From: Rhododendron vialii
Taxonomy: Eukaryota; Streptophyta; Magnoliopsida; Ericales; Ericaceae
Assembly (NCBI RefSeq): GCF_030253575.1
Contig: NC_080557.1
Coordinates: forward strand, 39,787,001-39,851,000
DNA: 64,000 nt
Reading direction: 5' to 3'
Shown here: one piece after another, positions 1 to 64,000 of the stretch
How positions within the stretch are numbered: position 1 is the first letter of the stretch
How the letters are laid out: each line of letters opens with the position of its first letter
Translations under genes and position numbers: made by a program
The notes under the pieces: generated by a model
What the model was told of the DNA's origin: nothing
Databases searched by the model: none
What the model saw: the letters and a program-made list of their open reading frames with translations, nothing else

Positions 1-74
1 AAAACAAGAGGAACCTAATCCACGACTTTTACTTGTGGTGCTGCTGGCGCTGCCAAAACCATTATACGTGCCAT

Positions 75-78
<4 letters not shown>

Positions 79-114
<36 letters not shown>
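79..114. repeat. (TC)n microsatellite
   Basis: Uninterrupted TC dinucleotide run of about 18 units. No gene is recognised next to it. Confidence 0.95.
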
Positions 115-117
<3 letters not shown>

Positions 118-279
118 TGTGTTACACACTTACACATCGCTCTCCCACTCTGAAAGATCTAAAACGATATTCCTTTTAGGAAAGTGAGAAAATAGCTTTT
201 AAACATTACTATTTTCATCTAAAAAATGCACTATTCTTTCTTGATAAAATTCCAAATTTGCCTTCATTAATCAATTCTT

Positions 280-576
280 TTTTTTTTCTCGGCAAACGAA
301 CGATTTTATATATCTCGAAGGGGTACATCGAGGACGAAATATCTTTGCTCAAGGAGCCAAAGACAACCAGCACAACCATAAGAAAAACAAAACAAATCTT
401 CCAACAAAAGGTTGAAAGACACCCCTACGGATTATGTTACAATGTTACTTTCCGAATACCATCTAAAAACACCTTAAAATCCTTCACAGAGTACACTTTG
501 ATATCGAATTTTGCCTTCATCCACATCGCGACCCTTGTTACTCCTCTGTTACTCCTTTGGTACTCCACAGAGTACA
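280..576 (-). mobile_element. 5'-truncated non-LTR retroposon (LINE-type), antisense
   Basis: The insert starts on the plus strand with a T-run, which is a poly(A) tail on the minus strand, followed by CTCGGCAAACGAACGATTTT. It is bounded by a perfect 15-bp direct repeat, CATTAATCAATTCTT, at 265-279 and 577-591. A poly(A) end plus a long target-site duplication is the hallmark of target-primed reverse transcription. The head after the T-run resembles the insert at 35663, so both probably come from one family. No reverse transcriptase domain is left in the roughly 297 bp, so it is a dead 3' fragment. Confidence 0.8.
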
Positions 577-717
577 CATTAATCAATTCTTGTAACTCCT
601 TTGGTACATGCACTTTAGGCTTTTCCACAATATATACACACGAATTGTTTTTATTCTTTTGCGTACTAAACATAAAAATATAAAAATATTTTTACACAAG
701 TAGAGTGTGAAAACAAT

Positions 718-822
718 CTCCTACCGACATTTCCTCTCTCACATATGTGTGAGTGTGAGACTCATCTCACAATTAAACAAGTGGAGCCGACACATATGTA
801 AGAGAGGAATGATCGGTAGGAG
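718..822. repeat. Fold-back (hairpin) MITE-like element
   Basis: Two arms of about 35 bp (718-752 and 788-822) are near-perfect reverse complements. The left arm begins CTCCTACCGACATTTCCTCT and the right arm ends GATCGGTAGGAG. The loop is about 35 bp and rich in GTGTGAG. A transcript would fold into a stem of pre-miRNA size. No target-site duplication was recognised. It resembles the element at 19416 in its ACATATGTG core, but I did not align them. Confidence 0.7.
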
Positions 823-1219
823 TATACGTAGCATTGCTCATGTGAAAATCACTTGTCATCAGAAAACAAAAACGTAAAGATTGCTAGCTCCAGCAGTCAC
901 TTTTCTTTTCGTGAACGAAAGGCAACCCTTAAAACGCTAACCACTTTAACTCTCACTCAAGAATTCAACTTCAACAAACAGATGTTCATCAAGAAAAAGA
1001 AGAAGAAGAAATTAAAAAAAACACTCTATACACAACCATGCCAACACAAAAAAAAAAAAAAAAAGAGTCAAAGAATTCACAGAGATAGATAAAGAAAAAA
1101 AGCAATAAAAGAATTTGATAAATATAAACAATATTTGATTGACAAATCCGGCCGGCAACATACTAATTCCCGTTCTACGATTAATCTAGTCTTAATTAAC
1201 CCTTTTTTTTTTTTCTCTC
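823..1219. other. Intergenic, 3' flank of the zinc finger gene
   Basis: A-rich sequence with several oligo-A and GAA runs. It holds no open frame with a recognisable domain. It presumably contains the 3' UTR and poly(A) region of the minus-strand gene that ends at 1220. Confidence 0.5.
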
Positions 1220-1999
1220 CTAATAATAGCAATCCACCAGCGCCGGACCAGATACTAATACAAAACGTCTTTTACTAGCTACAAACTCGAAATCATCCTC
1301 AAAGGGAGCCGGTAAATTGAGATCCAGATCTAGAGTCGACGTAAATTTCCTCGGCGGCTGGTCATCCGCTTCACGCGACTCCGCGGTGGAATTCACCTTG
1401 TCGCTCGTGGAAACTCGAGGCGTCGCGGGAGGCGGCGCCCTGTGCCGCCTCATGTGGCCGCCCAGAGCCTGGCCCGACGAAAACACCACCCCGCAAATCG
1501 AACACCCATGTGCCTTGCTAGTCGACGACTTGTTATGATCAGTAGGTGCTGCTTTTTTAGTTTCCGAATGGAACGGAAAAGGAGGGCTGGTAATCGTCTT
1601 GTTGGTTTTGGGTACTTTTGTTTCTTCTTCTTCTTCTTCTTCAATATCTGATTTGGGCTTCTTGTGGCTGGCTCGGTGGCCGCCGAGGGCTTGGAAGGAA
1701 GGGAAGGTCCGGTTACATGTTTTGCAATCGTAGAGGGACGAGTCGGATTTTTGGCCGCCTTGAGCCAGGAGGATTAGGCAGTTGGCCATGTCTTCGTCTT
1801 CCTCTTTGGTAGCTGAATTGTTTCCCGAAGAAGTTGGGGAGGGAATCGGGAGACAAGTTTCGCCGTGGGCGCTGCCGGTGGATGAGCTAGATGTCACCGT
1901 CGTGGGAGGAGAAAGAGGCGTTTTCCGCTTGGCACGTTTGCGTTTTATGAGGGGAGAGTGGTCGTTAGAGCCTGTGAATTCTTCTTGCAGGAGTTCCAT
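1220..1999 (-). CDS. ZAT5-like C2H2 zinc finger transcriptional repressor
   Basis: Intronless 259-codon gene for a nuclear, DNA-binding repressor of the plant C1-2i class. A basic nuclear localisation stretch, KRKRAKRK, lies at residues 19-26. An L-box-like ANCLILLAQ lies at 72-80. Two plant-type zinc fingers, both with the diagnostic QALGGH core, lie at about 92-112 and 166-186, separated by a long acidic linker with a run of Glu. An EAR repression motif, LDLDLNLP, lies near residues 223-230. EAR motifs recruit TOPLESS-type co-repressors (family knowledge). Order, spacing and length fit the ZAT/AZF stress-response family, closest in feel to ZAT5. The ATG at 1999 is the first in frame. The 5' leader is a CT repeat (GA on plus), with a TATA box about 105 bp upstream. 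The subgroup name is inferred. Confidence 0.9.
   Translation of the reverse strand: MELLQEEFTGSNDHSPLIKRKRAKRKTPLSPPTTVTSSSSTGSAHGETCLPIPSPTSSGNNSATKEEDEDMANCLILLAQGGQKSDSSLYDCKTCNRTFPSFQALGGHRASHKKPKSDIEEEEEEETKVPKTNKTITSPPFPFHSETKKAAPTDHNKSSTSKAHGCSICGVVFSSGQALGGHMRRHRAPPPATPRVSTSDKVNSTAESREADDQPPRKFTSTLDLDLNLPAPFEDDFEFVASKRRFVLVSGPALVDCYY

Positions 2000-2048
<49 letters not shown>
2000..2048. repeat. (GA)n microsatellite in the 5' leader of the zinc finger gene
   Basis: GA run directly abutting the ATG of the minus-strand gene, so it reads as CT in the mRNA leader. GA/CT tracts are known binding sites for plant BASIC PENTACYSTEINE factors; a regulatory role here is inference. Confidence 0.85.
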
Positions 2049-2051
<3 letters not shown>

Positions 2052-2103
2052 TTGTGGAGTGAGAAAGGGAATTGGCAGGAGGAGGGGATGGAGAGTGGGG
2101 GTG

Positions 2104-2113
2104 CTATATATAG
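2104..2113 (-). promoter_or_regulatory. TATA box of the zinc finger gene
   Basis: CTATATATAG lies about 105 bp upstream of the ATG at 1999, a plausible distance for a TATA box with a leader of 60-80 nt. The motif is palindromic, so strand is assigned from the gene. Confidence 0.6.
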
Positions 2114-2684
2114 TGAATGGTATATTATAACCAGTGTGTGGAGTTAGAAACAAGCCATTCTTCCTTGGATTTCCAATGTGAAAACAAGAATTGGTTTATA
2201 ATAGAGGAAAAACTTATTTAGAGGCCCCCTATTAATAGAGACTAAATTGCGTGCACATGACTTTTGTGTTCTCCAAAAATTGTACGTGGCAATATTAATA
2301 AATGGGTTCGTTCAAAAGAAAATGAACTAGGTATATATGGTGTGCGAATTCTACTTATCTCTTATGACTAGTGTCATGAAAACACGTAAATGATTTTCGG
2401 GTGAATTGTTAATTTTATGAAACTTATTAGGCATAATAATAATAATAATAAAAAGAATAGGGCACTTGTAATTACTGCTTTGCTATTTTTGAAAAGGAAA
2501 AAAGTAGATGAAAATTAAAGACAAGAAGTATTATAGGAAGGAATAGTTAGAGCGGTTAGTTTCACTCTACCCTTTTGTGATCTCACGTATAAAAACAACC
2601 AGTAAAGCAAGGGATATCGCACGTACAAAGCATGCCCTCGCCTCACTCACTCCATGTCATTTTAAAGCAAAGTACCCTACTAAC

Positions 2685-2742
<58 letters not shown>

Positions 2743-4386
2743 ACTGAGATTCGGTTGGTTGTCAAGCAAACCCATTACTTCAATTTTCCTCAAAGGATTC
2801 TTCTGATTGGATTGGATTGGAAGTCATATATGTAGCCACGAGACACTCTCATTTTCCTTACGACTGAATGTCCGGGTTAATTTGTACGCACATCAATTAA
2901 TATTAAGGCTTTGAAGTTAATAACCAGACAAATCCTACAGTGGTCCCAAGATTTGAAATATTTAGCACTCATGAAATTCAAACATCTGACATCATAGTGG
3001 ACAAAGAAGTATCAACTTTCTCATACCCACTCGACCAAATTCCGAGAGTTGGCTACGAGACTCTCCCCTATCTCTCACATAAAAAAAGAAAAAAGAAAAA
3101 AAAGGAGGAGGTGGGGGAATAAGGGTCTCTACTCTAGGTAATTAAGAATACAAACAAGTGGGCTAGAAGGTGAGCGGAGTGTGTGAGTGAGTCCACCATA
3201 ATACTACTGGTAACTGTCATGGCGTGGCCACTTGAATTGTGATCACTAGTAGTATTTTTTAAGTGTTGTCATCCTCTTTAATGGCACATTGGTTTGCAGT
3301 ACCACTTCATAAATGGTTACTATTTTAGATGTTACTCCTAACCACATATTCTTCATGTGATGATAGGGCAAATTAAGGAGTACTTTAATTGAACAGTTAA
3401 ATTTTGCCCTTTTTCACTGTATAGAGTACTATACTGTGGGGTGCTGTTGTCACATGCCTAGTATGTTGGGATTCTAAAATTTGAATGAAAAAATGAAAAA
3501 TTGGATCGAGCAATTACACATATATGTGTAAGATTGAGTTGATTTTTTAGAAGTCCACTCTCTTTTTTAAACTATTAAACGACTCGGATAATCCGTGCGA
3601 GTCCAGAGGTGGGCCCTGCGTACCCGTCAGCTTATGTTCAGTTCAAAGCCGATCGATAAGCATTAGGGATAGCATTCAGCACACGAAGCCCGTCTCTGTT
3701 TCCTTTCTTTCTCTTCTTCTTTTATTTGTTCAACAAACTAACTGGAAGTTTTTTATGCTACTTTCCTCCTTTCTTATGTTTCCTTGTGTTCCCTAGCCAT
3801 TTTGATAATCTCGTATTTCATTTTGGAATGTCCCAAATGCATGTCCCGCTTTCCATAATCAACTATAGAAATGTTGATGATCGCCCTTATGTTTAAATTG
3901 AATTAAGTACAACTACCTACATCAATCAAATCACTTTTTTGGATGTATATATATATGACCTAATTCAAAATTAAATACTTTTTAATCTAGTCATTATACT
4001 CTTTGAAAAAGTTGAAATCTCCAAATAAGACTGTCAAAATGGAACGGATGGAGTACTTGTTTTCTCCATTAACATTGTAAATAGTTGATATGAAATAATA
4101 GTAGATCATTCTTTTTCCGAAAAGTATTACAGTACTGCTGTTTCGGTGTCTTGGATTATTTCCCACTTAATTTACTTTTGACTGGTTTTATTTGGCAAAA
4201 TTCATGGTGAAGCCAATAGACCCTTGTGTGGTGATAGACTTACTCCACAATCCCAAGAAACGTCAAATAATCGAACCAAATCATATATAATATGCTTTGA
4301 ACTATATACTCTGTTAAGTGGTACCGGTGAGCCTCTCTCATATTCCTTAATTCCTGCCCCCATTTTAATTGGTCGGAATTTAACCA

Positions 4387-4425
<39 letters not shown>

Positions 4426-4714
4426 ATAATAACTTCACCGATTGTTAGACATAAATTAAACGCCGAAAATAGAATTCGATGCTATATGTAGCCCGATCAC
4501 CACTCTTTTTTCTCTCTCCTGTAGTGAAAGATTAGTAGATTTTTATTTGTGAGTGAAAAGTTGTTAAGTGTTTTTGATAGTGAATAAGTTGTTGAGAAAT
4601 GTCAAATTGTTTACGGTAGCTAGTGAATAAGATTTTAATGGGTATGCGAATGAAAAAGTTGTTGAGTTGGTAAAAACTTAATTTTTTTGTTAGCGGAAAC
4701 CAATTGATAAAATG
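2114..4714. other. Intergenic region with microsatellites
   Basis: No supported gene. It contains a (GA)n run at 2687-2741, a degenerate SINE at 2905-3065, and a compound (AT)n(AC)n run at about 4387-4425. The rest is AT-rich without recognisable coding sequence. Confidence 0.6.
2905..3065 (-). mobile_element. tRNA-derived SINE, degenerate
   Basis: Read on the minus strand it has an A-box-like TTGGTCGAGTGGGTATGAG (plus 3022-3040), then a B-box-like GTTTGAATTTC (plus about 2973-2983). Then comes a tail containing GGATTTGTCTGGTTATTAAC. That tail also occurs at about 14888-14945 as an antisense fragment, which supports a repeat family. Internal Pol III boxes followed by a family-specific tail are the SINE layout. 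Confidence 0.5.
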
Positions 4715-5029
4715 TGTTAGGAATGCTTTGTATTCTTTAGTCCCACATTGGTTAATTATGTTGTTCCCGTTTTTGTAGCCTATTATAAATAAGGCTTTTG
4801 GGGTACTTCTAGAAATGATCTTTTGGGCTTTCATATTGTGGCCTTTCTAGAGTTACGGATTATAGCCGGCTCTTTGTATCTCTTCTTCACGTTGGTTAGT
4901 GAATCCTCTCTCTCCTCGCCCGTGGACGTACCCATCTTGGGGAACCACGTATATCTTGTGTCTTTGTGATTTCTTGTTTAGTTTTCAATTTCTCGTTCTT
5001 AGCTTGCATTCATAGCGTTCGTTACAACA
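4715..5029 (+). repeat. 5' LTR of the copia element
   Basis: 315-bp repeat from TGTTAGGAAT to CGTTACAACA. A TATA-like TATTATAAATAAGG near 4780-4793 could be the element's promoter. Confidence 0.97.
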
Positions 5030-5032
5030 AAC

Positions 5033-5045
5033 TGGTATCAGAGCC
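5033..5045 (+). other. Primer binding site of the copia element
   Basis: TGGTATCAGAGCC begins three bases after the 5' LTR. This is the classic plant copia site complementary to the 3' end of initiator methionine tRNA. Confidence 0.9.
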
Positions 5046-5085
5046 TTAGGTTGCAAAAACTAGGGTTTCGTTTCCGATTGTGGCT

Positions 5086-6057
5086 ATGGCGGCTAAATTT
5101 GAGATTGCGAAGTTTGATGGGCAGAGCAGCAGTTTCAGTCTTTGGAGAGTAAAGATGAAGGCTCTGCTAACCCAACAAGGATTGCACAAGGTTTTGTTAG
5201 GCAAGACTAGTTCTGGAATCAAAGAGGAAGATTGGGATGATACGGATGCCAAAGCTCTGAGTTCTATTCAGTTGAGTCTGGCAGATGACGTTCTTCGCGA
5301 GGTGGAAGAAGAAACTTCAGCAGCAGGAATTTGGCTGAAGTTGGAAGGCATATATATGACGAAGTCGCTCACCAACAGGCTATATCTCAAACAACGTCTT
5401 TATACGTTTCGTATGCGAGAAGGTATACCTGTTAAAGATCATTTAGACGAGTTCAACCGTATTATTATGGATCTGAAAAATATTGATAGTAAAATTGAGG
5501 ATGAGGACCAAGCCCTAATTTTGCTATGTTCTTTACCACTTTCGTATGAGCACTTTGTTACAACCCTATTGTATGGCAAAGACACGATATCCATGGAGGA
5601 TGTTAAGGCCAGCCTATATTCGAAAGAATTGAGGAAAAAAGTGTCAGGTGAGGGTGATGCACATGCGGAGGGTTTGTTTGTTAGGGGAAGAACAACAGAA
5701 AGGGTGGAGTCGAGTAATAAGGGAAGATCCAGATCATCAGGTAAGAAGAAGGGAAAGTGCAATTATTGCAAGAAACCCGGGCACTGGAAAAGTGACTGTT
5801 TAAAACTCAAGGAGAAGGAAAAAGAAGACCAGAAAGGGGGTAAAGTAATTGCTGGAATTGCTGAAAGTTCAGATGAGTCAGATAATGTGTTATCAGTTAC
5901 AGAGGGCGATTCTCGCTCTGATACCGAGTGGGTTCTAGATTCTGGATGTTCATACCATATGTGTCCGCATAGAGAGTGGTTTTCTACTTATGAGGCGGTC
6001 AATGGTGGTACAGTTTTGATGGGCAACAACATGGCCTGTAAGACTGTTGGTTCATGA
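5086..6057 (+). CDS. Copia gag and start of protease, ended by an in-frame stop
   Basis: The first ATG is at 5086; an upstream GTG at 5080 is in frame but not a likely start. The N-terminal part carries the gag (UBN2-like) fold, with FDGQSSSFSLWRVKMKALL near the start. A CCHC zinc knuckle, CNYCKKPGHWKSDC, lies near residues 225-238 and binds RNA. The retropepsin motif DSG is found in WVLDSGCSYHM near residue 285. A TGA at 6055-6057 then interrupts the frame in the middle of the protease domain; the same frame continues without a break into the integrase. As written, the product is a gag with half a protease. Confidence 0.93.
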   Translation: MAAKFEIAKFDGQSSSFSLWRVKMKALLTQQGLHKVLLGKTSSGIKEEDWDDTDAKALSSIQLSLADDVLREVEEETSAAGIWLKLEGIYMTKSLTNRLYLKQRLYTFRMREGIPVKDHLDEFNRIIMDLKNIDSKIEDEDQALILLCSLPLSYEHFVTTLLYGKDTISMEDVKASLYSKELRKKVSGEGDAHAEGLFVRGRTTERVESSNKGRSRSSGKKKGKCNYCKKPGHWKSDCLKLKEKEKEDQKGGKVIAGIAESSDESDNVLSVTEGDSRSDTEWVLDSGCSYHMCPHREWFSTYEAVNGGTVLMGNNMACKTVGS

Positions 6058-6072
6058 ACGATTCAGCTTAGG

Positions 6073-9030
6073 ATGCATGACGGTATTGTTAGGACTTTAT
6101 CTGAGGTTCGACATGTTCCGGATTTGAAGAAAAATCTTATATCCCTGGGTGCTCTTGATTCTCATGGTTGCAAATTCCTCGGTGAAGGTGGAGTTTTGAA
6201 AGTCTCAAGGGGTGCATTAGTACTGATGAAGGGTCAAAAGCGTGGTAACCTTTATACACTCCAGGGCAGTACAGTTTTAGGTGCTGCAGCAACGGTTGCT
6301 TCATCCAAGGTTTCAGATTCAGACTTGACTCGTTTGTGGCATATGCGCCTTGGGCATATGAGCGAGAGGGGGATGACAGTTTTGAGCAAACAGGGTTTGC
6401 TATGTGGCCAGAAAATTGAGAAGCTGGATTTCTGTGAGCATTGTGTTTACGGCAAGCAGTGCAGGGTAAAATTCAGTACAGCTGTTCATCGCACCAAAGG
6501 CACGGTGGATTATTTTCACTCGGATCTTTGGGGTCCCGCAGAGGTAACTTCTAAAGGTGGTTTTCGATATTTTATGAGTATTATCGATGATTTCTCTCGT
6601 AAAGTTTGGGTGTATATGTTGAAACATAAGAGTGACGCCTTTAATACATTCAAACAGTTTAAAACTTTGATTGAGAATCAGACTGGTAAGAAAATAAAAC
6701 GTTTGCGAACTGATAATGGTATGGAGTTTTGTCTTGGCGAGTTTGATAGATTTTGTAGTGATGAGGGCATTGTGAGGCATCACACAGTGAGAAAAACCCC
6801 TCAGCAAAATGGTGTGGCTGAACGAATGAACAGGACTCTTTTGGAGAAGGCACGTTGTATGTTGTCCAATTCCGGATTGGGCAAAGAATTTTGGGCTGAA
6901 GCCGTTTCCACAACATGCTATTTGGTGAACAGGTCTCCGTCGACTGCTATTGAGTGTAAGACTCCGTTTGAGGTATGGTCAGGTCATCTAGCTGATTATT
7001 CTGTGTTGCGTGTTTTTGGGTGTCTAGCTTACGCTCATGTGAATGAGGGTAAATTGGAGCCACGGGCCAAGAAGTGTATTTTCTTGGGTTATGCAGCAGG
7101 TGTCAAAGGGTACAGGTTGTGGTGCTCTGATGATTTGAAGTTTTTGATCAGTAGGGATGTGACTTTTGATGAAAATTATCTGATTAAGGAGTCTAAGCAG
7201 GTTGATGATACAGTTCAGGAACATAGTGTTCCAAAGCAGGTGGAGTTTTTGGGTGAAGCTTCCGACTCAGGGAAGAAGCACATTGAGAAGCCAATTGAAG
7301 AGGAGTTCAAGAGTTCAGACACAGAGGTTGATGCATTAGTTGAGCAACCACGCACTATTGCTAAAGATAGGCCAAGGAGGGAGATTCGGCCTCCTGAAAG
7401 GTATTCGGCTTATTCTGAGATGGTGGCCTATGCTTTATCAGTTGCTGAGACAGTTGAGTATGAAGAGCCTTCCAGCTATACGGAAGCTATTTCGAGCACT
7501 GAGTCTGCACAGTGGTTTGTTGCTATGAATGAGGAGATTGAGTCTCTTCAGAAGAATCAGACATGGGAGTTAGTAGAACCGCTGAAAGGGAAGAGGATTG
7601 TTGGATGCAAGTGGATCTTCAAGCGCAAACCAGGTATTCCAGGGGTAGAAGACGCTCGGTTTAAAGCTCGGCTAGTGGCGAAAGGATACAGCCAGAAGGA
7701 GGGTGTTGACTACAATAAGGTATTTTCACCAGTTGTAAAACATAGTTCCATTCGCACTTTACTTGCTATTGTTGCATGTTATGATCTTGAGTTAGAGCAA
7801 CTTGATGTCAAAACTGCGTTTTTGCATGGCGAGCTTGAAGAACAGATTTATATGCGTCAGCCTGAGGGATTTGTTGTTTCTGGTAAGGAGGATCACGTTT
7901 GTTTACTTCGTAAGTCTTTGTATGGCCTCAAACAATCCCCTAGGCAGTGGTATAAGCGGTTTGATACTTTTATGATAAGCCAGTCATATTCTAGGAGTGA
8001 GTATGACAGTTGTGTGTATTTTCGAAAACTTCCAGATGGTTCATTTGTTTATCTACTGTTGTATGTTGATGATATGCTTATTGCTGCCAAGAGTGTATCA
8101 GAAATCAACAGGTTGAAACAACAGTTAGGTGGTGAATTTGAGATGAAAGATTTGGGTGCGGCAAAACGTATTTTGGGTATGGAGATTTGCAGAGATCGAG
8201 TAGCTGGCAAATTATTTTTGAATCAGAAGTCTTATGTTCTTAAAGTACTTGAGCGCTTTGCCATGCAGAACTCGAAGCCAGTCAGTACCCCTTTGGCAGC
8301 ACACTTTCGACTTTCAGCTGAGTTGTCACCACAGTCGGAGGATGAGGAGAAGTATATGTCTCAGGTTCCATATTCGTGCGCAGTTGGGAGCCTTATGTAC
8401 GCCATGGTATGTACTCGTCCTGATATTTCACATGCAGTTAGTGTCGTTAGTCGTTATATGGGGCGTCCAGGAAAGGCACATTGGGAGGCTGTGAAATGGA
8501 TACTACGGTATTTGTGCGGAACTGCAGGTGTTGGTCTATTGTTTGGGATTGTCAATTCTGGTGATCATGCTGTTGGTTATGTTGATTCGGATTTTGCCGG
8601 TGACCACGATAAGAGGAGGTCTCTGACAGGTTATGTCTTTACTCTGTCCGGAAGTGCCATTAGTTGGAAAGCTACTTTACAGGCTACAGTTGCGCTGTCT
8701 ACAACAGAAGCGGAGTATATGGCCATTGCTGAAGCTGTGAAGGAGGCAATGTGGATGAGAGGTTTGCTTTGTGAGCTTGGTCTTGCACAGGGTGTGAGTT
8801 CAGTATTTTGTGATTCGCAGAGTGCTATACATTTGACTAAAAATCTGATGTATCATGAGAGGACTAAGCATATCGATGTCAGGTATCACTTCGTTCGAGA
8901 TATCATCTCACAGAAGCAAGTTGAGGTGAAGAAAGTGGGTACGGCAGATAACCCAGCAGATATGTTGACTAAACCGGTTCCGGTTGCCAAGTTCAAGCAT
9001 TGCTTGGACTTGCTTGGTATTTGCAGTTGA
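6073..9030 (+). CDS. Copia pol: rest of protease, integrase, reverse transcriptase, RNase H
   Basis: 985 codons in the same frame as gag, counted from the first ATG after the stop. In order there is a GAG_pre-integrase zinc finger (LWHMRLGH, then [11 protein letters not shown]). The integrase core has its D, D, E residues in [15 protein letters not shown] and NGVAERMNR (about residues 150, 212, 248). Reverse transcriptase follows, from KWIFKRKPG to the YVDD active site near residue 663. RNase H comes last, with [18 protein letters not shown] and [10 protein letters not shown]. All catalytic residues I checked are present. In this family gag-pol is normally one polyprotein, so without read-through of the upstream stop this part should not be made. 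Confidence 0.95.
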
Positions 9031-9112
9031 TCGCCCCTCGGGAGCATTTGGCGAGTGAGAGGTTAGAAGGGGATAGCTATATTTGGTGATTTGGTTCAGT
9101 GGAATTCAAGTC

Positions 9113-9123
9113 AAGGTGGAGAA
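9113..9123 (+). other. Polypurine tract of the copia element
   Basis: Purine-rich AAGGTGGAGAA lies one base before the 3' LTR, where plus-strand DNA synthesis is primed in LTR elements. Confidence 0.75.
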
Positions 9124-9124
9124 T

Positions 9125-9439
9125 TGTTAGGAATGCCTTGTATTCTTTAGTCCCACATTGGTTAATTATGTTGTTCCCGTTTTTGTAGCCTATTATAAAT
9201 AAGGCTTTTGGGGTACTTCTAGAAATGATCTTTTGGGCTTTCATATTGTGGCCTTTCTAGAGTTACGGATTATAGCCGGCTCTTTGTATCTCTTCTTCAC
9301 GTTGGTTAGTGAATCCTCTCTCTCCTCGCCCGTGGACGTACCCATCTTGGGGAACCACGTATATCTTGTGTCTTTGTGATTTCTTGTTTAGTTTTCAATT
9401 TCTCGTTCTTAGCTTGCATTCATAGCGTTCGTTACAACA
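9125..9439 (+). repeat. 3' LTR of the copia element
   Basis: Matches the 5' LTR at all but one of 315 positions by eye, and is followed by the target-site copy AAATG. Confidence 0.97.
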
Positions 9440-9920
9440 AAATGCGTAACGTTTTTAGTATCTTTTTGTTAGTAAAAACGAGATGGTAAAATACATTAAA
9501 TTTTTAGTATTTTTTGTTCACTCACATCTCTTGTAAGCCAGGTAATTATCCGACCTATTCCTTAAAAATAGTCTGAAATAATGCCCGTGCTAAACTAGAT
9601 AAACTAGTAGATTAATTTTCCAACCCTTGAGGTCAACCCATGACCTGACGTATGGAAATTATGGGCCTCAACAACTAGTTGGTTCTTGTCTTGCAAGTAG
9701 TTTAGGACTAGTACTTCTTTAAGCGGTCAGAAATCAGAATAACGGTTGTTCTTTTTTGAGATTTGGTCTCCAAATTTACATTTAGAGCATGTACACAAAT
9801 GAAAATGTATTTGACCTCTTCAACGGTGCATTTTTTTCATTTTATCTACTCAAATCTCTCTCAATCTTACACCAATACTCTTTACTTTACCTATCATTTA
9901 TTAAAATACTATTTCTTTTT

Positions 9921-9954
<34 letters not shown>

Positions 9955-10012
9955 GAGGAGGAGGAGAGAGAAATTAATTGTTTAAGAATGGCACATAAAT
10001 AGTGCATAAGTA
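9440..10012. other. Intergenic, no gene seen
   Basis: AT-rich sequence with a (GA)n run at about 9923-9951 merging into (GAG)n to about 9966. No coding signal is recognised. Confidence 0.5.
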
Positions 10013-10455
10013 TTAAGAGCATCCCCATTGTAATAAGCAAATGGGTGTGGATGAACAAACTTAACAATAATACTCAAAAAATACCCTGCATTGTAATAAG
10101 CAAAGTTACAAGTCTTTTAGCAAATAACCAAATTCCACCCACTCCATAACCAAACTTAACAACTTTTACTAATAACCAAAACTCAATAACCAAACTCAAA
10201 ACTCAATAACTCAAAAACACATCGCATTGAAATCGAGATGAATAATTTAGTGTGGTCGAGTGCGTGATTGGAACTCGTTTGCAATTGGATAGATGTGCAT
10301 TGTGTATTGTGGGAGTTTTTTGGTTAGAGATGCAAAAATAACCAATATAGAAGTATAGGTTATTAAGTTTGATTATAGCTTAAATGGATAATTAAATGCT
10401 GACGTGACATATTTTGATTATTGATTTTAATTATTACCATTTCTGATGCTCTTAA
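10013..10455. mobile_element. Tourist/Harbinger-like MITE
   Basis: Ends in TTAAGAGCATC (10013-10023) and its reverse complement GATGCTCTTAA (10445-10455). The outer bases allow a TTA/TAA type target duplication, as in PIF/Harbinger elements. The interior contains several copies of the phrase TTGTAATAAGCAAA and no coding sequence. The GAGCATC start is common in plant MITEs. Confidence 0.65.
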
Positions 10456-11204
10456 TAGCTAACCATTTCTTCAAATCTATTTTACCTTCTCCTTTAGCTC
10501 ATCTGCTGCAATTTTTTGTGTTTTTGTTAGATAAAATAACTAAAAAAGGCATTATGCCTCGTCTGGTAAACTTGCTCTTAGGTTCCTAAATATGGAGATT
10601 GTACTCTCATTTAGGAGATCAAATCTCTCAAAAGAGTGATAGGACTCTTTAAAATTCTTTCAAAAAATACAAAAAGTAAAAAATAATAATAATAAAAATA
10701 AATTACAAAATCTCTTATCAATATGTCAAATTCATTCTCCATTTTAAAGTTTTGAAGATGGGTTGAAGATGCTCTGATGACCCATTTGGCAAACATTAAT
10801 TATTTATTTATTTGCTAATTTGCTCCTTTTGTACCCATTTGGCAAACATTAATTATTTATTTATTTGCTAATTTGCTCCTTTTTTACGTTAATTAAAATA
10901 TAAATAAGCAAATAAAAAATGATTACCCAACAGACCCTGACTTTGATGCTTGTAATCTAAAAAGGGTGATCTGCGCCCCTTGTAATTACTTGAGAGTTGA
11001 GACCATTGAGGCGTCAACCGAAAATCGTAATCCCTGTAATTTTTGAATTCGGTGATTAATAAAAAAATTTGTTGATAAAAAAAACCGATCACCGTATTAT
11101 TAAAACAAGTTGGGTGATTAATTAATAAAAGCTGTCCGGAAACCTTCAGTTATAAAAAATATTTAGGCGATTAATACTAAGGCAGATGATATTAAAGCCC
11201 AAGG
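10456..11204. other. Intergenic, low-complexity and LINE-tail-like sequence
   Basis: No gene. Contains the 53-bp tandem repeat listed separately. A stretch at about 10960-11085 ends in GGTGATTAATAAAAAAATTT and an A-run; it looks like an old LINE 3' end, but no target duplication was found. Confidence 0.4.
10780..10885. repeat. 53-bp tandem duplication, two copies
   Basis: The unit beginning ACCCATTTGGCAAACATTAA occurs at 10780-10832 and again at 10833-10885, with a single difference near the end of the unit. The near identity points to a recent duplication. Confidence 0.9.
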
Positions 11205-11445
11205 GTTTGGTTTTTTGTTTTTAATAATTTAGGTGTCTGGGTCAGCTTATGCTCCTGAGGGCTCAATCCCACTGCCACTTGCCGGGAGCCCAATTACTGC
11301 CGGAGTAAAGCTCTGTATGGATTGGCCTCAAAAGAGTTGATAGAATTTGACAAGTTTCGAACCCAAGACCTTCAGAGAGAGCAAACCCTTAAGTCTCAAG
11401 CATTGTTTACTAAGCCAGGGTTGGCTTAGTAATCTTGACTTAAAA
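11205..11445 (-). mobile_element. tRNA-derived SINE, family A copy 1
   Basis: On the minus strand it has an A-box-like CCTGGCTTAGTAAAC (plus about 11406-11420) and a good B box, GGGTTCGAAAC (plus about 11354-11364). A shared body with GGAGTAAAGCTC and a GC-rich AGCTTATGCTCC segment follows. Two more copies follow downstream in the same orientation. Confidence 0.65.
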
Positions 11446-12584
11446 CTTATGGGTCTGTTCTCTCGTAACGTCTCGAGCTCGATTCTCCTTGTTAGCAATT
11501 TAAAAGTCACTTCATCCTCACATATAAGCGTGTGAAACGGCCGTTGGATGAGCTGTAGAGATTAGTTCAAGATGCATGCAGTGGCGAACTTATGTTGAGT
11601 CACAAGGGGCACGTACCCCCGTACTTCAAAAAATGAAAATTCCACTAGTGCCTTAATATTTATCGTTATTACAGTAGCATCCCCATGAATTAAATTGAAT
11701 TTTGTCCTACAATTTACGAGCAAAAACTAAGTTTTTGTCACCATCAATATGGACTATGATAAATATCATCCTCAAGAGGCCTTTGGCCTAATAGCATCAA
11801 GGGTGCACTTAAGTGCTAGCTAGGAGTAAGAATTTCAAGAGTTCAACTCCTCCTTCAAGGTGCTAATCTAACAATTCTAACTTTCTTCGAGATGAGAGAG
11901 AGAGAGAAAGAGAGAAACCTTCTACCAAGTCTAAGAAAAGATTAGGAGTTTTTTTTGTTCATATCTTTCTGATTATTTGTTAGGTAAATAGATTAGGACT
12001 TTCGATCATATTTTATTTAGCTCCATTTTAAGAACTGTTTGTTTTCGGATTAACTTAATTAGTACGTGAATGATACGTAAGATTTTTGAATGTTATATTT
12101 GTGGGTGAAAAATTACGACTTCCATATACATGTTATGAGAAGAAAATTACACGATTATGATCAATAAGTGCTCGTAGAAATCTTGAATTCCTCATATGTT
12201 GGTGCCCCCACTATGGGAAATTCCTAAATCCACCGCGTGCAAGATAGTCCGAGACATCAGCACTACAAAAAAGAAAGGGCAGATGATATTATCTTATCAC
12301 TAAGAGGACATATACTTGCATCTAGAGGCGAATTGTGGTGATTAATTACCAGGTAAATAAATGATATGTGGGTGCAATGAATGTATGTAGTTTGGCAGGA
12401 TTCGTTTGACCGACATATATAAGTAACCCAGTCTAACCTCTATCGAATAATTAGAGTACTGGGTAACCTTTTTAATTTCGTTGGCAAAAAAGAAACCCTT
12501 CTTTATTTTATTCTAAATACACCCGCATAATCAAAATGCATGCATGTATGTTTATGTTTGTCAAACTCTTTTTTTAAGAAAAAT
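11446..12584. other. Intergenic, no gene seen
   Basis: AT-rich sequence without recognisable domains. Includes a short GA-rich patch near 11893-11920. Confidence 0.5.
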
Positions 12585-12786
12585 TTAGGTATTTGAACAG
12601 CTTACGCGCAACCCTACTAATCTTGGAGGATCAATCCCCCCACCCACTTGCGGTGAGCCCAATTAAGTCGGAGCAAAGCTCCATGACGGGCTCCAAAGGA
12701 AGTTGATAACACCAAAGAAATTTCGAACCTAAAACTTTATAAGGAAGCAAACTCTTAAATTACAGGTCTTGACCACCGAACCAACC
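12585..12786 (-). mobile_element. tRNA-derived SINE, family A copy 2
   Basis: Minus strand: A-box-like GGTTCGGTGGTCAAGA (plus 12767-12783), B box AGGTTCGAAAT (plus about 12720-12730), then the shared body with GGAGCAAAGCTC and AGCTTACGCGCA read on plus. It aligns by eye over its whole length with copies 1 and 3. Confidence 0.65.
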
Positions 12787-13139
12787 TTTTGAAATTGTAT
12801 GTTTGTCCAGTTAATGAAGCAATTAAGGAAAGTAGTTTTTTCTACTTACTAGCAGTTAGGCACGCACTCGATGGGTGCAAGCAATTCTTCTAGGGCCACA
12901 AACAAAGACACATGCACGCATTGACAGACAAAAAAGTCGATAAAACATACGTACGCGGGTTAGAAAATTTGACAGTGGTTGGTCGAGTGAGGCACGCAAG
13001 AGTAAGGAGGGTTGGCAGTGGCACGACGCCGCTTTTTATGGTGCTGTCGTCATTGTTCGTTGCATCTGGTTTTGGTGGGGCAAGTTGTAAAGCATGCTTC
13101 TTAATTTCTTCCTTAAGGGTTCACTTAACTTTTTTTTAA

Positions 13140-13325
13140 TAACTCGGGCGTCTGGGTCAACTTACACGCACCTTAATTAATCCTGGATGCCAATCTCACC
13201 GGGCACTTGTGGGGAGCTCAATTAAAGTTGGAGCAAAGCTTCATATAAACTGATCCTAAAAAAGTTGATAACACGTGAGATTGGGAAGAGAGACTTTAGG
13301 AGAAAGCAAACATTTAACACTCCGT
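13140..13325 (-). mobile_element. tRNA-derived SINE, family A copy 3 (head lost)
   Basis: Shares GGCGTCTGGGTCAACTTACA, GGAGCAAAGCTTC and AAAGTTGATAACAC with the copies at 11205 and 12585. The tRNA-like head region is diverged or missing. Confidence 0.55.
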
Positions 13326-13390
13326 TTGGTTTAACTTTCTGAGAGTAACTTTTAACTCTCGGCACAGTTTTCAATAAATCTTTGATAAAG

Positions 13391-13522
13391 GGGAAAATGA
13401 CAGCCCAAGACGTTTTTTGACAATTAATACCCGCCAATGACATGATGAGAACATTTGTTAATGCTGAAACTGTCATTAGCGGGTATTAATTATCAAAACA
13501 CGTCATTGTCCGTCATTTTCCC
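13391..13522. mobile_element. Fold-back Mutator-like MITE
   Basis: 132 bp flanked by a perfect 9-bp target duplication, TTGATAAAG (13382-13390 and 13523-13531). The element is almost all inverted repeat: the left arm starts GGGAAAATGACAG and the right arm ends CGTCATTTTCCC. The arms share ATTAATACCCGC and its reverse complement. A 9-bp duplication is typical of Mutator-type transposition. Confidence 0.88.
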
Positions 13523-13735
13523 TTGATAAAGACATCTAAGTGGATTGCCTGCCTTTGACAGGACCGAGGACTGAGGAGGAGAACAGTCGAAATGCGCGTA
13601 AGCTGGCCCAGACACCTTTGACCGTTGAAAAAATTTACAAAAGAAATACTACATCAGATGGAAGAGACGCTATAAAATAAGCCAGCAGCCACAAAAGGTA
13701 ACTACCAATGGCTACCACTAAACCTTGTTAGAGTG

Positions 13736-13960
13736 ACCAAAAATGCTACACACGCACAATCGTTGTGTTGGTTGTGCACGAGATTCTGACTGTCCAGATG
13801 TATTTGGACAGTCTAGATTTAAAAAAAACTCTTCCAGAGAAAAGTTTAACTTTTTCAGGGAAAATTTTGAGCGAATCCTAGTCATTTATTAGAGCAATGG
13901 ACGGCTAGAAATTGGTTGTGTATTGTGTTTTACACAACCGTTGTGTGTAGCACTTTTGGT
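13736..13960. mobile_element. MITE with imperfect terminal inverted repeats
   Basis: Starts ACCAAAAATGCTACACAC and ends with the near-reverse-complement GTGTGTAGCACTTTTGGT. GAGTG flanks both ends (13731-13735 and 13961-13965) and may be the target duplication. No coding content. Confidence 0.65.
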
Positions 13961-15350
13961 GAGTGACATGAATATCTAAAATCATAAATTTGGTTCTCTC
14001 TCCTGCTATCAGGAATACTAGTTGGAGATCTTTTGCTCGATCTTGTAATAATAGTATTTGTTATTTTTTTTTAGGAAACATAAACTTATCATTGATATAT
14101 CAAATAAAGTCATCACATTCAAAGACTCCAACCGATATGCCTAATTAGTTACTGTAATGGAGTCACGAAACGTAACAGGATACGGGGGAGATACTGAGGA
14201 CACGTCTAAGAAATTGTTGAATTTGTAATAAGGGAAGATACTAAGGACACGCTGGGATACGTTGGAGACAGGTTTGAAAACATACGTGTCTTAAGTTAGA
14301 ACGAGTAGGGACACGATAGGGATCCCTAGCTACACGATAGCGATTGATATACTACAAGTTCACACTCGTATGTATTTGTTCTGGCGTGTCGGCCTATATC
14401 TGTCCCTATTTTTTCAACTGTTGTACACATAGTCGTACCCATATCCGTGCTTCAACTACTTTCATTGCTAGACTTGATAGTGTAATCTTTCGCTAGCAAG
14501 TGATGTACAAGAGAACCACTTGGGAAAGTTGTGACTGATACATTCACATGAGTAAGTGGAAGATAGGGTACCCTTTCCATTCGTGACAAGGACTTCATGC
14601 CAACTTCCAGCCAAATATTGAGCTAGTCCACATCACACCACTCTCCTACTCATGATCCTCTTGCTTGTTACCCTCACACCTGCCTCGTGAATAAAATCCT
14701 AATTAGGGAAATAAGATACAAGTGAAAATGTGTAACTATATACTACATAGTTACTTAGGCAGCCATTTAGCTTGCTCGGAAATAAACCTATCGTCCCGGA
14801 CTTCTTTTGATAACCGATTGTCCACGACAAGTTATGCGCACCTTGACTAATCCAAGAACCTTTAGTTTTTTTTTTTATTAGCACCCAGAACCTTAAAGTT
14901 AACCACCGGACAAATCTTCAGTAGCCTCAAGGGTTCTTTATTAATTAGCGGTGAGAAACAAATGTGTGACCTTGGAGAGTCAGTCCTCGCTGTCATACTC
15001 TCAGTCGATCAACCCTTGGGTTTAATAGTCCCAGTATCAAGGAAGCTATATTCGCATCTCATGAAAAAGGACATCTTTCGAATTGGTTTTCCAGAGTATG
15101 TAGCTTTGTTAAGCTGTACACGAGTGAAAAAAATAGCAAAACCAAGAAATAAGCTTCCCTTGATTTCTAGTGCACTACTCATTGTGACTTAAAAAAGAAG
15201 TCAATGGCAACATTAACATGTACGTACCTTCACTACCAAGTCAATTACGTTTAGAAAACAATGATCATAGTACAAGTAACAAGTCGCACCTAAGCGGATG
15301 GCATAGGCTGACTTGAATGGGTTACCAACTTCAAATTTAATTAATTTATT
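13961..15350. other. Intergenic, SINE fragments, no gene seen
   Basis: Contains a T-run at about 14063-14072 followed by antisense retroposon-like sequence. SINE fragments lie at about 14825-14870 (family A body) and 14888-14945 (tail as in the 2905 element). No supported coding sequence. Confidence 0.45.
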
Positions 15351-17228
15351 GGATAGGGATTACACAAAAACAAGGACCAGTCTGCAATTTTTACCAGTAA
15401 ACATGGCAGTACAATCTGGAGAGAACCCACGGCTTTGAGTAACATTGACGTGTAAGTGAAACATGCGAAGGACCCAACACGTAAAGAATGATCTGTCCTT
15501 AAATTGGAGTCAAACCAACGATACCTGCATATACAGGTTCTCAGTAAAACCTTGAAACAAAGATGAAAGGAAATCTCAACCATTAATCAACCAGTGCATT
15601 TAAGGCATGCATGCATGCATGTATGTATGTATGTATATATTGCAGCGAGGATACAATAGAAACTTCTTGCAGTCATGTTCAGGCAATGTGATCATGAAAA
15701 TAGACGAAATGGGAATAGAGCATTAAAATGCAATTAAAATGACAATTATGCCTAGACAATACGGATAGCAAGGCGCACCAGAGAACACGAAGTTGTTACA
15801 GAAGACTTGCAAACGTACCAACACAACAGGAAATGGTGTGTACTTCTAGAGTGATACTGTTCCACGTTTTGATATGGAAGGAACCATTTACCAGTTTATA
15901 TTGCACCATTTTGTACGAGTGCATCTACATAATAGATAATTGGTCTTCAATAGACATGGAACTTTTAACAAAAGTGGCAGCTCATATCAGTAGAGTTCTC
16001 TTAATTACTAGAAATGGGAAGAGATCTGGAAATTTAATAAGATAATCTGTAGGAGAAACTAACAGGGTACCAAAAGAAGAGTACTCTTAAGTATTAGAGA
16101 AAGATGGGTGAATGTATGAGGGTCTATAGTCTCCCTCAGAGAAAGGAAAAGAGTGGAAAACATATCTACAAGCAAGGTCAGAAGATCAAACGAACTTCAC
16201 TGGTAAGCAAGGACTTGAGGACTATATGGAGCAGCACATAATTTAACTAATACGTGCCACAATGTGATAGCTCAAAGAAAGTAAAAGTGGTCAAGAGATG
16301 CCATAGGAAGATGTTTCATTCATCAAACCTATCATTGAGGAATTGCAAAAGATACAAATTTCAACTGACACTTCAATATCCTTTAAAGAAACTTCATGAC
16401 CACAAGTTCAAGTTTGAGAGCAGCCTTCAATGCACTAGGAAATGCCTAGATCATTGAATGAAATATGCCCAGCTGAAGGAAATCTAGATTGAAAATTTAC
16501 ATCATATGCTTGAAATCTGGTTGTTTCATGTGTTTGTCCTTCAAATAATCCAATGTGAGTCTTTACAGCCACTGGTGGGTTGAAAGTCAATGTGTATGCA
16601 AATATACATGTCAAATGAAAGTCCAAACATCCCACCCCAAAAGATGCTTGGAAGTTGGAACCGTATACCTATGCCATACAATGTCAGCCAAATAAAATGT
16701 CACTATCGCTGAACAATTACTAAAGAAAGATATACCCCGGGCTTTGGAAAGACATGCAACCATATGGCAAATTAGCACTCTAACTCCAGACTCGGTGAAT
16801 CAATCCAACTTATCCATGGAACATCAATCCACTATGATGCGATGCAGATGGAGGATGTCCATCTTTTCAATGCTGAGGGATTCATAAAATCGGTTACATT
16901 ATCTATAGTATAAGCTTATTCTTTTCCACAAGTGTCTTGGGTTAGTCGTGTCTCCAGTAGTTCTTCAGGGGTGTCATGATTATTAGCAAGCTATAATTTT
17001 TTGCTTTCTTTTTGTTTTTTACTAACCCCACTCGCCCTTTTAAATGCCACACCAGCCCTTTTCTCACCATGCTACAATAGCTTTTGCACAACCCATTAGT
17101 TTGCTTATAACCAGAAGCCAGAATACTCAAATAAGAAAAAGAAAAGTGTAAGGTATTCTCTCTCCAAGCACACCAAACAAGAAACAAATGGGGAAACAAG
17201 GAGAAGACTGTGAAGGTCATTAGCATAC
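15351..17228. other. Downstream region of the superoxide dismutase gene
   Basis: Lies 3' of the last recognised SOD exon on the minus strand. It probably holds a long last intron, the terminal exon and the 3' UTR, but I could not find a convincing terminal exon. Short tandem TGCA/TGTA repeats lie at about 15608-15640. Confidence 0.4.
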
Positions 17229-19223
17229 CACATGCCAGTCGTCCACCTGCATTTCCAGTTGTAAGGCTAAGTTCATGACCACCTACAAAGGCATAATATG
17301 AACACATTGAGAATGCAATATCATTAGCAGACTGACGATGGTACTCTCTCGGGAAGTATTACTAAAAACAAACTTTTTAGGGTAAAAAGTAGTACAATGA
17401 CACCTGAAGACGCTAATTGCAACTGAATACAAACTAACAAACATGAATTTTACCTTTTCCAAGGTCATCCTCAAGCTCGTGAACAACAAGGGCCCTGCCA
17501 ATAACTGCATTAGGTCCAGTAAGCGGTATCTGCACATCCCAGCCAATGGAACTTAGTAAAGATTGACAAGGACGTCTCCATAGGACTGTTATAGAGTGCA
17601 TACAAACAATCAGACACAAACATTACCAGGCTATCCACAATTGTTGCCTCTGCCACCCCTGAATTATACAAATCAACAAATAATTCAATAACAGTAAGGA
17701 CCGAATGATTCAAACGTAATATCATACTTACCATCGGCATTAGCGATTATGTTTCCCAGGTCACCCGCATGACGGACGTCATCTTCAGGAGCACCATGTG
17801 TCAATTTATTAGGATTAAAATGTGCTCCTGTTACACACACAAATGAAAAAAAAAATGCAATAATAAGCCCAAAGTAAATTACAGCCTTTCAACCGGATCT
17901 GAAACAGAAATTTTATTTTTTATTTTTTACAATTACTATCCATCGAACCTGTTGATACACATCCATTGGTTGTATCTCCATACTCATGCTACACAACATC
18001 AAAACAGCAAACAGTTATGTACTTCACTAGATCAAGCTAATGAATTAACTTGAGGAGATACTCACTAGATGGAACCCGTGAGGTCCTGGAGCAAGTCCTG
18101 TTATACGGACATTCACGGTGGTCGGACCTGTTGGAAAACAATATCCACTTCACAAGTTCTCATTTCAACTGAATTACATATCCACACATATGAAACACAT
18201 ACATGTTCAAGAGAGGTGAATTGCTGTGGTTATTGTTGACAAAACAATACCCACTTTGCACCAATACTCCTTTTCAACTCAACTAGTTATATATACCCAC
18301 TCCACAAAATCAGATACCATATTAAGAAGATTTGCAGCGGTGACTTGCAGTGGTTATTTAAAACAATACCCACTTCCTAAATTGTCAAATTTAACTCAAT
18401 TACTGACAGCTACAGATGAAAAAATAATACCCATTTCACCAATTCTCTTTTTAATTCTAACACCTGTACATGTACTATACAAAGCACCACTTTCATAAGA
18501 ATTTCAATGGTTAATTGCAGTGGCGTTTGTCAAAAAACTACACCCATTTCACAACTCTCATTTTCAGCTCAATCACTTGTACATACCCTACACGGTCTAC
18601 ACCAAACACATACGTATTCACCAGAATTGAAGTGGTCAAAAGCTGAAAAGAGAACAGACACTCGTTTTCTCGATTGAGGGTGACGACGCCTTCAACATTG
18701 GAGTTTCACCAATTCTCATTTTTAATTCAAACATTTATATATGTACTACACAAAGCACCTACATTTTATCAGAATTACAGCTGTTAATCGCGGCCGGCCT
18801 TGCTGAAAAACCTACACCCATCTCACAAATTCTCATTTCCTGCTCAATCACCTATACATAAACTATCCAGTCTCTACGAATCAGATACACATTCATCATC
18901 AGAATTGAAGTGGTCAAAAGCTAAAAAGAGAACAGACCCTCGTTTTCTTGACTGAGGGTGACGACGCCTTTGACATTGGAGTTTCCGTTGAGGACGGCGA
19001 CGGCCTTCTTGGCGGAGGCGACGACGGTGAGGGGCTTCGGGGCGGTGGCGGCGAGGGTAACGGATTGGCGGGTGAGTTTATTGAGGAAAACTCCGTGGAA
19101 TGGAGAGAGGAGTTGTGGGTTATTATGAGGGGTCGAGAATGCAACTGGGTTGAGCAGAATTTGGGATGGGGTGAACGAGAAGAGGATTGTGTGGGCGGCC
19201 ATGGCTGCGATTGCGGCTTGCAT
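17229..19223 (-). CDS. CSD2: Chloroplast Cu/Zn superoxide dismutase (last exon not located)
   Basis: Converts superoxide to oxygen and hydrogen peroxide in the chloroplast stroma. Seven exons read on the minus strand: 19223-18938, 18127-18066, 17988-17949, 17827-17732, 17658-17627, 17529-17454, 17282-17229. All have GT-AG borders and keep frame (646 nt). Residues 1 to about 65 look like a transit peptide. The mature enzyme shows the copper ligands in GFHLHEYGD (split between exons 2 and 3) and the zinc-site loop [21 protein letters not shown]. Another copper His lies in VVHELEDD, and the active-site Arg in [10 protein letters not shown]. Start at 19223 chosen; a second ATG at 19202 is possible. 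The family ends a few residues after LACG, typically GLTPV, and that exon was not found between 17228 and about 15000. Intron 1 contains a duplicated copy of the end of exon 1. Confidence 0.93.
17748..17769 (-). promoter_or_regulatory. Predicted miR398 target site in the SOD mRNA
   Basis: Within exon 4, TGCGGGTGACCTGGGAAACA reads as a near-complement of miR398, with the GGGTGACCTG core matching. In Arabidopsis, CSD2 mRNA is cleaved by miR398 at the equivalent coding position, linking SOD level to copper supply and stress (established knowledge). That the site is used here is inference. Confidence 0.75.
18433..18990. repeat. 278-bp tandem duplication in SOD intron 1 including the exon 1 edge
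   Basis: Two units about 278 bp apart. AGTGGTCAAAAGCT occurs at 18631 and 18909, and the end of exon 1 with the phrase GAGGGTGACGACGCCTT is repeated near 18676 and 18954. The inner copy is a pseudo-exon; its flanks share CACCAATTCTC and CATCTCACAAATTCTC-like blocks with the outer unit. Confidence 0.8.
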
Positions 19224-19415
19224 TTGCAGAGGATGAAATCTTTACCAGCTTCTGTTCAACAGTTCCTCGGATAAAATCTATCTGGCCGATAATTTGGTTT
19301 TTTGTGTTTTTTTTTTCTTCATTTTTTTTGAAGGTAATCCTAATTGTTTGTTTGAGATCAGGAAAATACTCTTAAATTTCAATTCGTACTGCAACGTAAA
19401 AAAAACAAAGATGTT

Positions 19416-19551
19416 ATTCACACAACAATCCAAACACAACAACTTATACAACTTCTCACATATATGTGGGGCCCACACATAGTAGTGTGTGTGGAGCCCA
19501 TATGCATGTGAGAGGTTGTGTAAGTTATTGTATTTGGATTGTTGTGTGAGT
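19416..19551. repeat. Fold-back MITE upstream of the SOD gene
   Basis: Near-palindrome of about 136 bp. The left arm has TCACACAACAATCCAAACAC and the right arm the reverse complement TTTGGATTGTTGTGTGA. The centre holds CACATATATGTGGGGCCC and GGGCTCCA-type blocks. It lies about 195-330 bp upstream of the SOD start codon, within promoter range. Confidence 0.75.
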
Positions 19552-20180
19552 ATCATTTTTGTAAAAAAAATGACACAGGTTTGAAAACTTTTTTTATTTA
19601 GCTTTTAAATGTTATGAACAAGCCCATGGGTCTGAATTGTTGTGGCCGGAGACGGCCCGGCGCAGCCGGTCGGTACGAAATCCCTCCCGGCCGGTCGGTA
19701 CTTATAGCACAACTCGAAAGAAAGTGTTTAGTGTAAGATAAGAGAAACGTATAAGGAAACAATTCACGAGATGTGGGAGGATCATTCATGGAAGACACAT
19801 TGACATAAATGTTAATAAATCCTAAGTTCCTTTTTTTTTTTTGTCGTCTTTTTTGAATGTTTAAAAAAAATATATTCGTATAAAAATCATAATTTTTTAC
19901 TTTAATAATTCCAATAATACATCAAGAGAAACCGGGCCTAAAACTTTTTGACCCCATAAGATTTTTAATTAGATCACGTTTCGTTAAATTTTTATTTTTA
20001 TTTTACAAAATTATCATTTTCTTATAATACATCACTTTTAATTGTAAAAAATAAATATTTATTTTAGTCCATAAAACACACACTTTAAATGGCAACGAAG
20101 GATTCAGGTGCTAAAAGTGTTTCAATGTGTTGCTAAACTCATCGGGCGAGAGGTTTTTGGTCTTCTGTCCGAAGAAGGAG

Positions 20181-20220
<40 letters not shown>

Positions 20221-20294
20221 GCTCTCAACCAAGAATCACCCATGGAACACCCACTCCCAACCCAACCTTAACAAAATCCCCAACTCCAAACCCC
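19552..20294. other. Intergenic and SMG8 5' leader
   Basis: Region between the divergent SOD (minus) and SMG8 (plus) genes. A CT run at about 20181-20218 lies roughly 80 bp before the SMG8 start and is probably in its 5' UTR. GC-rich repeats of GGCCGGTCGGTAC lie at about 19666-19704. Confidence 0.5.
20181..20218. repeat. (CT)n microsatellite in the SMG8 leader
   Basis: About 18 CT units just upstream of the SMG8 start codon, in the presumed 5' UTR; the same arrangement is seen in the zinc finger gene at 1999. Confidence 0.85.
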
Positions 20295-23200
20295 ATGGAC
20301 TCGCCCAACTCCTCCTCCATGCGCGTCCTCACCCGTCCTCCAAATCCCAACCCCACTCTCACTCCTCCAATCCCACCACACCCCCCGCCCACCCGAACAG
20401 ATCACCCCTCCCCGTCGTCCCCCCCGAACGGCGTCGTCGTTGTCGGCTTCATCGGCCGCCGCTCCACCGACGTGACCCAGCTCATCAACCGAGTCGTCGA
20501 CGCCAACGTGTTCGGGTCGGGTAATTTGGACAAGGATCTATTAGGGTTTCCGAAAGGGGACGGCTGGTTTGACTGTCGTAGAATTAGCTATTATGATGAT
20601 GACGAAAAAGGGGTTCTTTACTTGCAATTCTCTTCCACTGTTTGTCCGGCCACGGAAGGGTTTTTCGACTCCTCTTGTTGTTCTTCTGGTTTCGATTCGG
20701 TGTCGGAGGAGCGTGAGTTCGGGGATCTCCAAGGACTGCTTTTCATGTTCTCTGTAAGTTTTTAGTCCCTTATCAATTGCGGAAGTTTGTTCGACTGTTT
20801 AGTAGTAATGCTCGTTGAATTTTGAAAATTTAGTTCAAACAACTCACTACTTGGCTCAATAAGCTTATAATGTTTACGAAAGTCAAGCTACTCGAGCTCA
20901 GCTCACATGGACTCGATTAACGTTTCAAGTCAATCTTGAAGGACTCACTACTTGGCTCATGAAGGTTGTAACCGTTAGTAAATCCTGGCTACTCGAGCTC
21001 AGCTCACGATGGCCTCGATTCAACTTTGTTATGCTTGGTGTGAATTATGATTTTATGAACAACCAGCATGAACAAAATTTTGACCTCATTAAGTTTGGAA
21101 CCAAGTTCGGACAACCCACTACTCGGCTTGACTAAGCTCGCTTGTAGCCCTAATAGTGATTAGTGTCATGGATAATGGTTAGACAAGTTGAAAGGACGTA
21201 ATGAACGAATTCCTGTGTTTGTCTAATTGTCTTAAGTTAAACCAGGAGGGAAAGCTATACACCCATATAGTTGTATGTAAAAGCAATTGAGTGATAATGG
21301 TATGACAACCGGGCAAAACAAAATTAGGAGTAGCGGAATGATAGAGTGAGAAGTGTTGAGTTCTACGGTTGGTGGACCGACTCCCTTTTCAGCATGGCAC
21401 CCAAGCATGTCAGCAGCTGACGCAACTAGTGCATAGTGTGATTACTAATCTTGCTAGGCACATTTGCAAGTATGTAAGTTTTCTGGTGGGGCAACTTGGG
21501 AGTGGGATTTAGCAAGGGGACTCCATGAAATGTAATACCTGAGGGCTTCTGCTGCTCTTCTAGCGTTGGAGCACTCAATAAGCATTAGACCTATTAATGC
21601 CTTCTTTTATATAATTATATACTTATCAAAAGAGAAAGAAAGATACGTAATAGCTATAGAAGGTAAGGACAGGTAAGAATGGATGAGGTAGGTGCTCTTT
21701 GTTGTTTGGAGTTTCTATCCCCCTAGCTAGGTTGTTATAGAGCACATTTGCACGTTGTTTGGAGTTTCTTGGATGAGTTACGTTGGAAACTGTCCAATTC
21801 TGGATGCTTTCAAGTGAAATCTTATTATCAAGCTTTAGGTGGACGTGGGGATGTGTCTTTCCCTTGGAAAGCGATCTGGGAGACAGTGGCACCGTTGAGG
21901 GTTAGTTTTTTTGTTTGGTATGCGGCTCAAGGAAAGATCCTTACTATCGATAATTTGATTCGGAGGTGGAGAATCATTGTAAATCGGTGTTATATGTGTA
22001 AAAGGGATGCGGAGACGGTGGATCACCTTCTCATTCATTGCCCGGTTGCTTGGGAGCTTTGGTCCGTGGTGTTTTCTTGGTTTGGTATAAAATGGGCCAT
22101 GTCAAGGAATGTTATGGAACTTTTAATTGCTTGGAACCGGGCTAGAGTGGGCAAGAGAAGGAAGTGTGTTTGGGCCATGGTCCCTCTTTGCTTGATGTGG
22201 ACTATTTGGGGTGAAAGGAATTTGAGGTGCTTTGAAGGGGTTGAAAAGCCTTTATTTAGAATCAAAAGTTTTGTGGTTAGTAGTTTGTATAGTTGGGACA
22301 AGGGAGAGTGTAATCCCTCTATTGATCATTTTTTATCAAATAGGGGTGGTGTATAGGGCCTTTTTGTGTTGATGGCTTTTTGTTTGTATTCGGGCAGCAT
22401 TCCCTTAATGCCTTGTTTCTAATATAATTTCTTACTTATCAAAAAAAAAGAAAAAGAAATGAGATGAAAGGTGATAGGCTATTGTTCTATAGAGATTCTC
22501 TTTTTTGTTTGGTTACCCAATTCATTGTTTGAACAACTGCTAGCAGCTTCATTTTTTATTTATTTATCTCTTTCTCCTTTTCTTTGGTACATTCTAGGTC
22601 CAAACATAGCATCAGAGCTGCTTGTCGCCTGTGTGAAAGTTAAAACTAAAAGATGCTCGTCAACTTGTTTTAGTATTTGGATTTAACTTTTGTGGAAGCT
22701 TTAGTTTTTCTAGGAGAATGTACATCGTAGGTGCTATTGCAACCATAACTATGAACTGCAGTGATTTATTTTCGATTTTTATGCCACGTAGAGGTGAAGC
22801 ATTCTTGAATGAATAGTCTACACAATTTTCTTAACTTTATTAAGTGACTAAATTTGCATTTAGTATGCAGGTTTGCCATGTAATCATATTTATCCAGGAG
22901 GGGTCACACTTTGATACCCAGATCTTGAAGAGATTTCGTATTCTACAATCTGCCAAGCATGCAATGTCCCCACTTGTCAAATCTCAAACTACGCCACCTT
23001 CAACATCTAGTTCTCATTCTTCATCATCACGATCCTCTGTATCAGGAGTATCTTTTAACAATCGGTCTCCCGGTAGAAGTGGTGTCATCTTAAGTCGCAA
23101 TGCTTCAGCAATTTCAATTAGGTCGGGTTTAGGTTCATACGCTTCACTGTTTCCTGGACAGTGTACTCCGGTTATACTTTTTGTTTTTCTTGATGATTTC

Positions 23201-26200
23201 TCAGACTTTAATACTGGTACTAGTAATGTAGAGGAGATAATTGACACGTCCTCATTGAACCAGTCTTCAAGTTTGAGCAATTTAGCTAGGACAAGCTTGC
23301 CTCCAAAAGGATCGGCGCCAGTTGTTATGCTAGCACGCCCTGTGAGTAAATCTGAAGGTGGATTGAAGAAGAAATTGCAGTCATCCCTTGAGGCACAGAT
23401 CCGTTTTTCAATTAAGAAATGCCGGACGCTTGCGGGATCTGAAACTAGTCATGCTGGTTCAAGAAGTGGGGCCATCTCAAATTCAGCACCTTTATTTTCG
23501 CTCGATGCATCCAAAGCAGTTGCATTGTTGGATATATATTCAAACCAGAGTGGCAAATCTCTTGATTTTGCCACTGGCCTTGTGGAAGACGTTTTGAATG
23601 GAAAGGCAACCTCAGATTCCCTTTTGCTTGAAACCTATAGTCAGAGTGCAACCCAAGAGGACACTGTATCTGTGAAAGAGTTCATTTACAGACAGGCTGA
23701 TATTTTAAGAGGAAGAGGGGGAATGGTAACTAACGCCAACAGTGGCTCAGCAGCTGGCGTTGGTATGGTGGCTGTTGCTGCAGCCGCCGCCGCCGCATCA
23801 GCTGCATCTGGAAAATCTTTTACTGCTCCTGAACTTCCTAGTGTTGACATCTGGTTGTCTTCTAGTTTAGTTATTTTACAGGGTATTCTCTCTGCAGAAA
23901 GTGGGTGTATAATTGAATCTGAAAGCAGTAAAATAAACCTGGGTCAGAAAAACACTGCACCTGCAGTTGAAGGAGTTGTTTCAAGAGTTACAGATAATCC
24001 TCTACAAAGTGCAGTATCTTGCTTGGAGAGTGGTAAAGGACTTAACACAAAGTTTTCAACTTTGTGGTGCCAAAGAGCTCTTCCCACTGCTAAGGAAGTT
24101 TATTTATCTGATTTGCCTGCTTGTTACCCAACTTCAAAGCATGAAGAGCAGTTGGAGAAGGCTTTGCGTGCTTTCTGCTCAATGGTCAAGGGACCCGCAG
24201 TGCCACTTTACATGAAACAGTTGGAGAATGAATGCACATCTATTTGGAGCTCTGGAAGGCAACTGTGTGATGCAGTCAGTTTGACCGGAAAACCATGTAT
24301 GCATCAGAGGCATGATGTTGAGACTAATGGCTTGGTTTCAAGAGATGGGGTGACACGACATTCAAGCGGATATGTTTTCCTTAAAGCTTGTGCTTGTGGC
24401 CGTTCACGGCTACTGCAATCTGATCCTTTTGATTTTGAAACTGCTAACGTTACTTCCAGTGATTTTGCAGATTGTGACAAAATTCTTCCTTCAATCCAAT
24501 TACCGCAGGTAAAGAATGTAGGACCCATTCAGCCGCCGTCATGGAGTTTGATTCGAGTTGGTGGTGCGAAGTACTACGACCCTGCTAAGGGGTTACTTCA
24601 GAGTGGGTTCTGTGCCACTCAGAAATTTCTTTTGAAGTGGAAAATATTTCTGGAGAAACCGAAAAATCAGCATGTTTCGTTATCCAGTGCTGTAACACAA
24701 GATTCTGTGGTTAGGTTGAGTACAGAACCCTTGAATGGATCTATTAGCGGAGGAGACATAAAGAACTCTGATGCTTCTCTAATTAACGCGGAAGAATTGC
24801 AGAGTGGAAATAAAATACAAAGGGAGCATTTGTATGAAAACAACCAAACTGATGAAAAGAAGCTCAGCTTTGGTAGAGGCATCCCTAGTTTTACAATGCG
24901 AAAACCGTTTTCTGAGGTTGTTGCTGGATCAGCAGCCGCTGTTTCAGGATTCCCTCCTTTACAGTCAAGGAAACAACTTTCTGTTGGTCCTGAAAATAGT
25001 GCGAAGCAAAGTTCTACAAGAGATAGGGTTGCTGAGAGGGTTCATCATACTGCTGATTATAAAGGATCTCAACAATCCAAAGGTATCTCTCCTATTCAGG
25101 ACACTGGAAATGGAAGTAAATTTGGTGTCAACGGGTATGGAGAGGGTAATCCAATTTTACAGATAGGTAGCAATGTTGTTCCAGTCAACATGAGTAGTGG
25201 TGAAAAGATTGGATTAAGTGAGTCGTTGAAAAATGTAATCGTGTATGTCGGATTTGAGCATGAGTGTCCTCGTGGCCACCGGTTCATATTGACCACTGAG
25301 CATCTCAAAGAACTTGGCTCCCCATATTCATTATCTGAAGAATCTCATATCCCCTCATCCGTTGAAAACTCAGACAATAAAAGGCCAGATCCCTCGAAAT
25401 TGGGGAGGAATGGTACCCATGGTAGAGCTCATCGCAACTCAAATAGGATGAACAATAGTGCTGTTCGAAAGGTGAGAAATCTGGATAAGACCAAAGATAT
25501 GGCAGTTGATGGTGAATTGGATGGAAAACAACAGACCCAGAGCTTTATTGGCATGCCAACACTTACTGAATCAGTCAAAGATGGCCTTCATTCTGTTAGC
25601 CTTGATGACGGTGCTTTCTCCTTACTTAATAGAAATTTACCAATTTTCATGGACTGTCCACACTGCAGGTCCTCTAAGAATAAGAAGGATACCGCTAAGA
25701 TTAAATTTGCTGGAACAATGTCGCAGCTGCAGAGGATCTTTTTGGTATGAACTCTTGCCCAGGCCTTTGAGTTCAATAGTCTTGTGAGTTGTGACATAAT
25801 TTCAACTGTCTTTTGACGTGGTTGCAGAGGATCTTTTTGGTATTGAACTTTTTGAGAAATACCTGGGTGGTTCTTATTTCCTGTGAAGTTTGAAAGGTTA
25901 CTCTGTTTTTTCATTGCCTTCTGTGGATGAATAGGCATCGAAGAAGTGACCCGAAAACAACTTATATGACGTAATGTAATTGATTTTTGAAATGCTACGA
26001 GTTAAGTCCTTATTACCTTTTGGAGATGGTTGTCTTTTTCTGCAGGTTTACCATATATTGATGAAATTTTAAGGTCAAATCATATGTCGATTACAGCTGG
26101 ACCATTAGTATCAGTAGTACATTCGATTGCATCCTTTGTGTACTTCCGCATCTTGTCCTTATTCAGCATCAAGATTGAATTCAGAACATTACATACTCTC

Positions 26201-27918
26201 TGGATATTGTTTCACAGGTTGATATGGGGATATTATGCTCTCTAAGTAGTGAATCTATACACTGATATGCCTTTTGATACTGTAATGTGCTATCTTATGC
26301 GTAGGGTCATAATTTCGTCTTCTTGTGTCTTTATAAGCTTTGCAGTTTGCTCATCTACTATGCATTTTTCTCTGCAGGTCACACCTTCTTTTCCAGTCGT
26401 TTTAGCTACATGCCCAGTTATACAATTTGAGGTTCGTCTCAGCTCTTTGGTTTGAATGTTCCTATGCACAACTAAAGTGTTTGCCTTAATATCAAAGAAC
26501 TTAAAGAATGTTAACTGCACTCTACTAAGCCAGAAAGAAAAACCTAACTGATCTTTGTTAGACAATGTAAGGTCAACTCATTTCCTTTACTAACTTTGAT
26601 GTGGGAAGCCATTGTTCTTTGAGAAGTTTACCGTGAACCAGATATGAAGGCATCCAATCATCTCTCTTAATCCTGTGTGTTTGTTGTCCTATATGTCTAA
26701 TCAGCAAGAAAATGGGAGGGGTCTAATTTTGTAATGTGGCCTCTATGAAGCCCTTACCAGTTTGATTCTTTCTTGGGAGGACTGGATGCCCCACTACTGA
26801 AGGAAATGTATATAGGGTCCAAACTAGGAAATACATCCACAGCTATGTTGCATGGATCCCCCATTTTGGGAGAGGTACCCATGTCGGCACGACATGACAT
26901 GGGTGCGGGTGCGGGTGTGGGATCCAAAACGAATTCTCCCAAAGAAATCTGGACACGGCAGCAGGAGGAAGAGAGAGAGAGAGGTACCAACAACCATCAT
27001 CTCTGATTCTCCGACAAAGCAGCAGCTTGATTTGATGAATTGATATGCTGCTGCTGAGATAGAAATAGGGTTTTCTTATTTATGTTAAGTGGGCTGACCT
27101 TTACTCTTCTATTTTATGGTTTGGGTATGTAAATGGGCTTGGCCAGCATTATAGTTCCTTCGATCAAACCTTGCTTGAAGTCTTTCCATTTATGAATTAA
27201 TCGGCCGTAAAGGCATTTCAGTTTTTTAATGGGCCATAACGACATGTTCTCACCCTTCACTAACTACCATTTTTAGTGTTTGTGCTTGAAATAAATAAAA
27301 TATAGCAAAGTGATGATCTATTAAAAATGATTTGTAGTAAATATATTTCTATAAATGATACTTGTATTTCTATGGTGGTATACCGTATCCCCGTACCAAT
27401 GTCCAAATCTGGATCCATATTCGTGTATTCTGTATTTTTCAAATTGAGGTGTCCGACACCTAGATTCACACCCGCACCTCACCTGATACTCGCACCCGAG
27501 TCCATATAACATTATTTCCACTTGCCCAATGTTGCTGTTTTCAAAAATGCTTATCTGTTTGTTAGCATGTATTTTGTGCTTTTATTGCCAAGCCGGTGCT
27601 CATGGTTGTTTTCTTTGGAATTTCATTAATTACTGTGAAACTCGTTTTCATTTGCAGGAATCATGCCTACCTCCTTCTGTTCCAGACCGTGAACAAAAGT
27701 TGCAGTTCACCTTTGGATGCCGTGTGATTTTACCTCCAGAGAGTTTCCTTTCCCTTAGACTCCCTTTTGTCTATGGTGTGCAACTGGAGGATGGAAGCTG
27801 GCAATCTCTTAGACCTTTTGAATACCAACCAGAAGTGACTGCCTGGATTGCTAAAGGTACCACATTGCAGGTCATTTCCAAGGGAAGCACTATGTTCGAT
27901 GGATCATCGGAAAATTAG
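20295..27918 (+). CDS. SMG8: SMG8, nonsense-mediated mRNA decay factor
   Basis: Four exons, all phase 0 at the junctions: 20295-20753, 22871-25744, 26378-26431, 27658-27918; 1215 codons plus stop. In animals SMG8 pairs with SMG9 and controls the SMG1 kinase that phosphorylates UPF1 (family knowledge). The N-terminal GTPase-like region contains VVVVGFIGRRSTDVTQLIN, then LLFMFSV joined across intron 1 to CHVIIFIQEG. Other features are a Ser-rich stretch, an Ala run near residue 305, the conserved ACGRSRLLQSDPF near 660, and GFEHECPRGHRF near 947. The C-terminus CPVIQFE-ESCLPPSVPDRE is joined by intron 3. The proline-rich start (MDSPNSSS) is the first ATG compatible with family length. Intron 1 carries a LINE fragment; intron 2 carries a duplicated copy of the exon 2 end. 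Family assignment is firm; borders are by eye. Confidence 0.93.
21735..22456 (+). mobile_element. 5'-truncated LINE in SMG8 intron 1
   Basis: An open stretch at 21748-22356 encodes the C-terminal zf-RVT region of a plant LINE reverse transcriptase. It has FQVKSYYQAL, WKAIWETVAPLRVSFFVW, then CYMCKR...HLLIHCP with the Cys/His set. It ends in a LINE-like tail, TTCTTACTTATCAAAAAAAA. It sits in the sense direction inside intron 1. A second, older tail with the same ATACTTATCAAAAGAG pattern lies just upstream, near 21600-21640. No target duplication was found. A 16-bp direct repeat, GTTGTTTGGAGTTTCT, lies at 21701 and 21754. Confidence 0.88.
26432..27657. other. SMG8 intron 3, with possible degenerate transposon
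   Basis: 1226-bp intron. GGGTGCGGGTGCGGGTGTGG near 26903-26922 has inverted counterparts around 27465-27500 (CACCCGCACCTCACC). This suggests the ends of an old DNA element, but no clean termini or target duplication are visible. Confidence 0.35.
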
Positions 27919-29212
27919 AACTGAGGAAACTTAAAAATTTAGAATCTGGATTTGCGTCTGTTACAAGCTCGGGGGCATATTTTATGAAGAGCCATCTAGT
28001 CTCAGGTGAATTTTACTCTCTTTCCAATTTTTAATTGAATTCTTACATACTTCATTGTTGAGTTTATTTGTTCCATTTTCTTTTACGTGTTTCCAATTGT
28101 TTCCTTCTATGATTATATAAAATACTAGTTTTGGAGGTTTATAGCTAACCAGCGTGAGGCAATCTCTAACACTCCCCTACACGTGCGACCCCTGACCCGC
28201 ACTTAGAGAGGTAAACAATGGATCCATCACATAAGGACCACAGCAAACAACGAAAAAAGGTGCACTTAAGCCACAAACAACGAGGCAAACTATCAAGAGA
28301 GTCTGTCCAGATGCCTCCGAAAGCCTAACTCTTGTACCATGTTATAGCATCCAACTCAAAACCAATTAGCAATTAGTAGAAAGGCCTCCCTAGCTCATAT
28401 ACTAAAAGGAGGTGTATAGTTAACCAATGTGGGAAGCTCTAACAGTGGATCTGCACCAATCCACTGTGTTGCGGACTCTTGTTCCTTACTATGTTTCTAC
28501 AAGGCTGAGCTGATTTCTGAAACTTCGAAAGGTGAACCGGGCCAAATAATTTGCTCTGTTAGTAACTTGGTATTTTCTTGATTGTTTGTTCTTTGAAATG
28601 ATCAAATGATACTTCAAGTTATTTCACTCTGCCTATAAAGTATGATAGATTGGCCAGCTCACAGTATTACACTTTAAGGTTCTAAAAATGGATTTGTATT
28701 TCATACCAGTTATCTTTTTCAATGGGCAGGATAAGTATTTTCATTTGTTGACCTTGTGGTCCAGTTGGGGATTTGTGAGCTGACGTCAGATGTGAAGAGA
28801 ATTTATCAGATTTGAAGAGACTTAGACAATGTTCAGCCTCACCAGGTATTAAGTGTTTTGGTTACAACCTACTTCACCACAGTGAGAAACTAAAATTTAA
28901 GCAGTTCTATCATCCAGACAAACCTCATCTTGAGCTGCTTTTCATACAGTTATCAATAGGACCTCTAGATGGCTCGTGCAGTCGTGCCTGAGTTGTAGAA
29001 CGCCATGGCATCAAGGTATGCATTGTTTTTCTCATGCCCTGGCACTCAGTTCTGTATTCAGTCAACTGGATGAAGGTCTGCATAATTGACTTGTACGGAA
29101 AAACCAGACGACAGAAAGTTGTGGATTGGTGATTTCTCCTAGAAAACATGAAGATAAGGGGGTACACATAAACAATCAGAATGGTTAATATCACAATGGC
29201 GGATGATATTTA
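27919..29212. other. 3' flank of SMG8 and intergenic region
   Basis: Presumed SMG8 3' UTR at the start, then non-coding sequence with the 28140 repeat. No further gene is supported. Confidence 0.45.
28140..28444. repeat. Unclassified repeat with direct terminal repeats
   Basis: The roughly 31-bp phrase TATAGCTAACCAGCGTGAGG at 28140 recurs in diverged form at 28415 (TATAGTTAACCAATGTGGGA), both ending CTCTAACA. The body contains CCCTACACGTGCGACCC and TTGTACCATGTTATAGCA, which I recognise only as common plant intergenic repeat phrases. Confidence 0.4.
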
Positions 29213-29366
29213 GGCTGTGTTTGGATCATGGATTTGTGGAGGATTATATGAAGGCAAAGAAAGAAGTGAAGGAAAGGATAAGAAGATAGTGAAGTGAGGA
29301 AGCTCTTTTCATTTCTTTGGTTTCTCCTCCATTTGTCTGTGTTTGTATATCCCTCCAAACACAGCC
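29213..29366. mobile_element. hAT-like MITE
   Basis: 154 bp from GGCTGTGTTTGGA to TCCAAACACAGCC, perfect 13-bp terminal inverted repeats. Flanks GATATTTA and GATGTTGA match at 6 of 8 positions, fitting an aged 8-bp hAT target duplication. Confidence 0.7.
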
Positions 29367-31155
29367 GATGTTGACTATTAACATGGTACGCTAGAGGTTA
29401 AGATTTACTGAAGCCTTCGCTTTTTTCAAACTAAGTACAGTATTGATGTGAATGGAAGTTAAAAATGTAAAATTGGTGGAGCACATTATGGACAATTAGG
29501 TCGCACTGATTCGGAGATTTCAAATGCAGGTGAGCCCATTCAAACAAGAATCGATCTGAAACATCCATATGACTTTGATTTCCCAGAATCTGGGCTGTTG
29601 CTCTAGTCGAAGAGGCCATGAAAATGTTTTCATCAGAGGCATCCTCACAACTATTTGATCTGTCGCAACATGCGGGAATATTCATTTGTCAAAGCCAGGA
29701 CATAGACTACATGCAGAATGCAAACAGCCCAACGAAAGCGAATGTTGGCTTGAGAACATCCACAGATGTATTTCTGAGACTAAAGGGCAAATGCAACTGT
29801 TTCAGGCTCGTTTCCTGGCACCATGTTGTTCTTGATGTCTTCTTGTCTGTTTTCTTTGTTTCTTATGTGCTGTAGATCCTTCTTTCTGGTCCCTATGCCT
29901 TTTTTGTTCTTTGTATTCTATTTTCTTGATCATCTAGTGTAATCGTTTTTTTCTCTTTTGTGTCGTGGATCCTTCTTTCTGGTCCCCTTTTTTTCTTTTT
30001 CTTTCTTTTCTTGATCTTCTGGTGTTATCGACATGGTACACCATAAGTTCACTTCTTGATCAACTCACAAACTATTTTTCGATGTAGTCAAACTTGTTTT
30101 AGCGGTTTCCAACTGTATGCTTGTGCAAAGTTCAATCCTCAAAATCGTCAGACCTTTACACCTTATGAGCTCGAGTTACGTTTGTGGTGCATTTGGTGGA
30201 CGTCTGTTATGATGTGATTAATAAGCCTTCATTTATCTTGTTTTCTGTACTTTGGACCTTTACCAGATGGAAATTTTGACGCTTTAGCATATATACTCAC
30301 CCTCCTTTTTACCATTTGCATCTTTTTGTTCATTCATACGGATTACCCATTGCTTTTTATGTATGAATATTTCAACAAGAGTGAAAGGATAATGTTATAA
30401 GTTGATGATCCAATTCAATAACGATTGCAAATCGTTGGAAAGATAATTGTTAAAATCGGAACCGGCTTAAACACTTAAAAATACTTAACATTATCCTCTA
30501 CTGTTTTATTATGAAGCTGTTCTAGGACACTGAAGATGGGATTGGTTGCCCACGTGAAGAGATTCTGTGGCTTTTGTCTTCTTTACCGAGAATGTTAATA
30601 TAGCACAGCATTGTGAGTTTTTTTTTTTGCTATGTAATTTTATTTTGTTCATATGAATATGGGTTGTGGGTAGGGCAGGATTTTTCTCATCATTGAGTGT
30701 ACAGTTGAAGTTCTGACCTCTCAATTACTAACTTCTAGAGGAAATTGTATTTACCATCCTCGCACTTTACCCGAATCTCATGTGTGCCCTATGTTTCTTG
30801 TTGGAACAGGTGAAACAGGCAAGTGGAGTGGCAGCTAAGTGGTAAGCGCTATATACTACCGGGCACTTGACAGTTGTCCAAACATCACTAATTACAAGTA
30901 ATAGTGCTAACTTTTGCCAAGCATAAAAAATAACCAGTTGAAACTAAACACTTTTGGTCAAATTGCCATATCGATCTTAGATCTATAGCTTCCATTGTAG
31001 TTAATGACAATCTATATTGACACAGTAGAATTAACAAAAAGATTAGTTACGTCCTAATCGAGCGAATGATAACCTCGAGTCTACGAGAGAAAAAAAACAA
31101 AGTATGAATATTATTAATAAAAAATTGCTTGAACATTAGGTTACAACCTCTTTTA
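29367..31155. other. Intergenic, no gene seen
   Basis: AT-rich sequence with T-rich runs. Two similar GATCCTTCTTTCTGGTCCC phrases lie near 29875 and 29968, a short local duplication. No coding signal. Confidence 0.45.
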
Positions 31156-31157
31156 TA

Positions 31158-31429
31158 CTCCTTCCGTTCCTTTTTAAGTGTCCTGCTTCGTAACTCCAAC
31201 TTATTAAAAAAACATCATCATTACATCTTTCACATCAATTTTTTCCTCCACTTTTCCTACTTATCCATCATCATTACATTTTTACTCACTAACTTTTCAA
31301 AATAAAATCTACTTTTAGGGATAAAATAGACAATACACCAACTTTTACTCCCCTAACTTTACAAAATGAACTCTTATTAAGGGACAGCTTAAAATGGAAT
31401 ACTGGACACAAAAAAAGGGACGGAGGGAA
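31158..31429. mobile_element. Stowaway (Tc1/mariner) MITE
   Basis: Starts CTCCTTCCGTTCC and ends GGGACGGAGGGA, with TA on both sides. This is the standard terminal signature of plant Stowaway elements. Confidence 0.8.
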
Positions 31430-32899
31430 TAGGAGAAATGAGTAACCTTAGCAAAAACCTAACTTAAAAACGAAAATTCTCAAAATTTGGGAAAAATAAT
31501 AAAATTGAAAAAAGGAAAGAAAAACATGACTTTCTCAAAAAGAATTAACTTCTACGGAATTATACGCTAAAAATTATTAAAAAAACTAATATTTCCTAAA
31601 ATGGCAAAAACGTCCAATTGGAGGCCTAAACGAAAGGATTAAGCCGAAAAACACCATTGATCATCAACCATAGAGTATTGACTGCAGCGCGAAAATAAGT
31701 CAGCCCACCAAGTTTGGGCTTAATCCAAGCTCGTTCGAAAGTTGCCAAATCGGATAATTTGCAATTAAACAACGTTTGGGCTTTTGAGACTTCGACTGGT
31801 CCAATTGATCATGAAATTGGGCATTCACGTATTCTACGTCACATATCTAATATTCTAATGTGATATTTACCCTCTTAATTCAATCTCCATGCCACTTTAG
31901 TCCTTCAAATTCAATTAAATGGATCGCTAATGGCTTGTAGTCCAAGTTTGGCTGGTTGGGGGTTCAAACCTTGCCTCGTCATGGGTTCGTGGAAGATTCA
32001 TCGTTTTAATGTCGGACATCCTTTGTGAGTGGGCCTTTTTTCGGTAAAAAGGAACATTAAAACTTCAAAAGGTACATCTCTAGGGTATTGTTCCATAGAA
32101 TCCGCATGTATCAAGTGAACTATACATAATAGAATGGAGAGATAAATAAGCAAATCTCCTACTGAAATAGGAGTATGGTTCGGTAAAGCATCGGCACATT
32201 TGCTTGCCATCCGGTAGATGTGTTTGAAAGTTAATCTCTCAAATTGCCTCATCAGGAACCTGCAATCATAAATGATGTTGTTAAGAGGATGATTATCAAT
32301 ATGAGGTGCTCTGATGAATTGAATAGCTGCCAAAAAACATCCATTTCAACTTCCAATTTGTTGATGTTCTCCATATGGGCAGAATTCAAACCAATCCTAA
32401 AAGTCCATAATTCCGCCATCAAACTTGAGTCCGCATGCATATTTCGATGGAAACCTTCCATCCGTTCCCCTCTGTGATCTCTGAAGTTGCAAGGTCGATT
32501 GACCCATCCATGTTGAGCTTGAAAAAATTCATATATGGGGTGACCGAATGCGCTTCCAACCAATCTCTAAGACTTAATAAGAGCAAGTTCATCTACTAGT
32601 GTCATTTTTTACTATGCTACAGTGCTGAAAACTAAAAAAAAATAATAGTGTGCATGCGCAGCACAATGTGTTTTTTTTCCCCTTGATGAAGAATGAGAAG
32701 ATGAAGGAGAAATTACTTGGCTTGGATGGGATGAAAAGATTTGGCAAAGTCAAATTTAATGTCAAATTTGACAGAAAATTGGGTAACTTAGTAAGAAGCC
32801 TTTTGCCATATTTCCTGCCTTGGTTTTAGCAATGACAATATATTGGACTATTGTTGGACTTGCTCCTGTTGAGAATACGACCAAACCAACAAACACACG
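31430..32899. other. Intergenic with a SINE head
   Basis: No gene. At about 31931-31985 a plus-strand tRNA-like head is visible: TGGCTTGTAGTCC as A box and GGTTCAAACC as B box, spaced as in a tRNA-derived SINE. A T-run and TCGGTAAAAAGG follow at about 32035, similar to the start of the antisense LINE inserts. Confidence 0.45.
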
Positions 32900-33325
32900 G
32901 AGTCAGATCCTGTCCAGTATGGGGTTACCTTCCAGTCCGGTTTAGTTCGGCCTTTTGTGGGCCCTTTTTGGGTCCACAACAATGATCGGAACCGTTCACA
33001 TTTTAGAGCTCGTTGAGACCAACGACCATACCAAAAATCACGTTGATCTAATACCGTTTGTTATCATTTCAAAATGTATTAAGTTTCGAAAAAATTTGTT
33101 GAAGGGTTGTAATCCTGTGTTTCTCACTTTTTTTTAGACAACATTAATGCATTTTGAAATGATACCAAACGGTATTTGATCAACGTGATTTTTGGTATGG
33201 TCGTTGGTCTCGACGAGCTCTAAAATGTGAACGGTTCTGATCATTATTGTGGGCCCGGAAAGGGCCCACAAAAGGCCGAACTGGACGGAACTGGTGGGTA
33301 ACATACTGGACGGTATCTGAACCCC
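32900..33325. mobile_element. Long fold-back element
   Basis: 426 bp with arms of about 190 bp each. The outer left end GAGTCAGATCCTGTCCAG matches the reverse complement of the right end. Long shared blocks include TTTTAGAGCTCGT and ACCATACCAAAAATCACG. The flanks AAACACACG and AAACGCACA agree at 7 of 9, suggesting a 9-bp target duplication. No coding content in the roughly 50-bp loop. Confidence 0.8.
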
Positions 33326-33427
33326 AAACGCACAACACACAGATAATCAAGAACAAAAAATAACAACACAAGACATAAACCGATCAGACTTCACAAACCC
33401 AATGGCCTTAGCCAGGGCTTTGAGGCG

Positions 33428-33644
33428 AAAATGATTTCGTACACCCTTCCTAGAAGAGGGTGAACATTACCCACTTTCTCATTGGTCGCAATGGTGAAGG
33501 AATTGTAGAATCTAATGTAAAGACCACAAAGATTTTATTGTCCTTACATCAAAAAGTGTAATAATTTCATGGTCCCTACACCATTTCGATCAATAAAAAA
33601 GAAGGTAATATTCACCCTCTCTTAAAAAGGGTGAACAAATCATT
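33428..33644. mobile_element. MITE with 40-bp terminal inverted repeats
   Basis: The left end AATGATTTCGTACACCCTTC through GAGGGTGAACATTACC is mirrored at the right by GGTAATATTCACCCTC through GGGTGAACAAATCATT. Each end also holds an internal CACCCT/AGGGTG hairpin. A diverged right half recurs at about 36650-36715. Confidence 0.75.
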
Positions 33645-33815
33645 CTGGCTTTGAGGCTCTATTATTTTCTGCATTTTCTAGTTATGCCACTCTCTCATAA
33701 GTTGTGTCTTCCAAATCCAAATAATTGGTTTAGGAGCAAGTAGCCAAACCAGTCACGTTTACTGATCACACTGTGGAGCTGTCACCAATCAGAGCGCAGA
33801 GACAGCCAGCCTGGC

Positions 33816-33966
33816 CGGTTGAGAGATGGGTTTATAGACCCTACTCTCCAAAAGGAAAAATTATTAACTGGCCCCGGAGCACGCATTAACACACGGGACG
33901 TGGCCAGTGCTCCAAATGCACCAAACTCGTTCCGGTTGGGAGACGGGTTTAGACCATACTCTCCAC
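33816..33966. repeat. Imperfect direct repeat
   Basis: CCGGTTGAGAGATGGGTTTA at about 33816 recurs as CCGGTTGGGAGACGGGTTTA at about 33931; both are followed by GACC and TACTCTCCA. Origin unknown. Confidence 0.6.
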
Positions 33967-35373
33967 GTGACATGACGGTGCTTTGAATGCCTTATCCACC
34001 ACGCATTCGTATGAATTCTACCGCAAAATTTATGATTCTACGCACAAATGTGTAGTGAAGAAAGGCTCCATATCGAAGCTGGCAGAAGTGCTCCTAGAGC
34101 AGTGCTGACCGATTTAATCATCACTCCTACCGTAGCAGAATGTCCCACTCCACTTCACTCCCAGTTTTTGTAAATACTTTTGTCACTCAGGTAATGTATT
34201 CACATGCACAGCACATGTATGGGAGTTTGGGCAAAAGAGAAGAGAAGGACAATCCTCATCCCCATCTGCCAAAACCTATCCTCCCTCTTGACAACGAATT
34301 CAATTCTACTGCCTTAATCACTACTCCACAAAGATAGACTCTTCTTAATTTATGTTTGACCAACTCCCCTAATTGCTGCGGGTGCAGGGCATAGTTCGAA
34401 GTCATTTGACCTATGTGTAGCCACATGCATCAGATACAACTCATTTACGTCGAATGACTGTAAACACACAGTTGTGTCCGGAGCAGTGTTTTAAAGTCGT
34501 AGCCATGCATAATAATAGCTTTGCGAGTTTGCACATAGTTTTGATTGCTCGGAAAACTTTGTCAATTTGTTTGACATGCAGAACTTCGATTCTTTAACGA
34601 GCCAAAAATAACAATAAGAATTTGAAGAATAAAAAGTAATTTCAAGATTCTGGAAATTTTTTTTTTTTTTTTTGATCCGCAGATTCTGGAAATTAAGCAT
34701 TGGCAAAAAGCTCTTCCTTCATAGGATTCTTTATTTCTCCGTCTTCTGCTCAGGTATTATATAGTAGTATAGCCTTGTCTATGTGATTTTACGTAACCGT
34801 GACCTTTTTTTACTTTTGAATCCCAAAAGTGATAAGCACTTCCAACAAAGCAGAGAGGAGGCTAGGAAAGCATGCACGATCGATGCCGCAACTATAATTA
34901 TTAATGGCGGTACCTAACACTCTAAAGGGAAAAAAGGTCACGTTTTAGTAACGGATTAGGTAAATTACCTTTTGCAGCTGAATTGTTTGGTATCGATCGC
35001 ACTTTTAAAAACATCACAAGTTCACAACAGATGCATGTTCAGAAACACTTGTTTTTTTTCTTCTTCTTGTGGAACAGTTCCTGTAAAATGGAGTAAGTGC
35101 TTTCAAAAAATAAATCCTGAAAAGGGTCTTGAAAACATAAATCGCAAGACAAATATATAATCGTATATACGACTCTCGGTTATAAAAAAAAATAGAAATC
35201 GAAATGCTTCTGATCGTGTCGAGAAATTTTGTTACGAGTAATACCACATCATGAATTTTGTTTTCCAAATTTGGTATCAGAAATTTGTTCCATATTTTCA
35301 TGTTGTTAAAAAAAAATTTTACTGCCATCGTGAGGCATACATGGTATCACAAAAGAACACTGGATGGTGATTA
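33967..35373. other. Intergenic, no gene seen
   Basis: AT-rich, no coding signal, apart from the tiny retroposed tail at 34645-34694 listed separately. Confidence 0.45.
34645..34694 (-). mobile_element. Ultra-short retroposon tail insertion
   Basis: A perfect 14-bp direct repeat, AGATTCTGGAAATT (34645-34658 and 34681-34694), encloses only 22 bp: fifteen T then GATCCGC. Read on the minus strand this is a 7-base sequence plus poly(A), the minimum product of target-primed reverse transcription. Confidence 0.75.
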
Positions 35374-35612
35374 GGCCCCGTTTCAGAAACTTTCTTAAAA
35401 AATAAGCAACTTATTTCACATTTTCAAACTCAAAAATAAAGTAAACGAAGAATATTTTTTTAATTTTTTTTGCATCGTATAAAAGATCTCATCGAGATCT
35501 TCTAAACAAGATCCATATTGCATATTTTTAAATTTCAATAAGTCTATAATTTTTGAACTTAAAATTGTCTTCTTAAAAAATAAAGACTTATTTTTTGTTC
35601 CGGAACGGAGCC
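35374..35612. mobile_element. hAT-like MITE, copy 1
   Basis: Starts GGCCCCGTTTCAGAAAC and ends GTTCCGGAACGGAGCC. Its interior has TTTCACATTTTCAAACTCAA and an AAGATCTC/GAGATCTT palindrome. The same element recurs at 36850. Confidence 0.75.
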
Positions 35613-35662
35613 AAGTGTGCATAAAGACGTGGAATGTATCACCATTGAGAGTTTGTTTCTTC

Positions 35663-36149
35663 TTCTTTTTTTTTTTTGCTCGGTAAAAAAGATTTTATTT
35701 TTCTTTGAAAAAAATTACAAAGATTAAACGGGTCTCGGGCACACCGGTAAAAACGCCACCTGAGAACCAACCCAAAAGACGGCAAGATGCCATCCAGGAT
35801 ACCAAACCAAAAAACCAAAAGAAACAACCCAACAACCTATTATTACGAAAGCAGACAATCTACCAACCCAACAAAAAAAAAACAACCAAAGCAGCCAAAA
35901 AATGAACAAACTAAACCCAAATGACTAGCCGAAAGATAAAAAAACTGATTGGAAAACCAAAAGGACAAAAACCATACAAAAAACACGGAATTAAAATCCC
36001 AAAGAGATCAGAGATGCACCTTCCTCGAATTCATCATTATCCTCCCAAACCACATCCTTCAAGTCATCAAGAGCATTAATTTTTTCTGCTATTTTGTCCT
36101 CTTGCATTTCAACAAATTTCTTTAAATTATATAACTTCTCCCCCTTGCA
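35663..36149 (-). mobile_element. 5'-truncated LINE-type retroposon, antisense
   Basis: A perfect 13-bp direct repeat, AGTTTGTTTCTTC (35650-35662 and 36150-36162), flanks about 487 bp. The insert starts on plus with a T-run then GCTCGGTAAAAAAGATTTTA, so it is a poly(A)-tailed insert on minus. The head resembles the 280-576 insert. No complete reverse transcriptase domain was recognised. Confidence 0.82.
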
Positions 36150-36639
36150 AGTTTGTTTCTTCCTTCTCATATACTGAATGTAGTTTATGCAATTTTGATG
36201 ACTTGAATCTATCCAAGTTGGTGTTTACTCTCCATACCCTCTCATAGTAATCTCACGTTACAAATAAAAAATTAAAAAAAATGAATAAAATATTCAGTAA
36301 TCGAATGACCACTGGCTTCATTAGATTTTCTAAAATGAATTATTTACCACAATAAAATATTCAGTAAGCTAATGGGGTTTATCTCATACATTGAATTACA
36401 AAATATTCAATTCCTAACTATGAAATACTTCATTGGCTTGGGATGCCGACATTTCCAAACGTGTATATATATCTAATACTGTAGTAGTGAATGACTAAAA
36501 GAAACCTAGATAAAAGGGTTTTATAAATTATTACAAATACCTTTGAGAGACATGCTAATCTTAGGGTGAGTTTCCCAAAATAAGCCGGGCTAAGCTGAGT
36601 TGAGTTTTGTTCTCCTTCTACTTAAGAGTGTATTGCCGA

Positions 36640-36715
36640 GTGGTACCTATATCATTTCAATTAATAAGAGAGAGGATAATGTTCACCTTCTTTTAGGGAG
36701 GGTGAACAAAATTGC
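36640..36715. repeat. Right-half fragment of the 33428-type MITE
   Basis: ATTTCAATTAATAAGAGAGA, then GATAATGTTCACC and GAGGGTGAACAAA, parallels 33583-33640 closely. The left terminus is absent, so it is a partial copy. Confidence 0.55.
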
Positions 36716-36849
36716 GTTTAATTAGGCTAAGCTTTTTGGACATCCATTTTGTTTCTGGATAAAAAAAAAACCCATTAGCTTCAAAAAATTGATGTATGTG
36801 ACAAAAATAACACGTAATTTTTTTTTTTGTGTGGATAAAAGCGCTTGTA

Positions 36850-37088
36850 GGCCCCGTTCCAGAACACCTTCTTAAAAAATAAGTACTTATTTCACATTTT
36901 CAAACTCAAAAATAATGTAAATGAAAAATAATTTTTTAATTTTTTTTGCATCGTATTAAAGATCTCAATGAGATCTATCAAACAAGATCCATATTAGTAG
37001 AAAAATAATTTGCGTAAGCACATAATTTTTGAACTTGAAATTACATTCTTAAAAAATAAATACTTATTTTTCTTTCCGAAACGGAGCC
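36850..37088. mobile_element. hAT-like MITE, copy 2
   Basis: Starts GGCCCCGTTCCAGAACACC and ends CCGAAACGGAGCC, the same length (239 bp) as the copy at 35374 and similar throughout by eye. GTA lies on both sides. Confidence 0.75.
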
Positions 37089-38355
37089 GTAGTCCCTTTG
37101 GGAAACTCACCCAAACAGATACTTTTATAAAATGATGAGATGACCTCTACAAAATATGACGAATTATTGTGATTATGATGATCGTCTGTCTTTCATCACA
37201 CCTTTTTTAAATAAAGTAAAAATAAGAGTTGACTTCCACACAAATTTTATGAATTCATGTGATTAACTATCGGGTTAAATTGATTTTTCTTTATAATGCA
37301 GGATGTCTCAGATTAGCTTGCACACATATCGAACTTATCTTTCTAGGCTTTAGCCCTTTTTTCAACCGTTTCACACAATAGTTGTTGGCTCGTAAAATTA
37401 AACTTGAGACCTTACGAAAAGCCAAACTCACAAAAGAAAGGGTTCCAAATAACATCATGAGGTTCTGGTGGGATCATATATAAGCCCAACTACACATCAA
37501 ATTCATTTATTTAGTTAGACGATTAGACGTTGACGTATTAATAAAGTTAAATTACTACTCATTTCCAAATTTTACTCCTACTATTTTAGTCTACTACGAA
37601 AAGGTGCGCAATTTTTTCAGAATCAAGACATTATAAAACTATGAACTAAAGAATCTTATTTTTTGGTTCGAGTTGGATCTTTTCAGTTTTCACAATAGAC
37701 TGTCATTCATGAACAGAGAGAGTATTAAAAGAGAAAAACTTATTTACGGAGCATCTGTAAATAAGATTTATAATACTCAATTTCGCGCATTCAAGAGTTT
37801 TTTATGCGGTTCGGATTAAAAAAAATTATTAATGGTTAGTAATATTTATTATTAATCAAAATTTAAAAATATATCTTATTTATTGATTGCTGAAATGGAC
37901 GGCTGTGATTTCAGCTTCACATTTTGCCACCGATCTCCATTGGAGTAATTTGAAACGAATATACCCAAGGCAGGGACGATTCCAAAAATAAAAAGTTGCA
38001 GCAATAATGAAGACAAAACCAATTTTCTAAAATCAACATCAAACCCTCAATGACGTGACGTGGCCCAATCGAGAACGCACGCGTGTCATACTCGCAGCAT
38101 TTGGGAGGTGAAAGCTTAGCTGTCTGCACAGGCCCGGTCGGTACGTGGTCCCCAAACCACACCCAGGTTTTCTTTCAACTGATCCGGACGAAACCGTCTA
38201 GATTTAAATTGTTAATTAATTATAACAATGCATAATTCAGATTTAAACTGTCATGTTCGGTCCAAAATTTAAAATAAAAAGAATCTGAATTTGACAAAAA
38301 AAAATTAATGGAGATATAGTGACCCTTTTTTTGAACTTATATAGATACATGTGAT

Positions 38356-38398
<43 letters not shown>

Positions 38399-38554
38399 TC
38401 CCCTTCTTATAAGGGATCCCTTACTTAGCTTAAAATCACATTCTGATCACATTGAGCGGCTCGGATCATTGAAATTCAATCGGTAAATGAGAGAAATGAG
38501 GAGGTCCGCACTTAAGGAACCTATTTAAGGTCCTCACAGGAAGCTCACTGTATG

Positions 38555-38601
<47 letters not shown>

Positions 38602-39363
38602 AATATCAGCTAGATATATGTGCGATCCATTCAACTAGTTATTAAGTTTTCCAGAACATGTAGAATTCGTAAACCCTTTATTTAGAATTTTTGGCAAACG
38701 CTCCAAACTGATTTTGAAAAGTTAAAATCTTCAAATATGCAAAAAATAAAATAAAATAAATCTCCCCAATATAGGAATGCTACCTCCAAGGGATTAGAAA
38801 CTCCGAGTTAACAAAAAAAAAAGGGGAATTTATTTTCGAAATGGTAAGAACTTGAATAGATGATAAGCAATTTGTGGGAAATAAACCCAACAAAATAAAG
38901 CTACAATAGAATTTACGATTCGTAATAGCTCTATACAAAAATTCTGTGTTATAATCTGTAATTGGTTGATACATGAAAGACATCAGAGCCCCCTTGACTA
39001 GATCAATAAGTTAATTGGTTAGGATTTTCTTGGCTGGTCACCTTCGAGATTCTACATATAAAAAGCATGAAAATTTTCAGCGTAAAATTGCGTAACAAAA
39101 AGCTGTCAACAAATAAAATAACCCGCATCCTTTTTCATGTTGCATGTTTGGCCTCGGATTACGAAATATGCATTACCCAACATGCATTTTGATTGAGAAA
39201 TAAAGGGAAAATCCATAATTCAAAAAATCATTTTTGGATTTTATATTTTTGAAATGCTTACACATTATATACTTCACATTTTACAGTCCAAGAAAGAAGA
39301 AATCATAAAATGAAGTAAGCCCGGAAACCGGCTATACCAAGTTCCCAAAGCCCTACCTCTCCC
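37089..39363. other. Intergenic with AT microsatellites
   Basis: No gene. Two long (AT)n runs at about 38359-38395 and 38558-38596 bracket a unique 160-bp segment. The last 130 bp are probably TIP promoter. Confidence 0.5.
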
Positions 39364-39365
39364 AA

Positions 39366-39371
39366 TATAAA
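39366..39371 (+). promoter_or_regulatory. TATA box of the aquaporin gene
   Basis: TATAAA inside CCAATATAAAGTACTCC, 134 bp upstream of the ATG at 39500, followed by a CT-rich leader. Position fits a core promoter. Confidence 0.6.
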
Positions 39372-39499
39372 GTACTCCTCTCTCCCCCAGCTAGGATATC
39401 TCACCACCTAACTCAAACTCACTACTAGTACTAGTACTATTACTACTATTGCTAATAACTACACCACCACCACCGTCCGATCAACAATCCACCACAGCA

Positions 39500-41423
39500 A
39501 TGCCGATCCGTGAGATAGCGGTCGGGCGACCCGAAGAAACGTACCACCCGGACGCCCTCCGGGCCGCTCTGGCCGAGTTTATCAGCACCCTCATTTTCGT
39601 CTTTGCCGGAGAAGGCTCCGGCATGGCCTTCAACTTTCTCACCGACAACGGCTCCACCACCCCAGCCGGGCTGGTGGCCGCCGCGCTGGCCCATGCCTTC
39701 GGCCTGTTCGTGGGGGTTAGCATCGCGGCCAACATCTCCGGCGGCCACGTCAACCCGGCTGTGACTTTTGGTGCGTTTGTCGGAGGGAATATCAGCCTCC
39801 TGCGTGGCATTCTGTATTGGATTGCTCAGCTGCTTGGATCCACCGTCGCTTGCTTGCTCCTCAAGTTTGCCACTGGCGGCTGTGTAAGTGTGGTTGCTCG
39901 GTTTGTTATTACAATTACTTCAACCATTTTCTTATTTTCCGAGCCAAGAAAAAAACTTTTGCCTGTTCTTTGAAATATGATAACCGTGGGGAGTCCGAGA
40001 ATTTTTTTCCTAAAGTCCCGTGGATGCGCTTAGGTACCACGTGGATTATACCCTATTTGCACCCAAAAACTTCTCGTGTTGTCGAATATCTAGATAGCAA
40101 ACCGAGGCCCAGTCCAGACGGGCAGCGGCTTTAGCGCACCGCGCGTGTGGTAAATGGGCTAAACTCCACGCGCCATAGGTTTTTTCCATTTAAAATTCTT
40201 GGTACCCTCAAATTCTTAACATAATTTGAGGTTTACATACCCACTAATGTTCACATCTTGGATTAAGATGGAATGTGTCACATCTTGAAGCAATATGGGA
40301 TGTGTCACATTTCACCTTCTCAATTAGTATGTTCATTTCAAGTGATAAATTCTCATTCATCCCGTGACGATTTTGGTTCATTCTTTGGTGCTTAAACCCC
40401 TTACTTAGGAGCTTCACTTAGACCCACTTTCAAAGATGTAGGCCCACATTATTTTTTTGCCCAAAGTTGTCATAAACTTCTATGAACAAAACTCATTTTT
40501 ACCAAACTGTGGGCTTGATAACCATGGAATATTGTTCCAAACTGATAAGGTAAGAGAAGGTTTGTTTTGATTTCATTTCACACCAGTAAAACCAATAATC
40601 AGAAGGTAAAGTGAGTGATTTCCAATCTGCCACGTCATTTTTGGTTTTTTTCAACAGATCTTAATTTTCAAGGGGTTGAAAATGTAGATTTGTTTTATAT
40701 TTATGTGGCTCCGTGAATGCTAACGTGGGCAACTCTATTTCTTGAAAAGGAAAGAATTCGGATCTTATTAAAAATGTTGAGGAATATCATTTTATTATTG
40801 TCTTTTTTCTCTCTTATGACAAAGATGTTTGAATTTTCACTATAATTTTCACAATTTTTAGTAACTATCGAACTGAAGTCCTGATAATAACTGCTTCAAG
40901 AATAGTGAAAAAAAAAAGAAATTAATTATTTGTCTACCAATTAATGTTTGAACACTCTTGAAGATATGACCCTTTTAATTATTTGTACTAGTGTAGCTTA
41001 TTTCCAATCTCTTCTAACAAAGTCAAGAATCAAATGAAATTTCAGACCACTTCGGCATTTTCCCTCTCATCCGGAATCTCGGTGTGGAACGCCTTCGTGA
41101 TGGAGATCGTCATGACCTTCGGCCTAGTCTACACGGTGTACGCCACTGCCATAGATCCGAGATCCAAGGGCAACGTGGGAATTATCGCACCCATCGCGAT
41201 CGGTTTCATTGTTGGAGCTAACATTCTTGCCGGTGGTGCCTTTGACGGGGCCTCGATGAACCCAGCAGTCTCATTCGGTCCCGCATTGGTCAGTTGGACC
41301 TGGACCAACCACTGGGTCTACTGGGCTGGGCCGCTCATCGGTGGCGGGATCGCCGGAGTCGTCTACGAGGTCGTCTTCCTCAGCCACGGCTCCCATGAGC
41401 CATTGGCCAGCTCCGAGTTTTAG
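39500..41423 (+). CDS. TIP1: Tonoplast intrinsic protein, TIP1 type aquaporin
   Basis: Forms a water (and small neutral solute) channel in the vacuolar membrane. Two exons, 39500-39883 and 41046-41423, join in phase 0 to give 253 residues, the usual TIP length. Six membrane helices are expected. The two half-helix NPA boxes are present, [10 protein letters not shown] (NPA at 85-87) and [10 protein letters not shown] (NPA at 200-202). His65 in helix 2 and Val203 after the second NPA fit the His-Ile-Ala-Val selectivity filter of TIP1 proteins. The N-terminus [13 protein letters not shown] and the ending HEPLASSEF resemble TIP1;3 more than TIP1;1, but I cannot settle the paralogue without a tree. 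An in-frame upstream ATG at 39449 is rejected because the family starts at MPIR. The 1162-bp intron is AT-rich. Confidence 0.95.
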
Positions 41424-41715
41424 GGTTTGCAAAATCAATTGGCGTTTTCATTTTAGTACTCCATTTCGTTTTGAGGCTTTTTGGTTTGTTTTTTTTTTCC
41501 GTAATTTTCTTTCTCTTGTTTGGAATTTGGGCACAATTGATTTGATTCGAGTGTCGTTATTAGTGGGCCATGTTACTGCTTTTCGGACTGTTCTAGAGCA
41601 ATAATGATCACGTGCCTCAACTTTTGTTGTTTGTCTTTTTGGCCAATGGGAATTTTTGTTTCTCACGTTTTTTGGATCAATCATAGAGGCCTTTGACAGA
41701 CAATATAATAATTAA

Positions 41716-41787
41716 TAGTAATATCTTCTAGTTATGTCCGGTGTCGGGGAATGTATATGGATTTCAAAAAACTAGAAGATATTACTA
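41716..41787. repeat. Short perfect hairpin downstream of the aquaporin
   Basis: The 18-bp arm TAGTAATATCTTCTAGTT at 41716-41733 is exactly inverted at 41770-41787, with a 36-base loop. It lies about 290 bp after the stop codon. Confidence 0.75.
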
Positions 41788-44475
41788 TCTTTCATAACTC
41801 ATCAGGTGTTCAGGTCAATTTACCGACCCATTATGGCACAAAAAAATTGAACTTGAGGGGGCATTAAAGCATCAAAATATGATATCAAACGTTGGTAGTG
41901 TTGGAAAAAATTCAATCGGCAATTTTCAGAATATAATTCCATTACAAAATAACATAAATTGAACGTTACAGATTACATGTTACATAAACAGAATGCGAAA
42001 CAAACTGAGAATGTGAATTGAACCGAGCCCTGAATCAATCTCCTTAAAACAAATTCACCGCCTCACCGTTGGGTGTTGGAGATTGACCAGCATCTGTTTC
42101 CAGGATAAAACGGCTAGATCATAGCTATCAGAACACCACCGAAAAGCTGCCTTCGCGAACTGAACATTAGATAACTTGTGAAGAACTTCTGAAAACGGAA
42201 TCATCAATATATAGCCAAAGGAGAGACCTTTGAGCTAAATGACAGAGTTCAATGCTATGAAACCGCTGAAATGAATTCCAACTAAAATTCTACCATAAAC
42301 CACACATAATAGGGTATTTAACCAGCTGAAAATGGCTGGAACTTGAATCGCCTCGCCCAGATACAATGAATCAATGGGAGGCCTTTCGGTTGCCTCGAGA
42401 GGCCCAAAGGCTCAATTTTCATTCACAAAATCTGCAAAATTTCCAACAGGTAGCTCCGGGTTATATATGGAGAGAAAATCAATAGTCACTTCCGGAACAA
42501 TCCAGTGTTGTTTTTTCATAATTGATCAAGTGTTCAAGTTAATTTACTCGTACTTTGATGGTATATAATTCCAGTAATGCTTCCGTGGTATGCTTAATGA
42601 ATTAATTACTGCAAGACATTATTTGGGTTACACCTTATTTTTTGGGCTATTATATGCTGTAGAGCCCTCCTTCATTACTCACCAAAAATCAAATCAAAAA
42701 GGGATCAGAAAGAAACCCTAATAGTGAGCTGTTGTGGAACGAAAAGAAAAAAAGAGGTGGAATTGGACTTGCATGGTTAGAGTACAAAGTTTAATTTGAT
42801 GAAAAATATGATGGTATATATATAACATTCACAAAACGTTACAAAATAACAGTTCACCGTATTGCCATTTCTTATGAGGTCTTATCTAGTTTTAATTCCA
42901 GAGTCGTTAACCAACTCGGATTTTTTTAACTGATTGTCACGTGACAATAATATAGGATTTTCTAAAAGCATTAATTCCAGCCTCGACTAGCTATATCGGG
43001 GAATTTCAATTTTTCTTGAAGGTTCATGTGACTATTTTGACACCTCTGGATTTGACATCCCGGAAATCCTTCCTCTGCAACAAAGTACTATCAAATTTCG
43101 CAACAACAGTATGTACAAAATCTTTAAGGGGGGGAAAAGACAAAGGAAAAAACCATTCTGAGTTGCTCTTAAAATCGAAGGTGTCCGTGTGAGCTTTGTT
43201 CTTAATTCATGAGTGGGTTTGGTAAATAAAGAAGATGATGAAGCAGTGTTTGTGAACCCTACCAATTATTGACAGAAATTATAAGTTGATGTTTTGTACC
43301 CCTAGGGACGGTGGCAGAAAGCGATTGCATGAAAAAAAGGAGTGGCTGATGATCAAAATGCAAAAACAAGAGGGCTGAGTCTGAGAGGTGAGAAATTTTT
43401 CAGTGCGAGAGGGTACCACGTCGTGTCTGCTCGGTGCATCCAATGTACATGATTCTCTAGAGTAACCAATGTACTTGACGAGGTCTACTAGATAAAAGTT
43501 AGTTTTGTTCATCGAAGTGCCCTCAAATACAGCCACAAATTACTAGTTTCCTTTCTAGCTACAATAATAACCTGCAAATTATTTTCTTGAGCATTGAGAG
43601 TCTGATCAGACTGCTTCAATTTAATACTAGTAGCAATTAGGAGTTACCACTTCTGAAGAACTCTGAGAAAATAAGCAAAGATACATCACAACAAAAATCA
43701 GTACCTCAATCAAGAGCATTTAATGAAGCAACACTCCCCCTGAATGGTCCAATTTGAACAAATACTATATGGGTCCCTTCTTCCAGTATCTTCTTCTCAG
43801 AGCCCAACTATTGGGTGTACAGTACACCACACCACACCAATATTGCGTGGCATCCACCCACACTACTTTGTTAAAGCGTCCTTGCAAAAATTATTTCATT
43901 CGATTATCAGTAAAAACGTAGTAACTTAATCGATTCATTCAAATTTTTCTCATGAATTGATCAAGTTTTTATCGCTATCCGAATGAGTTAATTTTTTATT
44001 GAAACGACTAAAAATATGTCTCAAACAAAGTTAGCTTCTCCGATCATTTGTAGGGAGCTCAGAGGCGAGTCCCACACAATATGGTGTGCAGCTGGATTCT
44101 GGTGTGCACCAAATGGTGTACCCATAGTAATTTTTTTAAACAAGAAAGATACATATAACCATAGTAATCAGATCTAGGTGTGGGCTTATGGGGGCCACGG
44201 CTCCCGCGTTGTTTCGGGTTTTTTGTTCTTTCAAATTTTAATATTAGTATTAGTTATTTTTTGTTTGTTAAGAATATTTAGATATTGTATTTTGTATTGG
44301 GTGTTATTGAGACATTTAAATACTTTAAAAATGTGTTCGTTTTGGATCCCAAAAATCAATTTTTCTCTCTGCGCACGGTCTCCCATTAGTTTTTTCTTTA
44401 ATTATTAATCTCATTTCTCTTTTTATCTCTACTACCCAAAAAACCTCCCTCAAAACCTAAACCAAACAAACTATT
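41788..44475. other. Intergenic, no supported gene
   Basis: Some non-repetitive stretches (for example 42050-42170 and 43280-43540) look less AT-rich, but no domain or consistent gene model was found. Confidence 0.4.
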
Positions 44476-44653
44476 AACCCTATTCGTTTTGGGTATTTTG
44501 GATTTGAATTTATAGGTAATGAGTGTAGAGAGAAGTAGAGTAATGATTGAAAATATGAGTAAAATATAAGTAATAATTAGAGAGAGATAGAGAAAAAATG
44601 AAAATAATTATTGAAAATAGAAGTAATAAAAATACTCAACCAAACGGGCTAAA
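44476..44653. mobile_element. Candidate MITE
   Basis: ACCCTATTCGTTTTGGGTAT at the left matches, imperfectly, the reverse complement of the right end AAAATACTCAACCAAACGGGC. TTA and TAA flank the ends, suggesting a Harbinger-type element. Confidence 0.45.
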
Positions 44654-47431
44654 GATTTCCGAATCTTGAAATTTCAAAATTATATTATTCATAGTTCGGC
44701 CACTACATTTATGAAATTTTAGTTCCGTTCCTTGCCAGTAATCCTACAAATAAGTATCTATATTATGGAGTATCAATCACTCTCGGGGTCCCGTCTTCAA
44801 TTACTCCGTATATTCTTCTCCTCCATTTATACTGATGCCAAAAGTAACTTTAGCGCGCTGCAGATCGGTGACCGTTTCTGCATTCTTATTTCAAGTCGTC
44901 TTCATACCCGTGGGTTATTGTCCTATATATTTTTAACATTAGCCCATGCAACACATGTGGAATCTTGATCGAATGGGGTGGCGGTGCCGCGGTGGTCCCT
45001 GGGACGGTGATACTGGATGGCCCACGGCCACCCGACAATATCTTTTTGAGATGAGATACGACAGCCATGCTGGAAATTAACCTCTCAGCTGGCTCGACTT
45101 ATTATTCGGTGGCGCATGTGGTGGGGCACCGTCACTTATTATGTACCTAAAACCCTTTTCTACCGTACATTCATGTGGAGTTCAAACACCTTCTTTTTTT
45201 TATATAGGTAACAAAAATTTATCAAAACTCGACAAATTATACATCAAGAAGAGAAAAGGAAGAGGAAAATCCAACTAAAAGTTAGATAAAAACAGCTAGA
45301 GGGCCAAGCCCAAAACACTTAAAGAAAGGGCAACCCCCAACAACCCAAAGGCAAAGCAGACAAAAAGCCAAATCCCACCTAGCTATTTTTTACCAAGCTT
45401 CATAAAAATGTGTGGTGGGAAAGATTGTTAAGGCATCATGCGACCATGCCCCGAGAGCACTGAATCCCCATCTATCTCATGCTTGGCTTTGTCCTTCCAG
45501 CTGGAAATTTTCAATACTTTCATGATCATGGCGAAACCTTTCTTCAAGTCTCTCAATTTTCACTTCTGATCTTGTGCCATTTGTTGGCACTTTTCCACTT
45601 ATTGAAATGATCATTTCATTCCTTGTCTTTCTCCAATAAAAGTTTCACAAATGCAACCTCATCCACTTTAAATCTAACCAAAACTTTTATGAGGTAGTAA
45701 TAAAATTTGAAGGTTGCTTTGTTTTGTTTGCTATTTTTGGAAATAAAGCAAATATTTTAGGACGGCCAAAATAGAATGATGATTGATGAGTAAACAAAAT
45801 GGGAAGAGGGAATATTTTAAGGCCCATATTTTTATTGTTTTGTTTTGTTTTAATGCCCAGATACCCTGTAAAAATTGAGTACTTTTCATTAGTAGTTTGT
45901 CCAATCACTAATTTTAGGGTTCCAGTGTTAGTGGTGTAAGTTTGTTCCGACGCTCGATCAAAAAAAATAAGTTTTGGTCACTTAACCAAAGAAGCACTAA
46001 AAAAGAGTGTTCTGATAAATACAGAATGTCAAATCACGTTCCTTTAGTTTATGGCAAATATTTTTTATTTTACTCGATAAATGTCTAGGCTATTTGTAAT
46101 TCGGGATGGAAAAGGGGTACCGCTATGCGGCATACGGGTAGAACAAGCTCAAAGAGTATCAACTATTACACCAAATACTTGTGCTCCCGGCGAGAATCGA
46201 ACCATCACCTTTTATGTGAAAGGAATTCGATCAATTCCTTAATACAACTTTTGTACTACATGCTTAAACATTCGCTGAAGCCAGCCTTAGCTGGACGACA
46301 CAGGCTTGGTGAAATGGGCTTAGAAAAATGGGTTCTCTCCAGGACTAAGGTAAGGATGTAAGTGGGGCAGGATTTAAAATCCAGTTGGTTACTTGTATCT
46401 CCGTTCGAAAGAATACTTGTACTCCAACTTGTAAGGTTGGGCCGAAAAGTATGAGTATTAAGTTTTTAGATGAGTTGGTGTGATAATCATTTGTAACGTA
46501 CTTGGCGGAGAAAACCTTAAATCTCTCGTGCCAATCCATAGATTAACTTCTCAGTTGAACTTTTAAGGTTAATTTGTATTTCAATCTTGATTCTAAAAAA
46601 AACTGGAGATTCCTCTAGACCTGAGCTACATGAAGAAAAAATCAAAGTCCTAGCTACATCTTTTACGCGGTTACACCCTAGATGCATTCCAATAGAACTT
46701 ACAATGTCGAATGCGTGTGTGACTCGCTATTTTCCTGGAAAAAAATAGAAGATAAATCAAAGTTCGACGTTGTTACATTGTAACCAAACTCGCGTGAATT
46801 CACATTGGACCCACTATTTTGAAGACAAATTGCAATGTTTCGTATGATATTTCAAATACCGTCCCTGATGATACAGAAGACCCTATAATTCCACAGGTTT
46901 CTATTTACTATTTGAAATTTTATTTTCATTTGGGGCACAGTATTTTATTCATTTTACGCTAAAATATGTACAAGTACCCGAAAAAATTCCCACAACGATA
47001 ACACCTTCATCCCAAATAGATTGTCTAGTTAGTATAAATTACAAAAACTCATTGATATTTGGTAGGGGTGAAAATCGGTCGGTTAGGTTCAGTTTTTGGG
47101 GGGTGCGGGACTGAACAGATTGGTCGAGCAATCCGTTGGTTTTTCTTTCACCCTACTAGCAGCAAAAAGTTAGAAATTTTTTGACAAAGACACATTATTA
47201 TTTTTAAGTTCCAATTTTATAGACCGGACAATCTTTTTTAAACGAAGGGAGTACCGGCTCGGCTAAACCTCCATCACGGGCTTTTTGAAGGGGTCTAATT
47301 TGGAAATACTGTACTGTGGGACGGTGGCTTCATTGCAGTGTGGCCCAACCTCCCTAATCGAATAGTAGTACCAACGGATACGGGCCTTCCTTGAGAGGTC
47401 CACTTATACTATTGCGAAAGTCTGGAAAAAC
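44654..47431. other. Intergenic, no supported gene
   Basis: Contains a T-run at 45194-45201 followed by antisense retroposon-like sequence to about 45390. A possible minus-strand SINE B box, GGTTCGATTCTCGCC, lies at about 46191-46205. No gene. Confidence 0.4.
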
Positions 47432-48569
47432 CCGAAAGGGTTGCGCTTTACTGTTCGATCGAGACCTGCTTCGGCCGGAGGCTAAAGGTCCAAATTTGTC
47501 AGGTGCAGTACAGCCCATCAAGAAAGGGAAAGGACCACAAGATGCTAATCATTTGGCAAATCCGACAGTTACCTTTCACGCCAGTTGCTTTCCAACACGT
47601 TCTGTCGTTACCGGAAGCAATATGTGAACAATGAACATGTGTGAACCTAAGGATTAGTCGGGGTGGTTCGTGGGTGCACTCCCCACAAAGTTGGTAGGAA
47701 TTCGAATTTAGCAGTCAAGCCACAAGGAAAATAATTTTCATGTTAATTTCTAGTATCAATGTGAATAGTCTGTCTTTGACCGAATTGGAAAAGAATTCAA
47801 CGAAGTGCACGCAAGCTGAAATAGACAATCCTATCATCTATCTATTTTAATATATAAAGGGAGAGCACCCTTTGGTGTCACCTCTTTTTTGAAGCTGTAT
47901 AGACTTTTGATTGTCCAAAAATACCCTTTTAAAACTGAAGTATTTCAACTATGAACAGTTTCTATACTTTGTTACTGCAAGGGTAAAGAGAGAATTTAAC
48001 TCTGAATTGAAACTATATGTCTAATAACTGCCAACAATCTCCACCATTTCGGATAAAAAATAATGTTGAAAAAGAAGAAAAAGAGCTCTGCTAACAGCAG
48101 AGACAATTTGCAGAGAACCACGCAGAGACAAACGCGTTTGGCCCCATTTCGGGTTCCAAAAAAATCTAGAAAAATATCCATAAATTTTTGAATATTATTT
48201 TATGGAGCCCTGTAAAAAATCAGCTCTAGTGGATATCGGTAAGTATTATTTTTTGATTCGTAGGGGCGAAACTGCTCAGCTCGCCCTTACGAATCAAAAA
48301 GTAATACTTACCGATATCCACTGGAGCTGATTTTTTACAGAGCCTCATAAAATAATATTCAAAAATTTATGAATACTTTTTAAGATTTTTTTGGGACCCG
48401 AAATGGGACCAAACGCGTTTATCTCTGCGTGGTTCTCTGCGAATTGTCTCTGCTCATAGTTTTTTTGAAAAAGAATTCCACCATTTCTCCTTCAATCTAT
48501 ACAACCACTGACCAGTAATGATGGCACAATTACATATGGTAATTTCTGTAGAAGGAAGGTAAATTGCAG

Positions 48570-48615
<46 letters not shown>

Positions 48616-49349
48616 AAAGTTCTCTTTCAACCGAAAGGGTTGCGCTTTACTGTTCGATCGAGACCTGCTTTGGCCGGAGGCTTTAGGTCCAAAGTTGTCC
48701 GGTGCAGTACAGCCCATCAAGAAAGGGAAAGGACCACAAGATGCTGATCATTTGGCAAATCCGACAGTTACCTTTCACGCCAGTTCCTTTCCAACACGTT
48801 CCGTCGTTACCGGAAGCAATATGTGAACATGTGTGAACCCAAGGATTAGTCGGGGTAGTTCGTGGGTGCACTCCCCCACAAAGTTGTTAGGAATTCGAAT
48901 TTTGCAGTCAAGCCACAAGGAAAATAATTTTCTTGTTAAATTTCTAGTATCAATATGAATAGTCTGTCTTTGACCGAATTGAAGAAGAATTCAACGAAGT
49001 GCACGCAAGCTGAAACAGACAATCCTATCATCTATCTATTCTAATCTATAAAGGGAGAGCACCCTTTGGTGTCACCACTTTTTTGAAGCTGTATAGACTT
49101 TTGATTGTCCAAAAATACCCTTTTAAAACTGAAGTATTTCAACTATGAACAGTTTCTATACTTTGTTACTGCAAGGGTAAAGAGAGAATTTAACTCTGAA
49201 TTGAAACTCTATGTCTAATAACTGCCAACAATCTCCACCATTTAGGATAAAAAATAATTCCAACATTTCTCCTTCAATCTATACAACCACTGACCAGTAA
49301 TGATGGCACAATTACATAAGGTAATCTACAGAAAGGTAAATTGCAGAAA

Positions 49350-49392
<43 letters not shown>

Positions 49393-49407
49393 AAAGTTCT
49401 CTTTCAA
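47432..49407. repeat. 0.8-kb tandem duplication
   Basis: Unit 1 (47432-48630) and unit 2 (48631-49407) both start CCGAAAGGGTTGCGCTTTAC and end in a CT run followed by TTTAAAGTTCTCTTTCAA. They differ by scattered substitutions and small indels, and by a 388-bp palindromic element found only in unit 1. No open frame is conserved in both, so it is probably non-coding sequence. CT runs lie at about 48573-48613 and 49352-49391. Confidence 0.9.
48077..48464. mobile_element. Palindromic fold-back element in unit 1
   Basis: Arms of about 180 bp fold around a loop of about 11 bp near 48270. GATTCGTAGGGGCGA is mirrored by TCGCCCTTACGAATC, and GCAGAGACAATTTGCAGAGA near the left end by TCTCTGCGAATTGTCTCTGC on the right. 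TTGAAAAAGAA at 48066-48076 and 48465-48475 is the target duplication. Unit 2 of the tandem duplication lacks the insert, which confirms it moved in after, or into only one of, the copies. Confidence 0.88.
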
Positions 49408-49801
49408 CCGTTCAACTAGATCAACTTATCTTCCTCTTTTCCTCAAAGGACCAACTTGGTACCAAATCCCCTCCAATCTACTGAAAGCACTTCTAAATTC
49501 ACATGTGCAAGTTGAATCCACGATGTTTTCCTACCGTCGGTGGGGAATTTAGATTTTGCCTTTTTTATTTTATTTTTTTCCGTCTTCCTCAAAACACCAT
49601 CAAAATTTGATTTTGCCCGACCCCTAGTACATATTAAAGAAAAAGAAAACGGTCTTGTTTGGGAAAAGTTATGTGATGATCCCAAAAGCAAGGTGAATTT
49701 ACTAAAAACGAGATGGTTTTATTATTTTTTTGGCCAAGAAAAGCAGTATTACTTACCACAAAACATGGTTTACATACTATTTTCTAAGGCAATACTTACT
49801 A
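49408..49801. other. Intergenic, no gene seen
   Basis: Sequence between the tandem duplication and a Stowaway MITE. No domain or splice-supported exon is visible. Confidence 0.45.
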
Positions 49802-50037
49802 CTTCCTCCGTCCGTATTTGTTGGTCCATTTTGGAAATTCGTGTCATTTTTAAATTGTTTATATCTTTCAATTTGTAATATTTTTCATGATTTTGAAAAT
49901 TTTGAATAATATAACTAATTGAGATCTATCAAACAAGATTCATATTGTATATTTTTCGATATCTATATTGAAAGATATAAACAATTGAAAAGAGCCACAG
50001 ACTCCCAAAAAGAAGTAACAGACACGGACGGAGGGAG
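49802..50037. mobile_element. Stowaway (Tc1/mariner) MITE
   Basis: 236 bp from CTTCCTCCGTCCGT to ACGGACGGAGGGAG with TA at both flanks (49800-49801 and 50038-50039). Interior blocks such as TTTAAATTGTTTATATCTTTC are themselves inverted. Confidence 0.88.
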
Positions 50038-51992
50038 TATGTTATATGGTTACACTTACTACATCGTATGGCTACACTGACTACACCTATTACTGATATG
50101 TTTTAACAATCAATGATTGAAATCAATTGTTGATATGAACTCATACAATCTAAAGATTAGGAACAGTTGGGAGCATCATAGCCATTGCCTTTGTTAGGCG
50201 GAGGGTAATAAAAATATAATGACAAATAAATTTGAATTTTTTTTTTTGCGGGTATCAATTCTATTTTTTCTTGAACATTGATACAGTTTGTACCGATTAT
50301 TCTACGCCTAATGGCCGGAGGTTAGCATTTCGAAAGGAAAACATCAACATGTGACACTCTGGGTGTGGGGCAAAAGTGGATAAAAATGGTGGCTTTAGGC
50401 GCTGATGTGTTTTCTCGTCAGTTAATACTAATCTCCGAGCCTTATCCATAAAGCGTAAGTCCAACGGCGGCCTACCGTTTTCACTAGTCCGATGTTCGGG
50501 GCCCTGTATAGTGACCTTATCACGCTCTTCTTACCGCGTGACTCACACTGCCTAACAATTTCACATTCTTTTTTTTTTTTTAAAATGAACTTTTCTCATT
50601 CTTGTTTGGGGTGGGGGGAAATTTGAACCTCCTACACCCTCCGAAAATACGAGGAAATTAGTGATACCAGTTATTTGTAGAAATTGAAAATATTTAACAT
50701 GCTTTCTTGTAAATAAAACTTTGGTAGCTATTATGGCTGAGCACTTTATCGTTTTAGCAATGTGTTTTTTTTTTTTTTTGACAAAATAATTGCATTCGTT
50801 ATTGAAATGATCAAAATTATTGACGAAAGAGAATGCAAGCTATTCATTGAAATTATTTTTCATTTTGTAAAATTTCATATTACATTTTATACATTTTCGT
50901 GATAATAAATAATTCTTTTAAAAGCCTCACGATTGAGCTTTGAAGTGCACAAATTATTCAATACTCTCACAAGTGGACCTAGCATTGACTTGTAAGAGGG
51001 TTAGATCATGCTTCGATACTAATCTGTTTTTCATTGTTTATTTAGTAATGAACTTTGAATTGAACTATATGCTACATTTTGTATTGTGCACTTGTCAATC
51101 CTAGTGCTCAATTCTCAATGTGAGCCCAGTCTCTCGATCGACTACATTTAAAGAGATTAAATTTTCGGTGTTTCGATTAAAAATATAACGACCTCAGATC
51201 ATAAATTTATCGTGTGTATATATATAGTATGATTCATACCCATTGTGAGGATGGTATAATTAATTGTTTTGGAGTATCAGATATCGCTTCACCATTACTC
51301 CCCTCCAATAAGTCAATATTTAGCTTATTGTCATTATAATATTAACTCATTTTTCTATAATAACAAACAAAATTACGCAAAATCAAAACTCCGTGCAGCA
51401 CACGACTGCCTAAGGGAAGGTGGGATTTGTAAATCCTCCCTCATCCTCTCACATCCTCGTCCCGAAACTGCCCCCAACAGTTACCATGGTTCATAAACAC
51501 AACTTCATGTGAAAATCCACAAAGAACATGTCCAACAAAAAAAAAGCATCACCCTAACAGCCGTTGTTTTCCCGCTACATAAAAGCCCACACCTCCACCA
51601 TCTCCTGTTCACCGCAGCTCCGGCAACCACCTCTCTCTGTCTCACATCCGTCGTGGAGATTTATTTCGCGATTCCGGTAAGGCACTAAAAAATACCCATC
51701 AACACGCGTTTCCGTTTCTTTCTGGTGCGGACAAACCACCCATATTAGAATACTCCAATGATTGGTTCGTTCCAATAAATATATCACCCTTAACAGCCGT
51801 TGTTTTGCTGTTAGTTTTGAATTTTTAATAATAAGGTAGTCCAGTCGTTATGTGCCTGTTCTACTATTATATTGCGATTGGTGTGTTTTTTGGGGGTAAA
51901 ATATTGCAATTGGTGTTGAATTTGATAACATGTTGACAAGGTTTTAGATCGTGAAAGAAGAAAAGGCTGAATCTTTGGGGAACTGGGAAAGA
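50038..51992. other. Intergenic and CHY/RING gene upstream region
   Basis: AT-rich sequence with T-runs near 50571 and 50766. The segment at about 51560-51990 presumably includes the promoter and 5' UTR of the gene starting at 51993. No other gene is supported. Confidence 0.45.
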
Positions 51993-54424
51993 ATGGGGAC
52001 TGAATTTGAGCATCCATCATCCTCTCATGGGTTTACCAAAAATGAGTCTGCAATGGAGCTTGAATCCAGAAATTTCGGGTATTTCTTCTCAATTCGATCT
52101 CTTCTTCGTGTTTTTATTCGGAATAGTGTATTCTCCTTACTGATTTTGTGATGGGTTGGGATGTTTAGGTGCATTCATTACAGGAGGAAATGCAAAATCA
52201 GGGCACCCTGTTGTGATGAGATTTTTGATTGCAGGCATTGCCATAATGAAGCAAAGGTGTGGTCTTTATTCTTTTATTTGTTGTTTTCCCTTTTGCTCTT
52301 TTGTGTTTTCCCCAGTTGAGATGAGATGAGATTAATTCCCTAATTCTTAGCTGCTAAAATTCCCTTTTTCGCATCTATTGATGAACAGAACACACTGGAC
52401 ATTGATCCCGTTCGTAGGCACGACATTCCGCGACATGAAATTAAAATGGTATGTTCATGGCTGCCAAATAATGGAAATTCCCTTCTCTATGTTCATGACT
52501 TATTTTTCAATTTTCATTCAAGGTTTCTAAGTGTTTCGTATTTTATGTGTTTTTCAGGTCATATGCTCCCAATGTGGCACTGAGCAAGATGTGAGTCTCC
52601 AAAAGAATTTATATTTTAGTGTCAAATAAAACAAAAGGAAATTTATTTTTCTTATCCTCTTGGCTAACCTTCTCTTCTTACTTCTTAGGTCCAACAAAAT
52701 TGCATTAGCTGTGGAGTTTGCATGGGGAAGTACTTTTGTTCGAAATGCAAATTCTTTGACGATGATGTGAGTTTCATCATGTTATCCGTTGTTTGTTCTT
52801 CAAAAATTTGGTAAATCTGCTTGATTAAAGAAGGTTATGCATATCAGGTTTCAAAGAACCAATACCACTGTGATGGATGTGGAATCTGCAGGTGAAATTC
52901 TCCGCACCAATTCTCTTTTATTCTTTTGTGTACTTTCAGTAGTTAAAGGAAATTTAGAGAGGTTTCAATTAAGCAAGAAAAACAGGTAGAGAATGAATAG
53001 ATATTCTTTCAAAAATATCCCCATCTTTACGTTCTACTAACAAAGAATTGTACGGATATACAATATAATCTCTTTGAAAAATTTAGGATTCTGCAACTGC
53101 TTTTTTTTAGCTAAGCGAAATAATTGCCTCAAACTTTTGCCGATCTTTTGGCCTTTTCAGTCATTGGCATCCATTTTATGGATATTTTTGTCTGTGGTTG
53201 CTTTTGCAGAACTGGAGGCAAGGAGAATTACTTCCACTGCAACAAGTGTGGTAAGCCAAGCTAATTTTCTATTTCTGTTAGCACTAAATAAAGCTACGTT
53301 TGCATCAAGGATTTGAAAATGGGTTTTGCAAGGAAAAGAGGGATTCAAAATGAAGAACACAGCCTTGAGGGTTTTGTTTTCTTTACAACTGAGTAGAGCT
53401 TTACTGTAATGGATTGCAGGGTGCTGCTATTCAAATGTGATTCAGGATTCCCACCATTGTGTGGAAAGAGCAATGCACCACAATTGTCCAGTTTGCTTTG
53501 AGGTAATTGAAAGCTTAGACGTAAAAATCTATTCACCAAAACACAAGTTTTACAGAAATGTATCAATTCTCAAAGGGACATGAATACACATCTGCAGTTC
53601 CTATTCGACACGATAAAAGAAGTCACCGTCTTACCTTGTGGCCACACGATACATTTGGAATGTGTGAAAGAAATGGAGCTACATTTCAGGTACGAACTCC
53701 GCGAATAGAAATCTCAGCTGGGATGCAGGAATCTTACATATGAGTTGGGAATGAGGTTTTTATGCTTTCTCAATATAAGGTTTGGAACGGACCGGGCACG
53801 AAAGTGATTCACGATCAAGTATCCAAACTAATACTACCTAGTAATCATGTGCCTATAATCTCGTAATATTGCGAACCCTGCAGATATTCATGCCCAGTTT
53901 GCTCCAAATCCATCTGTGATATGTCCAGTGTGTGGGAAAAGCTTGATCATGAGGTATTTTTCTTGAATACCTTTGTCTTCTTTGTTTCTATTTGTAACTG
54001 TTTCCAAAAGTTATGTGCCAATTAACATTCATTTACAAAAACTGAATTCAGATTGCGGCGACTCCAATGCCACAGTTCTACAAAAATAAACTGGTAAGTT
54101 ACAAGGAATCTCTTCAAATAAACTAAAATGAGCGATCATTTGATTAGCCTGCATTTTATTATGTTGCAATGGATTTTCTTAGAGCATGCGCATCACATAC
54201 ACCAATTGATGTATGTATTCAATCACAGCTCAAACGAATGCTTTGTACGTGTTCAGGTACGAATCCTCTGTAACGATTGTGGAGAAACATCGGAAGTTCA
54301 TTTCCACGTTGTCGCACACAAATGCCAAAAATGCAAATCATACAATACCAGACAGATACAGGGAGGCTCCACTACTTCTTGCCCCTCGAGGATTGCTGAG
54401 ATTGGTGAGGTGACTGCTGATTGA
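51993..54424 (+). CDS. CHYR1: CHY- and CTCHY-zinc finger RING E3 ubiquitin ligase
   Basis: Twelve exons, all GT-AG and frame-consistent: 51993-52078, 52169-52256, 52389-52448, 52558-52590, 52689-52766, 52848-52891, 53210-53250, 53420-53502, 53598-53689, 53884-53953, 54052-54093, 54257-54424; 294 residues. A CHY zinc finger runs from [15 protein letters not shown] through [12 protein letters not shown]. The CTCHY finger ([20 protein letters not shown], then [16 protein letters not shown]) and a RING-H2 (CPVCFEF...[11 protein letters not shown]...CPVC, about residues 166-208) follow. A zinc ribbon, [19 protein letters not shown], closes the protein. This architecture is that of Arabidopsis CHYR1/RZPF34 and MIEL1, cytoplasmic/nuclear E3 ligases in ABA, drought and MYB turnover (family knowledge). 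Which of these is the true orthologue is not resolved. The ATG at 51993 is the first in frame. Confidence 0.95.
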
Positions 54425-55618
54425 ATCATGAGTTTCAACGGATGACACAATTGTTCGACTCCCGAGAATTCGAAGATTGTTTTGAGAGAAGGGGAGTATT
54501 TTTTTTTCAGATATAGAAGCAGAGGGCAGAGGGATTGTCTCTGGTATAATGTTCAGCACTAAATAGACCATCCTGTGTACAGATCATTTCATAGTAGTCG
54601 AAGTTTTTTCGAGGCTCCGCGGGTTTAATCCATCAGTGTTAAGTGGATGTATTGTTTCGTTTTCCAGAGTGCCCATGTGGTTGTTGGACCGGCCCACTAC
54701 TCGAAATCTCAAACCGTCCTTTTTAGCCTGTATTGCAATAATGCATTGCGGCGTTGTAGTCAGTCATAGTGCGCCTAAATGGGATCATTCAAGATTTTAT
54801 CATCATGGGGTGAATTGTTCATTTTACTTTACTGAGGTCGCTAAAGATGAAACCCTGATGTTGACATCTCAAAACGCGTAAAATGAGTGGTTCTATAAAA
54901 TGAACAGTTGTAACCATGATATTGAGAAGGACTCAACCGAGGTGCGCTAACACGTGACATTGGGTTAATGAATGTCTGAGTTATTGAGTTGAGTTGAGCA
55001 GAAAGAAGTTCAGGTTTGGGTATCCAAAGCTTCTATTCCACAGGGTCCCGACAGAAAGTCCTCCCCGCGGGGAGTCCCACAGCTCGTAATTGTGAATAAA
55101 AACAGGGAGGAAATGTTGGTAGGGAAGTAAAAGGTGTGTTGCTCTCTTTGAATTAAAGTGAACATGGCCACATGGGTTCTTTTGGTAGTCACTCACGTGT
55201 GGTACAACTTTTGAGAGAGGGAGAGAGAGAACAATGCAGCCCTTTCAATACTAACATACACGACAAGATCCTAGTAATTGTTAGCCAAATCTTTGAACTG
55301 CTAAAGAAAGAAAAGGGCATTCATGGCATACAAAGAGAGCAATTAGTAAACCCTTTGCATTGCATGAATCAATTTGTTCTTTTTTCTTCGGTGCTTGGAG
55401 ATTCGGGTACAGCCCATGGGATTAGGAGCTCAAAAAGTGCTAAAAAAGTTGTAGACACTCATGCCACGATTTACCCTATGCCTTTCCCCCCGTGAAAAGT
55501 CTACCCTATTGAGTGAGTTTTTTAGCCTTTTGACTTTGAAATAGGACCGTTTTGCCTTGTCAATTGACAGAATCCCATGTCTACCCTATAGTGTGTTTCT
55601 CAAGAGAAGAAAGAAATA
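54425..55618. other. 3' flank of the CHY/RING gene and intergenic
   Basis: Presumed 3' UTR, then non-coding sequence. No further gene is supported. Confidence 0.45.
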
Positions 55619-55866
55619 CTCCATCAAATTTCTCTTCCTCTCTATTACGTACTTTATAATTTTTTAAAAATCGTCCACCTTTTGAAAAATTACTTTTTAA
55701 AAGTCCAATTTATTTTTTCCTCCACTGTTGTATTTAAATTTGAATATGGGAATGAAAGCAAACAAAGGAAATAGTTCAATTTTCTCTTATTGGCTAGTCA
55801 AAATGAACAATAATTTTGAAATACCCCTAACAGGAAAGACGGACTAAAATTTCAAAACGGAAGGAA
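55619..55866. mobile_element. Stowaway-like MITE
   Basis: 248 bp starting CTCCATCAAATTTCTCTTCC and ending TTTCAAAACGGAAGGAA, with TA at both flanks. A truncated copy is fused to the CHY/RING gene fragment at 60795-61017. Confidence 0.7.
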
Positions 55867-55959
55867 TACTTCAGTAAAATAAAATAAAAACAGCTTTAAT
55901 TTCCCTTCCTATTGTTTCGTTCCCTTTATCTTTGATTCTTTGTTAGTTTCAGTTCATTC

Positions 55960-56385
55960 TAGGCCTGTTTATAGACCAGATCCGATTCGGATCCGATCCG
56001 AAAAAATCCGATCCGGATCCGGATCCGATAATGACAATCCGAAATCCGATAATCCGAATCCGGTAATTCAAATACGGATTCGGATCGGATCGGATTAAAT
56101 CCGTTATCAATCCGAATCCGAACTTTATTTTTTTTAATTTTTTAATTTTTTTTAAAAAACAGTAAATTTTTAATTTTGAAAAAAAAAATATTTAAGAAGT
56201 TTTATTTTAATTTTTTTAGATTTTTTTTGAAAAAAAAACAATTTTTTTTTTTGCTAAAATTTCTGAAGTAAAAAAAGTTTTCGGATCGGATTCGGATCCG
56301 GATCCGGATTACCACTATCGGATTTGAGTCTTATCGGATCCGGATCGGATTTGGGTCTTATCGAATCCGGCCCATTGACAGTCCT
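55960..56385. mobile_element. Mutator-like MITE made of ATCCG repeats
   Basis: A perfect 9-bp target duplication, AGTTCATTC, lies at 55951-55959 and 56386-56394. Ends are TAGGCCTGT and ACAGTCCT. The first and last 100 bp are arrays of ATCCGA/ATCCGG words in opposite orientations, giving a strong fold-back; the middle is A/T homopolymer-rich. Nine-base duplications suggest Mutator-type transposase. Confidence 0.85.
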
Positions 56386-56394
56386 AGTTCATTC

Positions 56395-56926
56395 GCATTT
56401 TATTTCAGCTTCTCTTTTAAATCAACCTATGGAAAATCATATTTCTTCTCTCCTTTCTTTGCTATTATCAGCAAAACCAAACAAGATAGTCAAACATTTT
56501 TCCTAGAATCTCTCACTTGGTCTATCCTTCTCTTTCCTTTTACAGAAAACATACCAACTTTAGGCTGCACACATAATCGAGCCAATTTTTACCAAATTTT
56601 GTCCCTATAACACAGTTTTTCCCCTAGTCTATGATTGCTTAAGCTACAAAGAGCAATGCCCGAACCACACTCACTTTATACACCCACACACAAGTGTGTT
56701 CTTGTGAGTGGGCTAGCATTTTTTAAGCTACAAAGGAACTACTGGGGACAATTGGCTCCATAGCAGAACAGTAGCTGAAGCAACTCAATACAGCGTAAGA
56801 AAAGACTAGTAAAAGTACAATTCACTCCTACCAAAAAGCTGTATTACTAAGAGCAAAATTCAAAATATAGGGGCAAGTTCCCTCACACCACGCCTGAAGC
56901 CCCATCCCCAAAAGCAAATGAGGGGT
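56395..56926. other. Intergenic and SOSEKI 3' flank
   Basis: No coding sequence recognised. The part next to 56927 is presumably the 3' UTR of the minus-strand gene. Confidence 0.45.
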
Positions 56927-59665
56927 TTAATCCCAGGAGTTTCCACTAGTTTCATAAGGTGTTGATTGGATTATAACCCGAGCTCCAGAAGCAAGCCTGT
57001 TGAAAGGAAATCAAACAAAAACACAAGAAACAAAAAAGTCTCAACAAACTTGAACTGGAAAAGCGGCAAAATATTAGTTCAATGCCTAGAGCAAAATGGG
57101 GAAGAGCAGGTACTTAACTTTCTTCTATTTTGATCACCTTTTCCTTCTCTTCCCTGAAAGAATCTAGCCTATTCGATTGTTGCTTCGCGGTGGAAGGCTC
57201 TGTGATCCTTTGGCTGCTGCCGTCGGACATGCTAGGGGTTATGGTTCGCGAGCTATCGGCTCCATCAGAGGAGATCCTTGGTCCCTCAGAAACAGGGGAT
57301 CTCATTGATTCACTTCTTGGATGCTTGCTTAGCGAAACCTTTATTGACAATGGGATGCACTTCGACCGCACCAAAGTCTCCTCTTTGTCTGCAGCTAAAT
57401 CATATTGCTTACTACTCCTGCGTTGCAAATTTGTTTCCAATTTTCAGTATGGCAGAGAGCAAGAACAAATACCATACTTAAGCACAATGTTTTGTCAAAA
57501 AATAGTCCCCTACTATCAAGAGAAAGATCATATATCCACCTCAAAAAGTGAAGATGAACGTGTGCAATTACCTAGTTTTGGGCAAAGGATGAATCAATTT
57601 CACGTCATCGCAATTTAAATACCTTTAAGTCTTGAATCACACCACTTAAGAATTCTAAATGGAAGCTTAATGCCAATGTACAAAAGTCCACTAGGTATCC
57701 ATTTGGGTCTACAGTGTACAAGAAGTCTCCGTACTTAGTCTTCCAAAGCATTTGAAACAAGTTAATTTTCTTGTACATCTAAAGGATTCTTGTTTCAAGA
57801 AATAACCCACTACGATTTCTTAACAAAGATCATTTGGAGGTTCTTAACAATCTATCATTACGCCTACGACTGATTTGACCCATAATAGATTCATTCTAAA
57901 GGGTTACAACTGACCCTTGGATATTGTTCTAATCAAATTAGAATTTCCAATTATTATTTATGTATCTCCAAAACCTAGGGTACACCAATTTTCTCAAACC
58001 ATCAAATCAGTAGACAGCGTACATTGACAACATTTGTATGTACCATCCATCGTTAGCTCTAACAGAGACGAGTATATTCCTTACAATTATTGCATCATAA
58101 ACTCTTTCCTAATTAACACAACGTTTGGGATGGAGATGGAGATGGAGATGGAAAGTGGTGGTAAGAGCATGGGACATTTTCCCAAGTTGTATGGTACTGT
58201 GGTTGGCAGTGTGGAAAGGAGAGGAAGGAAGAAATGATTTAAATTAACACCTCCTAAAACTGGAGCCTTTCTCACTCCTAAACCAAATAGACAGTGATGT
58301 ACGCCACGGGGTGCAAAGGACAACTCTTTAACACTAGATTATACAAGGAGTCGTTGAAAGCAGACTAACCTGTCAGCGTTGTATGAAGATGATCGTTTCA
58401 GAGCACTAAACCTGTCTCCTTCCTCTTTGAGCATAGTTTTCTCAAACAAGCTTCCGCTGAAGTATTCCTTATCTTCCAACCTCAGACCCATGAGCCTCGG
58501 ATTCTCAATCAAGCAATCAAGCTCTCCCATCACATGCGATGTCGAGAACAAAGGGGAGGGGAATTTTGAATATGGAAAACTTGGCCTGTAGGTAGGGATG
58601 AGGCTAAAGCTGTGATCTTTCACTGAAATTGACCCACAGGAAATTAGTTGCATCAGCATGTTTGAGGCCTTGAGCTTTGTATTCAATGGCATCCGACATT
58701 CCTCCTCTTCAAGTATCCTAAAGCTGTTGGCCTTCCGAGCATCGGCCCTGATAAGAGATTCTAAGGTCGCAGTCTTCCCACCTGATGATGAAGTACTGGA
58801 TGAAGGTGGAGGTGGGGAAATCGATTCCCTAGAAATATCAGAAGACTCTTTCACTTGTGGAACCCTGTTTTCACAAGATTCAGTAATCTCAGGTTCTAAT
58901 GACCCATCATCAGTTGAAACACCCCTTGTGCAAGTCTCTCCAACTTTATTAGTTCTGATTACAGTTTCTTCGGTCTGAGTTGAAGCATCAGCTAAACCAT
59001 CACCCTTGTGGACTTTGTGCTCTGCTAAGCTTAGACAACCATTCCAGGGGGAACTTTTCCCATCTCTATACCCTGGAGACACCCCAGATGAATCAGTAAG
59101 TCGGACTGGAGGAGAAAGCTCGTCGTCTTGGGAATGTTTTGAATCTCTCCCATTCATGCTTGAAGAAGATGAAGAATCATCATGAGCCCTCAAAGGTGCT
59201 GGTTCCGGTAATTGTCTTTGATTCTTTGATTTTGTAACTTCAGCAGGACTGAAACGACCTGGAGACAATAAAAAAAAATTGGAAGGGAAAAAGAAAGTTT
59301 TCATCCCGTGCTGAGATTATGAAGGAAAAGAAAGAAGAAAAATAACTCGAAGTTACTGGTAACTATGAAACCAAGTACTTGCTTACCTGAATGACATTCT
59401 TCGAAAAGTTCAGAACCCTTCAGAACGTACTCACTTCCCTGAGCGGGTAAAATTAAGTCATCTTCACAGATATCATGCCACACAAACCCATTCTTGTAGC
59501 TTCTGTAAGGGAAATTGGCAAACAGCATGAGAAAAAATTTCCAGAAAAATTTAAGAAGAAGAAATTAAAAAGATTCAGATATCCCACGGTTTAACCTCTT
59601 GCAAGACCACGAGTACATTGAAGCCATGCCTCTGCCTCTCAGAACATTAAGCTTAACAATCACAT
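56927..59665 (-). CDS. SOSEKI-family (DUF966) polarity protein, N-terminal exon missing
   Basis: SOSEKI proteins localise to cell corners and polymerise through an N-terminal DIX-like domain. Exons on minus: 59665-59596, 59502-59387, 59258-58370, 57417-57119, 56996-56927. The first begins in phase after an AG and encodes [20 protein letters not shown], the end of the conserved N-terminal block. The next gives [20 protein letters not shown] and [12 protein letters not shown], diagnostic for DUF966. The large third exon is Ser-rich with [17 protein letters not shown] and [15 protein letters not shown]-type motifs. The fourth holds KCIPLSIK; the last [17 protein letters not shown]. The DIX-like exon (YYLSRNG-type) was not found up to 64000, where nested transposons occupy the expected place. 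A start at the ATG at 59637 would give a DIX-less protein. The fourth-to-last exon junction does not keep frame. Confidence 0.85.
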
Positions 59666-59837
59666 CTACACCACAAGCAAATTTTCAAACCCTATATGTT
59701 AGAACCAGATTGACCAAGAAATTTTCTTCTTATATAAGAATTCACTCACTCATATGCATATTTTTACCCTAAAGCCATCCTAGCCAAAGACATTATACGG
59801 CGCAATCTCACCAAAGGAATCCCCAACCCTAACCGCC

Positions 59838-60458
59838 TCTTTGGATTGTGAGAAATTAAGGATGCGATAAGAGAGTGAAGCTCTTTCTCACCAAATCTCA
59901 CTAGAAAGGGAAAGGAGCCAATCACTTTTCCCTCCCTTTCTCACTATAGTACTCAATCCAAAAGAGTAATTTGGTAAGAACTAGTGGCGGAGCCAGGATT
60001 TTGCCCCCAGGAGGCCGGCTTAATAAACATATTTTTTATCGGAACTTATACTTATTATATCACAAGGTTTTTGCTTTCCAATACATTACATTTGTACTTT
60101 GAAATGATTCTCGCCTAAAATGCAACTAAATTATACCAATCGATTTGTTTTATTCTTTAGGCTACTTCTACTGTCACGTGTTTTTTTTTTTAATGAAAGA
60201 AATTGAGAAAGGAGAATGTAAAATAACCGGGTTTTTATCAAATCAAACCAAAATTATCAAGATTATAATTAGCTATACACAAATAATTATCAATAATATT
60301 CAAAATCATGTTTATACAAAATAACATTTTAAAACTCAGACACTCAGGCAACCGGGGCTGGGGGTGGGCCCCCCGGGCCCCAACATAGCTCTGCCCCTGG
60401 CAAGAACATCTACTCCTTTCTTTTCTTATCAAATCCCTCAATCCAAAGGGGCTGTAAG
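59838..60458. mobile_element. Nested MITE pair upstream of the SOSEKI exons
   Basis: The outer element starts CCTCTTTGGATTGTGAGAAA and ends ATCAAATCCCTCAATCCAAAG, terminal inverted repeats of a MITE. It is interrupted by an inner element at 59982-60401, flanked by AAGAAC on each side. The inner ends AGTGGCGGAGCCA and TAGCTCTGCCCCT are imperfect inverted repeats. Confidence 0.55.
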
Positions 60459-60517
60459 CCAAATCTAGGGCCGAATTACTACTTTGGCAACTCTAATTTA
60501 AATAGAGATTTTAGCCA

Positions 60518-60520
<3 letters not shown>

Positions 60521-60585
<65 letters not shown>
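60521..60585. repeat. (TC)n microsatellite
   Basis: Long uninterrupted TC run, the longest in the window. Confidence 0.95.
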
Positions 60586-60587
<2 letters not shown>

Positions 60588-60654
60588 CATAGCTAAAGCC
60601 AAAAAAAATCCTCAAAATACTACCATTAAACCTTGTACAGCAACATAATCTTGT

Positions 60655-60793
60655 TTTTTGTCGATAACTTAGGCGTCCAAGCCAGCTTCCACGCACATAT
60701 GCATTTTAACATCGTAAAATGCCTGCGATTTAGGGGTCGGTCTAATGGTCTAGGCCTGGGACCTAGGATTTGCTCGCTCCTAAGGTCTCAGGC
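60655..60793. mobile_element. SINE family A fragments in opposite orientations
   Basis: An antisense body piece, CTTAGGCGTCCAAGCCAGCT at about 60669, resembles the SINEs at 11205-13325. It is followed by a sense head, GGTCGGTCTAATGGTCTAGG at about 60736, with a B-box-like GGTCTCAGGCTC. Together they look like two broken copies joined. Confidence 0.45.
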
Positions 60794-60794
60794 T

Positions 60795-61017
60795 CATCAA
60801 ATTTCTCTTCCAATAAATTTTCAAAATTCTCCTCCTCTTGAAAAATTACTACTACTTTTTAAAAGTCCAATTCATTTTTTCCTCCACTTTTGTATATAAA
60901 TTTGAATATGGGAATGAAAGCAAACAAAGAAATAGTTCAATTTTTTCACATTGAATAGTCAAAACTGACAAGAATTTTGAAATACCCCAAGAAGGAAAGA
61001 TGAACTAAAATTTTAGA
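60795..61017. repeat. Truncated copy of the 55619-55866 MITE
   Basis: CATCAAATTTCTCTTCC to GAACTAAAATTTTAGA follows the MITE at 55619 closely but stops before its right terminus, exactly where the CHY/RING homology begins. Confidence 0.8.
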
Positions 61018-61626
61018 ATGTTTGAGCATCCATCATCCTCTCATGGGTTCACCAAAAATGAGTCTGCAATGGAGCTTGAATCCGGAAATTTCGGGTATTT
61101 CTTCTCGAATTTGATATCTTCTTCAAGTTTTTATTCAGAATAGTGTATTCTCCTTACTGATTTTGTGATGGGTTGGGATGTTTAGGTGCATTCATTACCA
61201 GAGGAAATGCAAAATCAGGGCACCCTGTTGTGATGAGATTTTTGATTGCAGGCATTGCCATAATGAAGCAAAGGTGTGGTCTTTATTCTTTTATTTGTTG
61301 TTTTCCCTTTTGCTCTTCTGTGTTTTCCTCTACTGAGATAAGATTAATTCCCTAATTCTTAGCTGCTAAATTCCCTTTTTTCGCATCTATTGATGAACAG
61401 AACACATTGGACATTGATCCCGTTCGTAGGCATGACATTCCGCTACATGAAATTAAAATGGTATGTTCATGGCTGCCAAATAATGGAAATTCCCTTCTTT
61501 ATGTTCATGACTTATTTTTCAATTTTCATCCAAGGTTTCTAAGTGTTTCTTATTTTATGTGTTTTTCAGGTCATATGCTCCCAATGTGGCACTGAACAAG
61601 AGTCTCCAAAAGAATTTATATTTTAG
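61018..61626 (+). pseudogene. Partial CHY/RING gene copy with a borrowed start codon
   Basis: Copy of exons 1-4 of the gene at 51993. Exons 61018-61094, 61186-61273, 61401-61460 and 61570-61626 keep the original splice sites of the first three introns. The parent N-terminus is lost; an ATG at 61018, formed at the junction with the MITE piece, is in frame (MFEHPSS). A 5-nt deletion removes the donor of exon 4, so the frame runs into the old intron and stops after SPKEFIF. The predicted product is 93 residues with only the first half of the CHY finger, with R to Q and R to L changes (CIHYQRK, DIPLHEI). Probably non-functional, but an expressed fragment cannot be excluded. Homology to the parent ends at 61680, where an LTR-like element begins. 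Confidence 0.85.
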
Positions 61627-61680
61627 TGTCAAATAAATCAAAAGGAAATTTATTTTTCTTATCCTCTTGGCCAACCTTCT

Positions 61681-63628
61681 TGTAACGTTCCGATTTTTGG
61701 AAATGTTAATTTAATAAATTTTTAACATTTATTAAATAGAAATGAATATAAGGTCATTACAAACTCCAAAAATTTATAAATTCAAATTACATCTGTCTAA
61801 CAAATAAAGGTGAGCACTAAGGTAATATACTTTTCGTATCCTTATTTTTTCTCAGCAAGTCTCTGATCAGTATCATACTCTTCTGACGGATAGTACTACA
61901 CCTATACATCTCCAAACTCTCTGGCATAAGATGCCAGGGCCACAAAAAAATAGCACCGTGAGCAATTAAGCTCAATAGCTAACTCCTACCCCTATGTCCC
62001 ATACTTTAAAAAAAAATAATATATAACTTTGCAAGGTAAAACTCAGAGATTTAACAGTTCAACAATAAATAACAATTCAACAAAAGTGTCAATGTCTTTT
62101 TAGAGTCAACGCAGCATATCGTAATTCGTGTCATCATTTTATCAATATTGATTTCACTTTCCAATTTATTCTTTTCGAGTACTGGTTTCGCTAACCGTCT
62201 TTCAGATTCCATTGGGCTCCCAGGCTAATTTATTCCATCCAAAAGCACTGATTCCGCTAACCGTCTCTTTCAGATTCCATCGGGCTTTCAGTCTTATTCA
62301 TTTCATTAGCTCTTTCACCATTTTCACACGACACTAGTTCTGCTAACCATCATTTCAGATTCCATTGGGCTCCTAGGTCACACACATTCGAGCCATGATT
62401 CCGCTAACCATTTCAGATTCTATCGGGCTCTCATGCTCACACGTGCACACCTGAGCCATGATTTCGCCGACCAGCTTTACTGATCCCATCGTGTTCTCAT
62501 GCTCACACACGCATACCCAAGCCATGATTTCTGCTAACCATTCTTTCATATTCCATCGGGCTCTCATACTCACACAATTATTAATCTTTTTCACATTTCA
62601 ATTTCTCATCTCTTTCCCTCTCGTTTCTCGTGTCTCGTAAACATGCATCATTTTCTCGCGTTCACATTATTTTTTCAGAACTTGCTAAAGTATGTGATAA
62701 TTAATAATCGTGCTTCTAAAATAAATAAAAAAATACAAGAATACAGTTGCACGAAATTTAGAATTTTAACATGTCAATTGTCACTTCAAATAATCATGCA
62801 ATAACAGGAGATTTCAAACTCCAATAATTAACCTTCAAGTCATACTTTTCTATATCTAATAATAAGAATCAACACCAGTGCACTCGACATTTCCCTTTTT
62901 TTCCATCAAGGTACCATTTACTAGGTCCAGGAGTTAAACTTCCATTGAACTACCTTATAATTTCTAATTTCAATATTTAACTATATAGCACATCAACATT
63001 AGATTTAGGTGAGTAGGTAAGAGGTTTTTACCGTTCTTCTTGGCGGTAGCGGGTTACAAATTCGTCGAGTCAAAAAAAATGAACTGAGTGTCGTCGCCTC
63101 GGTTGGAATTTGGCAAAAAGAAAAGTACTTTTCTTTTTACTACGATCCTGAACAACTTCTAGATTTTGGAATTGAAAGATCGAATGGTGGTTTAAGTGGC
63201 GGTGGAAAGGTACGGTGAGAATGTGGTGGGCTTGAATTCAATTCTTTTTCTCCTGCTCTTTCTCACAGCCGAAACTCCCTCTCTCTTTCCCAACTAATGA
63301 AGCAAGTGGAGTGGATAATTGGTAATGTGAGAAATGAGGGAGCAGCCATTGGTATTTTTAGGCCAATGAATTCATCATCTCTCTCTTCCTCTTACCCGGT
63401 TCTCTCTCTCTCTTGTCCCATCCATAAATGCATCCTATATAATAATATATATTTATGGATTATGCTATGGTGTTCCCGGTCATTTTGGGGACACCGTAAT
63501 TTTTGGCATAATTTTACCATTAGGAGCATAACTAAAATTAATTACAAGCATAACCAAGGACTATCCATAAAACCAACCAAGGCGTAACTAAACACAACCA
63601 AGGCATAACTAAACACAACCAAGGCATA
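61681..63628. mobile_element. LTR-like sequence with minisatellite
   Basis: Begins TGTAACGTTCCGATTTTTGG, the TGTAAC start common in plant LTRs, directly at the edge of the CHY/RING copy. Contains GCACCGTGAGCAATTAAGCTC, a phrase echoed in the element starting at 63629, and a tandem array at 62183-62576. I see no gag or pol domains. The right border is uncertain. A 21-bp tandem repeat of ACCAAGGCATAACTAAACAC lies just before 63629. Confidence 0.45.
62183..62576. repeat. Minisatellite of about 60-75 bp units
   Basis: Six diverged units each hold a GCTAACC-type block followed by TTTCAGATTCCATCGGGCTC. In the last three, CTCATGCTCACAC and GAGCCATGATT links are added. The units are 50-80% alike by eye. 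Confidence 0.7.
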
Positions 63629-64000
63629 ACTGTAACGCCCCCAATTTTGGGTACGTTAAATGAGGCATTTATTATATAATAAAGAGAGTTTGGCTCATTA
63701 TTACATCATAAATATATCATAAGGAAAGGGTACATTTATTCAACAAGGAAGGAAACTAGGATTCCTAACACTACTCTGCTTGCTCTTCCATCCTAGCAAG
63801 CTCCTCTGCTCCAAAAGCTTCCACGGTGTACATCTTATCCTGTTCATCTAAGAAGTCTGACACATTATACCGGCGTCGCCACCCATATAATATGTCAGGG
63901 TCACCAAAAAGGCAACACCGTGAGCTACAACGCTCAATAGGAAATCCTTACCCACCAACCTTAATTTACAAACAAGGCTATAATAAAGCATCAATTTCCA
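63629..64000. mobile_element. Start of a second LTR-like element, cut by the window edge
   Basis: Begins TGTAACGCCCCCAATTTTGG and includes CAACACCGTGAGCTACAACG, matching the design of the element at 61681 without being identical. It runs off the end of the window. Confidence 0.45.

Follow-up and report, generated by a model that had tools for sequence, protein, structure and literature searches.

Chimeric or truncated genes arise from tandem duplications in flies, as described in Drosophila yakuba (PMC5460883). In barley, filler sequence and short matches are reported at double-strand-break repair joins, together with copy-number changes (PMC3706897). As far as the consulted parts of these reports go, the locus described here resembles the partial-gene tandem duplications of D. 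yakuba in its breakpoints, which lie within genes, and in its join, where gene copies are headless or chimeric, and it resembles the barley joins in its filler DNA and the short matches at the break. However, the present locus is in a plant, carries a scrap of a MITE in the join, is old and decayed rather than segregating and is known here from sequence. The consulted part of the barley report concerns deletions and insertions, whereas a tandem duplication involving two genes is found here. Plant Stowaway MITEs are a dispersed short family with an end similar to that of the MITE in the join, which differs in having both ends cut, and the term 'start codon' does not occur in the consulted text of the review on them (PMC12595863). 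One of the two genes has the zf-CHY, RING and zinc ribbon domains in common with the CHYR / RCHY1 (Pirh2) ubiquitin ligases; the N-terminal domain of human Pirh2 binds six zincs, and its degron groove is formed jointly with the RING (PMC10148881). In comparison with these ligases, the second copy of the gene lacks the start region, the RING and the ribbon.

All coordinates follow the numbering of the window, the whole stretch of 64,000 nucleotides that was analysed (C1:39787001-39851000 of a genome of 532.6 Mb in 13 contigs). The sequence past the window edge was examined up to position 153500, giving 153.5 kb in total. A manual splice model of the parent gene has 12 coding exons in a single open frame of 294 aa. 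Pfam found zf-CHY, RING and zinc_ribbon_6 within this one frame, which assigns the gene to the CHYR-type E3 ligases, and the solved structures matching the protein are those of RCHY1/Pirh2 (PDB). The locus is very probably the product of an 8.8-kb tandem duplication (52005-60800), the junction of which was sealed with ~220 bp of MITE that brought an accidental ATG, after which the second CHYR copy decayed.

Table 1. Positions of the genes, duplication units and inserts at the locus (window numbering, continued past 64000)
Feature	Position	Strand	Basis
Parent CHYR-type gene (CHY finger, RING, zinc ribbon)	51993-54424	+	manual splice model, Pfam, PDB relatives
First duplication unit, from codon 5 in exon 1 of CHYR into SOSEKI intron 1	52005-60800	+	homology blocks to 61021-123500
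Headless SOSEKI copy, exon 2 onward	57114-59665	-	exons 2-4 open; Pfam SOK; last exon from ORF 57114-57440
Stowaway-like MITE fragment, cut at both ends, that fills the duplication junction; end reads ATG (61018-61020)	60801-61020	+	alignment, genome matches
93-codon frame, four exon pieces (61018-61094, 61186-61273, 61401-61460, 61570-61626)	61018-61626	+	splicing
Left end of second unit, with copied CHYR exons 1-4 and the larger part of intron 4	61021-61680	+	homology to parent
LTR-like insert in copy intron 4, 6,109 bp	61681-67789 (window part 61681-64000)	+	TG..CA ends, target duplication
Mutator-like insert	69067-81449		inverted ends of 117-122 bp at 86%; 9-bp target duplication AGAGAATAA on both sides

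Comparison of 61021-61680 with 52005-52673 on the same strand showed that 632 of 670 columns are identical (94%, E=0), which excludes a chance match. The homology begins at parent position 52005, codon 5 of exon 1. Introns 1-3 are retained in the copy with 94-97% matched sites, rather than being absent as in a processed (retroposed) copy. The original prediction, a MITE scrap joined to CHYR exons 1-4 through copying at the DNA level and not through retroposition, is thus accurate inside the window. Splicing from the ATG at 61018 through the three kept introns gives 93 residues, with the stop ending at 61626, in agreement with the predicted CHY frame with intact introns and no RING. The Pfam match of this peptide to zf-CHY stops at profile position 54 of 68, and zf-CHY is the only family that Pfam found in it, the RING and the zinc ribbon being absent from the frame. 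A 5-bp deletion at 61599/61600 (GAACAAGAGTC) takes out the exon 4 donor of the copy, and the frame therefore extends 8 codons into intron 4 sequence. It is this deletion that had earlier been taken for the junction; the sequence across 61017/61018, where the ATG begins, is AATTTTAGAATGTTTGAGC.

The parent interval 52005-60800 is collinear with seven blocks between 61021 and 123500, amounting to 7.0 kb of homology dispersed over 62.5 kb. The distal blocks lie at 82868-82985, 118419-118467, 118485-119027 and 119104-123500. The last of them (parent 56386-60800; 4,422 columns, 97.9%) bears SOSEKI on the minus strand (Pfam SOK, PF06136), and the right edge of the homology falls at 60800/123500. A search of the 153.5 kb found SOSEKI exon 1 at 123911-123716 only, indicating that the duplication edge falls in SOSEKI intron 1. 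Searched against the genome, the SOSEKI DNA matched at these two places and, over 101 bp, at one other. The two copies are adjacent and on the same strand, their blocks are collinear and there is one novel join, as in a tandem duplication. Because each breakpoint cuts into a gene, the complete CHYR is found in the first unit alone and the complete SOSEKI in the second alone, and at the junction headless copies of the two genes stand back to back without the own 5' end of either gene. The discrete MITE/gene fusion that had been proposed is instead the junction of an 8.8-kb duplication that also carries SOSEKI. The duplicated 8.8 kb would have reached from CHYR codon 5 into the first intron of SOSEKI, which is convergent with CHYR, and the ~220 bp of Stowaway-like MITE sealing the junction would have been captured as filler by double-strand-break repair or template switching. 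At the left edge, CATCAA (6 bp) is common to the unit edge and the MITE near 55620; no obvious bases are in common at the right edge. The first unit alone has an insert of ~430 bp (~55955-56390) with GTTCATTC on both sides as an 8-bp target duplication, and the second unit has the empty site AGTTCATTAGCATT. The SOSEKI intron 1 sequence also includes a perfect (TC)32 microsatellite at 60521-60584.

An LTR-like element beginning at 61681 is what ends the homology of the copy at 61680. Beyond it, at 67790, the match to the parent picks up again with parent base 52674, the immediate neighbour of the last left-hand match (52673). Thus, the copy is interrupted by an insert and not, as had been proposed, truncated at exon 4. 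A copy continuing intact beyond 64000 had been named in advance as the observation that would speak against a truncated fusion; homology does go on past the window, but the copy is broken there. The outer insert starts with TGTAACG, ends with GTTACA and is flanked by a perfect 5-bp target duplication, CTTCT. A second LTR-like element is nested in it (63631-67027) with its own perfect 5-bp target duplication, ATAAC. Both have the TG..CA ends and 5-bp target duplications of LTR retrotransposon derivatives. Neither a terminal repeat pair (E<=1e-15) nor an ORF of at least 130 aa, and hence neither paired LTRs nor a polyprotein, was found in 61681-67789, so that both inserts look like solo LTRs. 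After the insert follow copy exons 5-6, in which an exon 6 cysteine that is kept in human Pirh2 is changed from TGT to TAT. Parent 53142-54589 (exons 7-12, encoding the RING and the zinc ribbon) has no match in 61021-153500 at E<=1e-8, and the copy does not have the domain set of a CHYR-type E3 ligase. The 3' flank of the copy runs to 69066 and is followed by a MULE-like insert of 12,383 bp (12.4 kb). Inverted ends with a 9-bp target duplication are a trait of Mutator-like elements, and both are present here; this insert contains one ORF of 208 aa (L009) and none of at least 130 aa in L010. In the continuation, a 0.96-kb direct repeat (80573-81532 and 81990-82950, 92%; L011) spans the right end of the MULE-like insert and part of the CHYR 3' flank, both of which are thereby present twice. 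The decay of the copy would comprise loss of the exon 4 donor, the LTR-like inserts in intron 4, loss of the exon 6 cysteine, loss of exons 7-12 and the MULE-like insert, and the second CHYR copy is most likely a decaying pseudogene.

The divergence between the units differs among the blocks: 4.05% in A+B (45/1110, CHYR exons 1-6), 9.3% in C1 (7/75), 14.7% in C2 (68/462, the 3' flank), 9.3% in D (10/107), 2.6% in E (14/543) and 1.55% in F (68/4392, the SOSEKI block). A single event without later exchange predicts uniform divergence, and the range from 1.55% to 14.7% does not fit this. The unevenness counts against a single-event account, and no date is therefore given for the duplication. Conversion between the units, or several events, are guesses at its cause. 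Methylation-driven mutation was considered for block C2 and rejected, as changes from parent C/G to copy T/A (20) do not exceed the reverse (17) in the manner of a C-to-T excess, with 31 transversions. BLAST identities of 94% and 85% for the blocks flanking the insert had raised the suspicion of gene conversion in exons 1-4, which was also rejected; the ungapped divergence of the two blocks is equal (27/659 and 18/451), and a 44-bp insertion makes up much of the BLAST difference. Conversion elsewhere than in these two blocks is possible. The SOSEKI copies differ at 11 codons in exons 2-4, 8 of them with amino-acid replacement, as expected if one copy were free.

The MITE part at 60813-61013 matches the other MITE of the window (55656-55852) at 85%, and at least 35 matches to the fragment, itself included, are found across the genome. 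Its end resembles GGGACGGAGGGAGTA, the end sequence of Stowaway elements. It is thus a dispersed short repeat with the terminal sequence of its family, as in a Stowaway-like MITE. However, complete inverted ends and a TA target duplication are absent from the junction MITE, in which the final bases after the ATG are missing and the left end is replaced by unit sequence. With both ends cut, the fragment did not arrive by normal insertion. Its likeness of only 85% to the nearest relative in the window points to no donor for the filler and counts against the duplication account. For the alignment, 20 loci were fetched, one of which is the copy and one the other MITE of the window. The copy was compared with 19 rows (the other MITE and 18 loci); one row (L026) repeats the place of another (L024), leaving 18 distinct rows, and L022 is the copy, in the second unit, of the other MITE. 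At the ATG columns the distinct rows read ACG in nine, ATG in five, ACA in two and ATA in one, with a gap in one. The alignment crosses these columns ungapped. The junction end reads ...AGAATG and continues with TTTGAG in the copy, whereas most MITE rows continue as GAGGGAGTA or similar, bases that the copy does not have. The ATG at 61018, predicted as an in-frame start at the junction, is most plausibly part of the MITE, differing by a single C-to-T step from the most frequent reading ACG, and the MITE end would have supplied it in frame by accident. Among the papers that searches on MITE-supplied start codons listed, no title or abstract opening describes such a case, which is not evidence of absence in print.

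The ATG could also be the ancestral CHYR start. The parent start codon is at 51993, and AGAATG occurs in the parent at 51990-51995 and again in the copy; the join would then have formed at this shared hexamer, and the nine bases of codons 2-4, a whole number of codons, would subsequently have been lost in frame. This is rather unlikely, as it requires one extra event, the MITE alignment is ungapped at these columns and other MITE copies also have ATG. Whichever source the ATG has, the frame itself may be considered as a functional chimeric mini-gene: transcription would enter from the SOSEKI intron and the MITE, and the product, half a CHY finger of 93 aa, would compete for the partners of the full ligase. 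The open 93-codon frame with its three kept introns and the A at -3 of the ATG are consistent with this proposal. So is the substitution pattern: five of the eight exon substitutions are assigned to the copy branch and three to the parent by polarisation with L012-L018, in which three sites (parent 52421, 52432 and 52584) rest on L016 alone, and the five on the copy branch alter a single amino acid. Neutral simulation gives at most one such alteration with P=0.013, a value obtained in one of several tests and from five changes, of which two are neighbours in the same codon. The result speaks against plain neutrality and may weakly suggest constraint or conversion in the past. However, sequence upstream of the copy consists of SOSEKI intron 1 and the MITE, with no native promoter, and the own 5' ends of both genes are absent. 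Three ATGs precede the frame within 60780-61017 (60908, 60914 and 61000, with frames of 16, 14 and 2 codons), the zf-CHY match is incomplete and the remainder of the copy is decayed. In 85% of neutral simulations, five substitutions leave the frame free of stops, and its openness therefore says little for function. Differences in block A are alike in coding and intron sites (8/252 vs 19/404, p=0.42). For the Ka/Ks comparison proposed for copy and parent, the eight exon substitutions (four synonymous, and four non-synonymous in three codons) are too few. A functional mini-gene is thus very unlikely, and it is less likely still that the MITE end sealing the duplication serves as the translation start of an expressed 93-aa half-finger that dampens the ligase via its partners. 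If true, a dominant-negative would have been born in a single repair event.

The tandem arrangement could be an assembly artefact in which two haplotypes of one locus were set in tandem, and the divergence of blocks F and E would suit alleles. However, blocks C2 and D are too divergent for this, the join carries 220 bp of foreign MITE, the units are without each other's outer flanks and the 153.5 kb examined has no N letters, making an artefact improbable. Four loci that start at the same query base had raised the alternative that a mobile element (Pack-type or Helitron), and not a tandem duplication, captured the copied sequence. Seven other loci (L012-L018) have CHYR fragments inside parent 51990-52941, and ~1-2 kb including flanks is common to L012-L015. 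L012 (3986-4597), L013, L014 and L015 have the same internal gap and look like one mobile family that captured CHYR; L016, L017 and L018 are also CHYR fragments. Flank comparison and the collinear SOSEKI rule this origin out for the copy, leaving it scarcely conceivable: the MITE flank of the copy has no match in any of the six loci that were compared first (L003-L008), the fragments of L012-L016 are 83-85% like the parent in long alignments compared with 94% for the copy, L012-L015 have three extra residues and skip exon 4, and the copy runs on collinearly into SOSEKI.

A tandem duplication sealed with transposon filler is thus the preferred reading, and it provides a base-resolved case in which such an event leaves headless copies of genes together with a chance start codon, with the redundant copy afterwards filling with transposons. 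A transposon-filled duplication junction with a decaying headless copy is an ordinary genome accident. The locus also advises caution, as a copy seemingly truncated at a window edge may merely be interrupted, and the unequal divergence of the two units is a loose end for specialists. Across the window, Rfam gave no match at the gathering score. A bacterial-type promoter scan found 5 candidates against 3.4 expected and was set aside, a bacterial consensus being uninformative for a plant. Elsewhere in the window, direct repeats are present at 47432-48064 and 48631-49258 (635 columns, 95%) and at 4715-5034 and 9125-9444 (320 bp, 99.4%, 4.4 kb apart), the latter possibly the LTRs of a young retrotransposon.
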